NCBI RefSeq assembly: GCF_020097835.1
Contig: NZ_CP083666.1
Location: 434,001-498,000, forward strand
Length of the DNA: 64,000 nucleotides
DNA from: Haloprofundus halobius
Lineage (GTDB): Archaea; Halobacteriota; Halobacteria; Halobacteriales; Haloferacaceae
Direction: 5' to 3'
Under the pieces are notes generated by a model. The model was not told the origin of the DNA. It worked only from the letters and a program-made list of their open reading frames with translations, and made no database searches. The position numbers and the translations under genes are program-made. This document shows, piece by piece, positions 1-64,000 of this stretch (its first letter is position 1; the number at the start of each line of letters is the position of its first letter).

Positions 1-104
1 GTCTTTTGCTCCGCGTCGCCGTCGCCGACTCTCTTGCGGTCACCCGAACCGGCGACGCGTTCCGGGGCACGCAGGCTTATGCGTGGTATTGTCCTGTGTG
101 AGCT

Positions 105-1520
105 ATGAGCAAGGAAACTGTGTTCGACTGGGTCGACGAGAACGAATCGCGCCTCGTCGACGTCGCGGAGCGAATCTGGGAGACACCCGAGTTGGGACTC
201 CACGAGGAACAGTCGGCGGCGACGCTCGTCGAGTTCCTCGAAGGCGAGGGGTTCGAGGTCGAACGCGGTGTCGGCGGGATGCCGACGGCGTTCGTCGCGA
301 GCTACGGCGAGGGCGACCCGAAAATCGGTATCCTCGGCGAGTACGACGCGCTCCCGGGGCTCTCGCAGAAGGTCGAAGCCGAACGCGACCCAATCGAGGA
401 GGGCGGTCCCGGACACGGGTGCGGACACAACCTCTTCGGCACCGCCGGGGCAGGTGCGGCCATCGCCGTGAAGGAAGCCGTCGACGAGTCCGATGTCGAG
501 GGGACCGTCGTCTTCTACGGCTGTCCGGCCGAGGAGACGCTCGTCGGCAAGACGTACATGGCCCGCGCGGGCGTCTTCGACGACCTCGACGCGGCGCTGA
601 CGTGGCACCCCGGCGACCTCAGTACGCCGCGGATGGGCTCTTCGAACGCGCTCGACTCCATCATGTTCACCTTCCACGGCGAGGCGGCGCACGCGGGTGG
701 GTCACCGGACTCGGGGCGGAGCGCGCTCGACGCCGTCGAACTGATGAACACCGGCGTCGAGTACATGCGCGAGCACGTCTCCGACGACGCGCGGATGCAC
801 TACGTCATCACGAACGGAGGGGAGGCGCCGAACGTCGTCCCCGCGGAGGCGACGGTGTGGCACTACGTCCGTGCCCCGGAACGCGAGGAGGTCGAGCGTA
901 ATACCGAATGGCTCCGCGACATCGCCGAGGCGGCGGCGCTGATGACGCAGACGGAGGTCACCGAACGGTTCCTCACGGGGTGTTACGACTACCGGGCGAA
1001 CGACGTGGTTTCAGCGACTATCTGGCAGAACATGCAGTCCGTCGGCCCGATTCCGTACGACGATGCCGACTACGAGTTCGCCGCCGACCTCAAGGCGACG
1101 GTCCCCGAGGACCGAATCGAGTCCGGACTCTCGACCCTCCCCGAGGAACTGTACGACGAAATCAGAGACAAATCGCTGCACGCCGACCCGGTCGAACCGT
1201 TCGATCACGACCACCAGACCCACGGATCGACGGAAGTCGCCGACGTGAGTTGGCTCACCCCGACCGGCCAGTTCACGGCGGCGACGTGGCCCGTCGGCGC
1301 ACCCGGTCACTCCTGGCAGGTCGTCGCCGCCAACGGCGACTTCGGCTTGAAGGGCGTCGCGTTTACGGCGAAAGTGCTCGGCGGGGCGACGTACGATCTG
1401 CTGACGAGTCCCGAGAGAGTGGCGGCCGCACGCGAGGAGTTCGAGGCCGAGATCGGGAGTGACGCGTACCAGACGCCGTTACCCGAGGACGCGGAACCGC
1501 CGTTCGACGTGACGGGGTAG
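105..1520 (+). CDS. M20-family amidohydrolase (AbgB-like)
   Basis: A zinc-dependent M20 peptidase/amidohydrolase of about 471 residues, the usual size for p-aminobenzoyl-glutamate hydrolase subunit B-like proteins. Visible motifs are GEYDALPG (residues 78-85), GHGCGHN (103-109) and PAEE (141-144), which carry metal ligands and the catalytic Glu of the family, followed by the dimerisation domain and a C-terminal catalytic half with HxxxHGSTEVADVS near residue 375. No signal peptide, so cytoplasmic. The ATG lies about 27 bases after a TATA-like GCTTATG, so the transcript is probably leaderless. It stands alone. The amide substrate cannot be told from sequence; general aminoacyl-amide hydrolysis is the safe call. 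Confidence 0.9.
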   Translation: MSKETVFDWVDENESRLVDVAERIWETPELGLHEEQSAATLVEFLEGEGFEVERGVGGMPTAFVASYGEGDPKIGILGEYDALPGLSQKVEAERDPIEEGGPGHGCGHNLFGTAGAGAAIAVKEAVDESDVEGTVVFYGCPAEETLVGKTYMARAGVFDDLDAALTWHPGDLSTPRMGSSNALDSIMFTFHGEAAHAGGSPDSGRSALDAVELMNTGVEYMREHVSDDARMHYVITNGGEAPNVVPAEATVWHYVRAPEREEVERNTEWLRDIAEAAALMTQTEVTERFLTGCYDYRANDVVSATIWQNMQSVGPIPYDDADYEFAADLKATVPEDRIESGLSTLPEELYDEIRDKSLHADPVEPFDHDHQTHGSTEVADVSWLTPTGQFTAATWPVGAPGHSWQVVAANGDFGLKGVAFTAKVLGGATYDLLTSPERVAAAREEFEAEIGSDAYQTPLPEDAEPPFDVTG

Positions 1521-1634
1521 GCGTCGCTCGACGAGTTCTCACGTTCGATTTCACGGGGACGACGCCGCGACTCTCGGGTGTAGGAAACGAGATTAGGTGG
1601 CTGGGGAGTGTGCGGCCCTTCGTCGCCAAAGGGA

Positions 1635-1708
1635 TGGGCCAACGCGGATTTGAACCGCGGACCTCCCGGTTATCAGCCGAGCGCTCAACCTGACTGAGCT
1701 ATTGGCCC
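1635..1708 (-). tRNA. tRNA-Ile (GAU)
   Basis: The minus strand folds as a 74-base tRNA: acceptor stem GGGCCAA/TTGGCCC with discriminator A, D arm, anticodon loop CTGATAA with anticodon GAT at plus positions 1672-1674, T loop TTCAAAT closed by CGCGG/CCGCG. The 3' CCA is not encoded. No intron interrupts the anticodon loop. A TATA-like TTTAAG lies about 36-40 bases upstream at 1744-1749. It is not linked to rRNA genes here. Confidence 0.95.
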
Positions 1709-1837
1709 AACTTGAGCGCATTCAGTAGTTGCGCGGTGTTTTGTTTAAGGGTTTCTGTTTCCCACAACGGCGGTAGGCTGTGGCACTACTGTCTGCCGAT
1801 TATCGCCGGTGGCTTTTGCCGACACCACGCCGAGAAA

Positions 1838-2350
1838 TCAGTTCGACCGGTCGGTGCCCGCATCGCCGTCATCGTCGAAGCGGTACGCGTTCGAGTCGAC
1901 GTCGTACACGTCGTCACCCTCGTCCGGATACGGGAAGCCGCCGGTCCAGACACCGCCGGAGACGAAGCCGTCGGCCTGCTTGTCGAGATACGGCTTCACG
2001 ACGTAGCGCTTGATGACCGTCCGAATCGGGTATCGCGTCACCGGAATCGCCAGCAGGAACCCGAGCGTGTCGGTGACGAGCCCCGGCGTGAGCAGGAACG
2101 CTCCCGCGGCGATGAGCAACCCTCCGTCGAGTAGTTGGTTCGCTGGGAGTTCGCCGATTGCCAGTCGCTGTTGGATGCGTCTGAGCGTCGTCCGTCCCTC
2201 CGCGCGGACGAGCATCATCCCCACGAGACCGGTGAGAACGACGAGCGCGACGGTCTGCAACGGACCCAACCACTCTGCGACGGGGATGAGCAACAGCGCG
2301 TCGCTAAACGGAATGAGCAACAGCAGCGCGATTATCCAGCGAGTCCGCAT
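1838..2350 (-). CDS. fxsA: FxsA family membrane protein
   Basis: A 170-residue integral membrane protein with the FxsA layout: an N-terminal hydrophobic hairpin (residues 5-50, including LLLIPFSDALLLIPVAEWLG), a short cytoplasmic stretch with RIQQRLAIGELP, a third membrane segment with DGGLLIAAGAFLLTPG, then an acidic C-terminal tail of about 40 residues. In E. coli FxsA affects exclusion of phage T7 by the F plasmid; the archaeal role is unknown. It precedes the GNAT and DUF92 genes on the same strand but with an 87-base gap, so operon membership is uncertain. The acidic tail is a halophile adaptation. Confidence 0.88.
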   Translation of the reverse strand: MRTRWIIALLLLIPFSDALLLIPVAEWLGPLQTVALVVLTGLVGMMLVRAEGRTTLRRIQQRLAIGELPANQLLDGGLLIAAGAFLLTPGLVTDTLGFLLAIPVTRYPIRTVIKRYVVKPYLDKQADGFVSGGVWTGGFPYPDEGDDVYDVDSNAYRFDDDGDAGTDRSN

Positions 2351-2437
2351 ACCTCTGGGTATCAGTTCCGGCCTGATAGCCTTTGTGACGTGACGGTGTC
2401 GCGCGATTTCGGTCGACAGCGGGCGTCCCGCGGCAGA

Positions 2438-2842
2438 TTACGCCCGACGAGCGAGTATCAGCGCTGCGCCTCCCTCGAAGTAAGAGTTGTCCCTGCGTAC
2501 CTGCCGGAACCCGGCCGACTCGTACAGCGCTCTCGCCGCGTCGTTTCCGGGTTCGACGGCGACGGTGACTCGCGTCCCCGGTTCGAGCGAGGCGACGAGA
2601 GTCGAGAGCAGCGCGCTCGCCCGTCCTTCGCGGCGGTGCTCGGGAGCGACGGCGATTTCGGCGACGTGGACCTCGTCGCCGTACACGGAAAGCAGGTAAC
2701 CGACAGGTGTCCCGTCGACCGTCGAGACGAGGACAGTTCCGGTATCGATGCTCCAACGAAGCAGTTTCGGACTCGGTTCCGTCAACGCCGACTGGACCGA
2801 GGCGAGCGCCGGACGGTCCGCGGGTCGGGCGAGGCGAATCAC
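2438..2842 (-). CDS. GNAT family N-acetyltransferase
   Basis: A 134-residue single-domain GNAT acetyltransferase. The acetyl-CoA binding signature appears as VAPEHRREGRASALL (about residues 67-81), preceded by the beta-4 strand EVHVAEI and followed by NDAARALYESAGF, typical of RimI-like enzymes. The start is GTG, two bases after the stop of the DUF92 gene, so the two are translated from one message. The acceptor (protein N-terminus, amino acid or small amine) cannot be deduced. Length is normal for the family. Confidence 0.88.
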   Translation of the reverse strand: MIRLARPADRPALASVQSALTEPSPKLLRWSIDTGTVLVSTVDGTPVGYLLSVYGDEVHVAEIAVAPEHRREGRASALLSTLVASLEPGTRVTVAVEPGNDAARALYESAGFRQVRRDNSYFEGGAALILARRA

Positions 2843-2844
2843 CG

Positions 2845-4155
2845 TCAGAGGAGAACCGACGCGAGTGCGACGCTGACGGCGGCACCCGACAGCGTCGCGA
2901 GGAAGTTCACCGCCTGGTTGCCGACGCGGTCGCCCTCGACTGTCGCCCCGAGGAGGCTGTCGACGGTCATGCCGCCGACGCCGCCGAGCGCGACGATGAC
3001 TGCACCCACGAGCGGCGGGTCGAGCGGCAACAACAGCGCGGCGACGGCGGCGACGAGCGCCGCGCCCACCAGTCCGGCGAGTTCACCCTGCCACGTCACC
3101 GCGCCGTCGGTTCCGGGTTCGACCCGGCGGAGCGTGGTGATGAGTCGGGGGGTGTCGAAGAGGCCACCGACCTCGCTCGACAGCGTGTCGCTCATCGCCG
3201 TCGCGAGCGACCCGGCGAACGCGAACAGGAACAGCAACTCGATGCCCGCTCGTTCGGTCGCGGCGAAGCCGAGGACGGCCACCATCGCGACGGCGGCGTT
3301 GCCGAGGACGTTACCGCTGCCGCGCGCGCCGTCGTTCTCCTCGGCGACGCCGCGGTGGCGCTTCGACTCGTACTTGAACTTCGTCGAGAGCGCGCCGACG
3401 CCGAAGAACGTGATGAGGACGGCGAACCAGCCGAAACCGCCGAGGACGATGGTGAGCACGCCGAGGAGGATACCGGTGAGCATCCCCGGGACCGACGCGG
3501 TCCCGAGCGCGTACGAGACGTAGCCGAGGACGATAGTCAGCGCGAGCGCCGCGCCGACCTCCAGCGGCGACACGTCGACCGGAAGTTCGTGGAACAGCCA
3601 CAGCAGCAGGCCGGTCGAGACGAGCACCAGCGGGTCGTCGTGTTTGAGTAGAACCGCTCGGAGCAGCGCGGCGACGAGGCCGCCGACGGCCGCCAGAAAC
3701 AGCAGCTTCGGAAGCGAATGCGTCTCGGCGGTCACCGCGACGACGAGGGCCTGTCCGCCGACGGCCGCCAGAAAGCTGGCGACGGTGAAGCCGGCGACGG
3801 CGTGGAACTCGCCGTCGTGCCACCGGGAGACGAGTTGCTCGCCCAGGTTTCCGTAGGCGACGACGACGACGGCGGCGACGAACGCGCCGATCGGCATGCG
3901 CGTCTCCGGAACCGTCGCCAACACCGCTAGCGCCGCGGCGGCGAGCGCGAACCCCAACAGCCCGGTCAGCCGGCCGTCCTGGCGGTCGCCCGGACGGGCG
4001 AACAGCTCGAAGAGGCGGCCGTCCTCGCCGACGAACGCGGCGACAGCAGCGACGACGGCGAACGGAACCGCCGTGGCGACGCCGAGAGCGGGCGTGGCGA
4101 GCGCGATGGACCCGACGGCGGCGAACCCGGCCGCACGTCGGAGTGTCGAAGTCAC
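2845..4155 (-). CDS. DUF92 domain membrane protein
   Basis: A polytopic membrane protein of about 436 residues with roughly 12 hydrophobic segments. The C-terminal 200 residues match the DUF92 (TMEM19-like) pattern, including TFFGVGALSTKFKYESK and the conserved AMSDTLSSEVG. DUF92 proteins are related to CTP-dependent prenol kinases in some lineages (VTE5/VTE6-like), but that function is not shown for haloarchaea. I chose the GTG at 4155: a TATA-like TTAA at 4181-4184 lies 27 bases upstream, fitting a leaderless start, and a longer frame to 4284 adds a non-hydrophobic Arg-rich stretch with no family resemblance. Co-transcribed with the GNAT gene. Its nearness to prenyl-chain genes is suggestive only. 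Confidence 0.85.
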   Translation of the reverse strand: MTSTLRRAAGFAAVGSIALATPALGVATAVPFAVVAAVAAFVGEDGRLFELFARPGDRQDGRLTGLLGFALAAAALAVLATVPETRMPIGAFVAAVVVVAYGNLGEQLVSRWHDGEFHAVAGFTVASFLAAVGGQALVVAVTAETHSLPKLLFLAAVGGLVAALLRAVLLKHDDPLVLVSTGLLLWLFHELPVDVSPLEVGAALALTIVLGYVSYALGTASVPGMLTGILLGVLTIVLGGFGWFAVLITFFGVGALSTKFKYESKRHRGVAEENDGARGSGNVLGNAAVAMVAVLGFAATERAGIELLFLFAFAGSLATAMSDTLSSEVGGLFDTPRLITTLRRVEPGTDGAVTWQGELAGLVGAALVAAVAALLLPLDPPLVGAVIVALGGVGGMTVDSLLGATVEGDRVGNQAVNFLATLSGAAVSVALASVLL

Positions 4156-4178
4156 ACCCTCCGGTATCCACGAGGACC

Positions 4179-4185
4179 ACTTAAC
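4179..4185 (-). promoter_or_regulatory. TATA-like element of the DUF92 gene
   Basis: On the minus strand the sequence GGTTAAGTG is centred 27 bases before the GTG at 4155, the spacing expected for TATA box to transcription start in archaea, so translation would begin at the first base of the message. Confidence 0.5.
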
Positions 4186-4394
4186 CCTCCCGACATGGCA
4201 GACTTCGCCCCGTTCGCCAACCGAGCCGAGAGGGTTGTAGCGTCGTCGTGTCGTCGTCGTGGCGCCGATTTCGTGCACTATCACGTCGCCACCGCGACCA
4301 TCACGTCGCTACCGCCGCGCACCATCGCGCCGTCGCGCGCCGTCGAACGGGCCGAGAGAGATGGGCTTTTGACACCCGGCGGCAACTCTCCACC

Positions 4395-5003
4395 GTGGCC
4401 CTGTACGACGCATATCTCGCGCTTCGCCACCGTCGCTCGACGGCGGAGTCTCCCCACCACGTCGCCGTCGTCATCACCGAACGGGACCTGCTGGAGAAGG
4501 GTGCCTACGAGACGCTCGAACGGTTTCTGGAGTGGGCGTTCGAGTACGGGGCCGATCGCGTCACCATCTCGGTGAGCGTCCTCGACCCGGCGGTCGTGTC
4601 GACGCTCGAACGGGAGTTGCGCGGCGTCGAGGCCCCGCGCGAACTCGTCGTCCGCAGCCCCGACGACATCGAGCGCGCCGACGCCCCTATCCAGGTGAGC
4701 ATCGGACTCGGCGGCAAACACGAGTTCGCCGAGGCGGTTCGCTCGCTGGCCCGGGAGGTCGAGGCGGGAGAACTCGACCCCGAGGATATCGACGAAGACG
4801 ACATCGAGGGTCGCCTCGTCTTCCCCGACGAACCCGATTTGGTGCTCAAAACCGGCGCGGAGCGTCTCTCGGACTTCATGATCTGGCAGTCGGTGTACTC
4901 GGAACTGTACTTCACCGACGTGAACTGGCGGGACTTCCGCAAACGCGACTACCTCCGCGCGGTGTTGGACTACCAGGACCGAAAGCGAAGATTCGGGCGG
5001 TAG
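4395..5003 (+). CDS. cis-prenyltransferase-like protein lacking the catalytic DGN motif (NgBR-like partner)
   Basis: A 202-residue protein with the undecaprenyl diphosphate synthase fold pattern: an N-terminal strand HVAVVITERD (residues 22-31), ALS-like helices, LVLKTGAERLSDFMIWQSVY near 160-178, and WRDFRKRDYLRAVLDYQDR before the end. The catalytic Asp motif (DGNRR in its neighbour) is replaced by ITERD, so it should not ionise the allylic diphosphate on its own. The C-terminus keeps RRFG, equivalent to the RxG motif that binds isopentenyl diphosphate at the dimer interface. The GTG start at 4395 is about 28 bases after a TATA-like CTTTTGAC. It converges on the complete uppS-like gene 74 bases away. 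A regulatory or structural partner subunit is the best inference. Confidence 0.8.
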   Translation: MALYDAYLALRHRRSTAESPHHVAVVITERDLLEKGAYETLERFLEWAFEYGADRVTISVSVLDPAVVSTLERELRGVEAPRELVVRSPDDIERADAPIQVSIGLGGKHEFAEAVRSLAREVEAGELDPEDIDEDDIEGRLVFPDEPDLVLKTGAERLSDFMIWQSVYSELYFTDVNWRDFRKRDYLRAVLDYQDRKRRFGR

Positions 5004-5077
5004 CCCGAAGGCCGCCGTGGTAGCGGCGGAAGTTTGGACGCTGAGCGCCAGCGAAACGTCCGAAGGTCACCACCCAC

Positions 5078-6007
5078 TCAGTCCGCGGGCTCCGTCTCGT
5101 GGTTCGCGAGCGCCTCGTCCATCTCGGCGGCCCCGGCGCTCGTGAGTTGGTCGCGGAGTCGTTTGGCGACGGCCTTCGCATCCGCCAGTTCCGCCTCTGC
5201 CAGCGACCGGACCAGCGCGACGGCCCGCTTCGTCCGGTGGCGCTGCCACGTCGCCTCCCGCGACTCGTACGTCCGGATGCCGCGGAGGAAGTCGACCTTC
5301 GAGAACTCCGGCCAGTAGGGTGCACAGAAGAAGACGGCCGCCTCGTTGCCGTTGGCGTGCCACGGCAGGAAGTTCGACGTTCGTTCGTCGCCGCCGGTCC
5401 GGATGATGAGGTCGACGTCGCGGACGGGTCGGCGGTAGAGGCGGCGCTCGACCGCCTCGACGTCGATGTCGTCCGGCGAGAGGTCGCCGGCGTCGACGTC
5501 GCGGGCGACGTCGCGGGCGGCCTCCAGCAGTTCGGCCCGGCCCCCGTACGCCAGCGCGATGTTCAACGTGAACCGGTCGTAGCCGCGCGTCTGTCGCTCG
5601 GCGTACTCGACGGCGTCTCTCACCCGCTCGGGCAGACGCTCTATTGCGCCGATGGCGCGGATGCACACCTCGTTGTCGTGGACCCGCTCGGCGTCGGCGA
5701 ACTCGTACAGTTTCGTCTCGATGAGGTCGAACAGCGGTTCCAGCTCCTCGCGCGGCCGCTCGAAGTTCTCCGTCGAGAACGCGTACAGGGTCAGTTCGGC
5801 GATACCGAGTTCCTGACACCAGTCGAGAACGCGCTCCGTGGTCTCCGCGCCCGCGTGGTGGCCGTCCGGCGCGTCGTCGCCGTTCCGTCTGGCGTACCGC
5901 CGATTACCGTCCTGGATGATAGCGACGTGGGTGGGTCCCTCACCGACTTCGCCGCGAAGCAACCGCTCGTACCCCGATGCGAACTCCCGCCGGACCCGCC
6001 GAAGCAT
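5078..6007 (-). CDS. uppS: cis-prenyltransferase (UPP synthase family), catalytic subunit-like
   Basis: A 309-residue (from the start chosen) cis-prenyltransferase that would elongate an allylic diphosphate with isopentenyl diphosphate to make polyprenyl carrier for glycosylation. The catalytic IIQDGNRRYARRNG motif begins at residue 30 (Asp33), and the second block RTGGDERTSNFLPWHANGNEAAVFF is present. Where bacterial enzymes have RxRRFG after the YxxR helix, this protein has YESREATWQ, so the RxG motif is missing; it then continues about 60 residues beyond the usual end. I chose the ATG at 6007 because the following LRRVRREF resembles the family N-terminus; in-frame ATGs at 6034 and 6061 are alternatives. 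It faces the DGN-less homologue. Confidence 0.88.
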   Translation of the reverse strand: MLRRVRREFASGYERLLRGEVGEGPTHVAIIQDGNRRYARRNGDDAPDGHHAGAETTERVLDWCQELGIAELTLYAFSTENFERPREELEPLFDLIETKLYEFADAERVHDNEVCIRAIGAIERLPERVRDAVEYAERQTRGYDRFTLNIALAYGGRAELLEAARDVARDVDAGDLSPDDIDVEAVERRLYRRPVRDVDLIIRTGGDERTSNFLPWHANGNEAAVFFCAPYWPEFSKVDFLRGIRTYESREATWQRHRTKRAVALVRSLAEAELADAKAVAKRLRDQLTSAGAAEMDEALANHETEPAD

Positions 6008-6132
6008 GTACCCATCGTCACGCTCGCCCCACATGTGTCTTGTGTCCTCGTTCGGCCACATTCGGCCGCGTTACGCCGACGCACACCCCACTACCCGCGC
6101 CGGACGCGTCGACTCGCGCGAACCGTGACCGG

Positions 6133-6138
6133 TTTATC
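6133..6138 (+). promoter_or_regulatory. TATA-like element of the DUF5778 gene
   Basis: GGTTTATCGG contains TTTATC centred about 26 bases before the ATG at 6161, consistent with a leaderless transcript. Confidence 0.5.
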
Positions 6139-6160
6139 GGGTCCGCCCGACGGTCCATAC

Positions 6161-6559
6161 ATGAGTGAGACGCTCGACGAAGACCTCTACAAGCGGACGA
6201 AAGCGCTCTTGAAACCCGGCGACATCCAACTCAACGGCGTCATCGTCCACACCGACCTCACCGGACAGGAGGACCTGGAGATGCACGAACTCACCGTCGA
6301 ACTGAACGACGTCATCGCCGAGCACGCGGGGAAGGGCGAGACGTACATCTACGCCGGTAACGACAACACCGACTTCGCCTCGAACCAGTTCCAGGGGCTG
6401 ACGCTGGAGGACGAGGAGTTCGTCTGGGAGTGTCAGCAACTGCTGCGAAACGGGGAGTTCAACCTCGTGTTCTACTACGAAGCGGACGCCGACCACGAGG
6501 CAATCGTCGAGGACGTAGAGGAGATGGGCTACCGCGTGACCGGCGTCCGCGGCGACTGA
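6161..6559 (+). CDS. DUF5778 family haloarchaeal protein
   Basis: A very acidic 132-residue soluble protein without signal peptide, membrane segment or cysteine-rich motif. The sequence pattern (LYKRTKALLKPGDIQLNG near the start, YIYAGNDNTDFASN mid-protein, YEADADHEAIVEDVEEMGY near the end) fits the family named DUF5778 in haloarchaea; function unknown. The ATG is 26 bases after a TATA-like element, supporting this start. It is transcribed divergently from uppS and convergently with the rhodanese gene, so probably monocistronic. The family name is from memory of the pattern, so moderately sure. Confidence 0.75.
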   Translation: MSETLDEDLYKRTKALLKPGDIQLNGVIVHTDLTGQEDLEMHELTVELNDVIAEHAGKGETYIYAGNDNTDFASNQFQGLTLEDEEFVWECQQLLRNGEFNLVFYYEADADHEAIVEDVEEMGYRVTGVRGD

Positions 6560-6641
6560 CCGGTGACCGGCGTTCGTGGCGACTGACTAACGTCTCGTGT
6601 CCGCAGCGGCCGACCGACGACTCACGTTCGCGGCGGCCGAG

Positions 6642-7361
6642 CTATCGTTCGACGTTCCTGACGATGGTTCCCGAGAGTTCGCCGAGCGACTTCTCGACGC
6701 GGTAGGTGGGTGTCTCGACGACGATGGGCGACGACTCGGTCACGTCGTAGAAGTGCAGTTCGAGCTCGAAACTGCCGTCGTCGGCGATGGGTCCGACCTC
6801 GCGCTGGCCCGACTGCTCGTGCCGCGCCCACGCGTTCTTCCCCGCCTGTGACGCGTCCGTCTCACCGCGAATCGTGTACGACGGCGGCTTCACGTCGACC
6901 TGCGACCCCTGTAGCGGGTATCCCCGTTCCTGCCACTCGAAGAAGCCCTCGTCGAGGGCGAACACCTCGGTGTAGCCCGAGTCGATGAGCGACGCCGCGC
7001 GCATCGCCGAGAGGTGGTGCGGACAGCCGCAGTAGGTGACGATGCGTTCGGACTCGTCCCACTCGCCGGTTGGGTCGTTCGACTGCCCGTCGGGGGCGGG
7101 CGAGAGCACCGCACCCTCGATGTGCGCGGCGTCGTACTGCTGCTGGCCCCGGGCGTCGACGAACTTCGCCGACCCCTCTTCGAACCACTGGTAGACGTCG
7201 TCTATCGGCGCGAGCGGGACCTGCGCGTTCGACCCGTCGACCGAGATGGTTTCGTAGCCGTTGGTGTTGTTGTCCGGCGTCCCGGACGACGAGTTCGAAC
7301 AGCCCGCGAGTGCTGTCACTCCGACGGCACCGGCGGCTGCGAGGAACGTGCGACGCTGCAT
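6642..7361 (-). CDS. rhodanese-domain lipoprotein
   Basis: A 239-residue exported protein. The N-terminus has a twin-arginine motif QRRTF, a hydrophobic stretch and a lipobox LAGC with Cys at about residue 20, so it is probably a Tat-exported, lipid-anchored surface protein. Residues 55-155 form a rhodanese-like domain with CH2-like KFVDARGQQQYDAAHIEGA and the active-site loop YCGCPHH, whose first Cys is the expected sulfur carrier. About 85 residues with beta-rich character follow (PPSYTIRGETDASQAGK onward), possibly an extra surface domain. It is convergent with the upstream DUF5778 gene and divergent from ahbAB. Substrate unknown. Confidence 0.85.
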   Translation of the reverse strand: MQRRTFLAAAGAVGVTALAGCSNSSSGTPDNNTNGYETISVDGSNAQVPLAPIDDVYQWFEEGSAKFVDARGQQQYDAAHIEGAVLSPAPDGQSNDPTGEWDESERIVTYCGCPHHLSAMRAASLIDSGYTEVFALDEGFFEWQERGYPLQGSQVDVKPPSYTIRGETDASQAGKNAWARHEQSGQREVGPIADDGSFELELHFYDVTESSPIVVETPTYRVEKSLGELSGTIVRNVER

Positions 7362-7458
7362 TTACAGCCGAAAGTAGCTATCGGACGAATAAAACCGTAT
7401 CGCCACGTGAGGGCCGCTCTCGTGGTTCGACCGTCGAACGCGGCGCGGCTTCGAGACG

Positions 7459-7466
7459 CTTATTCG
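7459..7466 (+). promoter_or_regulatory. TATA-like element of the ahbAB-sirC-hemA cluster
   Basis: CTTATTCG is centred 27 bases before the ATG at 7489; the first gene of the heme/siroheme cluster is probably leaderless. Confidence 0.5.
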
Positions 7467-7488
7467 TCCGCCGACCGGAGTGTGACCC

Positions 7489-8595
7489 ATGAAACAGGCG
7501 GACGCGACGCTCTCCACGCTCGACCGCGCCATCAGCAACGCGTTTCAGGGCGGGTTCCCCGTCGTCGAACGTCCCTTCGACCCGGCCGCCGCGGCGCTTC
7601 GCGAGCGCGGCGTCGACGTCACCGCCGAGGAACTCCTCTCGCGCGTCCGGACGCTCGACGAGGAGGGGGTGCTCACGCGCTTCGGCGCGCTCGTCAACGC
7701 CGAGAACATCGGCGGCGCGGCGACGCTCGTCGCGATGCACGCGCCGCCGGAACGCTTCGAGGAAGTCGCCGACCAGGTGAACGCCCACCGCGAAGTGGCG
7801 CACAACTACGAGCGCGAGCACCCGCATCTCAACATGTGGTTCGTCGTCAGCGTCGCCGACGGCGAGTCGCGGAGCGACTCGGAGGCGAACGGTGTAACCG
7901 TGAACACGCGCGTCGACGAGGTCCTGGCTAAAATCGAGGCCGAGACGGGCCAGGAGACGTACAATCTCCCCAAACTGAACGAGTTCCGCGTCGAGGCCAA
8001 GTTCATGCTCGACGGACCGATTTCCGATGGTGACGTGGACTGCTCGCATCTCGGCCCCGACGTCGATCCCTCGGACAGGGCGACGCTCACACCACAGGAA
8101 CGCGACCTGGTCGTCGAGATTCAGGGCGGACTCCCGATCACGGAGACGCCGTACGCGGACGTCGCCGACGCGATAGGTGCCGAGCCCGGCTGGGTCGTCG
8201 AGACCATCAAGCGGTTCAATCTGGAAGGAAAAGTCCGCCGCGTCGGGGTCATCCCGAACCACTACGCGCTCGGCTACACCGAGAACGGAATGACCGTCTG
8301 GAACGTCCCCGACGAAGTAGTCGAGGAAGTCGGCCCCGCCGTCGCCTCGCTCGACTTCGTCACCCACTGCTACCGCCGGCCGCGACACGAGGGCGTCTGG
8401 CCGTACAACTTCTTCGCGATGACCCACGGCCGAAACGAGGAGGAGAGCCAGCGCCGAATCGAGGAGGTCCGCGAGACGATGAACGAGTACTGGGCGGTCG
8501 GCGACGACGACTGGGACTCGCTGTTCTCGACGCGCATCCTGAAGAAGACCGGAATCAGACTGGCCGAACGGGCGGAGGCGAACACGAGTGAGTGA
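7489..8595 (+). CDS. ahbAB: siroheme decarboxylase, fused AhbA-AhbB
   Basis: A 368-residue protein made of two Lrp/AsnC-like halves. The first (about 1-170) has a helix-turn-helix-like segment and VAHNYEREHPHLNMWFVV; the second (about 200-368) has THCYRRPRHEGVWPYNFFAMTHG. These are the AhbA and AhbB signatures; in most anaerobes and methanogens the two subunits are separate. The enzyme decarboxylates the acetate side chains on C12 and C18 of siroheme to give 12,18-didecarboxysiroheme in the alternative heme pathway. It heads a cluster with sirC and hemA, which agrees with this role. The linker around 145-160 is Ser/Glu/Asp-rich. A purely transcriptional role is less likely given the heme-binding-type His motifs. 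Confidence 0.9.
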   Translation: MKQADATLSTLDRAISNAFQGGFPVVERPFDPAAAALRERGVDVTAEELLSRVRTLDEEGVLTRFGALVNAENIGGAATLVAMHAPPERFEEVADQVNAHREVAHNYEREHPHLNMWFVVSVADGESRSDSEANGVTVNTRVDEVLAKIEAETGQETYNLPKLNEFRVEAKFMLDGPISDGDVDCSHLGPDVDPSDRATLTPQERDLVVEIQGGLPITETPYADVADAIGAEPGWVVETIKRFNLEGKVRRVGVIPNHYALGYTENGMTVWNVPDEVVEEVGPAVASLDFVTHCYRRPRHEGVWPYNFFAMTHGRNEEESQRRIEEVRETMNEYWAVGDDDWDSLFSTRILKKTGIRLAERAEANTSE

Positions 8596-8664
8596 GAGGC
8601 AGACGAACGGATTCACTCGGTACGTGGTGTGTCGAGCCGACAGACGGGAGTCCGACGACCCCTC

Positions 8665-9324
8665 ATGATACCCCTGTTCCACGACTTCACGAACGAGACG
8701 GTGCTCGTCTTCGGCGGCGGGGCGGTCGGCGCGCGGAAAGCGCGGCGCTTCGCGACGGAAGCCCACGTCGTCGTCGTCAGCCCCGAGTTCGGAGACGGCG
8801 AGGTCGCAGACGACGAGTTCGGCGGTGCGGAACTCGTCCGGGCAGCGCCCGCCCCCGGCGAGATAGCCGAGTGGGTTGACCGGTTCGACCCGGTACTGGT
8901 GGTCGCCGCGACGGACGACGAGGCGGTCAACGCCGCCGCGGAAGCCGCAGCACGCGACGCCGGAATCCTCGTCAACCGGACCGACCGCGCGGGGAGCCGC
9001 GACGCCGGCAGCGTCGTCGTCCCCGCAACCGTCGAGGACGGCCCGGTAACGGTGGCTATCTCGACGGGCGGACGGAGTCCGGCGCTCTCGAAACAGCTCC
9101 GCGAGCGTATCGAGACCCGACTCGACGGCGCGGGCGCGATGGCCGAACTGACGGGCGAGATTCGCACGGAGTTGAAAGCGGCGGGCGTCGCGCCGGACGA
9201 GCGGCGCGAGGCGCTCCGAGCGGTCGTCGCGTCGTCTTCTGTTTGGAAGGCTTTACGTACGGGCGAATCGAAAGCCCGTCAAGAGGCCCAGCGCGTGATA
9301 CGGAACAGAGGTGAGTCACCGTGA
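8665..9324 (+). CDS. precorrin-2 dehydrogenase / sirohydrochlorin ferrochelatase-like (SirC/Met8/CysG-N)
   Basis: A 219-residue bifunctional-type siroheme synthase domain. The NAD-binding Rossmann motif VLVFGGGAVGARKARRF is at residues 13-29, followed by AATDDEAVN, the conserved VNRTDRAGSRDAGSVVVPA and the C-terminal helical domain starting ISTGGRSPALSKQLRERIE. It oxidises precorrin-2 to sirohydrochlorin and may also insert iron, giving the substrate of the AhbAB enzyme encoded just upstream. I chose ATG 8665; a GTG 12 codons earlier is possible. The stop overlaps the hemA start by one base (TGATG), implying translational coupling. Confidence 0.9.
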   Translation: MIPLFHDFTNETVLVFGGGAVGARKARRFATEAHVVVVSPEFGDGEVADDEFGGAELVRAAPAPGEIAEWVDRFDPVLVVAATDDEAVNAAAEAAARDAGILVNRTDRAGSRDAGSVVVPATVEDGPVTVAISTGGRSPALSKQLRERIETRLDGAGAMAELTGEIRTELKAAGVAPDERREALRAVVASSSVWKALRTGESKARQEAQRVIRNRGESP

Positions 9325-10664
9325 TGGAGGAGACCGGCGTCATCTCCGGCGTGAGCGTCTCGCACGTCGACGCGACCGTCGACGAAATCGAGGCGGCCTG
9401 CCGAGACGATGTCCGGACGACACTCGCGGACCTCCTCGCGCGAGACGGCGTCGAGGAGGCGTTCGTCATCCAGACGTGCAACCGGGTTGAAGCGTACGTC
9501 GTCACCGAACGCCCCGCGCTCGGCGCGGCGGCGCTGGCTGACTTCGCCCCCGACGTGCGCGACGGCGCGGTCGTCACGCTCGACCACGAAGAGAGCCTGC
9601 GCCATCTGATGCGCGTCGCCGCCGGACTGGAGTCGCTCGTCCTCGGTGAGGATCAGATCCTCGGCCAACTCCGCCGTGCGGAGGCCGAGGCCCGCGCCGT
9701 CGACGGTATCGGGACGATGCTCGAAGACGCGCTGCGGAAGGCCGTCCACGTCGGCGAGCGCGCCCGAACCGAGACGAAGATAAACGAGGGCGCGGTGTCG
9801 CTCGGCAGCGCCGCCGTCCGCCTCGCCGAGACCGAGACGGCCGTCGAAGGCTCGACGGCGCTGGTCGTCGGCGCGGGCGAGATGGGGACGCTCGCCGCCC
9901 GCGCGCTCGACTCGGCGAACGTCGAGCGCCTGCTCGTCGCCAACCGGACGGTTCCCCACGCCGAACACGTCGCCGCAGAGGTCGACACCGACGCAACGGC
10001 CGTTGCCCTCGATGCCGCGGCCGCGGCCGCCTCCGAAGCAGACGTCGTCGTCACGGCGACCAGCAGCGCCGGCTACGTCCTCGACAGGGAGGCGCTCGCG
10101 GCGGCGGGCGAGACGGTACTCATCGACATCGCCCAACCCCGCGACGTCGATCCGGCGGCGGACGACATCCCCGGCGTCGTCGTCCGCGACATCGACGCGC
10201 TCGAAACCGTCACCGCCGAGACTCGCGAGCGTCGCCGCTCGGAGACCGACGTGGTCGAAGCGATGATCGACGACGAACTCGCGCGCCTGCTCGACGCCTA
10301 CAAGCGCAAGCGCGCCGACGACGCCATCAGCGCGATGTACGAGAGCGCCGACGCCGTCAAACGACGCGAAGTCCGGACCGCGCTGTCGAAACTCGACGCG
10401 CAGGGCGAGATGACCGACGAACAGCGCGAGACGGTCGAGGCGCTCGCCGACGCGCTCGTCGGCCAACTGCTCGCCGCGCCGACGAAGTCGCTGCGCGACG
10501 CCGCGGCCGACGACGACTGGACGACTATCCAGACGGCGATGCAGTTGTTCGACCCGAAGTTCGGCGACGGGGCGACGTTCGAGGCGGCCCCGTTCGACTC
10601 CGGCGAGCGGCCGGACGACGAGGACGCTCCGCCCCACGTCCTCAGGCAGTACTCGGACGACTGA
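9324..10664 (+). CDS. hemA: glutamyl-tRNA reductase
   Basis: A 446-residue NADPH-dependent glutamyl-tRNA reductase, the committed step from Glu-tRNA(Glu) to 5-aminolevulinate. The catalytic Cys lies in QTCNRVEAY (about residues 48-56), the substrate-binding LEDQILGQ equivalent reads LGEDQILGQLRRAEAEAR, the NADPH fold has VVGAGEMGTLAARAL near 175-190, and the C-terminal dimerisation helices end at about 415. A short acidic tail follows. It overlaps sirC by one base, and a GTG directly before the ATG is an alternative start. Together with ahbAB and sirC it couples tetrapyrrole entry to the siroheme route. Confidence 0.95.
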   Translation: MEETGVISGVSVSHVDATVDEIEAACRDDVRTTLADLLARDGVEEAFVIQTCNRVEAYVVTERPALGAAALADFAPDVRDGAVVTLDHEESLRHLMRVAAGLESLVLGEDQILGQLRRAEAEARAVDGIGTMLEDALRKAVHVGERARTETKINEGAVSLGSAAVRLAETETAVEGSTALVVGAGEMGTLAARALDSANVERLLVANRTVPHAEHVAAEVDTDATAVALDAAAAAASEADVVVTATSSAGYVLDREALAAAGETVLIDIAQPRDVDPAADDIPGVVVRDIDALETVTAETRERRRSETDVVEAMIDDELARLLDAYKRKRADDAISAMYESADAVKRREVRTALSKLDAQGEMTDEQRETVEALADALVGQLLAAPTKSLRDAAADDDWTTIQTAMQLFDPKFGDGATFEAAPFDSGERPDDEDAPPHVLRQYSDD

Positions 10665-10734
10665 CTCCGATTTTCGGTTCCATCGACTGCGAACGCGGGT
10701 AAACGTTAACCAGCCACCGCACGACTTGCTGCGC

Positions 10735-11010
10735 ATGGCCGAACGACTGGACGACGACGAGATAGAGCGCCAACTACCCGACGGCTGGGAGCGCGACGAC
10801 GACGAGATCGTCCGCGTCTACGAGTTCGAAGATTATCTCGCGGGCGTGCAGTTCGCCACCCAGGTCGCGGAAGTCGCCGACGAGGAGTTCCACCACCCGG
10901 AGATAATCGTCCGCTACGACGAAGTGGAGGTGCGACTCACCAGCCACGAGGCCGGTGGTATCACCGACCAGGATACGCGCCTCGCCTCGCTGTTCGACGA
11001 CGAGTACTGA
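10735..11010 (+). CDS. 4a-hydroxytetrahydrobiopterin dehydratase
   Basis: A 91-residue pterin-4a-carbinolamine dehydratase. The conserved FEFxDYLxxxxFxxxVxxxxxxxxHHPxI pattern appears as YEFEDYLAGVQFATQVAE followed by EFHHPEIIVRYDEVEVRL, with the catalytic His pair in FHHPE, and the C-terminal GGITDQDTRLA block. It dehydrates 4a-hydroxytetrahydrobiopterin; in archaea with no known aromatic amino acid hydroxylase the physiological pterin is unclear. A TATA-like GTTAAC at 10705-10710 is 28 bases before the ATG. Its stop overlaps the next gene by one base. Confidence 0.92.
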   Translation: MAERLDDDEIERQLPDGWERDDDEIVRVYEFEDYLAGVQFATQVAEVADEEFHHPEIIVRYDEVEVRLTSHEAGGITDQDTRLASLFDDEY

Positions 11011-11372
11011 TGGACGCGGCGTACGTGTTCCGCGTCCGCTTCCGACTCGATCCGGCGGGGGTCGCGGTCGCCCCCGACGAGTTCGAGACGGTAGTCCGCA
11101 AACCGGCGGCGACGGCCGGCGACGACGGCTGGCTGTTCTTCCTCCACAACCTGTGGCGCGGCGACGTCAACGACGACCGGCACGCCCGCTCGCTCGCCGA
11201 GGAGTGGCTCTCGGTGCCCGTCGTCGACGTCGGCTTCAGCGAACTCGACACCGACGAGGCGCATCTCGCGGCGCTGAAGGCGGAAATCGCCGACGACCTG
11301 GACCGATTCAACGCCGACGACGTGAGCGAGGTGCTCAACAAGTACTTCGGTAGTTCGATTCGCGTTCGGTGA
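11010..11372 (+). CDS. LWR-salt protein
   Basis: A 120-residue acidic protein with the HNLWRGDVND sequence (about residues 47-56) that gives the haloarchaeal LWR-salt family its name. No signal peptide or membrane segment; the C-terminus SEVLNKYFGSSIRVR is basic-hydrophobic in contrast to the acidic body. The ATG overlaps the stop of the pterin dehydratase gene (TGATG), so they are co-translated and possibly functionally linked. The family function is not known. Confidence 0.8.
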   Translation: MDAAYVFRVRFRLDPAGVAVAPDEFETVVRKPAATAGDDGWLFFLHNLWRGDVNDDRHARSLAEEWLSVPVVDVGFSELDTDEAHLAALKAEIADDLDRFNADDVSEVLNKYFGSSIRVR

Positions 11373-11489
11373 GCGTCGGGCAGAGTCGGACCGTCGCCCT
11401 CCGTACCGCGCGAACCCGCTCGACCCCGTTCGCGCGGCGACTATCGCCGGAACCGTTTTATCCGCGAGTCGGGTAGATAGCGGTCCGAG

Positions 11490-12128
11490 ATGGTCTCCGA
11501 TGTCTACGACTTCTGGCTGTTCGACCTCGACGGGACGCTCATCGACGCCGAGTGGGCGTACACCCGGCGGACGTTCGACCGGGTCGGCGAGCGACTCGGC
11601 CGGACGTTCTCCGACCGCGAAGCGGAGATTCTCTGGCACGGTCTCGGCGGCGCGCGCGACGCCCAACTTCGCGAGTGGGGCGTCGACCCGGCGGAGTTTT
11701 GGCCCGCGTTCCACGCCGTTGAGGACCCCCTCGACCGCGCGGAAGCGACGTACCTCCACCCCGACGTCGAGACGTTCGTCGCCGAACTCGACGGGCCGGT
11801 CGGCGTGGTGACACACTGTCAGCAGTTTCTCGCCGACCCGGTGCTGGACCGACTCGACATCCGTGACTGGTTCGACGCCGTCGTCTGCTGTACCGACGAC
11901 ACCGGCTGGAAACCCGATCCCGGCCCGGTGAGACACGCGATGGCCGAACTCGGCGTCGACGACGCCCACCGAGGGGTGCTCGTCGGCGACGGGGCGAGCG
12001 ACGTCGGCGCGGCGTGGAACGCCGGACTCGACGGCATCCACGTCGAGCGACACGACCCGGAGCGACGCGGACAGTGCGTGCTCGCCGACCGGCGCATCCG
12101 CTCGCTCGAGGAGTTGACCGGCACGTAA
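11490..12128 (+). CDS. HAD family hydrolase
   Basis: A 212-residue haloacid dehalogenase-type phosphatase. Motif I is FDLDGTLID (Asp12 nucleophile, Asp14 acid/base), a helical cap of about 70 residues follows, motif II is VVTHCQ, motif III includes the Lys in GWKPDPGPVRHA, and motif IV is VLVGDGASDVGAA. This is the phosphoglycolate phosphatase/beta-phosphoglucomutase-like subclass; the substrate cannot be assigned. A TATA-like TTTTATCC at 11456-11463 lies about 30 bases before the ATG. Convergent with the response-regulator gene. Confidence 0.9.
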   Translation: MVSDVYDFWLFDLDGTLIDAEWAYTRRTFDRVGERLGRTFSDREAEILWHGLGGARDAQLREWGVDPAEFWPAFHAVEDPLDRAEATYLHPDVETFVAELDGPVGVVTHCQQFLADPVLDRLDIRDWFDAVVCCTDDTGWKPDPGPVRHAMAELGVDDAHRGVLVGDGASDVGAAWNAGLDGIHVERHDPERRGQCVLADRRIRSLEELTGT

Positions 12129-12151
12129 GTGAGAGACGTCGTCGGCGGGAG

Positions 12152-12799
12152 CTACCGGGGGCGGACGAGCACGCGGCCGTCGCCGAACACCGCGAGAAGA
12201 TGATCGCGGTACGGGAATCGAACCGACACCGACTTGTGGTGCGACCCGCTGAACCCCGGCCCGAGCAGTTCAGCGAGCGCGTCCGGGTCGACGGCGTCGA
12301 ACAGCGGGGTTCCCTCCGTCGCCTTCACGCCGCTGTACGTTTCGAGTGCGACGGCGATGGTCGTCACCAGTTCCTGCGGCCCCGACCAGTCGTGGTGAGC
12401 GAGCAGCTCCCAGCCGTCGTCGGCCAGAAGCATCGATTCGTCGATAGCGCGTTCGAGGCGGGTGAAACTCTCCGTGCCGGACTTCCGGACGTAGCCGTTG
12501 GCCTCGGTCGCTCGGGCTTCGGCGACGAGTTCCGCGTTCGACTTTCCGGAGAACAGCACCAGCGGGAGCGACCGCTCCTTCTCGCGGACGACCGAAGCGA
12601 ACAGCCGACCGTCCGAGAGCGTCACCGAGTCGCTGACGACGCAGTCGAACTCGTTGGACTCGAGGAGCGCCAATCCCTCTTCGCCGCTCGACGCGTTCGT
12701 CAGGCCGAACCGGTCTCCCTCCGGGTCGAGCAACTGATTCGTGAGTTCTGTGACGCTCGAGTCGTCGTCGACGTGAAGTACTTTCGCCCTGCTTGACAT
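12152..12799 (-). CDS. response regulator with REC and HalOD1 output domain
   Basis: A 215-residue two-domain protein. Residues 6-125 form a receiver domain: acidic DDD at 11-13, phospho-acceptor Asp57 in FDCVVSDS, Ser/Thr-type position in VLFSGKS and conserved Lys106 in YVRKSG. Residues 135-210 match the HalOD1 output domain (LVTTIAVALETYSGVKATEGTPLFDAVDPDALAELL pattern). No partner histidine kinase is adjacent. HalOD1 has no established biochemical role. The upstream 12800-12916 region is AT-rich and includes an inverted repeat, so the gene may be regulated there. Confidence 0.85.
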   Translation of the reverse strand: MSSRAKVLHVDDDSSVTELTNQLLDPEGDRFGLTNASSGEEGLALLESNEFDCVVSDSVTLSDGRLFASVVREKERSLPLVLFSGKSNAELVAEARATEANGYVRKSGTESFTRLERAIDESMLLADDGWELLAHHDWSGPQELVTTIAVALETYSGVKATEGTPLFDAVDPDALAELLGPGFSGSHHKSVSVRFPYRDHLLAVFGDGRVLVRPR

Positions 12800-12841
12800 A
12801 GCCCGCTTTTCGGGAGTAACATGAAATACGTTTCTACTATT

Positions 12842-12877
12842 CTCACAGTTTGAATTTTGGACTTGTTTTTGTGAGAT
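12842..12877. promoter_or_regulatory. inverted repeat in AT-rich spacer (operator or terminator)
   Basis: A perfect 7-base inverted repeat, TCTCACA at 12842-12848 and TGTGAGA at 12871-12877, spans a 22-base AT-rich gap. It sits 43 bases before the response regulator start and 40 bases after the stop of the upstream moeA gene, so it could be an operator, or a weak terminator for the moeA operon. The two roles cannot be separated by eye. Confidence 0.35.
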
Positions 12878-12916
12878 GTTCTATGTCGATAAAATTTACA
12901 TCGTGGACACGACAGG

Positions 12917-14806
12917 CTACGCTGTCTCGTAGCCGACGAGGCCGTCGGCGTCGTGCCCGACGTTGTCGAGAGCCGTTCTGAGAACGTCTACGCTCGATTT
13001 CTCCGTTCGGTCCGGATTGACGCGGACGCGAACGTCCTGCCACCCCAGCGAGACGAACCCGAGACCGAGTCGGTCGGCGGTCGTCCGCAGGCCGACGCCC
13101 GCGTCCGCGTCGCCGGCGAGGACGCGCCGGGCCGGACTCTCGGAGGCTTTCACCGACCGGTCGAAGCCGTGGATTTCGGCGACGAGGTCGCGACGCGAGA
13201 CGCCACGCTCGTCGGCCAGGTCGGCGACGGCGGTGCCCAAACTCGTCCGCAGGCCGGAGTTCGAGTCGCGGTTGACGAACCGGAGGTCGTCGTCGACGAG
13301 GCTCGCGACGCCCTCGACGCCCGCCGGGTTGCCGTCGGGGACGACGAGTCCCCACTCGCGTCGCCACCCGCCGAGGTCCACGGCGTTGACGTCGCGTTCG
13401 ACCGGACCGGCGACGACGGCCACGTCGGGGACGCCGTCGCGGAGGCGACGAAGCCCCTCCCTGCTCCCGACCGGGAGGTAGCGCGTCGTCCCGAGGCGGT
13501 CGAGCAGACGGTTGAGCAGCGGGTCGTCCTCGCCGACGCCGAACAGCGACGGGGGGCGTACGTCCGGCGAGAACAGCAGCACGTCTACCGCCTCGCCTTC
13601 GGCGAGATACTCGGTGTCCGGGTGGACCTCGACGATGCCGTCGGCTTCGACGAGGCTCGTCGTCGCGCCGCTTCCCTTGTCGACGGGGTAGACGAGCGTC
13701 TCGCCCTCCTCGTCCTCTACGAGGCCGACCGGCATCAGTCGCATCCGGCCCTCGCCGTAGCGTTCGCGGACGGCCATCCTCCCTCGAACGGTCGCCGTCT
13801 GCGGTTCGGGGACCCCTGCCGCGCGCCGAACCGCGGGCGCGACGAACGTCCGGTAGATGGTGAGCGCCGACACCGGGTAGCCCGGCAGGCCGACGTAGGC
13901 GCTACTGTCCAACCGGCCGACGAGCATCGGTTTCCCCGGTTTGACCGCGACGCCGTGCAGCAGTAACTCGCCTCTGTCCTCGATGACGCGGTAGATGACG
14001 TCGACCGCAGACGCGGAGGTCGACCCCGACGAGAGCACGAGGTCGCATTCCTCGCTCGCTTGCACCAGGAGGCGCTCCATCTCGTCGTAGTCGTCGCCGG
14101 CGTGCGGATACAGCACGGCCTCGCCGCCGGCCTCTTCGACGCCCGCGGCGATGGTGTAGCTGTTCACGTCGTAGATCTGGCCGCGGGCGCTGTGGAGCGT
14201 CTCTCCGGGCCGGACGAGTTCGTCGCCGGTCGAGACGATGCCGACGCGGGGGCGGCCCCGGACGGGGACCTCGTCGCGACCGAGCGCAGACAGGAGTCCA
14301 ATCTCCCGCGGCGTGAGGAGCGTCCCCGGACCGAGCGCCCGCGCCCCGGCGGCGATGTCCGCGCCGGCGAACATCACGCTGTCGCCGGGCGCGACGGCGG
14401 TTCGAATCTCGATTCTGTCGTCGCCGAGTTCGTCCGTCCGCTCGACGATGACGGCGGCGTCCGCGCCCGGCGGCATCACCGCACCGGTCGAAATCTCGGC
14501 GCACGTCCCCGGTTCGACGGTCACGTCGGGTTCCGCGCCCGCGTGGACCTCGCCGACGAGGTCGAGCGTCACGGGGTCGGCCTCGTCCGCCCCGAAGGTG
14601 TCCTTCGCCCGGACCGCGTAGCCGTCCATCGACGCCCGGTCGAAACCGGGAACGTCGAGGTCGGCGTCGACCCGCTCGGCGAGGACGCGCCCGCCCGCCT
14701 CCGCCAGCGGTACCGCCTCGGGTTCGGGTTCGAGAGCTAGTGACGCGATGGCGGCGTGGGCGTCCTCGGGGTCGGCGAGGTCGCGGAACTCTTTCCTCTC
14801 GGTCAC
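12917..14806 (-). CDS. moeA: molybdopterin molybdenumtransferase MoeA with C-terminal PBP/LysR-substrate-like domain
   Basis: A 629-residue fusion typical of archaea. The MoeA part (about 1-405) shows FDRASMDGYAVRAKDTFG, the STGAVMPPGADAAVI block, IVSTGDELV and the LLSSGSTSASAVDVIYRVIED region, and VAVKPGKPMLVG, covering the molybdate insertion domain. The C-terminal 200 residues form a periplasmic-binding-protein-like domain (PSLFGVGEDDPLLNRLLDRLG onward), thought to sense molybdate or ligand. The GTG at 14806 overlaps the stop of the next moeA upstream by four bases (GTGA). The usual SGGxS is SSGSTS here. Function: insertion of Mo (or W) into molybdopterin. Confidence 0.9.
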   Translation of the reverse strand: MTERKEFRDLADPEDAHAAIASLALEPEPEAVPLAEAGGRVLAERVDADLDVPGFDRASMDGYAVRAKDTFGADEADPVTLDLVGEVHAGAEPDVTVEPGTCAEISTGAVMPPGADAAVIVERTDELGDDRIEIRTAVAPGDSVMFAGADIAAGARALGPGTLLTPREIGLLSALGRDEVPVRGRPRVGIVSTGDELVRPGETLHSARGQIYDVNSYTIAAGVEEAGGEAVLYPHAGDDYDEMERLLVQASEECDLVLSSGSTSASAVDVIYRVIEDRGELLLHGVAVKPGKPMLVGRLDSSAYVGLPGYPVSALTIYRTFVAPAVRRAAGVPEPQTATVRGRMAVRERYGEGRMRLMPVGLVEDEEGETLVYPVDKGSGATTSLVEADGIVEVHPDTEYLAEGEAVDVLLFSPDVRPPSLFGVGEDDPLLNRLLDRLGTTRYLPVGSREGLRRLRDGVPDVAVVAGPVERDVNAVDLGGWRREWGLVVPDGNPAGVEGVASLVDDDLRFVNRDSNSGLRTSLGTAVADLADERGVSRRDLVAEIHGFDRSVKASESPARRVLAGDADAGVGLRTTADRLGLGFVSLGWQDVRVRVNPDRTEKSSVDVLRTALDNVGHDADGLVGYETA

Positions 14807-16050
14807 GCCGACCACTCCCAGTTCTCGACGGCGACAGTCGCACCCGCTTCGAGACCCTCGCGCTCCTCGGGGACGACGACCCAGCCGTCGGCGAGCGCGA
14901 CACTCGACAGGATGCCGGACCCGCTGGCGCGCGTCGGCGTCGCTTCGAGACCTTCTTCTCCGGTCTCTGTCCGGACGCGGGCGAACGTTCGGACGCCGGG
15001 TTCGCTCGGCACTTTCCGCGTCAGCGTCGCCTCCCGCGTCGGCGGCGCGTCGTCGGGGAGGTGACCGGCGCGCTTGAGCGCCGGGCGGAGGAACTGCACG
15101 GCGTTGACGACGCACGCGACGGGGTAGCCGGGGAGCATCACGATCGGTGTCTCGTCGACTTCTCCGAGTGCGACTGGGTGACCGGGTTTCAGCGCGACGC
15201 CGTGGACGAACACCTCGCCGAGGTCGTCGACGACCTCGTACGTGAGGTCGCGTTCGCCGACCGACGACCCGCCGGTCGTCACCACCACGTCGTGGTCGCG
15301 GTTCGACTCGACGGCCTCGCGGAGCGCGTCCTCGTCGTCGGTCACGACGTCCCGATAGCTCGCGTCGCCGCCCCAGCGCTCGACGAGTTTCGAGACCGTG
15401 AGACCGTTGGTCTCGACGACCTCGCCGGGGTCGGGGTCTCGCTGGACGACCTCCTCGCCCGTCGGAATCACGGCGACGCGGGGCCGTTCGTACGTTTCGA
15501 CCTCGTGGACGCCGACCGACTTCAAGAGGCCGAGGTCAGAGGGTCGAAGGCGGTGGCCGGGGTCGTACAGCGACTGGCCCTCGGCTACGTCCTCGTCGGC
15601 GTCGCCGACGTTCTCGCCCTCGGCGAGCGCATCGAACACTTCCACCTCGTCGCCTACCTGTTCGGTGTATTCGACCATCACGACGGCGTCGGCGCCGTCG
15701 GGCAGTTCGCTGCCGGTGTGAACGCGGACCGCTTCGCCGGGGGGTACCGATGCTGGGTCGTCTTCGCCCCCCGCGTCCCCCGCGGCGAGTCGGAGCACCG
15801 AGGGCGAGCGCCCCGACGCCCCGAAGGTGTCCTCGGCGCGGACCGCGTAGCCGTCCATCGCCGCGCGGTCGTAGCCGGGCACGTCCCGGGCGGCGGTGAC
15901 CGTCTCGGCGAGCGCCCGGCCGTCGGCGTCGACGAGCGCGAGGCGTTCGGTTCGGTCGTGCGGCGTGACCGCCGCGAGGAGTCGGTCGCGGGCGTCGGCG
16001 ACGCGCGTCCGGTGTTTGAATCCGGCGCGTCGCAGGTCGTCGTGGCTCAT
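14803..16050 (-). CDS. moeA: molybdopterin molybdenumtransferase MoeA
   Basis: A 415-residue MoeA of standard length with YDRAAMDGYAVRAEDTFGASG, TGSELPDGADAVVMVE, VAVIPTGEEVV, VVTTGGSSVGERDLTYEVVDDLG and VALKPGHPVALG, i.e. all catalytic blocks including the TGGSS motif. It lacks the C-terminal PBP domain of its operon partner. Archaea often carry two MoeA paralogues, possibly divided between Mo and W; no sequence feature here decides which. First gene of a two-gene operon with a four-base overlap. Adequate as the sole functional copy if the partner is regulatory. Confidence 0.93.
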   Translation of the reverse strand: MSHDDLRRAGFKHRTRVADARDRLLAAVTPHDRTERLALVDADGRALAETVTAARDVPGYDRAAMDGYAVRAEDTFGASGRSPSVLRLAAGDAGGEDDPASVPPGEAVRVHTGSELPDGADAVVMVEYTEQVGDEVEVFDALAEGENVGDADEDVAEGQSLYDPGHRLRPSDLGLLKSVGVHEVETYERPRVAVIPTGEEVVQRDPDPGEVVETNGLTVSKLVERWGGDASYRDVVTDDEDALREAVESNRDHDVVVTTGGSSVGERDLTYEVVDDLGEVFVHGVALKPGHPVALGEVDETPIVMLPGYPVACVVNAVQFLRPALKRAGHLPDDAPPTREATLTRKVPSEPGVRTFARVRTETGEEGLEATPTRASGSGILSSVALADGWVVVPEEREGLEAGATVAVENWEWSA

Positions 16051-16211
16051 ACGCCTCGTTGTAACCGGGGGGACAAAAACGTCTACCCGGCGGCGGTCGG
16101 CGGTGCCGAGAGAGGCGGGGGACCCCGCGGCGGCGACGGTGGCGCGTCGTCGGCCGCGTGCGTCGTTTCCCGACCGCCGGGTTTTTCGACCCCCAACCCG
16201 TAGCTACGCCC

Positions 16212-16577
16212 ATGTCAGCGCTGCGCGACGCGTTGCGGGACCTGCCCAAAGCGGTGTTCGCCGACCTGTTGGAGAGCGACGACGCGTACCTGCTCGTCGT
16301 GGACCTACCCGGCGTGACCGCCGAGACGGCTGACGTGCGATTCGAGGACGGTCGCATCGTCATCGAAGCCCGCCGCGAGAAGAGTCTCCCCTCGGAGTTC
16401 CGCTACCTCCGCGAGGACCGCTCCCTGTTCTTGGACGCGGAACTGCCGCTGCCGCCGGACGCCTCCGGTGACGGCGCGGAGGCGTCGATGGAACGCGGCG
16501 TCCTCGAACTCCACCTCCCCAAGCGGACGGCCGCCGCCGAGCGGACGATTCCGATAACGGACGACTCCTCGGAGTAG
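16212..16577 (+). CDS. Hsp20/alpha-crystallin family small heat shock protein
   Basis: A 121-residue alpha-crystallin-domain protein, short for the family. The core runs from YLLVVDLPGVTAETADVRFEDGRIVIEARRE through YLREDRSLFLDAELPLPPD to the signature MERGVLELHLPKR (the GVLxxxxPK motif), followed by ERTIPI, an IxI tail anchor. It would act as an ATP-independent holdase. The ATG is about 27 bases after a TATA-like TTTTTCG. Its stop is immediately followed by the GTG of the ABC1 kinase gene, so the two share a message. Confidence 0.85.
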   Translation: MSALRDALRDLPKAVFADLLESDDAYLLVVDLPGVTAETADVRFEDGRIVIEARREKSLPSEFRYLREDRSLFLDAELPLPPDASGDGAEASMERGVLELHLPKRTAAAERTIPITDDSSE

Positions 16578-18254
16578 GTGGTTACTCTGGTCACTCCGCG
16601 GGCCTACTGGCGGTTCCTCGTCGTCTTCCGCCGATTCCTCCCGCTCATCGTCGCCTATACCCGAGACCGGAATCGGTTCCTCCTGTTCGGTCGCTCGCGA
16701 CAGGTCACCACCGAGATGCAGGTCGAGCGGGCGGGGGTGTTGCTCGACACGCTGTTGACGCTCGGACCGACGTTCATCAAACTCGGCCAACTGCTGTCGA
16801 CGCGCCCGGACATCCTCCCCCCGGCGTACATCGACGTGCTGTCGAGCCTCCAGGACGACGTGCCGCCCGCCCCGTGGGAGGAATCGCGCGTCGTCCTCGA
16901 AGACGAACTCGGCCCGGTCGACGAGGCGTTCGACGCGTTCGACCGCGACTCCATCAGCGGCGCGAGTCTCGGGCAGGTGTACCTCGCCGAGTACGAGGGC
17001 GAGCGTGTCGCCGTCAAGATACGCCGGCCGGGCATCGAAGACCTGGTCGAGGCCGACCTGCGGGTGATCAAGTGGTCGATTCCGCTTCTCTCGCGATTCG
17101 TCGGCGAGGGCCAGGCGTTCTCGCTCGACAGTCTCGCCGACGAGTTCGCGAAGACGATACGCGAGGAGATGGACTACAGCCGCGAGCGCGACATGCTCGT
17201 CCGGATTCGCTCGAACTTCGAGGGAAATTCCGACATCGTCATCCCGCGGCCGATAGACGACGTCTCCGGCCCGCGCGTGCTCACGATGGAGTACGAACCG
17301 GGCGTGAAGATAAGCGACGTCGAGACGCTCGACGAGATGGGTATCGACCGCCACGAGTTGGCGGTGACGCTCCAGGAGGTGTACCTCCAGATGATAATCG
17401 AAGACGGCGTCTTCCACGCCGACCCCCACCCGGGGAACCTCGCCGTCGACGACGGCGGCACGATCATCTTCTACGACTTCGGGATGAGTGGCACCGTCGA
17501 CCCCTACATCCAGGACAAGATCGTCGAGTTCTACGTCGCCGTCGCCAACCAGAACATCGACGCCATCCTCGACTCGCTCGTCGAGATGGGGACGCTCTCG
17601 CCGGAGGCCGACCGCGAGGTGATGGCGAACGTGATGGAACTGGCCATCGCCGACGTGCGCGGCGAGGACATCGAGCAGTACCGCGTCCAGCAGGTCGTCC
17701 AGCAGGTCGAAGACACGATCTACGAGTTCCCGCTTCGTCTGCCCCAAAACATGGCGCTCGTGCTCCGCGTCGCCACCGTCGTCGAGGGCGTCTGTGTGAC
17801 GCTCGACCCGGACTTCGACTTCATCGAGGTGGCGACGAACTACCTCTCGGAGTCGGGCTACCGCGAGGAGACGGCCAAGCAGTTCGTCGAAGACGCCGGA
17901 CGCCAACTCCAGCAGACGACGGAGGCGCTCGTCACCGTCCCGCCGAAACTCGACCGGACGCTCGACCAACTCGAACGCGAGAACCTGACGGTCAACGTCC
18001 GTATCGAGGACAAGAACGACGTGTTCGACCGCCTCTCGCGCCGCATCGCCTACAGCCTCCTGTTCTCCGTCGGATTGCTCTCGGCGTCGATTCTGTACTC
18101 CTTCGGCAACGACTGGCGCTTCGCCGCTGCCGCTATCGGCATCACCCTGCCGATTGGTTTCCTGCTGTACCGGTCGCTGCGCAAGCGCCGTAAGGGTATC
18201 CGCGCCCGCCCGCAGTTCACCCGGCAGAGCATGCGCGAACGCCGCGGCGACTGA
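16578..18254 (+). CDS. ABC1/UbiB/AarF atypical kinase family protein
   Basis: A 558-residue membrane-anchored atypical kinase. Signature elements: the KxGQ helix FIKLGQLLSTRPDILP (about 65-80), the Ala-rich nucleotide loop GASLGQVYLAEYEGERVAVKIRRPG, catalytic HADPHPGN and the metal-binding YDFGMSG. Two C-terminal transmembrane helices lie at about 485-530 before a basic tail. UbiB-family proteins support quinone or isoprenoid-lipid metabolism, with ATPase rather than protein kinase activity; in haloarchaea menaquinone is the likely link. The GTG start directly abuts the Hsp20 stop. Confidence 0.9.
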   Translation: MVTLVTPRAYWRFLVVFRRFLPLIVAYTRDRNRFLLFGRSRQVTTEMQVERAGVLLDTLLTLGPTFIKLGQLLSTRPDILPPAYIDVLSSLQDDVPPAPWEESRVVLEDELGPVDEAFDAFDRDSISGASLGQVYLAEYEGERVAVKIRRPGIEDLVEADLRVIKWSIPLLSRFVGEGQAFSLDSLADEFAKTIREEMDYSRERDMLVRIRSNFEGNSDIVIPRPIDDVSGPRVLTMEYEPGVKISDVETLDEMGIDRHELAVTLQEVYLQMIIEDGVFHADPHPGNLAVDDGGTIIFYDFGMSGTVDPYIQDKIVEFYVAVANQNIDAILDSLVEMGTLSPEADREVMANVMELAIADVRGEDIEQYRVQQVVQQVEDTIYEFPLRLPQNMALVLRVATVVEGVCVTLDPDFDFIEVATNYLSESGYREETAKQFVEDAGRQLQQTTEALVTVPPKLDRTLDQLERENLTVNVRIEDKNDVFDRLSRRIAYSLLFSVGLLSASILYSFGNDWRFAAAAIGITLPIGFLLYRSLRKRRKGIRARPQFTRQSMRERRGD

Positions 18255-18439
18255 GCCGAGCGGCGTCGTCGAGGCTCCGTCGATGTGTCGTTTACGCCGA
18301 CATCGAAGCGCCGTCGATCTCGCGTCGCTGCCACCCTCTCGACCTGCCGTGTTCACCTCCGAACCGTGTTCAGGCGTTATCGTCGCCAAACCGCCTCTCG
18401 CGGCGAGGAGACCCGCGCTCACGACTCGTTTCCAAACCG

Positions 18440-18445
18440 TTTATA
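18440..18445 (+). promoter_or_regulatory. TATA box of aIF5A-agmatinase operon
   Basis: TTTATA lies 28 bases (centre) before the ATG at 18470, a strong archaeal TATA box implying a leaderless aIF5A message that continues into the agmatinase gene. Confidence 0.6.
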
Positions 18446-18469
18446 CCGCCGCCTCGGTAATTCCGTGGT

Positions 18470-18844
18470 ATGGCGAAACAGCAGAAGCAGGTTCGCGAAC
18501 TGCAGGAAGGCAGCTACGTCATGATGGACAGCGCCCCCTGTAAAATCAATCACTACAGCACCGCCAAACCCGGCAAGCACGGCAGTGCGAAAGCCCGCGT
18601 CGAGGGTCGCGGCGTCTTCGACGGCAAGAAGCGCAGCCTCAGTCAGCCTGTCGACGCGAAGGTGTGGGTCCCGATCATCGACCGGAAACAGGGACAGGTC
18701 GTCTCTGTCACCGGCGACGACGCGCAGGTGATGGACCTCGACACCTACGAGACGTTCACGATGCGCATCCCCGACGGCGAGGATTTCTCCCCCGAGAGCG
18801 AAATCGAGTACTTGGAGTACGAAGGCAACCGAAAGGTCGTGTGA
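18470..18844 (+). CDS. translation initiation factor aIF5A
   Basis: The 124-residue archaeal homologue of eIF5A/EF-P, which relieves ribosome stalling. The modification loop reads KPGKHGSAK with the Lys to be hypusinated at position 36; the C-terminal OB domain follows ([21 protein letters not shown]). The enzyme that modifies it, deoxyhypusine synthase, is encoded at 24934. The stop overlaps the agmatinase ATG by one base (TGATG), tying the factor to agmatine metabolism. Confidence 0.97.
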
Positions 18845-19653
18845 TGTTCCCCGGGGCGACAGCCGAACGCAGTGACGCGAACTTCGTCATCGTCGGTGCG
18901 CCCCTGGACATCTCCACGAGTTTTCAGCCAGGGGCCCGTTTCGGTCCCGACCGGATTCGGAAGTACGCCGAAACGTTCGACGACTTCGACCGTCGAACCG
19001 ACCAGTTCTTTTCGGACCTCTCAGTTCACGACGCGGGCGACCTCCACGCCTGGAGCGACGCCGCCGAGTACGTCGAGTTTCTGAGCGGCGAACTCGGCGA
19101 CGCCGTCCGCGACGACGCTGTCCCCATCACCCTCGGTGGCGAACACACCGTCACGGCCGCGGGCGTCCGCGCCGTCGACCCCGACGTGTTCGTCTGTCTC
19201 GACGCCCACCTCGACCTCCGGAGCGACTACGCCGGCGACGAGTGGAGTCACGCCTGCGTCACGAGGCGCGTCCTCGACACCGCCGACGAGGCGATTGTCC
19301 TCGGCGCGCGTACCGGTTCCCCCGAGGAGTGGGAACGCGCCGACGAGGACGACGTGACCGTCGTCGCACCCGAAGACGTCGCCGACTGGGACCCCGAGTT
19401 CGACGCCGATTCGTCCGTCTACCTCAGCGTCGACATCGACGGCGCGGACCCCGGGTTCGCGCCCGGAACGGGAACGATGGAGCCGTTCGGCCTCACGCCG
19501 CGCGAGATGCGCGACGTCGTTCGGGCCGTCGCGCCCGCCGCCGATGGGTTCGACGTCGTCGAAGTGAACGACCGCGACGACGGCCAGGCCGCGTCGCTCG
19601 CCGGGAAACTCCTCAAGGAGTTCGTCTGCGAGCGCGCGGCGTCGAACGAGTAG
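18844..19653 (+). CDS. speB: agmatinase / ureohydrolase family protein
   Basis: A 269-residue arginase-fold binuclear manganese enzyme. Metal ligands are visible in GGEH (98-101), DAHLDLRSD (120-128) and SVDIDGADPGFAPGTG (Asp197, Asp199). The classic reaction is agmatine to putrescine plus urea. In Haloferax volcanii the homologue beside aIF5A has been linked to an agmatine-based hypusination route, in which the aminobutyl group arrives as agmatine and is trimmed on the protein; the one-base overlap with aIF5A here fits that. Which substrate is used in this organism is inference. Confidence 0.93.
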   Translation: MFPGATAERSDANFVIVGAPLDISTSFQPGARFGPDRIRKYAETFDDFDRRTDQFFSDLSVHDAGDLHAWSDAAEYVEFLSGELGDAVRDDAVPITLGGEHTVTAAGVRAVDPDVFVCLDAHLDLRSDYAGDEWSHACVTRRVLDTADEAIVLGARTGSPEEWERADEDDVTVVAPEDVADWDPEFDADSSVYLSVDIDGADPGFAPGTGTMEPFGLTPREMRDVVRAVAPAADGFDVVEVNDRDDGQAASLAGKLLKEFVCERAASNE

Positions 19654-19713
19654 CCGTCGCCGTCGCTCTCGTCTCGATTTCGGTAGAAACGCGAGCGACG
19701 CCGCCGTGTCGTC

Positions 19714-19953
19714 TCAGCGGCGAAGCACGCGTCGCATCTTGCGCGTGATACTGCGTTTGGTTCGACGCGGTAGCCGTCGCCAGACGCGAAGCGCACTACG
19801 GAACTTACCCATCAGTAAGTCACCTCGTGTTTCGCTCGCGTCGTACTGTTCGGCGGCCAGACGGATAACCGCGGTGGCTGCATTCGCAAGTCCGGCCTCG
19901 CCGTCGACGCCGCGCGGGATTTCTCGACGCCGCGCGAGGTCCCTGACGAGTGG
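19714..19953 (-). pseudogene. C-terminal remnant of an unidentified gene, or a small basic protein
   Basis: The minus strand is open for 79 codons after an in-frame TAG at 19954-19956 and reads as plausible protein: an acidic/helical part (DGEAGLANAATAVIRLAAEQ) followed by a very basic tail. There is no start codon until an ATG at 19812, which would give a 32-residue peptide, 15 of them Arg or Lys, with a good Shine-Dalgarno GAGGTGA seven bases upstream. Either this is the 3' end of a gene cut off by the formyltransferase promoter, or a genuine small basic protein. The continuity of protein-like sequence before the ATG makes a remnant more likely. Family not recognised. Confidence 0.45.
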
Positions 19954-19964
19954 CTATCGCCGGA

Positions 19965-19970
19965 TTATAA
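19965..19970 (+). promoter_or_regulatory. TATA box of the truncated formyltransferase gene
   Basis: TTATAA is centred 28 bases before the GTG at 19996 and implies a leaderless transcript; the promoter has stayed intact although the coding region is broken. Confidence 0.5.
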
Positions 19971-19995
19971 GCCTCGTCGCCCGCGATCTATCGCC

Positions 19996-20835
19996 GTGAT
20001 ATCCGTCGCGTTCTTCGGGAGCCATCCCCTCAGCGAAGCGTGTCTCACCCAGTTGCACGATCACCCCGACGTCTCCGTCGAACTCGTCGTCACCTACCCG
20101 TCGGATGCCGACACCTGGTGGGAGGGTTCGGTGTCAGATCTCGCGGAGTCGCTCGGCTACCCGACGCGTCCGCTCTCGGAGGAGCGTCAGGTACTGAAGT
20201 ACGACGTCGACTACCTCGTCAGCGTCTACTACCCGAACATCCTCGACGACGAACTACTGGACCACCCCGAGGAAGCCTCGCTCAACCTCCATCAGGCCGA
20301 ACTCCCCCGCTACCGCGGCAGCAACGTGTTCAGCCACGCCATCATGAACGCCCGCGAAGACGACCACTGGAAGCACGGCACGACGCTGCACGTCATGGCC
20401 GAGAAGGTCGACGCCGGCGACGTCGTCGCTCGTGCGTTCGTCCCCATCGAGGAGACCGACCGCGCCCGCGACGTGTACGAGAGGGCGAACGAGGCGTCCG
20501 AGGAACTGTTCGCCGACGCACTCTCGGCTATCGTCTCCGGCGAGGTCCCACGCCGTCTCGGCGTCGGGCGTCAGCGGTTTCTCGACCGTGATATCGACGC
20601 CGGCCGACAGCAGGTCGGTGCCGACGTCGTGATGCGTCGGCGACGGCGTCGCCACCGTCGCTGCGTCGACGCGCCCCGGGAGAGCGTCGACGTCGGTCAC
20701 GCGACGCCGCCTCGAAACTCACGGACTACCGACGCGGACGGTTCGAGATTATTTCTCCCCGGCCACGAGGTAACGATTCGAGTAACGACGGCCTACTCGG
20801 GAACGTGCTGCCCTCTTGGACGGTCTTCTCCGTAG
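19996..20835 (+). CDS. truncated formyltransferase with foreign C-terminal tail
   Basis: Residues 1 to about 186 are a formyltransferase catalytic domain (methionyl-tRNA/sugar formyltransferase type): FFGSHPLSEACL, then DYLVSVYYPNILDDELL, the LNLHQAELPRYRGSNVFSHAI region carrying the conserved Asn-His region and HGTTLHVMAEKVDAGDVVA. The family then expects more sequence after VSGEVPRR, but from about 20550 the frame reads through an Arg-rich sequence that is the reverse complement of a Gfo/Idh/MocA fragment. The last 90 residues are therefore not native. With a flippase nearby, the ancestor was probably a sugar N-formyltransferase in a surface glycan cluster. Activity of the truncated form is doubtful. 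Confidence 0.75.
   Translation: MISVAFFGSHPLSEACLTQLHDHPDVSVELVVTYPSDADTWWEGSVSDLAESLGYPTRPLSEERQVLKYDVDYLVSVYYPNILDDELLDHPEEASLNLHQAELPRYRGSNVFSHAIMNAREDDHWKHGTTLHVMAEKVDAGDVVARAFVPIEETDRARDVYERANEASEELFADALSAIVSGEVPRRLGVGRQRFLDRDIDAGRQQVGADVVMRRRRRRHRRCVDAPRESVDVGHATPPRNSRTTDADGSRLFLPGHEVTIRVTTAYSGTCCPLGRSSP
20550..20725 (-). pseudogene. Gfo/Idh/MocA oxidoreductase fragment
   Basis: The minus strand encodes a stretch that matches the middle of the NAD-binding domain of Gfo/Idh/MocA dehydrogenases: TDVDALPGRVDAATVATPS, then THHDVGTDLLSAG and ITVEKPLTPDAETAWDLAGD, including the hallmark EKPL. A short piece SFEAAS just before it is in another frame, so a frameshift has also occurred. Neither the N-terminal Rossmann glycine motif nor the catalytic domain is present. 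Such enzymes make 3-keto or amino sugars in surface glycan clusters. Confidence 0.7.
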
Positions 20836-20949
20836 AGACGTGCTGTTCGCTCTCCGCCACCCGGTACGGGGTTCGTAACGAAGGTCGTTCCGCGGGTTTC
20901 GAACGTATGTCTCTGCGCGCTTCTGGCCCCTCTCGGCCGGGTCGTCTCG

Positions 20950-22377
20950 GTGGTGGCAGTGGTCTCCATTGAGCGCGACGGTGCCGCTCTCTTTGTCGCA
21001 CGAATCACCGTCCGTCTCGTCGGGTTCTTGAGTGTCATCTACTTCGCTCGGGCGCTCGGTGCGGCGGCGCTCGGGATCTACTTCACCTTCCGGTCGGTCG
21101 TCTCGGTTCTCACCTTGCTGTCGTATCTCGGACTCCCGGATGCGACGGTCAAGCGGATCAGTCAGGCAGAGACCGACGACCAACGCGCCCCGTATCTCAC
21201 GGCCGCGCTGCTCGTCGCCGCCGGAACGTTCTCCGTCGTCACCGCGGTCGTCGTCCTCTTCGGCGACCGGTTGGTGAACTACATCGAACTCGGAATGGCC
21301 GTGCCGCTCGTGCTCCTCCTCGTCGGACTCGGCACCTGTCGCGGGATTCTGTTCGGCGCGCTCCGCGGCGAGGACCAGATTTCGGTCACCGCCGGACTCG
21401 AGACGCTCGGGACACTCTCGCGGGTCGCGCTATCGGTGCTGTTTCTCCAGATGGGGTACGGACTCATGGGTCTCATCTACGGCTCCGCCATCTCGATGGT
21501 GGTGACCGCCGCGCTCTCGTTTTACTTCGTCGACGCCGGGTTCGCGATTCCGACACCGAGGGCGGTCCGTCGACTCATCGACTTCGCCCGCTACACTATC
21601 GGGATGAACATCAGTCACCTCACCTACACGTGGGCGGATACGATGGTTCTCGCCTTCTTCGTCTCGAAAGCGTCGGTCGGTATCTACGAGACCTCGTGGC
21701 GGCTGACGGGGATCTCGCTCATCGGCGCGCAGGCTATCGGTCTGACCCTCGTCCCCGCGGTGACGCGGTGGCACGAGGACGGGAACCTCGCCGGTATCGA
21801 ACGCACGTTCGCGACGGCTATCGGGTACGCCATCGCGCTCGTGCTCCCGGCGGTCATCGGCGTCGCGGTCCTCGGTGAGGAACTGCTGTCGGTGTTGTAC
21901 GGCTTCGAGACCGGCGTGACCGTCCTCTTCGTGCTCATGGTCGGCCAGTTGGCGCAGGCGGTAAAGTACATCACCGAGAACGTTCTGCTCGGTATCGACC
22001 GCCCGAAGGAGGTGTTCCGGACGAACGTTCTTTCGGTGTTGGCGAACGTTGGACTCAACTTCCTGCTCGTCCCCTCGATGGGGATGTACGGGGCTGCGGT
22101 CGCGACGCTGGCGACGGCCTCCGTCGCCGTCGGCGCGCAACTGTGGTATCTGCGACAGGACCTGTCGCTGAGCGTCGAGTGGCGGTGGGTCGCGTGGCAG
22201 GTGTTCGTCGCGCTGGCGATGGGCGGAGCCATCACCCTGCTCGAACAGCGCGAGTTCGTCCCGCAGAACACCGTCGTCGGCGTGGTCGCGCTGGTCGGCG
22301 TCGGCGTCGTCATCTACGGTTGCGGGATGCTGGCCCAGCGCGACGTGCGAGAGCGACTCCGGGCGGTGCTCTCGTAA
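20950..22377 (+). CDS. polysaccharide flippase (Wzx-like, MATE/MOP superfamily)
   Basis: A 475-residue integral membrane protein with 12-14 hydrophobic segments, of the oligosaccharide flippase type: FLSVIYFARALGAAALGIYF near the start, RGILFGALRGEDQIS, NISHLTYTWADTMVLAFFVSKASVGIYETSWRL mid-protein and TNVLSVLANVGLNFLLVPSMGMYGAAVATLATA late. It would flip lipid-linked sugar precursors to the outside. The start is unclear: GTG 20950 is followed at once by family-like sequence, while an ATG at 20907 opens a different frame that ends at a TGA. Upstream lies recombined debris, so the native 5' end may be lost. Confidence 0.85.
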   Translation: MVAVVSIERDGAALFVARITVRLVGFLSVIYFARALGAAALGIYFTFRSVVSVLTLLSYLGLPDATVKRISQAETDDQRAPYLTAALLVAAGTFSVVTAVVVLFGDRLVNYIELGMAVPLVLLLVGLGTCRGILFGALRGEDQISVTAGLETLGTLSRVALSVLFLQMGYGLMGLIYGSAISMVVTAALSFYFVDAGFAIPTPRAVRRLIDFARYTIGMNISHLTYTWADTMVLAFFVSKASVGIYETSWRLTGISLIGAQAIGLTLVPAVTRWHEDGNLAGIERTFATAIGYAIALVLPAVIGVAVLGEELLSVLYGFETGVTVLFVLMVGQLAQAVKYITENVLLGIDRPKEVFRTNVLSVLANVGLNFLLVPSMGMYGAAVATLATASVAVGAQLWYLRQDLSLSVEWRWVAWQVFVALAMGGAITLLEQREFVPQNTVVGVVALVGVGVVIYGCGMLAQRDVRERLRAVLS

Positions 22378-22414
22378 CGAGGGTTACAAGCCGTCGGCCG
22401 GTCACGGTTCGGCT

Positions 22415-23188
22415 ATGGCTATGCGCCTGTCGACGCTGACGGACCGATTGGACGAGACGCTGCGAACCGACGCCTACGCGGACATCGACGCGAGCGCGAA
22501 CGGCCTCCAAGTCGGCCCCGAGGAGGCCGAGATAACTCGGGCCGCCGTCGCCGTCGACGCCGCCGTCGCAACTGTCGACGCCGCGGCGGACGCGGACGCC
22601 GACCTCCTCGTCACCCACCACGGCCTCTCGTGGGGCGGAATCGAGCGCGTGACCGGCACGCAGTACCGACGAATCGCACCGCTCGTCGAGAACGACGTGG
22701 CGCTGTACGTCTCACACCTGCCGCTCGACGGCCACCAGGAACTCGGCAACGCCGCCGGCGTCGCCGACCTGCTCGGTCTCGTCGACCGCGAACCGTTCGG
22801 GACGCTCGGCTCGGAACACGTCGGGCAGCGGGGCCGCGCGAGCGAGTCGCTCGACGCGACGGAGCTGGCGACGACGCTCGACGCCGAACTCGACACGGGC
22901 GGCCGCGGCGTCCAGGTGCTCGAGTTCGGCCCCGACGAGATCGAAGACGTCGCCATCGTCACCGGGAGCGGGGTCGACTGGCTGGACGAGGCCATCGACG
23001 CCGGCGTCGACGCGCTGGTGACGGGTGAGGGTAAGCAGAAGGCGTACCACGAGGCGCGCGAGGCCGGGATACACGTCTTTCTGGCCGGTCACTACGCGAC
23101 CGAGACGTTCGGCGTCCGTGCGCTCGCGTCGCGACTCGACGACTGGGGCGTCGAGACGACGTTCGTCGACCACCCGACGGGGCTGTGA
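22415..23188 (+). CDS. Nif3-like dinuclear metal center protein
   Basis: A 257-residue member of the Nif3/YbgI (GTP cyclohydrolase I type 2-like) family, toroid-forming proteins with a two-metal site. Conserved parts: SANGLQVG near the start, LLVTHHGLSWGG with the HH metal ligands, LYVSHLPLDGHQELGNA, TGEGKQKAYHEARE and the C-terminal FLAGHYATETFGVRAL with the final His/Glu ligands. Function is unsettled in all domains. TATA-like GGTTAC is 29 bases before ATG 22415; an ATG two codons later is also possible. Confidence 0.92.
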   Translation: MAMRLSTLTDRLDETLRTDAYADIDASANGLQVGPEEAEITRAAVAVDAAVATVDAAADADADLLVTHHGLSWGGIERVTGTQYRRIAPLVENDVALYVSHLPLDGHQELGNAAGVADLLGLVDREPFGTLGSEHVGQRGRASESLDATELATTLDAELDTGGRGVQVLEFGPDEIEDVAIVTGSGVDWLDEAIDAGVDALVTGEGKQKAYHEAREAGIHVFLAGHYATETFGVRALASRLDDWGVETTFVDHPTGL

Positions 23189-23532
23189 GCGCGATGCGAC
23201 GGGACGGAGTGTGACGGAGACGCGACGACACCGTCGCTCGAAGCGGATGGCGAACAGACGACGGCGTCCGCACGCGGCCGGGTCGTCGTACACCCGTACT
23301 GCCCTGACCGCGCCGATGGCTCAGGTCACGCGCCGGAGTGGTCCCAGTCCGACAGATAAACGTTCGGCTCCCCGCCGCGGTCGGTATCGTTCGCCCCGCT
23401 CGACGGTCGTTCTCTCGTCGGTCACCAGTCGTTCGTCCGTCATCACTCGCCGTTCGTCCGTCACCGCACGTCGTTCGGAAGTTTCTGCGTCGACTCGAAC
23501 GGGTGAGGACGCCCACTCGGTACGTCGCGTAC
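23189..23532. other. gene-poor spacer with short imperfect repeats
   Basis: I see no credible gene. Between about 23412 and 23465 the motif CGTTCGTCCGTCAYC and relatives occur three times at 18-21 base spacing, giving a short imperfect direct repeat close to the end of the DICT gene. It could be slippage debris or part of the shared 3' region of the two convergent genes. Confidence 0.4.
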
Positions 23533-24243
23533 TCAGCCGTACGTCGACGTGAGATACGACAGCATCTCGTCGACGCGTTCCTCGTCGTAGGTCCAGAAGC
23601 CGCGGAACTGGCCGTCCTCGACCTCCTCGGCGACGATCGCGCACGCGGCACTCGTGTAGGTGCTTCCGTCGAAGACGACGAACCACGTCCGCCCGATCTC
23701 CTCGCTCGACTCGACGTGGTGGGTGACGCCGTCGACCGGCCACTCCTCCTGATCGTCGGCGAGATAGACGTGGAGGTCGAGGTCGGTCTCGCCGACTAAT
23801 CGCGAGTAGACCGGCCGCTGTTTCCGAAGCGCGTCGGACGACTGGAACCCGCATCTGAGCGTTCCGTGACCGACGCGCCACGCGCGTTCCTCGATTTCGC
23901 GCGACGCCGCGACCATCTGCCGCTTATCGAACGACGTGAAAAGCGTGTTGTCGAGAACCTCGAACAGCGCGCGGTAGCTCGTCTCGATATCGTCGGACCA
24001 CGGACGCCGAATCGGCGGCGTCACGAGGTGCCGGAACTCCTCGAGACTCAACGCCCCCGCGAACCCGTCGTCGTCGCGGATGACGACGAAGCCGGGGAGT
24101 CCGTCGTCTGAAAGCGAGCGCCGCTCGACGGAGACGTTCCGCGTCTCGAACTGTTCTATCGGGACCTCGGCGTCGTCGACCGCGTACACGACGAGCTGTT
24201 TTCGCTCCGCCGCCACCGCAGAGATGAACTGTCCGAGTGTCAT
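23533..24243 (-). CDS. DICT sensory domain protein
   Basis: A 236-residue soluble protein matching the DICT (diguanylate cyclase and two-component system) sensory domain as found alone in haloarchaea. Notable segments: LVVYAVDDAEVPIEQFETRNVSVERR near the N-terminus, GFVVIRDDDGFAGALSLEEFRHLVTPPIRRPW in the middle, LVGETDLDLHVYLADD and TWFVVFDG towards the end. The domain likely binds a ligand or signals in stress or light response; nothing more specific is known. It sits 94 bases downstream of a winged-helix gene on the same strand, so the pair may act together. Confidence 0.85.
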   Translation of the reverse strand: MTLGQFISAVAAERKQLVVYAVDDAEVPIEQFETRNVSVERRSLSDDGLPGFVVIRDDDGFAGALSLEEFRHLVTPPIRRPWSDDIETSYRALFEVLDNTLFTSFDKRQMVAASREIEERAWRVGHGTLRCGFQSSDALRKQRPVYSRLVGETDLDLHVYLADDQEEWPVDGVTHHVESSEEIGRTWFVVFDGSTYTSAACAIVAEEVEDGQFRGFWTYDEERVDEMLSYLTSTYG

Positions 24244-24337
24244 CGGTGCCTCCGTTTCGGGTAGACCGTTGGGCTGTCGGGGTCATCCGGCCCGTCGAGC
24301 CCGTCGGAGTCACCCCATCGCGGTCGGTTCGCCGCGG

Positions 24338-24874
24338 TTACGTCGCCCCGTCCTTCCCGTCGCCTGTGGCGTCCTCCGCACCGTTTTCCGCGGTATCGCC
24401 GTCTTTCGTCGTCGGACCAAGCCGCCCTCGTTGGCCGACGCTCGCTTTCTCGTGCCGCCGGGCGTACGTTGCGAGGTCGTACAGCGACGCCGGGAGCGCG
24501 GCGAGCGACAACTCGCCGGCGTCCTCGTCGTACTCGACGTACCCCGCCTCCTCGAGTTTCGGGACGTGTGCGTGACGCAACCTCAAGAGGACGGCGTCCC
24601 GCTCCTCGCGTGTAACCCCTCGCCAACTGTCTACGTTGGTCCACCCGGCGACGATGTCGGCCAGCTCTTCCAGCGTCAACCGCCGGAACTGCAGGAGTGC
24701 GTACAGGGCGAACCGTCGGTGCTCGTCCGCGAGGACAGTGAACATCTCGTCGTCGACAGCCGTCGCTTCCGAGACGAGTGCGACGTCCGCGTTTTCGTGA
24801 TTGTTCTCGACTCTACCCACGCGCGACGGTAGTCCGAGTACGTGTAAGTCCTTTTCGTGTAGAGTATCGAACAT
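24338..24874 (-). CDS. winged-helix regulator (DUF7344-type)
   Basis: A protein of about 178 residues. The central part (from about residue 40, MFTVLADEHRRFALYALLQF, LTLEELADIVAGW, LRLRHAHVPKLEEAGYVEYDEDAGELSL) is the haloarchaeal winged-helix DNA-binding domain known as DUF7344. The start is uncertain: ATG 24874 gives a 40-residue leader with no homology, and a shorter form beginning close to VSEATAVDDEMF is possible. The tail is Asp/Glu/Gly-rich. Upstream of the DICT gene and divergent from deoxyhypusine synthase, so it may control either. Confidence 0.75.
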   Translation of the reverse strand: MFDTLHEKDLHVLGLPSRVGRVENNHENADVALVSEATAVDDEMFTVLADEHRRFALYALLQFRRLTLEELADIVAGWTNVDSWRGVTREERDAVLLRLRHAHVPKLEEAGYVEYDEDAGELSLAALPASLYDLATYARRHEKASVGQRGRLGPTTKDGDTAENGAEDATGDGKDGAT

Positions 24875-24933
24875 TCTGTCCCGTTGAATGACGGACCGCG
24901 TGGTTGAAACCGCCCCCCGTCGCATCGGGAGAC

Positions 24934-26001
24934 ATGAGCGAGGACGGAAGCGACGACGGTCACGACGGTGAAGGAGGCCACGACGGCCACGCGGAGTACC
25001 ACCCACCGCACAGAGAGGAGTTCGACCACGACCCGGTCGGCCACACCGACGTCCGCAGCGGGATGACCGTCTCGGAACTCGTCGACGAGTACGGGAAGGC
25101 GGGCATCGGCGCGGCCGCAGTCCACGAGGCGGTCGACGTGTACGCCGAGATGTTGGCGGACGACAACTGCACGGTGTTCCTCTCGCTTGCGGGCGCGATG
25201 GTGCCGACCGGGATGCGGAAAGTCGTCTCCGACCTCGTCCGCGACGGCCACGTCGACGCGCTGGTGACGACCGGCGCGAACCTCACCCACGACTCCATCG
25301 AAGCCATCGGCGGGAAACACCACCACGGGGCCGAACACGCCGAGGGGAAGACGCCGCGCGAACACGACGAGACGCTACGCGACGAGGAGGTCGACCGCAT
25401 CTACAACGTCTATCTCCCGCAGGAACATTTCGCGTTGTTCGAGTCGCACCTCCGTGCCGAGGTGTTCCCACCGCTGGAGGAGGAGGGGTCGGTCGGTATC
25501 GAGCGCCTCTGCCGGGAACTCGGCCGCGCAAATAGTGAGGTAAACGAGCGCGAGGGCGTCGAAGAGGACGCGGGCGTCGCCGCCGCGGCGTACGAGTCCG
25601 ACGTGCCCATCTACTGCCCCGCCGTGCAGGACTCGGTGTTCGGGCTCCAGGCGTGGATGTACTCGCAGACCTCCGAGTTCACGCTCGACGCGTTGAAGGA
25701 TATGACGCCGCTGACGGACCTCGCCTACCACGCCGACAGGGCGGGCTGTCTGCTCGTCGGCGGCGGCGTCCCGAAGAACTTCACGCTGCAGACGATGCTC
25801 GTCACCCCCGGCGCGTACGACTACGCGGTTCAGATCACGATGGACCCCGCCTCGACGGGCGGGCTCTCGGGGGCGACGCTCGACGAGGCGCGCTCGTGGG
25901 GCAAGCTGACGAAGGAAGCGCGGAACGTCACCGTGCAGGGCGACGCGACGGTGTTTCTGCCACTTCTCGTCGCGGCGGCCAGAGAGCGAATCGAAAACTG
26001 A
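24934..26001 (+). CDS. dys: deoxyhypusine synthase
   Basis: A 355-residue NAD-dependent deoxyhypusine synthase that puts an aminobutyl group on the Lys of aIF5A. The N-terminus has an extra acidic/His-rich stretch of about 30 residues, then GAMVPTGMRKVV, TTGANLTHDSIEA, YCPAVQDSVFG, LLVGGGVPKNFTLQ and the C-terminal catalytic block with SWGKL, Lys324 being the active-site lysine. Two His-rich insertions (20-30 and 127-150) are normal for haloarchaeal versions. I preferred ATG 24934 over one ten codons earlier because the upstream codons do not resemble the family. It is 5.3 kb from aIF5A. Confidence 0.95.
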   Translation: MSEDGSDDGHDGEGGHDGHAEYHPPHREEFDHDPVGHTDVRSGMTVSELVDEYGKAGIGAAAVHEAVDVYAEMLADDNCTVFLSLAGAMVPTGMRKVVSDLVRDGHVDALVTTGANLTHDSIEAIGGKHHHGAEHAEGKTPREHDETLRDEEVDRIYNVYLPQEHFALFESHLRAEVFPPLEEEGSVGIERLCRELGRANSEVNEREGVEEDAGVAAAAYESDVPIYCPAVQDSVFGLQAWMYSQTSEFTLDALKDMTPLTDLAYHADRAGCLLVGGGVPKNFTLQTMLVTPGAYDYAVQITMDPASTGGLSGATLDEARSWGKLTKEARNVTVQGDATVFLPLLVAAARERIEN

Positions 26002-26028
26002 ACCCGCGCGGCGATTTTCGGTCGCGGT

Positions 26029-27639
26029 TCAGGGCTCGAACGACGAGGCGACGGGCGTGCAGTCGTGGTACCCCTCCTGGTCGTAGCGTTTGACGTGGCC
26101 GCCGGTGACGTAGAGGCGGCCGTCGATGACGCCGTCGACGCACCCGACGCGCGGCGTGTCGTCGTCCGGTAGCGAGGTGTCGAACTCGTCGGCTTCGGGG
26201 TCGTAGCGGTGGCAGAACGACCGGAACGAGTCGATAGACGGCGATTCGCCACCCTCGCGGAACAGGCCGTGCGAGAGGTACAACTGGTTGTCGATGACGG
26301 GGTCGTCGGTGGTGGCGTAGTGGCCGGGTATCGGCGTCGGCGTTACTTCTTCCCACTCGTTGTCGACGGGGTCGTACCGGAAGTTCGTGTCCGTCGACCC
26401 CGCGGTGCTCTTGACGCCGCCGACCGCGTGAATCTTCGTTCGACCGTCCACTTCGACGCGCGCGACGGCGGGCCAGCGTTTCGCCTCCGGTATCGGCGCG
26501 AGCCCCCGGTCGACCACTTCTTCGGCCTCGGAGTCGAACGCCCAGAGTCGGTGGTCGTCGAACGCCCAGTGGGTCGTCCCGCCGGTACCGTGGTTCGTCG
26601 CCGTCTCCGCCTCCGTGTCGCCGGTTCCGCCGGTGACGCAGTAGACGAGGCCGCTCTCGGGGTCGTACACCCCGCCCATTCCCCAGTTCGGGTACGGACA
26701 GCGGACCCCCGTCTCGGCGGTGAGGTCGCGCCACCCCGAACCGGGTTCGTAGACGAATATCTCGTCGGTCGGCTCGTTCTCACCTTCGTCGGGAGTGAGC
26801 ACGCCGCCGAAACTGTACACCCGGTCGTCGACGGCGACACCGCAGGGCCCCCACACGGCTTTCGGCATGTCCTCGACGCGGCTCCACGTGCCGTCGCCGC
26901 CCGACGCCGCCGGTTCGTAGCTGAACGTCCGACTCACCGCGACCGTCTCGACACCGGAGTCGAAGCCGCCGAAGTAGAGCAGTTCGCCGTCGACGACGCC
27001 ACCGCCCGCGTCGCTCTGTGCTTGCGGGAGCGAGGTCTCGCTTCGCCACTGCGACTCCGGCCCCGTCTCGGTTGGTGTCGCCGTCTCCGTGGCGGTCTCG
27101 GATTCGCCGGGCGTCTCCGTTCCGGGAGATGTCGTCGTCTCCGCCGGACCTTCGGTCTCGGAGGCGGTCGCCGTCCCCGTGGCGGTTCCGGTCTCGGTCT
27201 GGGTGTCGGTCCCCGGCGTTTCGCCCGCACCCGAAGAGCTGTCGGTGTTCGACGAACCCGAAGAGCTGTCGGTGTCCGACGAACCCGAGGAGCCGTCGGC
27301 GGGCGCGTCCGTTCCCGTCGACGACCCCGTCTCGGTCAACCCGGACGTCGTCGCGACCGCGGACGTCTGCGGTTCGGTCCCCTCTGTCTCCGATGAGGTG
27401 TCCGCCTCCGTCTCCGACGAGGTGTTCGCCTCGGTCTCCGAGGTCGTCTCCGTCGTTCCGGACGGTTCGGACTCGTCGCCCATCCCGTCGAGCGCCGCGA
27501 CCCCGAGTCCGGCCCCGACGGCCCCCGTGGCGAGGATTGCTAGCACCCGGCGTCGAGAGCGGCCCCCCGAGGACTGCTGGGGCTCACTTGCCGCTGTCGC
27601 TCCGTCGCGTTCGTCGACCTGGTCGTCGTTCTCTCTCAC
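26029..27639 (-). CDS. secreted kelch-repeat protein with Ser/Thr-rich linker
   Basis: A 536-residue surface or secreted protein. RSRRRVLAIL at about residues 27-36 with the hydrophobic stretch after it looks like a Tat signal or N-terminal anchor. Residues 55-195 are almost entirely Ser, Thr, Gly, Glu and Asp, a likely O-glycosylated stalk with repeated TDSSSGSSN units. Residues 200-536 form a kelch-type beta-propeller: GGGVVDGELLYFGGFD, DRVYSFGG, GGVYDPESGLVYCVTGG, KIHAVGG, QLYLSHG and GRLYVTGG mark about six blades. Kelch propellers bind other proteins or glycans; no catalytic residues are evident. Convergent with deoxyhypusine synthase. Confidence 0.85.
   Translation of the reverse strand: MRENDDQVDERDGATAASEPQQSSGGRSRRRVLAILATGAVGAGLGVAALDGMGDESEPSGTTETTSETEANTSSETEADTSSETEGTEPQTSAVATTSGLTETGSSTGTDAPADGSSGSSDTDSSSGSSNTDSSSGAGETPGTDTQTETGTATGTATASETEGPAETTTSPGTETPGESETATETATPTETGPESQWRSETSLPQAQSDAGGGVVDGELLYFGGFDSGVETVAVSRTFSYEPAASGGDGTWSRVEDMPKAVWGPCGVAVDDRVYSFGGVLTPDEGENEPTDEIFVYEPGSGWRDLTAETGVRCPYPNWGMGGVYDPESGLVYCVTGGTGDTEAETATNHGTGGTTHWAFDDHRLWAFDSEAEEVVDRGLAPIPEAKRWPAVARVEVDGRTKIHAVGGVKSTAGSTDTNFRYDPVDNEWEEVTPTPIPGHYATTDDPVIDNQLYLSHGLFREGGESPSIDSFRSFCHRYDPEADEFDTSLPDDDTPRVGCVDGVIDGRLYVTGGHVKRYDQEGYHDCTPVASSFEP
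27227..27301. repeat. 30-base tandem repeat in the kelch protein stalk
   Basis: The segment CCCGAAGAGCTGTCGGTG is repeated 30 bases later and then a diverged third copy follows; on the coding strand it gives SSGSSDTD/SSGSSNTD units. Repeat number may vary between strains. Confidence 0.55.
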
Positions 27640-27812
27640 ATTCGGTCCTTTCGTTTCGAGGACGATATGAGTTTATTTCTGTCACCACAGTCACGGCTGT
27701 CCCGAAATTCGTTTCCGATCGACACTCGTCTCCGTCTGTTCGACCGACATCGGCCCTCTCGTACCGGATTTCGAGTGTGAGTGGTCGCCACGGTAAGCGG
27801 TACACGGAACGC

Positions 27813-27818
27813 CTATAC
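27813..27818 (+). promoter_or_regulatory. TATA-like element of aIF2-beta
   Basis: CTATAC is centred 26 bases before ATG 27841, implying a leaderless message. Confidence 0.5.
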
Positions 27819-27840
27819 GTGTTTGGCATCTCGAACACGT

Positions 27841-28446
27841 ATGAACTACGAATCATCTCTCAACCGAGCGATGGACGCGACGGACTCGCGAGCGACCGAG
27901 GACAAACGGCTCCGGTTCCCCGACCCCGTGGGTGAGACCGACGGCGCGTTCACGCGCCTGACGAACCTCGGCGACATCGCCGAAGCGCTCTCGCGCGACC
28001 CCGAACACCTCCACAGCGCGATTCAGCGCCAGTTCGCGACGAACGGCCAGTTCGACGGCCAGCGCGCGCGCTACAACGGGTCGTTCAGCGTCGCCGACTT
28101 CGACACGGCCATCCGCGAGTACGCCGACGAGTTCGTCATCTGCTCGGAGTGCGGCCTCCCCGACACCGTCCTCCGAACCGAAGACGGCGTCGAGATGCTG
28201 CGCTGTGAGGCCTGCGGCGCGTTCCGCCCGGTCCAGAAGCGGACGTCCTCGGCCTCGCGCAACACCCCGACGCTCGAGGAGGGGAAGACGTACGAGTTCG
28301 AGATCACCGGGACCGGACGAAAGGGCGACGGCGTCGCCGAAGTCGGCAAGTACACCGTCTTCGTCTCCGGCGCACAGGAGGGCCAGACGGTGAAGGCCTC
28401 CGTCTACAACATCAGCGGGTCGCTCGCGTTCGCCCGCCCCGTCTAA
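27841..28446 (+). CDS. translation initiation factor aIF2 subunit beta with TRAM domain
   Basis: A 201-residue protein. Residues 1-135 are aIF2-beta: N-terminal helix, LTNLGDIAEALSRDPEHLHSAIQRQFATNGQFDG core, and a C4 zinc ribbon (CSECG...CEACG, with 18 residues between pairs). Residues 145-201 form a TRAM domain (EEGKTYEFEITGTGRKGDGVAEVGKYTVFV), a small RNA-binding beta-barrel fused to this subunit in haloarchaea. As part of aIF2 it helps bring initiator tRNA to the ribosome. The start is fixed by the 26-base distance to the TATA-like element. Confidence 0.95.
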   Translation: MNYESSLNRAMDATDSRATEDKRLRFPDPVGETDGAFTRLTNLGDIAEALSRDPEHLHSAIQRQFATNGQFDGQRARYNGSFSVADFDTAIREYADEFVICSECGLPDTVLRTEDGVEMLRCEACGAFRPVQKRTSSASRNTPTLEEGKTYEFEITGTGRKGDGVAEVGKYTVFVSGAQEGQTVKASVYNISGSLAFARPV

Positions 28447-28534
28447 CTCTGCACACCGGCGACTCTCGTTTCCGGTTTTTTGTCACCTTTCGCCGCTGTT
28501 AGTCGCTTTTCGTCGCTTCCGCATGGACGCCCGT

Positions 28535-29491
28535 TCACAGCGACCGCTCCGGGTCACCGTGCAGCAGCATATCCGAGAACATCCGCTTGAACGCCGCTTC
28601 GTCGACGGACTCGACGACGCGCGTTCGCGGTTCGCCGCCGGTGATGCCGAGTTCGTCGACGAGACTGTAGCCGCGGGTCATCCCCTCTCGCTCGTCGACG
28701 TCGACGAAGTACGTTCCCGCCTCGGTCACGAGGTCCGGATTCAGGAGACAGGCGACCGCCAACGAGTCCGGTTGCGTCGTCGCGTCGACGCCGAGGCGCT
28801 CTTCCGAGAACTCGCGGGCGTGGCTCGTGATGGCCGTGAAAAAGTCCGCGTACGGGCTGTCGGCCTCCTCGAACGGTTCCAGTTCGTCGGCCTCGAACGT
28901 CCCCTGTCGAATCGTCAGCCCCCAGTCGACGAGATTCACGTCGAGTTCGTCCATCACGATTTTCGCGGCGTCCGGGTCGACCCAGAAGTTGAACTCCGCG
29001 GCGGGCGTGTCGTTGCCGAGCGTGTTCGCCGCACCGCCCATCACCCACACCTCGTCGAGCAAGTCGTTCAGGTCGGGTTCGCGGCGGATCGCCAGCGCGA
29101 TATTGGTCAGCGGGCCGATGCAGGCGAGACTCACCTCGCCGGGAGCGTCGCGGGCCGTCTCGACGATTCTGTCGACGGCGTGGCCGTCGGCGGAGGGGAT
29201 TCCGGTGTCGGGGTAGAGTTCGCCGCCCAACCCGCCGTCGCCGTGGACGTGGTCTACGTGCTCGAACTCCTTGACCAGCGGGCGACGCGCGCCCTCGTAC
29301 ACTGGCACTTCGTCGGCCGCGTCCGCGAGGCCGAGCGTGTACTTCGCGTTCTCGACTTCGTAGTCGAACTCGACGTTTCCGGCGACGATAGTAAGCGCCT
29401 CCAGTTCGAGAGAGTCGGCCAGCGCGGCCATCAGGATGGCCTGCGTGTCGTCGCCCGCGGTGTCCGTGTCGACGATGAGTCGGCGTGCCAT
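28535..29491 (-). CDS. nucleoside hydrolase
   Basis: A 318-residue inosine-uridine preferring nucleoside hydrolase family member. The calcium-binding N-terminal motif reads DTDTAGDD (residues 8-15; DTDPGxDD in most), AGNVEFD, LACIGPLTNIALAI, VWVMGGAANTLGN, and EFNFWVDPDAAKIV complete the active site. It cleaves the N-glycosidic bond of ribonucleosides for salvage. No membrane or signal segments. The Thr in place of Pro in the first motif is worth noting but conservative. Its start lies 50 bases from the divergent fructosamine-kinase-like gene. Confidence 0.93.
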   Translation of the reverse strand: MARRLIVDTDTAGDDTQAILMAALADSLELEALTIVAGNVEFDYEVENAKYTLGLADAADEVPVYEGARRPLVKEFEHVDHVHGDGGLGGELYPDTGIPSADGHAVDRIVETARDAPGEVSLACIGPLTNIALAIRREPDLNDLLDEVWVMGGAANTLGNDTPAAEFNFWVDPDAAKIVMDELDVNLVDWGLTIRQGTFEADELEPFEEADSPYADFFTAITSHAREFSEERLGVDATTQPDSLAVACLLNPDLVTEAGTYFVDVDEREGMTRGYSLVDELGITGGEPRTRVVESVDEAAFKRMFSDMLLHGDPERSL

Positions 29492-29541
29492 GTCGGCGAG
29501 TCGGTCGGTGGGACCTTAACGCTCCCGCGGTATTCGAACCC

Positions 29542-30390
29542 ATGGACCCGGCGCTCGGCGACCGACTGACCGCCGCGATCGACGCAGAACCGGTCGAACT
29601 GAGGGAACTCGACGGTGGGATGATCGGGGCGGTGTACCGTGTCGACCTCGACGACGGCCGAACGGTCGTCGCGAAAGTCGGCGAGACGCCCCTCGACGTG
29701 GAGGCGTTCATGCTCCGCTATCTCGCCGACGAGAGCGACCTTCCTGTTCCGGCGGTCCTGTACGCGGACCCCGACTTGCTCGTCCTCTCGTACGTCGACG
29801 GTGAGTCGAGTTTCTCGTCGGCGGCCGAACGCGACGCCGCGGACCACCTCTGTCGACTCCACGACGTGAGCGCAGACGCGTTCGGATTCCCGCGAGACAC
29901 GCTCACCGGTCCGGTCCGCCAACCGAACCCGTGGACCGACTCGTGGGCCGAGTTCTTCGGCGAGTATCGGCTTCGACACGTCGCCGACCTCGCCGTCGAC
30001 GACGGGTCGCTCTCGGCGTCGCTTTGCGAGCGTGTCGACGCCGTTGCGGCGGACCTCGATTCGTTGCTCACCGAACCCGACTCCCCATCACTGATTCACG
30101 GCGACGTGTGGACGACGAACCTCCTCGCCCGCGACGACGAGATTCGGGCGTTTCTCGACCCCGCGTGTTACTACGCGCACCCGGAGGTCGAACTGGCGTA
30201 CGTCGACTGGACGGACACCTTCGGCGACGCATTTTTCACTCGGTATCGGGAGTCCCGCGTCGTCGAATCCGGCTTCTTCGAGCACCGACGCTTCGTTTAC
30301 CGGCTCTACCCGCTGCTGGTTCACGTGTACCTGTTCGACGGGCGGTATCCGGACGCGTTGGCGAAGACGCTGGCGCGGCTCGGGTACTGA
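29542..30390 (+). CDS. fructosamine kinase family protein / phosphotransferase
   Basis: A 282-residue kinase-fold protein of the fructosamine-3-kinase/aminoglycoside phosphotransferase clan. Features: ELDGGMIGAVYRVDLDDGRTVVAKVG (nucleotide lysine), LPVPAVLYADPDLLVLSYVDG (hinge), LCRLHDV, the catalytic LIHGDVWTTNLLA and FLDPACYYAHPEVELAYVDW (metal-binding Asp, characteristic of the fructosamine kinase branch). It would phosphorylate glycated amines or sugars and so help remove glycation damage. The ATG 29542 is chosen because the upstream frame runs into the divergent gene's start. Confidence 0.87.
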   Translation: MDPALGDRLTAAIDAEPVELRELDGGMIGAVYRVDLDDGRTVVAKVGETPLDVEAFMLRYLADESDLPVPAVLYADPDLLVLSYVDGESSFSSAAERDAADHLCRLHDVSADAFGFPRDTLTGPVRQPNPWTDSWAEFFGEYRLRHVADLAVDDGSLSASLCERVDAVAADLDSLLTEPDSPSLIHGDVWTTNLLARDDEIRAFLDPACYYAHPEVELAYVDWTDTFGDAFFTRYRESRVVESGFFEHRRFVYRLYPLLVHVYLFDGRYPDALAKTLARLGY

Positions 30391-30615
30391 GCGGGTGGAC
30401 ACGAACTGACTCGGAGAGGAACTGTCCCGAGGGTGCAGAGCGCTTCTGGGGACCTCCTATACTTCGCTGGAGCGGACAGTGCTCGTGGACATCGAGCGAC
30501 GCGCGGAACGAAAGAGTTGCTCACTCGCGCGGAAATCATCGTCCACCGGTCACTCACTCTCATCCGACCAGTACTAACCATTTTCCATCTGACGAGTGTA
30601 CTGTACTACACTCCA

Positions 30616-31428
30616 ATGACTGAAATTCTGACGGACAATCGACGGAAGCTACTCGCAGAGTCGGTGGCGCTCGCGGTTCGAGAGCCCATCAAACAGGCCG
30701 TGAAGGAAGCGATAGCGGAGTCACAGGTGACCCAGCGTCCCCGGCGCCGCGGTCGCCGGGGCTCCGGCATCTTCCTCCTCGGCGTCGGCATCGCGGCCGG
30801 GTACGCCCTCCGCGGCCGAGGCGTCGCCTCGCGGTTCGTCCCGTTCGGCGGCACGTCCGGAGAGCAGTCGACGGGACTGACCGAGACAGAGGTGGGGGAG
30901 ATAGCGGAACGAATCGAAAGCCCGACCGCGGTCGAGGGGGCCGACGAGACGCAGGGGACCGACGCCGACGGGTCGTCGGGCGGCCGTCTCCGGCGGTTGC
31001 TCCTCATCGGTAGCCTCGCCGCGGTTGGCTACGTCCTGCGCTCGCGCTCGGGGTCGAGGTCGCAGTCGCCCGAGGAACTCGCCGGCGACGCCGCCGAGGG
31101 GGCACGCACCGCCGCCGACGAGGCCTCCGAGCGGACCGACGAGGCGGCCGACCAGGTCGAGAGCGTCTCCGGGAAGGCTGCCGGCCGGGTCGAGAGCGTC
31201 TCCGGGAAGGCTGCCGACCGAATCGCACAGGCCGGTGAGACGGTCGCCGAGTTGATCGAGGTGCGCGGCAGCGAGACTGCCGACCGAATCGAGACGGCGG
31301 GCGAGACCGCCGAGACCGTCGCCGAGGCGGAAGCGGAGATGGCAGAGACGCTCGAAGACGGCACGAGCGGCGAGGACGTCAGTCCCGAGGACGACGGTGA
31401 GGCGGATGAGGGCGACGAGGAGAACTGA
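30616..31428 (+). CDS. haloarchaeal membrane protein with repeat-rich acidic C-terminus
   Basis: Not a family I can name. 270 residues: a charged N-terminus (LTDNRRKLLAESVALAVREPIKQAVKEAI), a basic patch RPRRRGRRGSG, a hydrophobic helix at about 51-67 (IFLLGVGIAAGYAL), a second at about 133-146 (LLLIGSLAAVGYVL), and then a long Ala/Glu/Asp-rich helical region with tandem VESVSGKAAGR/VESVSGKAADR and related ETADRIETAGET units, likely coiled coil. The topology suggests a two-helix hairpin anchoring a cytoplasmic coil. The upstream 30391-30615 spacer is AT-richer and holds its promoter. Confidence 0.75.
   Translation: MTEILTDNRRKLLAESVALAVREPIKQAVKEAIAESQVTQRPRRRGRRGSGIFLLGVGIAAGYALRGRGVASRFVPFGGTSGEQSTGLTETEVGEIAERIESPTAVEGADETQGTDADGSSGGRLRRLLLIGSLAAVGYVLRSRSGSRSQSPEELAGDAAEGARTAADEASERTDEAADQVESVSGKAAGRVESVSGKAADRIAQAGETVAELIEVRGSETADRIETAGETAETVAEAEAEMAETLEDGTSGEDVSPEDDGEADEGDEEN
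31156..31221 (+). repeat. 33-base tandem duplication within the coiled-coil gene
   Basis: GTCGAGAGCGTCTCCGGGAA and the bases after it recur once, 33 bases on, with only about two mismatches, giving the duplicated VESVSGKAA peptide. This is a recent internal duplication in a low-complexity region. Confidence 0.6.
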
Positions 31429-31769
31429 GGACCCCTCGGCCGCCGGAGCCGGCCCGACGACGACGCCGACCCCAGCCGACCGCCGATTTCCGAGGGGTGC
31501 GATAGACCACGAAAGGGGAGTACGAGGGCGGAGCCCGTCGTCGACCCCACGGCGACCTCTCCGGTCTCTGCTCGACCGCCCGGTGTATTGACGGGGATTC
31601 GCACACTACTTTCCTCTTACCGAATGAACGGACCAGCACACATCTCTCGAACCTCTCGAACTGACGGACTCGCCGACCGACTCGTGTGGAGCGGACGAGT
31701 CGGCCGAGAGTCGAACGACCGGGACTACCGACGGGAGAGCCGCCGACATGCTCGACGACGGGGACGCGG
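31429..31769. other. spacer before the CNNM gene
   Basis: No convincing gene. A TATA-like CTCTTACC at about 31614-31621 precedes an ATG at 31624 that opens a 50-codon Arg-rich frame overlapping the CNNM start; this is more likely transcribed leader than protein. The rest is GC-rich without notable repeats. Confidence 0.35.
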
Positions 31770-33149
31770 ATGGTAGACGTCCTCTTCTCGTTCGGTCGCC
31801 TCCTCGCGGCGCTCTTCCTCGTGGCGCTGAACGGCTTCTTCGTGGCCGCCGAGTTCGCCTTCGTCCGGATTCGTGCGACCGCCGTCGACCGCTTCGTCGA
31901 GGAGGGGAAGACGGGGTCGGCCACCTTGCAGGAGGCGATGGCGAACCTGGACGACTACCTCGCGACCACGCAACTGGGCATCACGCTCGCCTCGCTCGGC
32001 CTCGGCTGGATCGGCGAACCGGCCGTCGCGGCGCTCATCGAACCGGTGTTGACGCCGCTGCTCCCGGAGAGTCTCATGCACCTCGTCGCCTTCGCGGTCG
32101 GCTTCGGCTTCATCACCTTCCTACACGTCGTCTTCGGGGAACTCGCACCGAAGACCATCGCGATAGCGGAAGCCGAGCGGATGTCGCTGCTGCTCGCCCC
32201 GCCGATGAAGCTCTGCTACTACCTCTTCGTCCCCGGCATCGTCGTCTTCAACGGGACGGCGAACTTCTTCACGCGGCTCATCGGCATCTCCCCGGCCTCC
32301 GAGAGCGAGGAGACGCTGCAGGAGGAGGAGATACTGATGGTGCTGACTCGCTCGGGCGAACAGGGCCACGTCAACAAGGAGGAGGTGGAGATGATCGAGC
32401 AGGTCTTCGAGCTCGACGACGTCACCGTCCGCGAGGTGATGGTCCCCAGACCCGACGTGGTGAGCGTACCGGCGGACCTGCCGCTGGCAGCGCTCCGCTC
32501 GGTGATTCTCGAGGAGGCGCACACTCGCTATCCCGTCGTCGAAGTGGACGACCCCGATCAGGTCGTCGGCTTCGTCGACGTCAAGGACGTGATCCGAGCG
32601 AGTGAGTCCGTCGACGAGACGGCGGAGACCGTCACGGCCGGCGATCTCGCGCGCGACCTGACCGTCGTCCCCGAGACCACCCGCGTCAACGACCTCCTCC
32701 TGGAGTTCCAGAGCGAACAGAGCCAGATGGCCGCCGTCATCGACGAGTGGGGTTCGCTCGAGGGCATCGCGACCGTCGAGGACGCCGTCGAGGTTGTCGT
32801 CGGCGACATCAGAGACCAGTTCGACGCGGACGGCCGCGAGCCCTCCGTCGACAGGCGCGACGACGGGAGCTACGTCGTCGACGGCGGCGTCTCGCTCGTG
32901 GAGGTGAACGAGCGGCTCGACGCCGACTTCGAGAGCGACGAGGTCGGCACGCTCGGCGGACTGGTACTCTCGCGGCTGGGGCGCGCCCCCGAGGTCGGCG
33001 ACCGTGTCGAAGTCGACGGCTACGAACTCGCGGTCGAGGGGGTCGACGGGGCTCGCATCACGAAAGTCGTCGTCCGCGAAGAGGACTCCGACTCCGGGGA
33101 CGGCTCCGAACCCGGAGACGGGGCGATTCCCGACGACGACTCGGAGTGA
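31770..33149 (+). CDS. CNNM/CorC/HlyC family membrane protein with CBS pair
   Basis: A 459-residue protein with the standard order: DUF21 (CNNM) transmembrane domain, about residues 1-190, with NGFFVAAEFAFVRIR and ATTQLGITLASLGLGWIGEPA; a CBS pair at about 210-335 (VMVPRPDVVSV, DEWGSLEGIATVEDAVEVVVGDI); and a CorC_HlyC transporter-associated domain at about 345-425. Such proteins export or regulate Mg2+ or Co2+. A Ser/Asp-rich tail ends it. ATG 31770 gives the proper N-terminal helix directly; longer frames add Arg-rich sequence. Confidence 0.9.
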   Translation: MVDVLFSFGRLLAALFLVALNGFFVAAEFAFVRIRATAVDRFVEEGKTGSATLQEAMANLDDYLATTQLGITLASLGLGWIGEPAVAALIEPVLTPLLPESLMHLVAFAVGFGFITFLHVVFGELAPKTIAIAEAERMSLLLAPPMKLCYYLFVPGIVVFNGTANFFTRLIGISPASESEETLQEEEILMVLTRSGEQGHVNKEEVEMIEQVFELDDVTVREVMVPRPDVVSVPADLPLAALRSVILEEAHTRYPVVEVDDPDQVVGFVDVKDVIRASESVDETAETVTAGDLARDLTVVPETTRVNDLLLEFQSEQSQMAAVIDEWGSLEGIATVEDAVEVVVGDIRDQFDADGREPSVDRRDDGSYVVDGGVSLVEVNERLDADFESDEVGTLGGLVLSRLGRAPEVGDRVEVDGYELAVEGVDGARITKVVVREEDSDSGDGSEPGDGAIPDDDSE

Positions 33150-33479
33150 CGCACCCAGAGCGCGCCGCGTCGGCGTGTACCGCCGATCGGCACCCGGCGG
33201 GGTTCGGACGTCGCTCACACCCGAACTCTCGCACTCAGGCGAGCGCGTCGAAGGGTAGCGCTTAGTTGCCGGCCTCCGTAGACGGGAGCGGCCGATGACG
33301 AGGGCACCGTTCCGAGTCGGGGTGGCACCCGGCGACGACGAACCCTATGAGTGCCGAGGCCGTTCTTCGATCCACAGCGAGGCGACGTAATCGACCGTCG
33401 GTGAACCGTACCCGTCAGCCGCCGAGAGCGGACTCCCCTCGTCGTACGAAGCATCGGGGATCGGCCGGCGAGACGCTCG
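33150..33479. other. spacer containing direct repeat A
   Basis: Between the CNNM gene and the convergent pectinesterase there is no gene-like sequence. It contains a stretch (33288-33361) that is repeated in diverged form at 36990-37062, on the far side of the esterase cluster. Confidence 0.5.
33288..33361 (+). repeat. diverged direct repeat A flanking the esterase cluster
   Basis: About 74 bases beginning GCGGCCGATGACGAGGGCAC align with 36990-37062 at roughly 75-80% identity by eye with one single-base gap. A second short match (GCCGAGAG then GACTC) continues after an indel in both copies. No terminal inverted repeats or transposase are visible. Confidence 0.55.
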
Positions 33480-34430
33480 CTACTCGGTGGTGGTTCGATA
33501 CCACGGTCCGCTGGCCCGCCGAGGGTGTTCGCCTGCGAGGACGGTTTCGGTAGCGTACGTCTCGGCCTCTGTCGGTGTCAACTCCTCCGACCAGGGCACT
33601 CGTTCGTCGCCCGTGCTTGCACCGGGTCCGCGGTTGTCGTACTCGGCGAACGTGACCGTCTCCTCGGCCTCCGGACGGGACCAGTTGTGCCACCCGGCCG
33701 GGTGAACGTGCGAACCCAGACGGCACCGGACGAACGCGACGTGCGCGTGGTTTCTCCACGGTCGGCCGAGGTACACGTCGGAGACCTCCGGATCGGCGGT
33801 CAAGGCACACTCCCTGAAGACGTACCCGTACGGTTCGCTCGGGGGCGTTGAGGCCGCCGTGACGTACGAATCGGCTTTCGAGTGGATGTCACAGCGCTCG
33901 AAGACGGCGGTGGCGCCTCCGAAGACGAAGTCGGTCGTCCCCTCGACGTGGCACTCGCGGAAGTACTGTCGGGCCCCCTCGCCGGCGGCGTAGACGGTGT
34001 CTTGATTCCCGACGAACCGACAGTTCTCGAACACGGCTCGGTCGGCCTCCACGTGTAGCGCGACGGCCGGTCCCCGATCCGGCCCGGCGGCGTTTCGCAC
34101 CGTCAAGTTACGCGCGCGGAAGCCGTTCCCGCACACCTTCAGCGTGTACGTGAAGAATGTACTGTTACGTCCTCTCTCGATCGTGTCGAAGTGGTCGTCG
34201 TACGTCAGTACCGGGTTCGCTTGGCTCTCTCCGATCAAGCTGATCTTCGGGTTCCACGAGGGGATCCGTACCTTCTCGTCGTAGACACCGTCCGCGACGA
34301 AGATCGTGATCCGCTCGCCGGGGAACGCCTTCGCCCCGTCGATGGCCGCCTGGACGCTCTCGTAGTCGCCGCGTCCGCTCTCGTCGACGACGTAGTCGTA
34401 TCCCTCTCCGTCACCTGCTGGCATTCGCAT
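33480..34430 (-). CDS. pectinesterase family protein
   Basis: A right-handed beta-helix carbohydrate esterase (CE8), about 316 residues, that demethylates pectin. Catalytic elements: GNQDTVYA (Gln and first Asp), GTTDFVFGGATAVFERC (second Asp), and YLGRPWRNHAHVAF (Arg and Trp). An N-terminal DYESVQAAIDGA and ERITIFVADGVYDEKV fit the family. There is no signal peptide, so the enzyme may act inside the cell on imported oligomers or be exported by an unseen route. I chose ATG 34430 with a Shine-Dalgarno-like GGTGGAG upstream; GTG 34445 is an alternative. It is followed upstream on the same strand by an esterase gene. Confidence 0.9.
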   Translation of the reverse strand: MRMPAGDGEGYDYVVDESGRGDYESVQAAIDGAKAFPGERITIFVADGVYDEKVRIPSWNPKISLIGESQANPVLTYDDHFDTIERGRNSTFFTYTLKVCGNGFRARNLTVRNAAGPDRGPAVALHVEADRAVFENCRFVGNQDTVYAAGEGARQYFRECHVEGTTDFVFGGATAVFERCDIHSKADSYVTAASTPPSEPYGYVFRECALTADPEVSDVYLGRPWRNHAHVAFVRCRLGSHVHPAGWHNWSRPEAEETVTFAEYDNRGPGASTGDERVPWSEELTPTEAETYATETVLAGEHPRRASGPWYRTTTE

Positions 34431-34616
34431 GATTCCACTCTCCACCCGCTCGTATGCTCTTCGGCTCGGTTTCGAGGTCCGCCGAACGAGACACGTGAGT
34501 TCGTTCCGGCGAGCTGGTTCGCTCTCGGCGCGGAGTCCGACCTCGAATCCCCTCCCGGTGGGCGCGAACCAGGCACCAGGCGACGCCGGACCCGACCTCG
34601 GAGTGGCCGAGAGACG

Positions 34617-35702
34617 CTACAGGTGTTCGTCGACGAACGGCCAGACGCCGTCGGCGTAGTAGCGATGGCCCCCCTCGCCGACGACGAGTTCGCACCGCTC
34701 GGGCGCGTTCGCGGCCCCGTAAATCTCCGAGAGCCGCTCGAACGACCGTTCGACGCCCTCGACCGGGAAGATCTGATCCCGCCGTCCGGCGACGGCGACG
34801 AACGGCCGGGGGGCGACGAGACCGGCCACGTCCCACATCTCTCCCAGTTCGAGGACGCCGGGTAGGTAGTTGCACTCGCAGTGGTCGACCGCCGCGATGG
34901 ACGCCTCGAACGTGCAGAAGTACGACGACGGCGCAACGACGTCGATTCGGTCGTCGACCGCCGCGGCGAACAGGGCGACAGCGCCGCCGCCGGAGTGACC
35001 GGTCAGCGCGATTCGGTCGGCGTCGAAGTCGTCTCGGCGTTCGACGAAGTCGACGAGTCGCGTCACGTCCCAGACGCGGTCACCGAGGAGCGACCGACCG
35101 AACAGCTGCGCGTGCAACTGCATGGTGTGACAGGTGCGGTATCCTCGCGCCTCGTCGGCGGGGTTCGACAGTTCGCCCAGCCCGCGCATGTCCGGTGCGA
35201 GCGCCGCGTATCCCCGTTCGACCGCCTGTACCGCCACGTCGCGTTCGTCCTCGTCGATCTGCCGCCGGTGTTCTTCGGAGTCCGCCCGGCCCACGACCAG
35301 GTCCTTCCCCGCATCGCCGTGACCGTGCGCGACGAGCACTACGGGATACGGCGGCTCGACATCGGCGGGCACGAGGAGGTAGAACGGAACCCGGAGCCCC
35401 GTCTCCGTTCGAATGGTCCACCGCTGACGTTCGAAGCCGCCGCACCGTTCGCTCTCGGTTCGCTCCGGGGTCGGATCCGGGACGCCGGCGTCCGCGATGG
35501 CGTCGTGACCGAGGACGCGCTGGAGGTCCGCGCGAAACGCCGTCTGCCACTTTCGAAACGTCTCGCCGGTCTGCCCGTCGAAGCCGTGCCGACGCTCGTG
35601 GTCGCGAAACAGTCGCGCCGTCCACCGCGCCGGGTCGAACTGCTGGTGGTCCGTCTCGTCTCGGGGATGGTGGTCCGTCTCGTCTCGGGGGTGGTGGTCC
35701 AT
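34617..35702 (-). CDS. alpha/beta hydrolase (acetyl xylan esterase-like)
   Basis: A 361-residue serine esterase of the large acetyl-xylan-esterase/dienelactone-hydrolase-like group (Abhydrolase_7 pattern). The oxyanion-side strand PYPVVLVAHGHGDAGKD, nucleophile elbow ALTGHSGGGAVALF, acid AGRRDQIF and catalytic His in EGGHRYY are all visible. A helical N-terminal cap precedes the fold. The first 24 residues are an eight-residue tandem repeat (MDHHPRDE and DHHPRDET units) encoded by three 24-base copies. No signal peptide. Together with the neighbouring pectinesterase and SGNH gene it suggests removal of ester groups from plant cell-wall polysaccharide. Confidence 0.85.
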   Translation of the reverse strand: MDHHPRDETDHHPRDETDHQQFDPARWTARLFRDHERRHGFDGQTGETFRKWQTAFRADLQRVLGHDAIADAGVPDPTPERTESERCGGFERQRWTIRTETGLRVPFYLLVPADVEPPYPVVLVAHGHGDAGKDLVVGRADSEEHRRQIDEDERDVAVQAVERGYAALAPDMRGLGELSNPADEARGYRTCHTMQLHAQLFGRSLLGDRVWDVTRLVDFVERRDDFDADRIALTGHSGGGAVALFAAAVDDRIDVVAPSSYFCTFEASIAAVDHCECNYLPGVLELGEMWDVAGLVAPRPFVAVAGRRDQIFPVEGVERSFERLSEIYGAANAPERCELVVGEGGHRYYADGVWPFVDEHL

Positions 35703-35717
35703 CTCGTCTCTGGGTGC
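35646..35717 (-). repeat. three 24-base tandem repeats at an esterase 5' end
   Basis: GGTGGTCC recurs at 35646, 35670 and 35694, each heading a 24-base unit that contains TCTCGTCTC; the units are nearly identical. In the esterase frame they code for an eight-residue His/Asp-rich repeat right after the start, so copy number would change only the N-terminus. Confidence 0.7.
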
Positions 35718-35911
35718 GACGGCGGCCGGGCTAATGAGTGTGTACGAGTGCAAACGAGTGTGTCGCACGAGTAGAGGTGAGCGTGCGTCCCAGCACAAGT
35801 CCGAGTCACCGGTCGAGTACTGGTGGAGAGACGTGCGGACGGTCCGAGTCGAGAGCCGGTCAGTTCCGCCACGGTCCGTAGTTTGATGCCCGCCGCCGGC
35901 GGCGACGAATC

Positions 35912-36940
35912 ATGCAGACGGACGACATCCAGTTTCACAACGTCGGTGCGCTCGTTCCGATCGAAGACGGCGACGGTCGCGTGCTCCAACGCGTTCCCGA
36001 GGCAGTCAGGAACGAACTCAACGAGGGGGCGAGGTCGCGGATGCGACACCCCGCGGGCGTCGAACTCAGGTTCGTCCCCGAGGACTCGGTCGAACTGACG
36101 CTCTCGGTCCAGCCGGGCGGAAGCGCTGACAGCGAGACGGTCCGAGTATTCTGGGGATCGATACAGGGGTACGACGAGTTCGAGATTGGTGCGGAACCCC
36201 GGACCGTCGAGGTGTCGATGCCCGAGAAGCTGACCCGGTTGAGACCGTCCGCCGCGTCGGCGTCCGCCTTCGACCCGCGGGTCTGTCGCGTCTGTCTCCC
36301 CGGGGAACACCGAAGCGGCTACACGGTCTACCACGGCGCCGAGGGGGCGCGTCGACCGCCGACCGAGGCCGAACTGCCGGATCGCCGCTATCTCGCCTAC
36401 GGGACCTCGATTACCGAGGGCGAAGCGGTACTTGGAGAGCACCTAACCTACGTGAACCAGACGGCCCACCGACTGGGCGCCGATCTCCTCAACCTCGGGT
36501 CGTGCGGCACCGCCTACTGCGACGAGGCGATGGCGGACCACATCGCCGCGCGCGACGACTGGGACGTGGCGACGCTCTCCGTCTCCGTGAACATGGTCGG
36601 AACGTTCTCCGCGGAGACCTTCCGTGACCGGGCGACGTACCTCGTCGACACCGTCGCGGGCGCGCATCCGGACAAATCCGTTGTCTGCCTCACGCTCTTC
36701 CGCAACGCGCGCGACGTCGTCGCGGACCACGAGGAGGCCGACGCCTGCGAGCGGTTCAGGGAGGTGCTCCGTGACGTCGTCGCCGCGTCGCCGCACGCCA
36801 ACGTCCACCTCCTCGAAGGGCCGGAACTGCTCCCGAGTGTCGATGGTCTCACTACCGACCTCGTCCACCCCGGAGATCTCGCGATGACGACGATAGCCGA
36901 CCGGCTGGCCGACGAACTGACGCCGCTCCTCGATCGGTGA
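35912..36940 (+). CDS. SGNH/GDSL-type hydrolase
   Basis: A 342-residue two-part esterase. Residues 1-145 form a beta-rich N-terminal domain; the SGNH hydrolase follows, with block I as YLAYGTSITEG (Ser nucleophile), block II LNLGSCGTAYCDEAMADHIA (Gly), block III VSVNMVGTFSAETF (Asn) and block V DLVHPGDLAM (Asp/His). The arrangement resembles carbohydrate acetylesterases. No signal peptide. It is divergent from the alpha/beta esterase, with a shared promoter region of about 210 bases, supporting joint regulation. Confidence 0.87.
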   Translation: MQTDDIQFHNVGALVPIEDGDGRVLQRVPEAVRNELNEGARSRMRHPAGVELRFVPEDSVELTLSVQPGGSADSETVRVFWGSIQGYDEFEIGAEPRTVEVSMPEKLTRLRPSAASASAFDPRVCRVCLPGEHRSGYTVYHGAEGARRPPTEAELPDRRYLAYGTSITEGEAVLGEHLTYVNQTAHRLGADLLNLGSCGTAYCDEAMADHIAARDDWDVATLSVSVNMVGTFSAETFRDRATYLVDTVAGAHPDKSVVCLTLFRNARDVVADHEEADACERFREVLRDVVAASPHANVHLLEGPELLPSVDGLTTDLVHPGDLAMTTIADRLADELTPLLDR

Positions 36941-36989
36941 GGTCGCCCACGCTCCGAACCTCCCGTACCGACCACGTCGGTACTGACTC

Positions 36990-37062
36990 GCGACCGATGA
37001 TGACGGCACCGCTCCGAGCGGAGCGGCACTCGGCGGTGACGAACCCTCTGCGTGCAGCGGCC
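36990..37062 (+). repeat. diverged direct repeat B flanking the esterase cluster
   Basis: Partner of the repeat at 33288-33361. It starts GCGACCGATGATGACGGCAC and ends near GTGCAGCGGCC. The two copies bracket about 3.6 kb holding the pectinesterase, esterase and SGNH genes, which could mark an insertion or duplication boundary. Confidence 0.55.
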
Positions 37063-37285
37063 CATCCATCGCCGAGAGTCGACTCACCATCTACGGACCT
37101 TCTTTCCACCGATCTCGCATCGACGAGAGCGTCGGGTCCCAACTCTCGATAGCAGCCGTTTCGAGGGACGACCGTCGCGGGACTAGTGGACGAATCCGCC
37201 CGACGGTACTTCTGGGCGTCGACCGCCTGCGTATACAGGCCCATCGCTGATTGAATCGCGTACGCAACACGCACGTAGACGCACG

Positions 37286-37783
37286 ATGACAACTAACTCG
37301 ATAGACGAACTCTTCGTCGAAGGACTGCAGGAACTGTACTACGCCGAAAAACGACTCGTCGATGCGCTCGAGACGCTTGCCGACCAGACGACCGACGACA
37401 CCGCCAGTCAGGCGTTCGCGGAGCACCGCGACGAGACGACGGAACACGTGGAGCGGCTGGAGCGGGTGTTCGAGCAGATCGGCAAGGAACCGCAGGAGAG
37501 AGAAGAGCAGGTCGTGAAGGCGCTGATAGACGAGCACGAACAGTTCGCTGAGGAGAACGAGGGTCAGGACGACGTGCTCGACCGATACAACATGAGCGTC
37601 GGGCAGAAGACCGAACACTACGAGATCGCCGCGTACGGGAACCTCACCTCGCTGGCCGGGAAGACCGGCCACGACGAGGCGGCCGACGTATTGGCCGAGA
37701 CGCTCCGCGAGGAAGAGCAAGCGCTCGAAGAGGTCACGCAGGCGACCGAGCAGTTCGACCAGCAGGAGATCGCGGGCGACTGA
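37286..37783 (+). CDS. DUF892 ferritin-like protein (YciF family)
   Basis: A 165-residue all-helical protein of the DUF892 group, ferritin-like four-helix bundles often induced by stress. Conserved Glu/His positions that could bind a di-metal centre are seen in LQELYYAEKRLVDAL, HRDETTEHVERLERVF, TEHYEIAAYGNLTSLA and ETLREEEQALEEVT. No signal or membrane segment; very acidic. It is transcribed alone. Role in metal storage or oxidative/osmotic stress is by family only. Confidence 0.88.
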   Translation: MTTNSIDELFVEGLQELYYAEKRLVDALETLADQTTDDTASQAFAEHRDETTEHVERLERVFEQIGKEPQEREEQVVKALIDEHEQFAEENEGQDDVLDRYNMSVGQKTEHYEIAAYGNLTSLAGKTGHDEAADVLAETLREEEQALEEVTQATEQFDQQEIAGD

Positions 37784-38280
37784 TTCTGCGACCGATGCTC
37801 GGCGGTCGTCTCGACGTGCCGTAACCGCGTCGCCCGCGACGCGGTGACCGCCGAGGCCGACTTTCGCGCGCTGTCAGCGATGCAGACGGACTGTCGTCAT
37901 CTACTGTCCAAGGAACTACTTGCTCTTCGTCCAAGTGGAATCGGACAGGCAGTACGGGAACGACGTTTCGTGAGATTTCTCGCAATCTCGGTTCTTCTCC
38001 GTGTGACCGTAGACGCCCAGCCAAGGGTGTTGGAATCTAGGTCGGACACTCCGTTCACCGTCTACCCGGGCTTCGCCCGCGCGAAGTGGAAAGACGAGAA
38101 CCGGGGATACCACGGAAGTTATCGCTCGAGGTGTCGAACCGGAACTGTCTCGGCGCAGAACGAACGATGTGGTCGATAGACCATCGAAAGATGATGTGAA
38201 TAGACATTCGTATACTGAGTACGCTGTTTTAGGGACGAATGACAACTCTTATCCGTGAGCTCGGACTCGATTGAATTGCA
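37784..38280. other. long spacer before the cold-shock gene
   Basis: About 500 bases without a credible gene. The last 130 bases are AT-rich and hold the cold-shock promoter. A small hairpin TGGTC-GATA-GACCA lies at about 38166-38179. Nothing else stands out. Confidence 0.4.
38247..38254 (+). promoter_or_regulatory. TATA-like element of the cold-shock gene
   Basis: TCTTATCC is centred about 30 bases before ATG 38281, so the message has little or no 5' leader, unlike bacterial cspA with its long regulatory leader. Confidence 0.5.
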
Positions 38281-38475
38281 ATGGCAAACGGTAAGGTTGA
38301 TTTCTTCAACGACACTGGCGGCTACGGTTTCATTTCGACGGACGACTCTGACGACGACGTGTTCTTCCACATGGAAGACGTTGGCGGCGAGGATCTGACG
38401 GAAGGTACCGAGATCGAGTTCGACATCGAACAGGCCCCGAAAGGCCCGCGCGCGACGAACGTCGTTCGTAACTAA
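38281..38475 (+). CDS. cspA: cold shock protein
   Basis: A 64-residue single cold-shock domain, the usual length. RNP1 is GGYGFISTDD and RNP2 is DVFFHMEDV, with the start MANGKVDFFNDTGGYGF; the surface is much more acidic than in bacteria. It binds single-stranded RNA or DNA as a chaperone. Codon choice includes more A/T in the first codons than neighbours, which may help initiation. Monocistronic with its own promoter. Confidence 0.95.
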   Translation: MANGKVDFFNDTGGYGFISTDDSDDDVFFHMEDVGGEDLTEGTEIEFDIEQAPKGPRATNVVRN

Positions 38476-38666
38476 CGAGAGCTTCGCGCCGTCGAGAGAC
38501 GGTACGACGTGACTTCGTTTCTTCAGAAACTCACAGTCGGGGAGCGACCGCTCCGCGCAGCTGTCTCGATACGAATCGCCGATATCGAAACTTCAGCGGC
38601 GCGACCGACCCCGATGAGGACGTTCGACACCGACCGCTTTTCCCGTAGACGACGGTACTCGAGACG

Positions 38667-38957
38667 ATGAGCGACGACAGCGACACCGACGACGCTCCGG
38701 AGTTCGAGCGCGTGAAGAGACAGGCGGCCGACGCCGTCACCGACAGCGACGTAGTGTCGGTTTACGTCGGCCTCGTCGGCGACGACGGCGACAACGAGTT
38801 CTACTTCGCCAACGACGTCGACGAGGAGCGACTACAGGAGATGGCCAGCCAGCAACTCGGTATGCTGACCCGCGTCCTCGCCGAGCAGTCGGACGCGAGC
38901 ATCGAACAGATCACGGAACGCGCCGCCGAGGCGGCCGAGCAGATGAACGTGCGGTGA
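38667..38957 (+). CDS. small acidic haloarchaeal protein of unknown function
   Basis: A 96-residue soluble, strongly acidic protein (starts MSDDSDTDDAPEFERV, ends AAEAAEQMNVR). The pattern is a beta hairpin (VVSVYVGLVGDDGDNEFYFAND) between helices. I do not recognise the family. A TATA-like CTTTTCC lies about 30 bases before the ATG, supporting an independently transcribed real gene. Convergent with the spermidine-synthase-like gene. Confidence 0.7.
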   Translation: MSDDSDTDDAPEFERVKRQAADAVTDSDVVSVYVGLVGDDGDNEFYFANDVDEERLQEMASQQLGMLTRVLAEQSDASIEQITERAAEAAEQMNVR

Positions 38958-38999
38958 GAGACGGCGCAGTACCCGTCGTCGGGGCGGCTCGGTACTGAC

Positions 39000-40658
39000 C
39001 TACTGCTTTCGGGCCGGGGCAGCGACTAGTGGCGTCTGTGACGTCTGAGCACCGAGCGCGTACGACTCTGGCTCGCTCGGTGCGACTAGAGACCCCGCCG
39101 TCTCGTTCGACGACCCCGACTCGTTCGACTGCTGAATCACGTACCGCTGGCCGACCATCGGGTCGAGCAGACTGTCGACGGGCGCGCGGTCGTCGCGCAG
39201 CACCGGCACGTCGCCGGTCCGGGTCGTCCGCTGGTAGTTCCGTATCTCGCTGTCGAGGTCGATGCCGATGTCGCGTCGCTCGTTCCGCGCGAGCAACTGC
39301 TCTTCGGTGACGACCGACTCGTTCTTCGTCGCGACGACCTCGATGTTCTGAACGACGCTCCCGCTCGCCGTCGGGAAACTGTACACCTGCGGATACACCT
39401 GTGACATCGTCTTGTACTCGGCGCGGTAGAACTTCGACGCCGGACCGGTGGGCGCGGAGATGACGTTCGCGAAGAGGATGCCGTCCTCGGAGAGTCGGCT
39501 GTCCGCGAGCCGCATGAACTCCTCGGTGGTCAACTCGAACGGCACCTTGTCCTTCTGGTACGCGTCGAGGACGATGAGGTCGTACGTCTCGTTCGTCTCC
39601 TGAAGATACTGCCGTCCGCCCGTGTTGTAGATGTTCAGCTTCTCGGACTCCTCGACGTCGAAGTACTCCTTCGACGCGTCGATGACCTCGGGGTCTATCT
39701 CGGCCACGTCGACGGTGACGTCGTACTCCTCGGCGAAGTGTTTCGGGCCGGTGAACCCGCCGCCGCCGATGAACAGCACGCGGTCGACGTCGTCGTTCAT
39801 CAGAAGCGGCAGGTGGAAGTACCGCGTGTAGTCGAAGACGTGGCGGTCGGGGTCGCTCTTGTCCATCGCGCTGTGTCGCTGACCGTCGAGGTACAGCGTC
39901 CGGGTGTCGCCGAGGTCGACGACCTGTAGTTCCTGATACGGCGTCTGCGTCTCGTAGACGACGCGGCCCTCGACAGAGAGTCCGGCCGCCCCGCTTCCGA
40001 CCGCGGCGACGAGGAGCACGACGACGAAGCCGCTGGCAACCATCTGGTCACGGTCGATACCGGGACGCGAGAGGACGAGTGCCGTCCCCACCGAGAGCAG
40101 GCCGAAGACGAGCGCTATCTGCTCGACGCCCAGCGACGGGATGAGAAAGTACGTCGTCGCGAACGCTCCGACGATGCTCCCGATGGTCCCGAGCGCGTAG
40201 ACGTGCCCCGACGCTTCCCCCAACCCCTCTTTCGCGGAGAGTTCGGCAGCGTACGGGCTGACGTAACCGAGCAGATACGTCGGCGGCCCGAACAACAGCG
40301 TGATGGCTGGGAGCGACGCGAACCGGCTGGGAAGCGGGAACCCGGAGGTCGCCCGCAACAGCAGGTCGCCGAGGAAGATGAGTCCCGCGACGTACGCCGC
40401 CGTGAGGAGAAACACTCGCGCCATGCGGTCGTTCGTCGCCTGCCGGGCCGCGAGTTTGCCACCGCGGTGGTAACCGTAGCTGAGCGCGGCCAGAAAGACA
40501 CCGATGATGCTCCCCCACGTGTAGATGCTGCTGCCGAACTGCGGCGCGATCATCCGTCCGGCGAGAATCTCCAGCCCCATGCTGGCGACGCCGGAGACGA
40601 ACACCGCCAGTTCCGGTTTCGTTAGCCGGAGGGCGTCGAGGGAGCGGGTCGTGCTCAT
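39000..40658 (-). CDS. membrane-anchored spermidine synthase-like protein
   Basis: A 552-residue fusion. The N-terminal 230 residues hold about seven transmembrane helices (ELAVFVSGVASMGLEILAGRMIAPQFGSS onward, MFS-like as in bacterial fused spermidine synthases). Residues 250-480 form a Rossmann methyltransferase/aminopropyltransferase-like domain: VLFIGGGGFTGPKHF, VAEIDPEVIDASKEYF, LIVLDAYQKDKVPFELTTEEFM. The D-x-A/Y-Q region differs from authentic spermidine synthases (DSTDP), so aminopropyl transfer is not assured. The tail is Ser/Glu-rich. Start at ATG 40658 is fixed by a TATA-like element 28 bases upstream. Confidence 0.85.
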   Translation of the reverse strand: MSTTRSLDALRLTKPELAVFVSGVASMGLEILAGRMIAPQFGSSIYTWGSIIGVFLAALSYGYHRGGKLAARQATNDRMARVFLLTAAYVAGLIFLGDLLLRATSGFPLPSRFASLPAITLLFGPPTYLLGYVSPYAAELSAKEGLGEASGHVYALGTIGSIVGAFATTYFLIPSLGVEQIALVFGLLSVGTALVLSRPGIDRDQMVASGFVVVLLVAAVGSGAAGLSVEGRVVYETQTPYQELQVVDLGDTRTLYLDGQRHSAMDKSDPDRHVFDYTRYFHLPLLMNDDVDRVLFIGGGGFTGPKHFAEEYDVTVDVAEIDPEVIDASKEYFDVEESEKLNIYNTGGRQYLQETNETYDLIVLDAYQKDKVPFELTTEEFMRLADSRLSEDGILFANVISAPTGPASKFYRAEYKTMSQVYPQVYSFPTASGSVVQNIEVVATKNESVVTEEQLLARNERRDIGIDLDSEIRNYQRTTRTGDVPVLRDDRAPVDSLLDPMVGQRYVIQQSNESGSSNETAGSLVAPSEPESYALGAQTSQTPLVAAPARKQ

Positions 40659-40683
40659 GACGCATCGAAAGGAGCGCGTCGCC

Positions 40684-40689
40684 ATAACT
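40684..40689 (-). promoter_or_regulatory. TATA-like element of the spermidine synthase-like gene
   Basis: Minus strand AGTTATGG centred about 28 bases before ATG 40658; indicates leaderless transcription. The divergent gene begins at 40755, so both promoters share under 100 bases. Confidence 0.5.
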
Positions 40690-40754
40690 GTTGGACGCTC
40701 GCGGGCCGCCGGTCGACCCCCGCGCTTACCTCCCGCGAGACTGTATACACCCCG

Positions 40755-41873
40755 ATGACCGACGACCCCGACACGTTCGAGACGCTCTCGACACTCCTCG
40801 CCGACCTGTCCGACAGTCGCCGCGCAGCGGTCGACAGCGCCGTCGATGAAGCGACCGGCGTCGACGACCTGCGAGACCGACTGACCGCCATCGCCGCGGG
40901 CGAGACCGGCCCCTCCGCGGACGTTTCACTTGACGACGACGAGGTGGAGGCAGTGCCGGTGACGACCGAACCTGCCGACGCCGACGGCGCGGTCGACCGG
41001 CTCCAATCGAGAGTCGGGGGACTCCGAGACCGAGTCGCGAGCGGACTCGACGCCGTCGGATCCGCCGACGCGGAAGCCGACGAGACGACCGGCGCCGTCG
41101 ACGCTGATGTCGGAACGGACGAGCGGGCTGTCGCATCCGAGAGCGACGCCGATACTACCGGCGACGACCTTCCGGTTCCGGCGTCCGGACCCACGACGAA
41201 CCCGCTCGCTCGCGTTCGAGGGCGGGCAGCGTCGGGCGTGACCGACCTGAAGCACACGGTCCGAAACGCCGACCCGAAGCAGGCCGCGCTGTGGGGGCTC
41301 GCCACCGGTGCGACGCTGGCGAATCCGGCTATCGCCGCGAGCTACTCGACGGCCGTGTTGCTCTCGGGAGCGGTACTCGGCGGCGGTGCCGTCGGCGCCT
41401 ACGCCAGCAGTCACGAGGAGACCGTCTTCGACGACCTCGACCCGCTGGAGATGATCCGTCAGTCCCGCGGGATGGCGGCGGCCAACGCCCATCGGACGAA
41501 CGTGAACGGTCGCGCGCTCGGGAGTCTGCTCGGCGCGTCGACGTACCTCGCCGAGTCGCTGACGCCCGAGGAGTACGCCCATTGGCTCGCGGACGTCGAC
41601 GCCGACCTCGTCGCGCGTGGGGCCGAACTGGGTGCCGAGTACGCCGTCGACCGCGAGGAACTCGGCCTCGGGACGCCCCGGTCCGGGGCGGCGCTGGGTG
41701 GCGGATTCGGTCTCGTCTACGGGTTGGCGACCGGAGCCGCCGACGGAAACGGCGACAGCGATGACGTACTGCGCGAACTGCTCGACGAGGACCTCTACGA
41801 CGAGTACAGCCGATCCCTCGACGAGAAAGAAGAGAGAGACGATAGAGACGAAAGAGACGAGAGCGAACGGTAA
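40755..41873 (+). CDS. haloarchaeal protein of unknown function with central membrane hairpin
   Basis: A 372-residue protein I cannot assign. The first 160 residues are acidic and Ala/Asp/Thr-rich; QAALWGLATGATLANPAIAASYSTAVLLSGAVLGGGAVGAY at about 176-216 makes a hydrophobic hairpin; residues 225-320 are helical and conserved-looking (LDPLEMIRQSRGMAAANAHRTN, LTPEEYAHWLADVDADLVARGAELGAEYAVD); the end is a run of Glu/Arg/Asp. Divergent from the spermidine synthase-like gene and convergent with the ROK gene. Confidence 0.7.
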   Translation: MTDDPDTFETLSTLLADLSDSRRAAVDSAVDEATGVDDLRDRLTAIAAGETGPSADVSLDDDEVEAVPVTTEPADADGAVDRLQSRVGGLRDRVASGLDAVGSADAEADETTGAVDADVGTDERAVASESDADTTGDDLPVPASGPTTNPLARVRGRAASGVTDLKHTVRNADPKQAALWGLATGATLANPAIAASYSTAVLLSGAVLGGGAVGAYASSHEETVFDDLDPLEMIRQSRGMAAANAHRTNVNGRALGSLLGASTYLAESLTPEEYAHWLADVDADLVARGAELGAEYAVDREELGLGTPRSGAALGGGFGLVYGLATGAADGNGDSDDVLRELLDEDLYDEYSRSLDEKEERDDRDERDESER

Positions 41874-41906
41874 GCGGCGTGCCCGGTTCGACCGGCGTCG
41901 TCGGGC

Positions 41907-42878
41907 TCAGTCGCCGGCCTGTTCGACCGACGGCGACCCGGACGCCTGCCCGAGCAACTCCGCGGCCGCCCCGTACAGTTCGATGTCCTCGCCGAGCGTC
42001 GTGAGTCTCACCGCTGGGGGGTCGGCGGCGAGCACGTAGTCGTCGAGATATTGGCGAATTCCCGAGAGCATCCACTCGGCGTTTTCGAGCGCGACCGAGC
42101 CGCCCAGCGTCACCACGCCCGGGTCGTACGCGTTGACGAGCGTTCCGATACCTGCGGCGTTGTAGCGGGCCAGACGGTCGAGGAGGTCGGTGGCGAGCGC
42201 GTCGCCGTCGTCCGCGGCGGCGAACACGTCGGGTGCGGTTATCTCGTCGAGTTCGTGCAGCGTCGACACCCGTTCGTCCTCAGCGAGCAATTTCCGAGCG
42301 AAGTTCGGAATCCCGCGCCCAGAGCAGTACGCCTCCCACGCGCCGCGAACGCCGGTACTCGACAGGTCGCCGTCGGCGCGGATGGAGAACAGACCGACTT
42401 CGGCTGCGTAACCGCGCTCGCCGCGAATCGGTCGGCCGTCTTCGACGACGCCCGCGCCGATACCAGTCCCGAAAGTCACGTGCGCAACTGCGTCGTGACC
42501 GCGTCCCTCACCGAATCGATACTCGCCCAGCGCCGCGGCCGTGCAATCGTTCTGGACGACCGTCGGCAGTCCGACGGCGTCGTCGACGGCCTCGGCCAGC
42601 GGAACGTCGTACCGTCTCGTGCCGTCGTTGGCGTCGAACTCGGCGACGACGCCGCGCTCGGCGTCGACCAGCCCCGTCGTCGAGACCGAAACGCCGTGAA
42701 TCGGTCCCGGTGACCGGGCGCGGACGTCCTTGACGACGTCGACCAACTGCTCGGCCAGCGCGTCGGCGCGAGTGGGGACCGTCCGAATCTCGACGGGACC
42801 TCTCTCCGTCCCGCGCCCGTAGCGCATCCGGGTGCTGCCGATGTCGACGACGACGACGACGTTGGTCGCTGAACTCAC
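41907..42878 (-). CDS. ROK family sugar kinase-like protein
   Basis: A 323-residue ROK-fold protein. The phosphate 1 loop is VVDIGSTRMRYG, followed by GVSVSTTGLVDAERGVV, the catalytic-type VQNDCTAAALGEYRFGEG and the phosphate 2 region VTFGTGIGAGVV. The zinc motif CxCGxxGC typical of many ROK glucokinases is absent, and GYAAEVGLFS replaces GxxxEIGH, so the metal site is lost. It may still phosphorylate a sugar such as glucose or N-acetylmannosamine; the substrate is undetermined. No DNA-binding domain, so not a repressor. Monocistronic. Confidence 0.87.
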   Translation of the reverse strand: MSSATNVVVVVDIGSTRMRYGRGTERGPVEIRTVPTRADALAEQLVDVVKDVRARSPGPIHGVSVSTTGLVDAERGVVAEFDANDGTRRYDVPLAEAVDDAVGLPTVVQNDCTAAALGEYRFGEGRGHDAVAHVTFGTGIGAGVVEDGRPIRGERGYAAEVGLFSIRADGDLSSTGVRGAWEAYCSGRGIPNFARKLLAEDERVSTLHELDEITAPDVFAAADDGDALATDLLDRLARYNAAGIGTLVNAYDPGVVTLGGSVALENAEWMLSGIRQYLDDYVLAADPPAVRLTTLGEDIELYGAAAELLGQASGSPSVEQAGD

Positions 42879-43390
42879 TTCTGGTACTGCAACCTACGCC
42901 CGTTTCAGTATGCGCAACTTATCGCCGGGAAGGGTACGGTTTCTCCGCCCCTCGACGGAGTTCTCTCGCGTTCGCTGGTTGGTCACGCCCGGGACGACAA
43001 GTCGAAAACCGGATTTAGTATCGTAGAACGCGATTCATGGGTTGAAAATAGTGTTGGCCCTCTTTCTCCCGCAGAAACGTCTCGACGCTTTCGAAATCAG
43101 GAATTAGTCTTTGAGAGGGAGTACTCCCTTGAGTCTCGGGTCGAACGCATACTCTCCCGAGCGGGAGAGCACGGTCGAAGGTCAGCCATGATCTCGGGGA
43201 CTCGATGAGATGTACCAAGCGGCTTGGTAGATAGCCTCCACGTTCAGCGTCCGTTGCCAGCTTTGACACGGTTACACCGTATAGCGTCCTCGCTCTGAGA
43301 ATCGTCAGTCGCGCCGTACAGTACCGGACAAGTGACAACATATTGAACCCTATATCCGACGTAACTTGTTACTCGTGAGAGTGGTTGAGT
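42879..43390. other. lower-GC spacer at the start of an accessory island
   Basis: About 510 bases with clearly lower GC than the flanks. A minus-strand frame at 43015-43341 (108 codons) has no family resemblance and mixed third-position use, so I do not call it a gene with confidence. The right end carries the promoter of the repeat protein (CTATATCC at 43350-43357). Confidence 0.45.
43350..43357 (+). promoter_or_regulatory. TATA box of the secreted repeat protein
   Basis: CTATATCC lies about 38 bases before ATG 43391, predicting a transcript with a leader of about 10 bases. Confidence 0.5.
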
Positions 43391-44440
43391 ATGAATAGGC
43401 AGTTCGTTCGTTTGATAGCCATCGTCGTCAGTCTACTGCTGATAGCTCCGTCCACGGTACCGGCCACAGTCGATACTACTGGTCAACAGGCCTCGAGCTT
43501 CGAGGAACGACGGCTCTGTTCGGACGCAGTACCGACAGGGGAGATAACGGATGCAGCAGAGACGCTTGCCGCCGCACAGAGTGGGGCCGAACTCGGTGCA
43601 TGTGACGCCTACCGAAGCGGCGCACAGTTTACGAGTCGCCACTACGAGCAGGCGTTTTACGGCGCCCGCGATGGCGCGATTGAGGCGGTACGCGCGGCGA
43701 ACAACACCGAGAACTACGAATTAATTGACGTGCAGAGCGCAGCACGCGGCGCTGCTAGAGGTGCTCTGGCGAACGCGCAGGGTGTCGCTCCCGAAGTCGT
43801 TTACAACGTTGCTTACGGAGGTGCTTTCGGGTCACTTCGTGCAATCGACGTGGACAACTACTCTGCCTCGTTCGCCGAAGCGGCTGCGGAGGGCGGTGTC
43901 GTCGGTGCGCTCTCCACCGGTAGAGAATCCGGTGGTTCCGTGACGACGCTCACGCACGCCGCCTACGGTGGGGCTGCCGGGGCGATGTTGGGTGTCGGCC
44001 AAGATTACAACGAGAGCGTCTCTCTCGGCCTAAGTGGTGCAATCCTCGTTCGACCGGTGGCAGCATCCACTCCGGGGAGCGGCAATGCCGGAAGCTCTGC
44101 CCCATCGCAGACACCCGATGGTGTCGTTCTTAGTGCCGCTGGTGGTGCATCGGGCGCTGTCGAAGCGACGCAACGACATACTGCCCGAGGCATCCAAGTC
44201 GCTCCGGCGGAGACGACGGCAGCGGCGCTCGGGAGTGCGTGGAGTGCGAGCAACAGCGGATCGAGTGAAACCCAGAGCAGCGAACTCGGGCGTGCTGCAT
44301 CAGTCGGTGCCTCGGAGGCGCTGGCAGCGTACACAACCGAACAGAGTGTCGTAACCGGAGCCAGTAGCACGGCCGAGGGCGTCAACGAACTGCTTCGCTC
44401 GGCGTACGATTACACTACAGAAGCACTCGGGGTTAGATAG
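43391..44440 (+). CDS. secreted protein with glycine-zipper-like repeats, unknown family
   Basis: A 349-residue protein not recognised. Residues 5-25 are a Sec-type signal peptide (FVRLIAIVVSLLLIAPSTVPA). The mature part contains about ten loosely repeated units of 25-35 residues with a small-residue core: FYGARDGAIEAV, SAARGAARGALANA, VAYGGAFGSLRA, AAAEGGVVGALS, HAAYGGAAGAML, GLSGAILV, SAAGGASGAVEA and weaker ones, spacing GxxxG or AxxxA. Two cysteines (43 and 71) could pair. Such repeats suit packed helices or membrane insertion. It faces two DUF4013 membrane proteins tail to tail and has lower third-position GC than its surroundings, suggesting acquired DNA. Confidence 0.75.
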   Translation: MNRQFVRLIAIVVSLLLIAPSTVPATVDTTGQQASSFEERRLCSDAVPTGEITDAAETLAAAQSGAELGACDAYRSGAQFTSRHYEQAFYGARDGAIEAVRAANNTENYELIDVQSAARGAARGALANAQGVAPEVVYNVAYGGAFGSLRAIDVDNYSASFAEAAAEGGVVGALSTGRESGGSVTTLTHAAYGGAAGAMLGVGQDYNESVSLGLSGAILVRPVAASTPGSGNAGSSAPSQTPDGVVLSAAGGASGAVEATQRHTARGIQVAPAETTAAALGSAWSASNSGSSETQSSELGRAASVGASEALAAYTTEQSVVTGASSTAEGVNELLRSAYDYTTEALGVR

Positions 44441-44441
44441 T

Positions 44442-45392
44442 TCACCGATCCGTCACCGGTCCGAGCTCCGGTGTCGCAACGATTTCTGTTTCTTCGTTCG
44501 GCGCTCGAACCGCGCGTCGGAGAATCGCGTATCCGACCACTAGACTGAGGAAACGAAGCGCCGAGACGAGAAGCAGTGTCGAGACGGCGAGTAGTCCGAA
44601 GGGCCTCGGCACGACGCCGACCGGCAGTTCGTTTACGACGAACCAGTCGAATTCGAGCGGGACGTCGACGTAGGCGACCCGGTACTCCACAGTAGAGACC
44701 ACCGCCGGTGAGCGCCGCCACACCAACCAGACTGCTTCCGGGACCGCGCCGACTGTCCACGTCAGCACGACCAGCGGCCACAGCAGGAGATACCTGCTCC
44801 GAAGCACCGTTCTGAACACGTTTCGACCGACCGCAGCGCGGAGCGACCTCGCTTCTGCGACGCATGCGAACGAGGCCGGAAACAGGTACAGCGCGACAAC
44901 GCCGGTTGTGACAAACACCACGAGTAAGAGAAATTCGAGCGACGCAATCGCTTGCTGGTCGAAAAACACGCCCGGTCGTCCGACCATCCACTGGAAGACA
45001 ACGCCGCCGAACAGTTCGAAGAGTCCCTCGAAGACGATTCTGGACTCGTAACTCGTCGTTCCGAGGCCCAGAATGGTCGCGAGATACGTTGACGCAGGTG
45101 CGTATCCACTACCGCTCCAGGTGGTAAACCGATACGCCTGATACCAGGCGACGAGCGCCGCGAAGGGGATGGTACTCCAACACAGCCAGACGACGAACCC
45201 TCGGAACCCGTCTTCGAGTAGTCGCCGCCAGTCGGTGAAGCTAGCCGATCCGTCACCGAGCAGTCGTGCAACGTACCCTACCAGTACAATAGTCGAGAGC
45301 GTCGTCTGCATCGCGGCGAGAAACACCCCGAGGAGAAGCGTCCGAACCTGATTCTCGTCGCCGAGCAGCGCCGAGGGGCGAGCTCGAGTCAT
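44442..45392 (-). CDS. DUF4013 family membrane protein
   Basis: A 316-residue polytopic protein with about six membrane spans. The DUF4013 signature is near the start: GYVARLLGDGSASFTDWRRLLEDGFRGFVVWL (glycine-arginine, then the acidic tryptophan and LLxDG). The rest follows the family in hydrophobicity, ending in a soluble acidic tail. Function unknown. Its start overlaps the stop of the upstream paralogue by four bases (ATGA), so the two are translationally coupled and may form a heteromer. Ends two bases from the repeat-protein stop. Confidence 0.8.
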   Translation of the reverse strand: MTRARPSALLGDENQVRTLLLGVFLAAMQTTLSTIVLVGYVARLLGDGSASFTDWRRLLEDGFRGFVVWLCWSTIPFAALVAWYQAYRFTTWSGSGYAPASTYLATILGLGTTSYESRIVFEGLFELFGGVVFQWMVGRPGVFFDQQAIASLEFLLLVVFVTTGVVALYLFPASFACVAEARSLRAAVGRNVFRTVLRSRYLLLWPLVVLTWTVGAVPEAVWLVWRRSPAVVSTVEYRVAYVDVPLEFDWFVVNELPVGVVPRPFGLLAVSTLLLVSALRFLSLVVGYAILRRAVRAPNEETEIVATPELGPVTDR

Positions 45393-46285
45393 TCGCTGAC
45401 TCCACCCGTCTTCGAACCGCTCGTATCGCCAGCTATCGCGTCCTCTGGAGTTCGACCGCCTTCAGCGACCGCCTGTCGTTCGCGCTGTTCGCGCCACGCG
45501 CGGCCAATAGCCGAATACGCAGAGACGAGAAGGTAGAAACTGACGGCGTACGCGACAAAGACGAAATACTCCGAGAAGTCGCGTGCGAGCGCCGGAATTA
45601 GGAGAAACCCGGCGAATTCGCGAGCTAAGTCGACCTGTTGCGAGTAGAGCAGCGGGTAGTACAGAAGTACCGCACTCGCGACCCAGCGGACGAAAAATCC
45701 GAACCACGCGCGAGCATACCACGGTTCGAAGAGAACCGGACGGAACGTTGTAAAGGAGAACCCAGCGAAGAGGTTCCGTTCCTGCGTCACGTGGACGATC
45801 ATCGCGGGAGCGATATAGAGAATCACTACCAGGAGGAGGTACGTGTCGAGCGACTGGGCCACCGGTTCGCCGACCATCCCGGTGAAGTCGAACTGTCTTC
45901 CCACCAACATCGGCAGTATCGAGAAGAGCACACCACCACCCAGAACGGTCCCGACGAGAGAAACGACGACCGTTCCGTTCGCGCCGCTTTCGGACGTCCA
46001 CCACCAGTTCAGCATCAGTAGAAAGGCGAACACTACCCAAATCGCGTAGACCCGAACGCCGTCTTCGAGTAACGCTCTCCAGCCGTCGAACTCCGGCGTC
46101 TCGCCCCCTTCGAGTTCGGCTCGAATCGAGCGGGCTATGTAGCCGTACGCGAAGAGATAGGGGACGAAGAGAAAGGCACCATAATACCAGAGAAACCCTC
46201 CGAGTAGGATAGTCAACAACCTTCGCTCCCGCCGGTGAGTTTTCTCAGCGTCCATCTCATCACCTACGGGTAGTCTATCCGACAT
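45389..46285 (-). CDS. DUF4013 family membrane protein
   Basis: A 298-residue paralogue of the downstream gene, with GYIARSIRAELEGGETPEFDGWRALLEDGVRVY as the family signature at about 47-80, then five to six membrane spans. Both ends are charged, with a Ser/Gly/Asp-rich tail. First gene of a two-gene operon. Sequence similarity between the paralogues is clear only in the signature and topology. GC and codon use are lower than in the flanking core genes, as in the neighbouring repeat protein. Confidence 0.8.
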   Translation of the reverse strand: MSDRLPVGDEMDAEKTHRRERRLLTILLGGFLWYYGAFLFVPYLFAYGYIARSIRAELEGGETPEFDGWRALLEDGVRVYAIWVVFAFLLMLNWWWTSESGANGTVVVSLVGTVLGGGVLFSILPMLVGRQFDFTGMVGEPVAQSLDTYLLLVVILYIAPAMIVHVTQERNLFAGFSFTTFRPVLFEPWYARAWFGFFVRWVASAVLLYYPLLYSQQVDLAREFAGFLLIPALARDFSEYFVFVAYAVSFYLLVSAYSAIGRAWREQRERQAVAEGGRTPEDAIAGDTSGSKTGGVSE

Positions 46286-46464
46286 CTACCGAGAAATCCC
46301 TTTTTCAGGTGTGTGGGAGCGTCTAAGTGGAAGATACGTTCGACCGAACTTCGCGAGGAGCGGTCACCTCTCTCGATTCCGAGGGTGTTCGATGCTATCG
46401 GGACGAACAGCTACTGCTTCGGACACAAGACAATCATTATCGGCCTGAACAAGCTACGTGATTC

Positions 46465-47670
46465 ATGCGCGTTCACTTCTCGGACCCGACGTTCGACTAC
46501 CAGACCCTCCGCGCGATGGCGTACGCGACGTACCGCGGGGCCGAACCGGGCGAGTGTCTGGCGACCGTTGAGCGCATCGACGGCACCGACTTCGAGGCGT
46601 GGTACACCGAGTGGCGGCGGACCGCCGACCGGGTCGCCGTCGCCGGCGAGTACGCCGAGGCGGGGGGTCACGACGAGACGGCACGAGACGCGTTTCTGCG
46701 GGCGCACAACTACTACCGGACCGCCGAGTTCTTTCTCGACGGCGACGATTCCCGGCGCGTCCCGACGTACGAACGGGGTCGGAAGGCGTTCCGGCGCGCA
46801 CTCGGGTATCTCGACGCCTCGGTCGAACAGGTAGCGATACCGTACGAGGACACACAACTTCCCGGCTACCTGTTCACCCCCGATGATCCGCCAGCAAGTG
46901 ACGATACCGAACGCCCGACGGTCGTCTGTCTCGGCGGCTTCGACTCGCTCGCCGAGGAACTCTACTTTCTCTGCGGCGTCCCGGCGGCGCTCGAACGTGG
47001 GTACGCCTGCTTCGTCTTCGACGGACCGGGGCAGGGCGCACCGCTCCGACTGGAGGACGTGAAGGCGCGGACCGACTGGGAGAACGTGCTCGGGCCGGTG
47101 CTGGACGTGCTCGTCGACGACTCCCGCGTCGACGCCGACCGAATCGGCGTCGTCGGCGCGAGCATGGGCGGCTACTACGCGCCGCGGGCGGCGGCGTTCG
47201 ACGACCGCATCGCCGCGGTGGTTGCCTTCGACCACTGTTTCGACCTCTGGGCGGCGGCGGCGCACGGTCAGGAACGGCTCGCGGCGCTCGTCGACTATGC
47301 TCCCGGCGTGCTCGTCAACGCGATGGCCGCGCTCGGTGCACGCGTCGATGCCGGGTCGCGCTGGCGCATGGAGAACTCTCGGTGGGTGTTCGGCACCGAC
47401 GCCGCGAACCTCCGGCGGACGCTCCGCGAGTACTCGCTTCGCGACGTGGCCGACCGAATCACGTGTCCCACGCTCGCGCTCGCCGGTGAGGACGACCACC
47501 TGATGCCGCTGCCGCTCGTCTACGAGTTCGCCGACGCCATCGCCGGGCCGACGACGACGCGCGTGTTCACCACCGACGAGGGTGCGGGCGAACACTGTCA
47601 GGTCGGGAACCTCTCGCTGGCGCACGGCGAGATATACGATTGGTTCGACGGGACGCTCGCAGCGGCGTGA
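46465..47670 (+). CDS. alpha/beta hydrolase (FrsA/DUF1100-like)
   Basis: A 401-residue serine hydrolase with an N-terminal helical cap domain (about 1-120, AHNYYRTAEFFLDGDD) and a C-terminal alpha/beta fold: TVVCLGGFDSLAEELYF, the nucleophile elbow VVGASMGGYYAPRAAA, acid LAGEDDHLMP, and His in EGAGEHCQVGN. This matches the group containing 2,6-dihydropseudooxynicotine hydrolase, where C-C or ester bonds are cut. No signal peptide. It stands alone and its GC returns to core values, marking the right edge of the island. Confidence 0.87.
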   Translation: MRVHFSDPTFDYQTLRAMAYATYRGAEPGECLATVERIDGTDFEAWYTEWRRTADRVAVAGEYAEAGGHDETARDAFLRAHNYYRTAEFFLDGDDSRRVPTYERGRKAFRRALGYLDASVEQVAIPYEDTQLPGYLFTPDDPPASDDTERPTVVCLGGFDSLAEELYFLCGVPAALERGYACFVFDGPGQGAPLRLEDVKARTDWENVLGPVLDVLVDDSRVDADRIGVVGASMGGYYAPRAAAFDDRIAAVVAFDHCFDLWAAAAHGQERLAALVDYAPGVLVNAMAALGARVDAGSRWRMENSRWVFGTDAANLRRTLREYSLRDVADRITCPTLALAGEDDHLMPLPLVYEFADAIAGPTTTRVFTTDEGAGEHCQVGNLSLAHGEIYDWFDGTLAAA

Positions 47671-47685
47671 CGACGAGGCGGTCGG

Positions 47686-48651
47686 TCAGTCCTCCCACTC
47701 GTCGCTCGCACCCTCTCCGGAGTCGTCGACGACCTCACCGATGGCGTCGTCGAACGGGTCTTCCATCGAATCGTCTCGGGACACCACCAGTAGTTGCTCC
47801 ACCGCTGTCGCCTCGTCACCACCGCTAAGCGACGAGAGGCGTTCGACCGTGAGCGCGGCGAGCCCGACGACGAGCACGAACGCGACGCCGCCGAGCGCCG
47901 CCTCCAGCGACGACCCGCCGACTGCTGCGTCGCTGCCGAGTACCGTTCCGACCGGAACCCCTTCGACGAAGACGCCGACGGCGACACCCACGACGGTCCA
48001 TCCGATTGCGACGACGGCGAGTCCCGTCGCGGCCCTGTACTGTCGCTGCGAGACGACCCGTAGTTCGGCACGCTCCAGTAACTCCGGGTAGAGCAGTCCG
48101 GCCTCCTTGACCCGCGGGTAGAGCAGGTAGAGGAGCGGCGGTCCGAGGAGCGCAGCGGCGACGAAGTTGTTGAGTGTGATGATGACCGCCAGCACCGAGA
48201 ACGAAACGAGGCCGAGGAGGTCGACGCCCCACGCGATGATGGCCGCCGTCAGCGTCGAGGCGACGAGCGCGACGACGAGGAACTCGACGAGTTGCTTCGT
48301 CGACCGCATCGTCGGCTCCTCGCCGCTGGAGAGGCGACCGAGGTTCCCCCAGAGTCGGTAGGCGACGAACCCGTAGAAGAAGTTCCCGACGAAGCCGAAC
48401 GCCGACCCCCACGTGAGCGTGCCGCTGAACATGTCGCTGAAGAGGTTGCCGAACGCCGACCCCCACGCGGCCGCCGGGCCGAACAGCAGGCTGAACACGA
48501 CCGGGAACACGTTCCCCGGTCGGACCGTCGTCAGGTGCGGAACGATGACGAGCCCCTGCGACGGAATCAGCGCCGCCGCGTACACCGCCGCGATGACGAC
48601 GGTGAGCATCACCATCCGCACGTCTCTCCACATCTCGATGATATCGTCCAT
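47686..48651 (-). CDS. ECF transporter S component-like membrane protein (QueT-like)
   Basis: A 321-residue protein. The N-terminal 190 residues resemble QueT-type substrate-binding subunits: VVIAAVYAAALIPSQGLVIVPHL, then RPGNVFPVVFSLLFGPAAAWGSAFGNLFSDMF, then GNFFYGFVAYRLWG. A further pair of membrane helices and an acidic tail follow, which are not usual for QueT. No ATPase or T component is encoded nearby, so it would have to share a general ECF module. The substrate is unproven; queuosine precursor or another vitamin-like molecule are options. Confidence 0.65.
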   Translation of the reverse strand: MDDIIEMWRDVRMVMLTVVIAAVYAAALIPSQGLVIVPHLTTVRPGNVFPVVFSLLFGPAAAWGSAFGNLFSDMFSGTLTWGSAFGFVGNFFYGFVAYRLWGNLGRLSSGEEPTMRSTKQLVEFLVVALVASTLTAAIIAWGVDLLGLVSFSVLAVIITLNNFVAAALLGPPLLYLLYPRVKEAGLLYPELLERAELRVVSQRQYRAATGLAVVAIGWTVVGVAVGVFVEGVPVGTVLGSDAAVGGSSLEAALGGVAFVLVVGLAALTVERLSSLSGGDEATAVEQLLVVSRDDSMEDPFDDAIGEVVDDSGEGASDEWED

Positions 48652-48761
48652 TTCTAATCACTCCGTTCGCTCCGATTTGCTCCGGTTTTTGGCGGCTTTA
48701 CCCCTCGAACCTGTCTGTTCTCTCCGTTTCGCGTCCCACCCTCGACGCGCTGTCGGTAGCT

Positions 48762-49994
48762 TCACGCCCGCACCCCCGTCAGCGCCGCCCGCCGTCTGGG
48801 TTGGACCTCCTCGAAGACGACGGCGACGACGAAGATAACCGAGATGACCCCGACGAGCGTCACCGGGTCGAGCAGCTCCCCCACGAAGACGAGCGAGCAG
48901 AGTAACGCCGCTATCCCGACACGTGCTCTGAACACGACGGTGTCTATCGCGGAGGGCGTCGCCCGGTGACAGACACCGCTCCCGAGCATGAACGCCGCCG
49001 TCCCCAGACAGAGCGCCAGAAGGCCGCCCGGCGCGAGCGCGTGGTGGTGTATCGTCGCCTCGATGGCAGCACCGACGCCGACCCCCGCGGCGACGATGCC
49101 GGCGTGGACGAAGTAGTGGCTGAACACGTAGACGAGGCCGCGCTCTCTCGCCCGGAGCCAGTCGTCGGTCTCGACGCGGAGGAGGCGGTCGATGAGGCCC
49201 TCGTCGAAGTGACGGAAGTAGAGCCACCACGCACAGACCGAGATCGAGAAGCCGAACGCCGCGGCGACTATCCCCATCGGTTCGACGTCACCGAGCGTCG
49301 CATCGAGGTCGGTACCGACCGACACGGCGATGATCGTCTCGCCGAGGACGAGTATCGTCATGAGCCCCAGTCGCTCCGGGAAGTGCGACACCTGCACGAG
49401 CACCTCGCTGAACCCGAGGTAGACGACGAACACCCCGGCGATGCTGATGACGAATGAGGCGATCCAGAGACCGTAGCGCCCCGGTGGCGGTACGAACAGC
49501 GAGAGCCCCCAGACGAGCGTCGTCAGCGCGTCGGACGCGATCCAGTAGTTGTGGAACGCCCTCGCCTCGGTGTCCATACTGCGCGCGCGGAGGTACAACC
49601 CCGTCAGGAACAGCCGCAGCAGGAAGATGGCGAGCGCGAACGCGAACGACCCGCCGTGGAGTCCGTCGGTCACCGTCTCCGAGAGGAAGATGACCAGAAA
49701 CATCGCGACGATCGTCGCCAGTCGCGAGAACGTGTCGGTCGTGTCGTAGAGGTCGGCGTAGTAGCTGTACGCCAGCCAGACCCACCAGACGAGCAGGAAC
49801 TGCGCGGCGAAGTGCCCCACTTCCACCGTTGTCAGATTCCCGTGGAGATGACTGGCGAGTTCGGCGACGGCGACGACGAAGACGAGGTCGAAGAACAGCT
49901 CCAGCCACGTCGCGTGCCGCACCGCCTCGCCCTCGTCGGTGTATACTGACAGCGGCCGCCCCAACCCTCTGGAGAGCGGGAATCTCGTCTTCAT
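48762..49994 (-). CDS. low temperature requirement protein A (LtrA) family
   Basis: A 410-residue membrane protein with about ten spans. The family signature TWLELFFDLVFVVAVAELASHLH is at residues 29-51 and HFPERLGLMTILVLGETIIAV in the middle. LtrA was named in Listeria for growth at low temperature; its biochemical function is unknown. The preceding spacer to 50122 has no gene. Monocistronic. Confidence 0.9.
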   Translation of the reverse strand: MKTRFPLSRGLGRPLSVYTDEGEAVRHATWLELFFDLVFVVAVAELASHLHGNLTTVEVGHFAAQFLLVWWVWLAYSYYADLYDTTDTFSRLATIVAMFLVIFLSETVTDGLHGGSFAFALAIFLLRLFLTGLYLRARSMDTEARAFHNYWIASDALTTLVWGLSLFVPPPGRYGLWIASFVISIAGVFVVYLGFSEVLVQVSHFPERLGLMTILVLGETIIAVSVGTDLDATLGDVEPMGIVAAAFGFSISVCAWWLYFRHFDEGLIDRLLRVETDDWLRARERGLVYVFSHYFVHAGIVAAGVGVGAAIEATIHHHALAPGGLLALCLGTAAFMLGSGVCHRATPSAIDTVVFRARVGIAALLCSLVFVGELLDPVTLVGVISVIFVVAVVFEEVQPRRRAALTGVRA

Positions 49995-50122
49995 GTCTGT
50001 GCTCTGATGGTACCTGCAGTAACGATACTCTAGAGTTCACCCGCCGAGATAACCGTGTCGTCGACTACCACGGCTGACCGTCCGCCGGCCGGGACTGGCC
50101 GCGCCGACGGTGAGTCGACCGG

Positions 50123-50557
50123 TCAGTACGATTCGTACGTCGCCGTCCCGACGTCGACGCGGACGAGCGTGTTCTCGGGCCACGCGTCCGGTTCCGCGCC
50201 GTACTTCGGATTGATGCGACGGGCGGCCGCCGCCGTCTCCTCGTCACCTTCGACGACCGTCGCCGTCCCGAGCAGCGTGACGCGCCACTTCGCCCGCCCC
50301 GCGTCGTCCTCCTGTACCGAGACGGCGACGCGGGGATTGTTCCGGACGTTTTCGAGCTTCTTGCCGGTCGTCAGTAGCTCAAGCGTCCCCTCGTCGTAGT
50401 GGTACCAGACCGGGGCGACGTGCGGCCGTCCGTCGACGCACGTCGCGAGATGTGCCATCATCGGCTTCGCGGTGATTCGCGCCTCGACTTCCGCCGAAAG
50501 CGTGTCGTCGGCGTCGCCCGTGTCACGCTCGCCGCTTGCGTCGTCTCTGTCGCTCAT
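50123..50557 (-). CDS. pyridoxamine 5'-phosphate oxidase-like flavin/F420-binding protein
   Basis: A 144-residue split beta-barrel protein. ARITAKPMMAHLATCVDGRPHVAPVWYHYDEGTLELLTTGKKLENVRNNPRVAV is the core of the PPOX-like family, which binds FMN or F420. True PdxH C-terminal residues are lacking. Haloarchaea use F420, so an F420-dependent reductase is possible; cofactor not determinable here. I chose ATG 50557, which removes an N-terminal stretch without homology. The N-terminus is acidic. Confidence 0.85.
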   Translation of the reverse strand: MSDRDDASGERDTGDADDTLSAEVEARITAKPMMAHLATCVDGRPHVAPVWYHYDEGTLELLTTGKKLENVRNNPRVAVSVQEDDAGRAKWRVTLLGTATVVEGDEETAAAARRINPKYGAEPDAWPENTLVRVDVGTATYESY

Positions 50558-50627
50558 ACCGGTTGTACGGACGCCGGGGAGAAAACGCTCCGCCGTCGGT
50601 TTGGCCCCAGTCATTCGCGTCTCCGAC

Positions 50628-51695
50628 TCACCCGCCTTCGACCGTCACGTTCTCGCTCCCGCGCCGGACCGCGACCCGCCGCTCGTTGCCGACGAACGAG
50701 TTCTCGACGACCCGCACGTCGTCGGACGCGAGCAGCGTGATCGCGCGACTGTTGTTCCGCAGTTCGTTCCCGGCGACGAGCGCGCCGTCGCTCTCGATGA
50801 GCAGAATACCGTCGCGGCCGTTCCGGACGCTGTTGTTCAGGATTCGGTTTCGGTCGCTGTCGCGGAGGCGGACGCCGACCGCGTTGCCGACGACGGTGTT
50901 CTCGGCGATCGTCGTCTCGGCGGTCCCGTCGGTGAGCGCGACGCCGTACAGCCGGTTCGTCAGCGTCGTGTTCGTCACCCGCGTCCCGTGCGCGGCGGAC
51001 AGCCAGAGGCCCGCGACGCGGTTCGAGACCGCGCGACTGTCCCGAACCGTCGTGTTCCGACTCCCGACGAGCGCGATGCCGTGGTCGTTCCGCGCCGCTC
51101 GTACGTCCGCGAGCGTCGTGTTCGTCGGGCCGCTGGAGACGTGGACGCCGAACAGCGCGTTCTCCGTCGCCGTGACGTTCCGGAGGCGGGTCGACCGGGT
51201 CCGGTCCAGAAGCGAGACGCCGTAGACGCTGTTTCTCGTCGCCGTCGCGTCGCTCACGACGCTGTCGGTGACCGACCGAAGCCCGAACCCGACCCGGCTC
51301 TCGCGCGCGGTGACCCCCTCCACGCGGAGTTCTGTGGCTCGGGTCGCCTGTACCGCGTCGTCCCAGTTCGAGACGGTGAGGCCGCCGACGGTGACGTTTC
51401 TCGTCGGGCGCTCCCACGACCCGACGACGACGCCCGCGGTGCCGAACCGACCCTCGCCGCGTACCGCGTGGCCGCCGCCGTCGACGACGACGTCGTCCGC
51501 GGTGACGACGAGACACCGTCCCGCGTCGGTCGTCAGGTTCCGCGTCAGTTCGTAGTGGCCGGGTTCGGTGAGCTCGGTGCACTCCGTGATGGGCGTCGCT
51601 CCCTCTTGTTCTACCTGCGTCGGGCCGACGCCGAGACACGCCTGCGAAAGACAGACGACGGCGACGACCAGCAGTGCCTGTCCGACGTCGGTCAC
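50628..51695 (-). CDS. exported right-handed parallel beta-helix protein (NosD-like)
   Basis: A protein of about 355 residues. The N-terminus ALLVVAVVCLSQACLGVG is a signal peptide with a possible lipobox. The rest is a parallel beta-helix made of about ten 20-24-residue rungs of the NosD/PbH1 kind, e.g. NTTVRDSRAVSNRVAGLWLS, NTTLTNRLYGVALTDGT, ETTIAENTVVGNAVGVRLRD, RNRILNNSVRNGRDGILLIE. The C-terminus is truncated relative to NosD proper, and no nos genes are adjacent, so a generic surface carbohydrate-binding or -modifying role is likely. GTG 51695 is supported by a GGAGGT ribosome site 10-11 bases upstream. Confidence 0.83.
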   Translation of the reverse strand: MTDVGQALLVVAVVCLSQACLGVGPTQVEQEGATPITECTELTEPGHYELTRNLTTDAGRCLVVTADDVVVDGGGHAVRGEGRFGTAGVVVGSWERPTRNVTVGGLTVSNWDDAVQATRATELRVEGVTARESRVGFGLRSVTDSVVSDATATRNSVYGVSLLDRTRSTRLRNVTATENALFGVHVSSGPTNTTLADVRAARNDHGIALVGSRNTTVRDSRAVSNRVAGLWLSAAHGTRVTNTTLTNRLYGVALTDGTAETTIAENTVVGNAVGVRLRDSDRNRILNNSVRNGRDGILLIESDGALVAGNELRNNSRAITLLASDDVRVVENSFVGNERRVAVRRGSENVTVEGG

Positions 51696-51777
51696 GGTCG
51701 TACGGTACCTCCGGGCATACGGTCCGGTCCACGACCGACGAAAAGAGCGTTTGCCCGCTGTCAGTAACCGCTTCCCC

Positions 51778-52101
51778 TCAGTGACCCCCACCGGTCGCTT
51801 GCAGTCCGACGACGCCGAGGACGATGAGGCCGACGAACCCGACGCGCGCGGCGGTGAACGGTTCGTCGAACAGGTAGATGCCCGCGATGGCGGTGCCGGC
51901 CGCGCCGATACCGGTCCAGACGGCGTACGCCGTGCCGACGGGGAGGTTCTCGACGGCCTGGGCGAGCAGGTAGACGCTCACCGCCATCGCCCCGAGCGTG
52001 CCGACGCTCGGCCAGAACTCGGTGAACCCGTCGGTGTACTTCAGTCCGAGCGCCCACACCATCTCGAACGCGCCCGCGACGAGGAGGAGTAACCACGACA
52101 T
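51778..52101 (-). CDS. small multidrug resistance family transporter, SugE/Gdx type
   Basis: A 107-residue protein with four transmembrane helices. The conserved membrane Glu is in AGAFEMVWALGLKYTDGFT, and that VWALGLKYTxGFTxxxPS sequence is the SugE/Gdx (guanidinium exporter) branch rather than EmrE. Functions as an antiparallel dimer exporting guanidinium with proton exchange. Gdx subfamily genes in bacteria are often under a guanidine riboswitch; none is seen here. ATG 52101 gives the correct first helix. Confidence 0.88.
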   Translation of the reverse strand: MSWLLLLVAGAFEMVWALGLKYTDGFTEFWPSVGTLGAMAVSVYLLAQAVENLPVGTAYAVWTGIGAAGTAIAGIYLFDEPFTAARVGFVGLIVLGVVGLQATGGGH

Positions 52102-52300
52102 ATCTCTCCCTCGGACGGAGCGGCACAAGACGCTGGTGTTCTCCGCCTCGCTCAGTATTCGGCCGCTACCGCCGCTGTTCGCGCTTCGCCGTCCGGCGCT
52201 AGTGCTCCCGCTCGGCGACGCGTCTCGTCCGTCATCGACACCGGCAACGCTCCCGCTTCCGACAGTAGTGGCTTACCGCTTCGCGTGGAGACTCCCCGCG

Positions 52301-52918
52301 ATGAGTCGACGCGAACCACCGGACGCACGGGGACGAATCGACGCGCTGAGCGACGGCCTGTTCGCCATCGTCCTCACGTTACTCGTCCTGCAGTTCGAGG
52401 TTCCGGTCACTCCTCGTGGACGGTCCGAGGCGGAGGTCTTGACGACTCTGTGGGAGATGCGCACGCTCTTCTTCAGCTACCTCCTGAGTTTCTTCAGCGT
52501 CGGCTTCTACTGGGTCGTACACCACGAACTCTTTCGACGCGTCGTCGACTACGACCGACGGCTGCTCTACCTGAACCTCGTTTACCTGCTGTTCGTCTCG
52601 TTTCTCCCGTTTCCCACCGAACTGCTCGGAACCTACGGCGGGGCGGTCGCGTGGACGCTCTACGCGTTCAACTTCACGGTTATCGGTCTCCTCACGGCGA
52701 CTCTCTGGTGGTACACGGCCTCGAACGACCTACTCGAACCCGAACTCGGCTCTCGGACGACTCGGCTCGTCGTCCTCCGGTCGCTCATCGCGCCGACCGT
52801 GTTCGGGCTCTCCGTCGGCGTCGCCGCCGTCGACGTCACGTTCGCCTACGTCACGCCGTTTCTCATCGCACCGCTTCAGTCGCTGTGGGCCCGACGGTTC
52901 GATCTTCCCGACTACTGA
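52301..52918 (+). CDS. TMEM175 family potassium channel-like protein
   Basis: A 205-residue protein with six transmembrane helices and the TMEM175/DUF1211 signature RIDALSDGLFAIVLTLLVLQF (FSDGVFAI equivalent) in the first helix. Prokaryotic members form tetrameric K+ channels. The second helix pair includes SYLLSFFSVGFYWVVHHELFRRV. A halophile with high cytoplasmic K+ would have use for such a channel. TATA-like GGCTTACC lies about 29 bases before ATG 52301. Confidence 0.9.
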   Translation: MSRREPPDARGRIDALSDGLFAIVLTLLVLQFEVPVTPRGRSEAEVLTTLWEMRTLFFSYLLSFFSVGFYWVVHHELFRRVVDYDRRLLYLNLVYLLFVSFLPFPTELLGTYGGAVAWTLYAFNFTVIGLLTATLWWYTASNDLLEPELGSRTTRLVVLRSLIAPTVFGLSVGVAAVDVTFAYVTPFLIAPLQSLWARRFDLPDY

Positions 52919-53042
52919 TTTCGGGTTTCGCTGCCTCGCCGACGGGCCTGCAGAGTCGTGTTCGGAGGCTTCGTCTCGCCGTCGCTGTCTCCGGAGATGA
53001 CGCCCAGACGGTGGGTACTGCGGGTGTCGTGAACGGGACAAC

Positions 53043-53429
53043 TCAGGTGTCGAGCGGGTAGGAGACGTGCACGGCTCGTGTGTCGACGACGGTCACCTCT
53101 CGGCCGTACGCTTGGAACGAAAACAGGCGGTCGGCGGACACGTCCTCCCTCGGCAGCCGGAACACGGCGTCGAGCGCGTCGGGGTCTATCCAGTTGTACA
53201 GCGGTTCGTCGACTTCGAGCGCGTTGCAGCCTTTGGCCTCGGCGACGGCGAAGACGACCGCTTCGCTCGTCGACTGACCGTCGTGTACCTCGTACCGGAC
53301 CTCGGTCGTGATCGGTTCGTCGGCGTTCGAGGTCGAAACGTAGTCGGACTCACCGAGGGGACCGTTTGGCGGACCGTCGTGGTCCCCGGACGACTGGGTG
53401 ATACCGGAGTCGTCGTCGGTTGGCGTCAT
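53043..53429 (-). CDS. HalOD1 domain protein
   Basis: A 128-residue soluble protein. After a Gly/Asp/Ser-rich N-terminal region of about 45 residues, VRYEVHDGQSTSEAVVFAVAEAKGCNALEVDEPLYNWIDPDALDAVF matches the HalOD1 domain, which also ends the REC protein at 12152. No receiver domain is present, so it is the single-domain form common in haloarchaea. Function unknown. It is downstream of, and on the same strand as, the Bat-type regulator. Confidence 0.85.
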   Translation of the reverse strand: MTPTDDDSGITQSSGDHDGPPNGPLGESDYVSTSNADEPITTEVRYEVHDGQSTSEAVVFAVAEAKGCNALEVDEPLYNWIDPDALDAVFRLPREDVSADRLFSFQAYGREVTVVDTRAVHVSYPLDT

Positions 53430-53525
53430 CGTTGCACGACTGTTGGTGACGAGTCCGGTTGGGTTTGGCCGTTCACCCGTGAAGACCGTTATAACGACCT
53501 CCGAGAGATGCCTTCTACCACCCTA

Positions 53526-54191
53526 TTACGCCGGTTTCGACTGGGCGCTGTCGGCGAGTCCAGTCGCTTCGATGAGTTTCGCTTGCCCGCGTCGGAGTCG
53601 CCCGGCGACGGCGCGCGGGGAGATGTCGAATCTCGCTGCGAGTTCGTCGAGTGTTATCCGGCGAGGTTCGTCGAAGTAGCCGGCGCGATACGCGACGGCC
53701 ATCGCCTCGCGCTGTTCGGGCGTCATGTCGCCGAGCGGGTCGAGCCGTCGGTCCGTGGAGGCGGAGACGCGCGTGAGCGAGATGGGTATCTCGTTCTCGC
53801 GGCAGAACTGCGTGAACGCGGTCGCTCTGTCGCCGTCGGCGAACCGGACCGAGAAGTGCCACTCGACGGAGTTGGCCCGCGCCTCGAGGAGGGTTCCGTC
53901 GTTCTCCACGATACCGCGGAGCGTTCCGGCGGCCCCGTGGTTCCACCGCGCGCTGAGAAGCGCCCCGTCGTCCACTCGGTCGACGATGTTTATCTGGTCG
54001 ATGGCCGGTTCGCACCGGGCCGACGACGCGAAGTGGTCCGACTCGCCGTTGAGCAGCCAGAAGAAGGGCATCACCGTGTCCCCCGTCGGGACGACTCTGT
54101 CGATTTCGATGCGTGTCTGCGGGTCGTCGCCGATCGAGCGCCCCAACGCGCAGTCCTGCGTCGGGATGGTGAACGTGACGTTGACACTCAT
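53526..54191 (-). CDS. Bat-type HTH_10 transcriptional regulator
   Basis: A protein of about 221 residues. Residues 1-150 resemble the N-terminal bacterioopsin-activator domain (GAF/Bat-like), with VNVTFTIPTQDCALGRSI first. The C-terminal segment MTPEQREAMAVAYRAGYFDEPRRITLDELAARFDISPRAVAGRLRRGQAKLI is a clear HTH_10 DNA-binding domain. ATG 54191 chosen; ATGs at 54218 and 54266 are alternatives. Such regulators sense light, oxygen or redox and act at bop-like promoters; the target here is unknown. Confidence 0.87.
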   Translation of the reverse strand: MSVNVTFTIPTQDCALGRSIGDDPQTRIEIDRVVPTGDTVMPFFWLLNGESDHFASSARCEPAIDQINIVDRVDDGALLSARWNHGAAGTLRGIVENDGTLLEARANSVEWHFSVRFADGDRATAFTQFCRENEIPISLTRVSASTDRRLDPLGDMTPEQREAMAVAYRAGYFDEPRRITLDELAARFDISPRAVAGRLRRGQAKLIEATGLADSAQSKPA

Positions 54192-54316
54192 ACTCGTGGG
54201 GTGTACCTGCGAGTACATACTGCTGTCTGTTCTCTCTGGAATCTGACACTCTAATCGAGAGACCAAACTAGCGGTCAGGGTGACGATTGACGGGCTTCGA
54301 CGCCGACTGCCGAACT

Positions 54317-54664
54317 ATGAAAGCGGTGACGAAGGACGGCCGCGAGGTGGAGTGCGCCGAAGTTCGAGAACGCGACCACGGAGTGGTGCTCTACGACGGC
54401 GACGAACGACAGGTCGGATACGTCCCGTACGACGGGCTCGAACTCGTCGTGCGAACGCGCCTGCCCGTCAGTTCGAGCAGTCTGCGGAGCGTCGGTTACG
54501 ACGAGGACACGGGCGCGCTCGAACTCGAATTCCACAGCGGCGGCGTCTATCAGTACGAGGATGTCGCCGAGGAGACGTACGAGGAACTCCTCCGCGCGTC
54601 CTCCCGCGGACGGTACTTCCACGACAACATCCGCGGCGAGTACGACTACCGCCGGATTCTGTAG
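54317..54664 (+). CDS. KTSC domain protein
   Basis: A 115-residue protein. After an N-terminal beta-rich portion (TKDGREVECAEVRERDHGVVLYDGDERQVGYVPYDGLELV), the SSSLRSVGYDEDTGALELEFHSGGVYQYEDV to GRYFHDNIRGEYDYRRI segment is the KTSC domain, found alone or fused to lysyl-tRNA synthetases. Role not established. It lies upstream of the ERCC4 nuclease with 71 bases between, probably as a separate message. Confidence 0.82.
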   Translation: MKAVTKDGREVECAEVRERDHGVVLYDGDERQVGYVPYDGLELVVRTRLPVSSSSLRSVGYDEDTGALELEFHSGGVYQYEDVAEETYEELLRASSRGRYFHDNIRGEYDYRRIL

Positions 54665-54735
54665 CCAATCGAGTCGACTCTCGTCCCGCCGCTCGGCGGA
54701 ACATTCGTGACGGTGGTCGTCGTAGTCATCGGCAG

Positions 54736-55452
54736 ATGCACGTCTCGGTTTCGGTCGACGACAGGGAACCGTCGGCGCTCGTCTCGGCGGTTCGCACGCA
54801 CGACGACGTCACGGAGGTGAACGTCTCGCGACTCGCTTCGGGCGACATCGTCGTCGGCGACGCTCGCGACGCCCGCGAAGCGCTGACCCGACCCGATGGG
54901 TCGTTCGACCCCGACGACGGGTCGATGCGCGTAGCGTTCGAGCGAAAGACGGTGCGCGACTACGCCAGTTCGATCTTTCGGCGCTCCGGCACCACGCTCG
55001 GCGAGCAGGTCGAGAGGATGAACGCCACCTACCCGCACTCGTACGTCCTGTTGGAGGGGAACTTCGCGGACGTGGAGGAGTTCGGCGACCGCGCGAGCGC
55101 GATTCGCGGGTCGATGGCCTCCATCACCGCCCGCGAAGCGACGCCGGTGATTCCGTGCGGGACGCAGCGACTGCTCGTCGACTTCGCGGTTCGACTCGGC
55201 CGCAAGCACCTCGAATCGCCGTCGACTCGCCCGCTCCGCGCCGGCGCCGTGCCGAACCGGAACGAACCGGTGACGAAGCGGATGTACGGCTGTATCGAGG
55301 GCGTCGGCCCGACGACGGCGGCGGCGCTGTACGACGCCTACCCGACGGTCGAAGCCGTCCTCTCGGCGACCGTCTCCGACCTCCAGCGAATCGAGGGCGT
55401 CGGCGAGATACGGGCGCGGGCCATCCACAAGGCGTTCCGGAGCCGCGAGTAG
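54736..55452 (+). CDS. ERCC4-domain nuclease with helix-hairpin-helix
   Basis: A 238-residue structure-specific nuclease of the XPF/Mus81 superfamily. The catalytic pattern is VDDRE at 7-11, GDIVVGD and the hallmark ERKTVRDYASS (ERKxxxD) at about 69-79. A tandem helix-hairpin-helix domain ends the protein (MYGCIEGVGPTTAAALYDAYPTVEAVL, LQRIEGVGEIRARAIHKAF). It lacks the helicase of archaeal Hef, so it is the short nuclease form. Would cut flaps or branched DNA in repair or replication-fork processing. Confidence 0.92.
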   Translation: MHVSVSVDDREPSALVSAVRTHDDVTEVNVSRLASGDIVVGDARDAREALTRPDGSFDPDDGSMRVAFERKTVRDYASSIFRRSGTTLGEQVERMNATYPHSYVLLEGNFADVEEFGDRASAIRGSMASITAREATPVIPCGTQRLLVDFAVRLGRKHLESPSTRPLRAGAVPNRNEPVTKRMYGCIEGVGPTTAAALYDAYPTVEAVLSATVSDLQRIEGVGEIRARAIHKAFRSRE

Positions 55453-55530
55453 CCGTGCCCAGCGCGTCGCTCGACTCCCGCGACTCCCGGAGTCGATGCG
55501 GGAGACGCACGACGCGGAGCGACGCGAACG

Positions 55531-55788
55531 GTGGTGCTCTGTCATCAGGCGCCGCACGGCGTCCTCCGAATCGGCGGCCGTGACGTCGGCTGCGACCCGG
55601 TCGACGAGGTGATCGAAGCGCTCTCTCCCGACCTCTGTCTCCTCGGGCATTACCACCGCCACGCCGAAGGGTCGGTCGGCGGGACGCGAGTCGTCAGCCT
55701 CGCGCCCGTGTGGGAACGCTACTACTGGCTCGATCCCGAGACGCTGGCGTTGGATTCGTACGAGACGCCCAACTCGGACGCGCCCTGA
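55531..55788 (+). pseudogene. C-terminal remnant of a metallophosphoesterase
   Basis: The reading frame VVLCHQAPHGVLRIGG...LCLLGHYHRHAEGSVGGTRVVSLAPVWERYYWLD reproduces the last half of calcineurin-like phosphoesterases, including the GHxH metal-binding motif. The first half with DxH, GDxxD and GNHD is absent, and the upstream sequence is the end of the ERCC4 gene read in the same frame. A fusion transcript would not make an active enzyme. Remnant of a deletion. Confidence 0.7.
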
Positions 55789-55882
55789 GTCGAACGTCGA
55801 GTTCCGATTCCGTTCGCGGAGACAGTCTCTCGTCGACACCGGTCGGCGAACGACTTTGCCGCCCCCGTCCGTTCGCCGACAC

Positions 55883-56980
55883 GTGTTCCGACGCACGCTG
55901 CTTCGCCGGGGCGGTACGGCGCTCGCCGGTCTCTGTGCCGGGATGAGAGACGCCGACATCGGCGGTGTCGACGCCGGCGATACCGAAGCCGTCGACGCTA
56001 TCGACGCCGACCCCAGGGTCTCCGGCGACGCGCAGTCGACGTACCGGAACCCCGTCTACGACCGCGTCTTCGCGGACCCGGCGATCGTCCGCGACGACGA
56101 CGGGACGTTCTACGCCTACGCGACGTACAACGACTGGGGCAGCGCTCGCCCGCGGCGGCTGATTCCGATACTCCGCTCCGATGACCTCGTGCACTGGGAG
56201 TACGTCGGCGAGGCACTCCGGCGGATTCCGGAGTGGCGCGGCTCCCGGAACTTCGGTCTCTGGGCACCGGACGTGCGGCGAATCGGCGGTCGGTACGTCC
56301 TCTACTACTCGCTCGTGCGTTTCGGCGACGACAACCCCGCCATCGGCGCCGCCGTCGCCGAGACGCCCGCCGGACCGTTCGAGGACCGCGGGAAGGTCCT
56401 CCAGAGCGACGGCATCGGGCTCCCGAACACCATCGACCCCTGTCCGCACGTCGCGGACGGCACGCCGTACCTCTTCTTCGGGAGCCACAGGGGAATCTAC
56501 GGCGTCCACCTGACGCCGAACGGACTGTCCGTCGCGGGCGACCCGTTCCAGATTGCGGGCGACGGCGTCGAAGCGCCGTACGTCGTCCGGCGGAACGGTC
56601 GGTACTACCTCTTCGGCTCGCGCGGCACCTGCTGCGAGGGGGCGAAGAGCACCTACCACGTCGTTGTCGGCCGCGCCGAGTCGCTTCGGGGGCCGTACCG
56701 CAACCGCGACGGGGAGCGACTACTCGACGCGCCGGGGACGACGATTCTCCGCGGCGACGACGCCTTCGCGGCACCCGGCCACAACTCCGTCGTCGCCGCC
56801 GATAACGGCGACTGGTGGACGCTCTATCACGCGTACGAGCGGTCGAACCCGTGGGCGTGGTCCGGCGAGGTGCCCCGCCGGGTGCTGATGCTCGACCGAC
56901 TCGCGTGGGAGAACGGGTGGCCGACGGTCCCGACGCAGACGCCGAGTCGCGTCGCGTCAGCGCCGACGGTTGGTCGGTGA
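55883..56980 (+). CDS. glycoside hydrolase family 43 (arabinanase-like)
   Basis: A 365-residue enzyme. The N-terminus FRRTLLRRGGTALAGLCAG is a Tat-type signal. The five-bladed propeller shows NPVYDRVFADPAIVRDDDGTFYAYATYND (catalytic base Asp), FGLWAPDVRRIGGRYVLYYS, NTIDPCPHVADGTPYLFFG (Asp that tunes pKa), GVEAPYVVRRNGRYYLFGS (Glu acid) and APGHNSVV near the end, as in endo-1,5-alpha-L-arabinosidases. It would cleave arabinan side chains of pectin outside the cell. GTG 55883 chosen as start; a TTG at 55856 is possible. Confidence 0.88.
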   Translation: MFRRTLLRRGGTALAGLCAGMRDADIGGVDAGDTEAVDAIDADPRVSGDAQSTYRNPVYDRVFADPAIVRDDDGTFYAYATYNDWGSARPRRLIPILRSDDLVHWEYVGEALRRIPEWRGSRNFGLWAPDVRRIGGRYVLYYSLVRFGDDNPAIGAAVAETPAGPFEDRGKVLQSDGIGLPNTIDPCPHVADGTPYLFFGSHRGIYGVHLTPNGLSVAGDPFQIAGDGVEAPYVVRRNGRYYLFGSRGTCCEGAKSTYHVVVGRAESLRGPYRNRDGERLLDAPGTTILRGDDAFAAPGHNSVVAADNGDWWTLYHAYERSNPWAWSGEVPRRVLMLDRLAWENGWPTVPTQTPSRVASAPTVGR

Positions 56981-57009
56981 CGCCGGGGTCAGTCGCCGTC
57001 GTCGTCGCG

Positions 57010-57405
57010 CTACTGCGGAACCGACCCGACGAGGGCGTCGACCGCTTCGTCGACGCCCCGTTCGTCGATGCCGTTCGCGCGGGCGCGGTTCCGCTCCAGA
57101 CACGTCTGTAGCGACGCCGTCACGTAGACGAGGCGGATGTCCGGAAGTTGTAGAAACCGCTCCTGCCACTCGCGCCGATAGAACGTTCCGTCGAGCAGCC
57201 AATCTCCGTCGGGGTACTCGGCGACGCGGTCGTACAGTCGCTCGTACGTCCGCCGCGAGAAGTCGTCCGAGTGAAGCACCTCGAACGGCGTGCCCGCCGC
57301 CGCAAGTCGTTCGGCGACCCGCGTCACGAGGGTCGTCTTGCCCGCTCCGGGCGGGCCGCAGACGAGGAGAATCGTGCCGCGTTCGGTAGGCGACGCTCGG
57401 TTACT
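57010..57405 (-). CDS. P-loop kinase-like protein with no canonical start codon before the Walker A
   Basis: Open frame of about 131 codons. The Walker A motif VCGPPGAGKTTL sits next to TILL, then a short kinase fold (FEVLHSDDFSRRTYERLYDRVAEY, DWLLDGTFYRREWQERF, IRLVYVTASLQTCLERNRARANGIDERG). This is an adenylylsulfate/nucleoside kinase-like fold. Between the in-frame TGA at 57406-57408 and the Walker A there is no ATG, GTG or TTG; the first GTG (57327) lies after it. An ATT at 57372 could be a start, or a base has been lost. The gene overlaps the end of the upstream small protein gene by a few bases. Confidence 0.6.
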   Translation of the reverse strand, partial: SNRASPTERGTILLVCGPPGAGKTTLVTRVAERLAAAGTPFEVLHSDDFSRRTYERLYDRVAEYPDGDWLLDGTFYRREWQERFLQLPDIRLVYVTASLQTCLERNRARANGIDERGVDEAVDALVGSVPQ

Positions 57406-57625
57406 TCATCCGCTTGCGGAGGCTGTCGAGCGTCAACAGCCCCTGTATCGCGTACGAGAGCTTTCTGCTCTTCCGCGCGATGGTGGCGGCACCCAACAAC
57501 AGTCCCGCGCGCTTGGTGTTGCCGCGCTTCCACGCCAGCCCCGCCTGCGCGAGAAGCGAGAGGAGGTTGAGTCGGTCGAGCGTGCTTCCACCTTTCTTGC
57601 CGTCGGTCGGGGTTCCGTCTACCAT
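57401..57625 (-). CDS. small haloarchaeal protein of unknown function
   Basis: A 74-residue basic protein, unusual in an acidic proteome: GKKGGSTLDRLNLLSLLAQAGLAWKRGNTKRAGLLLGAATIARKSRKLSYAIQGLLTLDSLRKRMK. Two helical stretches with hydrophobic faces suggest peripheral membrane association. Family not recognised. It precedes the kinase-like frame, whose 5' end overlaps its stop. Confidence 0.65.
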   Translation of the reverse strand: MVDGTPTDGKKGGSTLDRLNLLSLLAQAGLAWKRGNTKRAGLLLGAATIARKSRKLSYAIQGLLTLDSLRKRMK

Positions 57626-57689
57626 ACGACATGATACGACGCCCAGATACGTAAGTCACGGGGCGGGAGTGTCAGATTCGCACGACTCG

Positions 57690-58994
57690 TTACACCGTCT
57701 TCTCCTCGGCGAGCGCACCCCGGTTATGCGCTTCGATGCGGTCCGAGACCCAATCGACCGCCGGCGTCGCCGTCACGCCGTGGATGACGACGGAGATGAG
57801 GACGGTACAGCCGACGAGCGCCCACAGCCTCGGCGCGTCGGGGAACGCGGCGCTGTTCAGCGCGTACGCGAGGTAGTAGAACGACCCGATGCCGCGGATG
57901 CCGAAGAACGCGATGGCGGCGCGTTCACGCCAGTCGCGGCTGAAGCCGAGCAGGCCGACGACGCCAGCGATGGGGCGGACGAGGAGCACGATGACTAGCG
58001 CGACGGCGACATCGACGAGCGTGAGCGGGTCGAGTAGTCCCGTGACGAGCGCACCGCCGAACAGCACCATGACGAGCGTCATCAGCGCCTGTTCGCCCTT
58101 CTCGGCGACGCTGTGAAGCGTCTCGTTGTAGTCGTGGCGGCGTTCGACACCCCTGAGAATCAGCGCCGCGACGAAGACGGCGAGGAAGCCGTACCCGTTG
58201 ACCAACTCGGTGAGACCGTAGGCGATGAGCGTGCCGCCGAGCGCTTCGAGTCCCTCGACACTCTGGGCGAGTCGCGTCTCGGCGGTGACGCGGAACACGA
58301 GCGCCGCGAGCAGGTAGCCGACGACGACACCGCCGAGCAGACCGACGACGATTCGGTAGAGTACGTCGACGGTGACCCAGTCGCCGACCCAGTTTCCGGG
58401 AGCGAGGCCCTTCGTCGCGAGGGCGATGGCGAGGTAGGTAAAGGGGAACGCGAAGCTGTCGTTGAGCCCCGCCTCGGAGGTGAGCGCGAACCGAACCTCG
58501 TCGGCTTTCCCCGGTTGCCCTTCGGCCATCTCGGCCTCGTCGCCCTCGCCGGGCGACTCGACCTGCACCTCAGACGCGAGAACGGGGTCGGTCGGCGCGA
58601 TGACCGCCCCGAGTAGTGCCGCCGTCGGTATCGCGAAGCCGAGGACGCCGAACCCGAGCAACGCGGCGGCAGCGATCGACAGCGGCATCGTGACGGCGAG
58701 TAGTCGCCACGTCGACGCCCACCCGGCGAGAGTGGGGGCGCGGTCGAGTTTCAACCCCGCGCTCATCAGTGCGAGTATGACGCCGAGTTCGGCGATTTTC
58801 TCCGCGAGGGTGCCGTACTTCAGCGGATTCGGGTCCGGGAGACCGAGCGGTAGCGTGAATACGATCGCGCCCAACGCGACGTAGAACATCGGTAACGAGA
58901 TCGGCCTCTCGGAGACGACTCTGGGGAGGACGGCGACGCCGAGCAGCGCAAGCCCGAGAACGGTGAGCGCGACGATGTACGGTTCGACAGCCAT
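57690..58994 (-). CDS. CPA1-type cation/proton antiporter
   Basis: A 434-residue transporter with about 13 membrane segments, NhaP-like. The core reads LLGAVIAPTDPVLASEVQVESPGEG, then LTSEAGLNDSFAFPFTYLAIAL (the ND ion-binding pair), then FFGIRGIGSFYYLAYAL (the conserved Arg in GIRG). An acidic loop between residues 155 and 175 is typical of haloarchaea. It would extrude Na+ in exchange for protons. Start ATG 58994. Confidence 0.92.
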   Translation of the reverse strand: MAVEPYIVALTVLGLALLGVAVLPRVVSERPISLPMFYVALGAIVFTLPLGLPDPNPLKYGTLAEKIAELGVILALMSAGLKLDRAPTLAGWASTWRLLAVTMPLSIAAAALLGFGVLGFAIPTAALLGAVIAPTDPVLASEVQVESPGEGDEAEMAEGQPGKADEVRFALTSEAGLNDSFAFPFTYLAIALATKGLAPGNWVGDWVTVDVLYRIVVGLLGGVVVGYLLAALVFRVTAETRLAQSVEGLEALGGTLIAYGLTELVNGYGFLAVFVAALILRGVERRHDYNETLHSVAEKGEQALMTLVMVLFGGALVTGLLDPLTLVDVAVALVIVLLVRPIAGVVGLLGFSRDWRERAAIAFFGIRGIGSFYYLAYALNSAAFPDAPRLWALVGCTVLISVVIHGVTATPAVDWVSDRIEAHNRGALAEEKTV

Positions 58995-59172
58995 ACGACG
59001 GTGTAGCGCAAGCACGTCGAAATAACTGGTCCACTCGGAGGTGTGCTCCGGTCGACTCCAAACCGGTCGGCCGGGATTGTGTCAGCCCTTACAATCTCAC
59101 TGAAACTCCGAACGCTCGGCTCCGACCGGGTGTTCGACGCCGGTGAGCCGACGAATCATTTCATCGCTTCGA

Positions 59173-59418
59173 TCAGAGATACCGACGGTACTCGCATTGG
59201 CTGCAGGAGAGCATGTCGGACTCCACTCGGAGCACACCACCGCAGTAAGCGCACTGCCCGGCGAGACGGCCGTCGACCGTCGTGACCGCTCGTCGTAACC
59301 AACTGACCTCCTCGCGGAGTCGGTCGAGTTCCGCCTGCTGGCGGTGTTCGGATCGACGAACGGTGAGCGTACGTCGCTGCCCCGCCCGCTCTCGTGGCGA
59401 CCGCTGACCTGGCGTCAT
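59173..59418 (-). CDS. small zinc-ribbon protein
   Basis: An 81-residue protein. The N-terminal half is a Glu/Arg/Leu coiled coil (HRQQAELDRLREEVSWLRRAV); the C-terminal 25 residues are a zinc ribbon with CAYCGG and CSQCEY pairs. This layout is common in small haloarchaeal proteins that may act as nucleic-acid or protein adaptors. I chose ATG 59418; a longer frame to 59499 overlaps the AI-2E gene 3' end. Function unknown. Confidence 0.7.
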   Translation of the reverse strand: MTPGQRSPRERAGQRRTLTVRRSEHRQQAELDRLREEVSWLRRAVTTVDGRLAGQCAYCGGVLRVESDMLSCSQCEYRRYL

Positions 59419-59488
59419 ATGGTACCATACGTCGCAATCCGGCTTGAGTCTCTGTACACGCCCGATATCCTGACGTTCTGTGTCAGGA

Positions 59489-60646
59489 CTACTCTCCACT
59501 CGCGTCCGTGTCCGTGTCCGTCTTCGCCTCCGTCTCCGGCGTCGACCCGAGCGCGTCTATCGTCGGCTCCGGCGTCACCGACTCGCCGTGGAGGAGTTCG
59601 GTGAAGGCGATACGAAGCAGTTGTAGCGACAGCACCAACACGAGGGGGCCGAGAAACAGCCCGTACCAGCCGAACAGCATCGTCCCCATGATGTACGAGA
59701 ACATCACGAGCCCGGTGTGGATCTTCCGTCCGGAGATGTACGGCCGGAGGACGGTCTGCGGGAGGATGTCGAGGAGGAGAAACGAGACGACGAGGAGGCC
59801 GAGCGGGTAGATGACGAGGCTTCCGGGGGCCTGAAACGCCCGGACGAGAAGCGCGAGCACGAGCGGTACGTACACTAACTTTCCGACGACGATGGGGACG
59901 AGCGTCGCCAGTCCGGTGAGCAGCGCGAGCAGCGCCGCCACCGGGATCGTCACCGGGTCCGGCGCGACGAGGTTGTACGCGTAGTAGACGGCCGTCGCCA
60001 GCACTGCGACGACGAAGATGAGCAGGATGTTGCCGAAGTACAGCGTCTCCAGGTCCCTGTCGACAGCCGTCGCGTATCCGTACGCCGCGCTTCCGGGTTC
60101 GGCCACGTCCGAGCGGAACCAGTCGGCGACCTGGTCACCGTCGCGGAGCAGGAAATACCCAATGGCGAAGGAGAGCGAGAGGTGGAGAAGCCCGTTGGCC
60201 ACGGCTCCAAGCACGCCGACACCGGTGGTGAGCATCCCCTGTATCTGTCCGCCGCGGACCGCGTCGACGACGCGACCCGGTTGGTCGAGAAGCGACTGTA
60301 ACTGCGAGGGGTTCCGACTTCCCGGCAGATACCGCAACAGTGTCTCTATCTGCCCGCCGGTGACCGAACTGAGTTCGTTGAGTCCGACGACGGTGACGGC
60401 TCCGACGACGAGAAACAGCGGCAGTATCGTCAACAGCAGCGTCGAGATGGCCGCGACGCCGTCCGACGGCGTCAGCGTCCGAACGCGCCGGTATATCGGG
60501 CGCGTGCCGTAGTACGCGAACAGGCCGAGGACGAGCGTCCCGACGAACGAGTAGGCGACGAACGCCAGCGTCGCCGCGAGTGCGAGCGTGATCGCCCACC
60601 ACCCGAGGGTGTTCCGCGAGAGAGACGTGTCCTTATCGGTGAACAT
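59489..60646 (-). CDS. AI-2E family transporter
   Basis: A 385-residue membrane protein of the PerM/AI-2E exporter family: two N-terminal helices, a cytoplasmic/periplasmic helical region with SSVTGGQIETLLRYLPG, FAIGYFLLRDGDQVADWF, then the LLALLTGLATLVPIVVGKLVYVPL repeat and LLVVSFLLLDILPQTVLRPYISGRKI, GTMLFGWYGLFLGPLVLVLSLQLL. An acidic Thr-rich tail ends it. The substrate may not be autoinducer; some relatives are Na+/H+ antiporters in halophiles. Confidence 0.92.
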   Translation of the reverse strand: MFTDKDTSLSRNTLGWWAITLALAATLAFVAYSFVGTLVLGLFAYYGTRPIYRRVRTLTPSDGVAAISTLLLTILPLFLVVGAVTVVGLNELSSVTGGQIETLLRYLPGSRNPSQLQSLLDQPGRVVDAVRGGQIQGMLTTGVGVLGAVANGLLHLSLSFAIGYFLLRDGDQVADWFRSDVAEPGSAAYGYATAVDRDLETLYFGNILLIFVVAVLATAVYYAYNLVAPDPVTIPVAALLALLTGLATLVPIVVGKLVYVPLVLALLVRAFQAPGSLVIYPLGLLVVSFLLLDILPQTVLRPYISGRKIHTGLVMFSYIMGTMLFGWYGLFLGPLVLVLSLQLLRIAFTELLHGESVTPEPTIDALGSTPETEAKTDTDTDASGE

Positions 60647-60751
60647 ACCGTAGGCTACGGTGTCGAACGTGAAACCCGTGGGGGTGAAGCGGTGCCGCCG
60701 CGCTACTGCCGCGCCACTACCGCGCCACCGACGCGCGACGCCTCGGCCCCT

Positions 60752-61156
60752 TCAGTCGCGCTCCTCGAAGTCGAGCGCGACCGAGTTGATGCAGAAGCGC
60801 TTTCCAGTTGGCTGGGGCCCGTCGGAGAACACGTGGCCGAGGTGACCGTCGCAGTTCGCACAGCGAACCTCGATGCGGCGCATCCCGTGGCTGTTGTCCT
60901 CCAACGTCGTTATCTTCTCCTCGTCGGCGGCGTAGAAATTCGGCCACCCGCAGGCGGAGTCGTACTTGGTCTCCGAGTCGAACATCACCTCGCCACAACC
61001 AGCGCACCGGTAGACGCCGTCGTCGTCGCGATCGACGTGTTCGCCGCTGAACCTCGGCTCAGTTCCGCTCTCTCGGAGGATGTGGTACTCCTCGTCTGTG
61101 AGTCGCTCGCGCCACTCGGCGTCCGATTTCGGGAGGTCGGACTGGTGTTCGCTCAT
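60752..61156 (-). CDS. msrB: peptide-methionine (R)-S-oxide reductase MsrB
   Basis: A 134-residue MsrB. Zinc cysteines are in CAGC and CANC, the catalytic Cys in KRFCINSVALDF, and conserved HVFSDGP and GWPNFY are present. No resolving Cys in the classic position is obvious, so thioredoxin or another thiol may regenerate it. It reduces methionine-R-sulfoxide and lies 25 bases downstream of the pyrophosphohydrolase gene, same strand. Confidence 0.95.
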   Translation of the reverse strand: MSEHQSDLPKSDAEWRERLTDEEYHILRESGTEPRFSGEHVDRDDDGVYRCAGCGEVMFDSETKYDSACGWPNFYAADEEKITTLEDNSHGMRRIEVRCANCDGHLGHVFSDGPQPTGKRFCINSVALDFEERD

Positions 61157-61181
61157 GGCTCCGAGTAGGGGACGACGCCGG

Positions 61182-61625
61182 TTAGGGGTTCTGTTCGCGG
61201 GTCTCGGAGGTGCCGCAGGCTTCGACCCGCTCCAGCACGACACCCTTTGCGAACCCACCGCGCGCCTCGCGTTTCTCGCGCCGCATGCGTTCCAGTTCGT
61301 CGGCGGCGACGTCCAGTTCCTCCCGTATCGCGTCGACGACTTCGAGTACGTCGGCCAACTCTTCGGGGCCACCGCTGTCCCGCGGGTCGCTCCGCTCACC
61401 GCTCGACTCCTCCGAGACGCTCCGCGCCTCGCTCTCGCGGAACTCCTCGGCTTCTTCGACCAACTTCTCGGCGAGTCGTTTCCGGTACTCCTCGTCGTCG
61501 GCGACGTGTGTCACCGGTCGCTTGCCGCTGTCGCGGATTATCCCGGGGATGTCGTCGCGGACGAGTTTGTCGTACTCGCGGCTCACGGACTCGTTTCCGT
61601 CGTCGTCCGCCCGGTCGCCACTCAT
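61182..61625 (-). CDS. MazG-like nucleoside triphosphate pyrophosphohydrolase
   Basis: A 147-residue all-helical NTP pyrophosphohydrolase. The start YDKLVRDDIPGIIRDSG and the metal-binding helices KLVEEAEEF and EELADVLEVVDAI give the ExxE...ExxD pattern of the MazG clan, as in a group often labelled phosphoribosyl-ATP pyrophosphohydrolase-like. Likely house-cleaning of non-canonical NTPs. Precedes msrB; downstream of the aldo/keto reductase by 4 bases, so operonic. Confidence 0.85.
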   Translation of the reverse strand: MSGDRADDDGNESVSREYDKLVRDDIPGIIRDSGKRPVTHVADDEEYRKRLAEKLVEEAEEFRESEARSVSEESSGERSDPRDSGGPEELADVLEVVDAIREELDVAADELERMRREKREARGGFAKGVVLERVEACGTSETREQNP

Positions 61626-61629
61626 CGAC

Positions 61630-62418
61630 TCACTCCGGGAACAGTTCCTCCTCGCGTTCGATGGACTCTATCTTCCGTACGTCCGCGTCGTCCAGTTCGA
61701 GGTCGGCGGCCGCGAGATTCGCCCGCATGTGTTCCTCCCCGCTGGCTTTCGGAATCGTGACGACGTTCTCCGTGCCCGCCAGCCACGCGATGCTCACTGC
61801 CGCCTCGTCGGTGTCGTGCTTCTCGGCGATCGCCGTGAGTTCGGGAATCTCGAACACCTTCCCGGCCGCCAGCGGCGAGTACGCGACGAGATAGTAATCG
61901 TGCGCCTGCGCGTGGTCGACGAGTTCAGACGAGAGAAACAGCGGATGCAGCTCGGTCTGGTGGGCGAACAGCGGCGCGTCCAGCAGGTCGCGCGCCTCGT
62001 CGAGTTCCTCGATGGAAAAGTTGCTCACGCCGACGTTTCGAATCCGGCCCGCGTCGGCGAGTTCGTCGAACGCGCCGAGCGTCCGCTCGGGGTCGTAGGC
62101 GTCGATGGGTCGGTGGACGTACAGCAGGTCCGCATACTCGACGTTCAGTCGCCGGAGACTCTCAGTCGCGCTCGACAGCACGTCGTCGTAGCCGAGTTTG
62201 TCGGCCCACACTTTCGTCGCGACGACGACGTCCTCGCGCGGTACGGAACTCCCGGCGAGCCCTCGGCCGACCGCGTCCTCGTTGTCGTAAATCTGGGCCG
62301 TATCGAGGTGTCGATACCCCCCGTCGAGCGCCGTCTGGACGCTCTCGACGCCCGACTCGCCGTCGAGCCCCATCGTTCCGAGGCCAACCGGTGGAAGCGT
62401 CGTCTCGCGGTCGCTCAC
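61630..62418 (-). CDS. aldo/keto reductase
   Basis: A 262-residue NADPH-dependent oxidoreductase. The catalytic tetrad is visible as HLDTAQIYDNEDAVGRGL (Asp and Tyr), ATKVWADKLGY (Lys) and YVHRPID (His); the cofactor end IPKASGEEHMRANLAA follows the family. It reduces aldehydes or ketones, substrate unassigned. GTG 62418 overlaps the HAD stop by four bases (GTGA), showing coupling. Confidence 0.93.
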   Translation of the reverse strand: MSDRETTLPPVGLGTMGLDGESGVESVQTALDGGYRHLDTAQIYDNEDAVGRGLAGSSVPREDVVVATKVWADKLGYDDVLSSATESLRRLNVEYADLLYVHRPIDAYDPERTLGAFDELADAGRIRNVGVSNFSIEELDEARDLLDAPLFAHQTELHPLFLSSELVDHAQAHDYYLVAYSPLAAGKVFEIPELTAIAEKHDTDEAAVSIAWLAGTENVVTIPKASGEEHMRANLAAADLELDDADVRKIESIEREEELFPE

Positions 62419-63125
62419 GCGCCCGTACCCCCATCGAACGCGGAGGACTGCGGTGCCGGGTCGGTGACCGCCACGCCGTCGATATCGAGCAGTCCGGTGA
62501 GCGTCTCGATCTCGTACGTCGGTTCGACGTCGAGGAGATAGTCCGCGCGGTGTTCGCGACGGATGAACACCGAGTCGAGTCCGGCGTTGTGCGCGGCGAG
62601 CACGTCGGTGGCGCTGTCGCCGACGAACAGCGCGTTCTCGGCATCGAGATCCGCGAGGGCCTTGTCGACGTAGTGGGTGCTCGGTTTCTTTCGCGTCACG
62701 CTCTCGGGGATGGGTTCGCGGCCGTACGCCGTCTCGAACAGGTCCGTCACCCCGAAGTGCGAGAGCACGAAATCGACCGTCGCCTGCTGGTTCGAAGAGA
62801 CGATGCCGAGCGGGTGGTCGAGCGAGCGCACGGTGTCGAAATCGTCGTACAGCGCCTTCCGACCGGCGCGGATTTCGTCCTGCTGTGCGCGGGAGGCGAT
62901 GCGGTCGCGGGCGGCGAAGAACGTCTCGGGGTCGAAACCGTACGTGTCGGCGACGGTGGTCAGGCTCTCGGGCGTCACGCCGAACGTCATCGCGTCTACG
63001 TGGTCTTCGCGGGGGTCGTCGACGCCGCAGTCGGCGAATGCCTCGCGCGCCGCGCGTTCGAGCACGGTGAACTCGACGAGACTCACTAACACCCCGTCGT
63101 TGTCGAAGATGATTGCGTCGTACAC
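62415..63125 (-). CDS. HAD family hydrolase
   Basis: A 236-residue phosphatase of the phosphoglycolate phosphatase-like group. Motif I FDNDGVLVS, motif II IVSSNQ, motif III KKPSTHYV (Lys) and motif IV ALFVGDSATDVLAA are all there, with a helical cap between I and II. It opens the operon with the aldo/keto reductase, NTP pyrophosphohydrolase and msrB genes. Substrate unknown. Confidence 0.92.
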   Translation of the reverse strand: MYDAIIFDNDGVLVSLVEFTVLERAAREAFADCGVDDPREDHVDAMTFGVTPESLTTVADTYGFDPETFFAARDRIASRAQQDEIRAGRKALYDDFDTVRSLDHPLGIVSSNQQATVDFVLSHFGVTDLFETAYGREPIPESVTRKKPSTHYVDKALADLDAENALFVGDSATDVLAAHNAGLDSVFIRREHRADYLLDVEPTYEIETLTGLLDIDGVAVTDPAPQSSAFDGGTGA

Positions 63126-63213
63126 TATCGTGAACTGACGACCGAGATGTCAAAAATCATCCGCCGTTCGAGCGGTGTCGACGTACCGCCCCCGAACTCA
63201 CCGACAAACGAAT

Positions 63214-63221
63214 CTTTTAGC
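63214..63221 (+). promoter_or_regulatory. TATA-like element of the FAD oxidoreductase transcript
   Basis: CTTTTAGC is centred about 29 bases before ATG 63246, the first codon of a 14-codon frame that overlaps the oxidoreductase start. Confidence 0.5.
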
Positions 63222-63245
63222 GCCTCGCGGCCAACCGTTTTCGCG

Positions 63246-63290
63246 ATGGCGAAGTCCACAACGGTCGGTATCGACTGGGAGGGACGATGA
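63246..63290 (+). CDS. possible 14-residue leader peptide
   Basis: ATG at 63246, 29 bases after a TATA-like element, begins the frame MAKSTTVGIDWEGR, whose TGA overlaps the ATG of the oxidoreductase gene in ATGA. If the transcript is leaderless, ribosomes would first read this peptide and then restart at 63287. No family match is possible at this length. It may be a genuine leader or chance. Confidence 0.4.
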   Translation: MAKSTTVGIDWEGR

Positions 63291-64000
63291 CCCGCACCGT
63301 CTGTATCGTCGGTGCGGGTGCCGCGGGCGTCGGCGCGGCGTACGCGCTCGGAGACGCCGATGTAGACGTGACGATTCTGGAGAAGAGCCGCGGGGTCTGC
63401 GGACGGGCGGCGACGCGCCGCCGGAACGGCTGTCGGTACGACCACGGCGCGAACTACCTGAAAGACGCCGACGAGCGCACCGTCGAGCTCGTCGAAGACC
63501 TCGGTGGCGACGGACTCGTCGCCTTCGACGACCCGGTGTGGACGTTCGACGCTGACGGACGGGTGTCGGAATCCGACCGCGACCCGGAGACGAAGTACAC
63601 GTGGGAAGACGGCGTCACGCAACTCGCCAAGCGTCTGCTCGCGCGGGCCGAGACGGAAGTGCGCCGGGAGACGCGCGTCGAGCGCATCCAGCGCGGCAGC
63701 GGCCGCGAACACGTCGACGAGGACGCCAACGGCGACCGATGGTACCTGGTCGACACCGACGGCGGGTCGCACGGTCCCTTCGACGCGGTCGTACTGACAC
63801 CGCCCGCCCCGCAGACCGCTGGACTCCTCGCGGAGACGAAGTGGCACAGCGAACATCTCCCGGCGCTGCGCGAAGCCGTCGGGGCGGTGCGCTACCGGAC
63901 GATTCACTCGGTGATGCTCCATTATCCATTCGAGGTGGACGTCCCCTACTACGCGCTCGTCAACACGGACAGCGAGCACGATATCGGGTGGCTCTCGCGC
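63287..64000 (+). CDS. NAD(P)/FAD-dependent oxidoreductase (amine-oxidase-like), 3' end outside window
   Basis: First 238 residues of a flavoprotein. The Rossmann dinucleotide motif VCIVGAGAAGVGAAYAL is at residues 5-21, ending in acidic ILEKSRGVCGRAATRR, typical of renalase or amine-oxidase-like FAD enzymes; CRYDHGANYLKDAD and AVVLTPPAPQTAGLL follow. GGGAGGGAC directly before the ATG could act as a ribosome site although close. The window ends in mid-gene. Confidence 0.88.
   Translation, partial: MTRTVCIVGAGAAGVGAAYALGDADVDVTILEKSRGVCGRAATRRRNGCRYDHGANYLKDADERTVELVEDLGGDGLVAFDDPVWTFDADGRVSESDRDPETKYTWEDGVTQLAKRLLARAETEVRRETRVERIQRGSGREHVDEDANGDRWYLVDTDGGSHGPFDAVVLTPPAPQTAGLLAETKWHSEHLPALREAVGAVRYRTIHSVMLHYPFEVDVPYYALVNTDSEHDIGWLSR

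Follow-up and report, generated by a model that had tools for sequence, protein, structure and literature searches.

Adjacent haloarchaeal cis-prenyltransferase homologues with complementary active-site residues: a probable two-subunit enzyme found through the phylum Halobacteriota

Cis-prenyltransferases provide the polyprenyl diphosphates for glycan carriers. In the 64,000-nucleotide stretch of Haloprofundus halobius DNA which we analysed (the window), two genes of this family lie side by side, and a sequence-only reading of the region had suggested that each of them encodes one part of a two-subunit enzyme. The question raised by this locus is whether two proteins, each with an incomplete active site, together make one complete enzyme.

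Gene A (positions 5078–6007, minus strand; ATG start, 309 aa) is the candidate catalytic subunit without a C-terminal RxG motif. It matched PF01255 over profile positions 1–216 with 232 bits. Gene B (4395–5003, plus strand; GTG start, 202 aa), the candidate non-catalytic subunit which bears RxG and would be NgBR-like in its role, matched only the C-terminal half of the same profile (positions 115–219) with 92 bits, the cut-off being 27 in both cases. By these matches and by their fold, both proteins belong to the cis-prenyltransferase superfamily. The two genes are convergent and their stop codons are 74 bp apart. In A we read the catalytic motif DGNRR (5897–5911, minus strand) and, at the place of RRFG in complete enzymes, YESREATWQ (5243–5269, minus strand). 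In B the catalytic DGN region is replaced by ITERD (4473–4487) and the protein ends with RKRRFGR and the stop codon (4980–5003), so that the RxG itself (RFG, 4989–4997; all three on the plus strand) is one residue short of the C-terminus. These four motifs are the ones that the sequence-only reading had claimed for the two proteins, and each was found where it should be.

In a homomeric UppS one protein bears both DGN and RxG, of which A has only the first and B only the second. On TIGR00055, the model for the homomeric enzyme, A scored above the cut-off (240.7 against 109.55) and B below it (87.4). When the whole genome, which is 99.7% complete, was searched, A and B were the only PF01255 genes and no third was detected, so the genome contains no complete UppS with RxG; a second enzyme of that kind was what the sequence-only reading had named as speaking against it. 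An additional search of the genome with the A protein gave nothing of note, only one weak and broken match (E 0.013).

From the phylum Halobacteriota, 81 A and 71 B proteins were aligned with 17 complete archaeal enzymes and E. coli UppS, the numbering of which is used here; the residue counts exclude truncated sequences as well as L105 and L107, B-type proteins that are very short and divergent. Equivalents of D26, G27, N28, R30, N74, R77, R194, R200 and S202 were present in all 81 A proteins, that of R242 in four and that of Gly244 in none. The B proteins showed the opposite pattern. The equivalents of R241, G244 and E213 were conserved in 71/71 and that of R242 in 70/71, whereas the DGN-R site occurred in 0/71 (three proteins had D in the D26 column, never as DGN-R) and the equivalents of N28, R30, H43, N74 and R77 were lost. 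Most B members have kept R200 and S202, with K or R at R194. Both sets of residues, including Gly244, were found in every one of the 17 complete archaeal enzymes. Since residue conservation runs in opposite directions in the A and B sets, with 81 and 71 proteins, the complementarity of A and B is not a matter of chance. A and its homologues (81/81) thus have DGNxR and the substrate arginines without a C-terminal RxG, as a catalytic subunit would, and B and its homologues (71/71) have a C-terminal RxG with the catalytic residues gone, B also having the family fold, as would an RxG partner. Exactly one residue follows the glycine of RxG in 71/71 B proteins, and likewise in 15 of the 17 complete enzymes. 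We also considered whether B could be a pseudogene or a spurious ORF; this was ruled out by an identity of 61–82% among the aligned haloarchaea and 30–44% in the rest of the phylum.

Single-chain models of A and B were predicted with AlphaFold2. The B model (pLDDT 84.9) had the cis-prenyltransferase fold and was aligned with UppS (7jli; VIA Z 15.2, 187 residues, rmsd 2.9) and with NgBR (7pay_B; VIA Z 14.6, 178 residues, rmsd 4.2), the structural alignment extending through the last residue of B. The two scores are tied, so we make no claim from the fold that B is nearer to NgBR. A profile search with B matched human NUS1/NgBR (E 1.8e-10) up to the last residue; NgBR was absent from the results of a single-sequence PDB search with B. 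The A model (pLDDT 85.5) was aligned with E. coli UppS (1x06; VIA Z 28.7) and with human DHDDS (7pb1_A; VIA Z 28.6). It has long C-terminal helices (residues 237–287 and 290–304) past the core, predicted with lower confidence, and the phmmer alignment of A to DHDDS reaches residue 297.

Human DHDDS/NgBR (Rer2/Nus1 in yeast) is likewise composed of a catalytic subunit without RxG and a non-catalytic subunit with it. In the human complex the two substrate sites of DHDDS are both formed by the NgBR tail, whose C-terminal carboxylate and RxG contact DHDDS residues R37, R85 and N82; K293 is the C-terminal residue of NgBR, right after G292, and the mutation R290H lowers activity (PMC7573591). The A equivalents of the tail-contacting residues R37, N82 and R85 are invariant in our A alignment. 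NgBR, like B, has its RxG one residue from the C-terminus, and the two can be aligned both by profile and by fold; DHDDS, like A, is extended past the core, in A by helices. Unlike NgBR, B has no N-terminal membrane segment in the window, its sequence similarity to NgBR is weak, and the human and archaeal pairs are probably of separate origin. Bacterial UppS and the complete archaeal enzymes of Asgard, Thermoproteota and Thermoplasmatota are of the same family and fold, but in them one gene encodes the whole active site, whereas A and B are each incomplete.

The complementary motifs, the co-occurrence of the two genes described below, the lack of a complete enzyme in the genome and the predicted fold of B lead us to the view that A and B very probably constitute one heteromeric cis-prenyltransferase, in which A is catalytic and B gives RxG in trans. 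In A, DGNRR and the RTGGxxRxSN loop would bind the two substrates, allylic and isopentenyl diphosphate, and A would catalyse chain elongation. B, with the same fold as A and no working active site, would dimerise with A, and its RRFG-x tail would cross the interface and complete the diphosphate sites of A, as the RLGK of NgBR does in DHDDS. The fixed end of B, one residue after the glycine in 71/71, supports a heteromer because it matches the tail of NgBR. The product of the complex would be a polyprenyl diphosphate, leading to a dolichyl-type glycan carrier.

The survey of co-occurrence in haloarchaea, which the sequence-only reading had called for, covered 145 genomes, each at least 90% complete. 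B was found in all 145 and A in 144, that is, the two occur together in essentially all of them; the sole genome with B and without A (G072) probably owes this to an assembly gap. A and B lie within 10 kb of each other in 112 genomes, in 80 of these within 1 kb, and all 112 pairs are convergent. Because the arrangement is inherited, these pairs are not independent events, although the conservation is still clear. In 33/145 haloarchaea the two genes are unlinked, so the convergent pairing named in the earlier proposal is conserved without being required. Of 50 other sampled Halobacteriota, 48 have one B-type gene together with one or several of the A type, a few of them with an MM_0014-type gene in addition, and the other two (G151 and G159, of one genus in family f17, about 91% complete) have no PF01255 match and hence neither A nor B. 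A and B are also both present in two named Archaeoglobus genomes. Where the two genes are linked in these other Halobacteriota (16 pairs, at distances up to about 4 kb), they are convergent as well, and proteins read from their A and B loci follow the same complementary pattern. At the level of sequence and distribution, a two-subunit enzyme of haloarchaea is supported, but it is not specific to haloarchaea, being found through the sampled Halobacteriota.

Some variation was seen among the haloarchaeal loci. A second A gene accompanies a single B at L074, L076, L077 and L078 (genomes G104, G068, G061 and G098). In several genomes of genus g2 (L073 in G097 and others), the B match is split by a mid-protein insertion, and in the genomes with a split match B is unlinked from A.

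Where the split comes from is a separate question. PF01255 was matched in 64/69 Asgard, 71/71 Thermoproteota and 58/59 Thermoplasmatota genomes, and nearly all of the matched genomes have a PF01255 gene, usually a single one, which reaches the RxG columns; named Asgard and TACK members were among the genomes covered. Mainly because of the Asgard distribution, the archaeal split appears likely to be independent of the eukaryotic DHDDS/NgBR split. One ancient split common to A/B and DHDDS/NgBR, a rival view of the origin and not of the working of the enzyme, we regard as unlikely. A tree in which A and human DHDDS were constrained together was not rejected (p-AU 0.063, a marginal disfavour, for the careful tree and 0.80 for the quick one), but no B-type match was seen in the 64 matched Asgard genomes, whose PF01255 enzyme extends to the RxG positions, and in the careful tree, from which B was left out, human DHDDS joined the complete Asgard and Thermoproteota enzymes (90/77) while A formed its own clade (100/96). 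In the quick tree (97 rows) B was placed outside A and the complete enzymes; this placement was dropped and is not used, because held-together trees scored higher. On balance we favour a combined account in which the A/B pair is an ancestral trait of the whole phylum Halobacteriota. In this account a complete archaeal enzyme was duplicated and the copies lost complementary parts, independently of DHDDS/NgBR, with a possible further independent split in the thermoproteote genome G312 and possible intermediates in the Thermoplasmatota genomes G376, G388 and G392.

In G312, one protein (L229, C92:31387–32049) has DGN and no RxG and ends with RTYQRRKRILQKKQGMEA, and another (L234, C72:3353–3955) has DEN for DGN, ends with KRRFGR and complements the first; a binning error is possible, since the pair is unique among the 71 genomes of its order. 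The three Thermoplasmatota genomes have a DGN-bearing copy without RxG besides a complete enzyme (L231 in G388, L232 in G392 and L233 in G376), and these copies are possible intermediates toward a heteromer. Provided that the archaeal split is independent of the eukaryotic one, the two are a natural replicate of the change from a homodimeric enzyme to an obligate heteromer, one that comes with sister lineages keeping the ancestral state and with possible intermediates. The motif affected in human disease (NgBR R290) could also be modelled simply with A and B.

Methanosarcina belongs to the same phylum as the haloarchaea in GTDB, and a heteromeric archaeal cis-prenyltransferase is already reported from this phylum. 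According to Emi et al. 2019, as cited in PMC8131916, MM_0618 and MM_1083 of M. mazei form a heteromeric enzyme with C45-50 products, and the citing paper holds that it makes the glycan carrier. A further paralogue, MM_0014, is active as a homodimer and has short products (PMC8131916). The MM_0014 family ends with ITLGG, without RxG; neither A nor B is a full-length protein of about 220 aa with this end, and genes of the MM_0014 type were seen only as an additional gene in other archaeal genomes. In a sampled Halobacteriota genome an orthologue of MM_0014 (E 5e-80 to 7caq) is accompanied by a single B-type gene and two of the A type, and the simplest reading of the M. mazei pair is therefore one A and one B subunit. 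We infer that MM_0618 and MM_1083 are these two subunits, which is which following by elimination only. Like A and B, the M. mazei enzyme is thus a cis-prenyltransferase encoded by two archaeal genes, and the glycan carrier is its proposed product; unlike M. mazei, the sampled haloarchaea mostly have two genes and no third of the MM_0014 type. One haloarchaeon, G002, has a third, very divergent PF01255 paralogue (L064, G002:C1:478925–479599), with PDGHRR replacing DGNRR.

Since MM_0014 is active without RxG (PMC8131916), the loss of RxG does not prove that A alone is inactive. A could work as a homodimer without RxG, as this paralogue does, and B could be a separate regulator or binding protein, or make no enzyme. 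We consider this very improbable: E213 and the RxG end persist in 71/71 B proteins, in which the active site is otherwise gone, A and B co-occur almost without exception, and the other two M. mazei paralogues form a heteromer, as PMC8131916 reports from the earlier study. That B itself still acts as a transferase or binds diphosphates, in a residual or a different way, might be suggested by the R200 and S202 that most members retain and by the K or R at R194, but is hardly credible given the loss of D26, N28, R30, H43, N74 and R77 and a 202-residue model with fewer helices than that of A.

The neighbourhood of the proposed A–B heteromer bears on its product. A DUF92 (PF01940) membrane protein is encoded divergently from B in the window (2845–4284, minus strand; 193 bits, start codon uncertain). 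Each haloarchaeal genome has exactly one DUF92 gene; in 124/145 it is divergent from B and within 4 kb, and in 14 genomes with A located elsewhere it still adjoins B. Makarova et al. found uppS to be the single conserved context of arCOG02245 (pfam01940, DUF92) and proposed for DUF92 an isoprenoid step requiring kinase activity (PMC5898192). The uppS-like gene which adjoins DUF92 in haloarchaea is the non-catalytic subunit B. Judged from their family, from the precedent in M. mazei and from the neighbouring DUF92 gene, A and B may make the glycan carrier.

To the M. mazei report we add the extent of the system across Halobacteriota, which is apparently phylum-wide, the complementarity at the level of residues, the convergent and divergent gene arrangements that are conserved around the pair, and the contrast to other archaea with their single complete enzymes. 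We found no description of a haloarchaeal heteromeric enzyme in the open-licence literature, though one may exist elsewhere, and uppS is not a subject of the Haloferax 'Open issues' paper. Because A passes TIGR00055, annotation pipelines would name it uppS, a label which hides that A probably needs B. As it probably does, glycan-carrier genetics in Haloferax and Halobacterium should treat both genes as one enzyme.

Two further features were seen on the other side of A. Just upstream of it, on the opposite strand, a DUF5778 protein is encoded (6163–6559, 217.6 bits). At 7489–10664, a siroheme decarboxylase-like (NirDL/AsnC) gene heads an apparent heme/siroheme cluster; the ORFs after it resemble siroheme synthase and glutamyl-tRNA reductase, the NirDL/AsnC gene being the one checked against Pfam.
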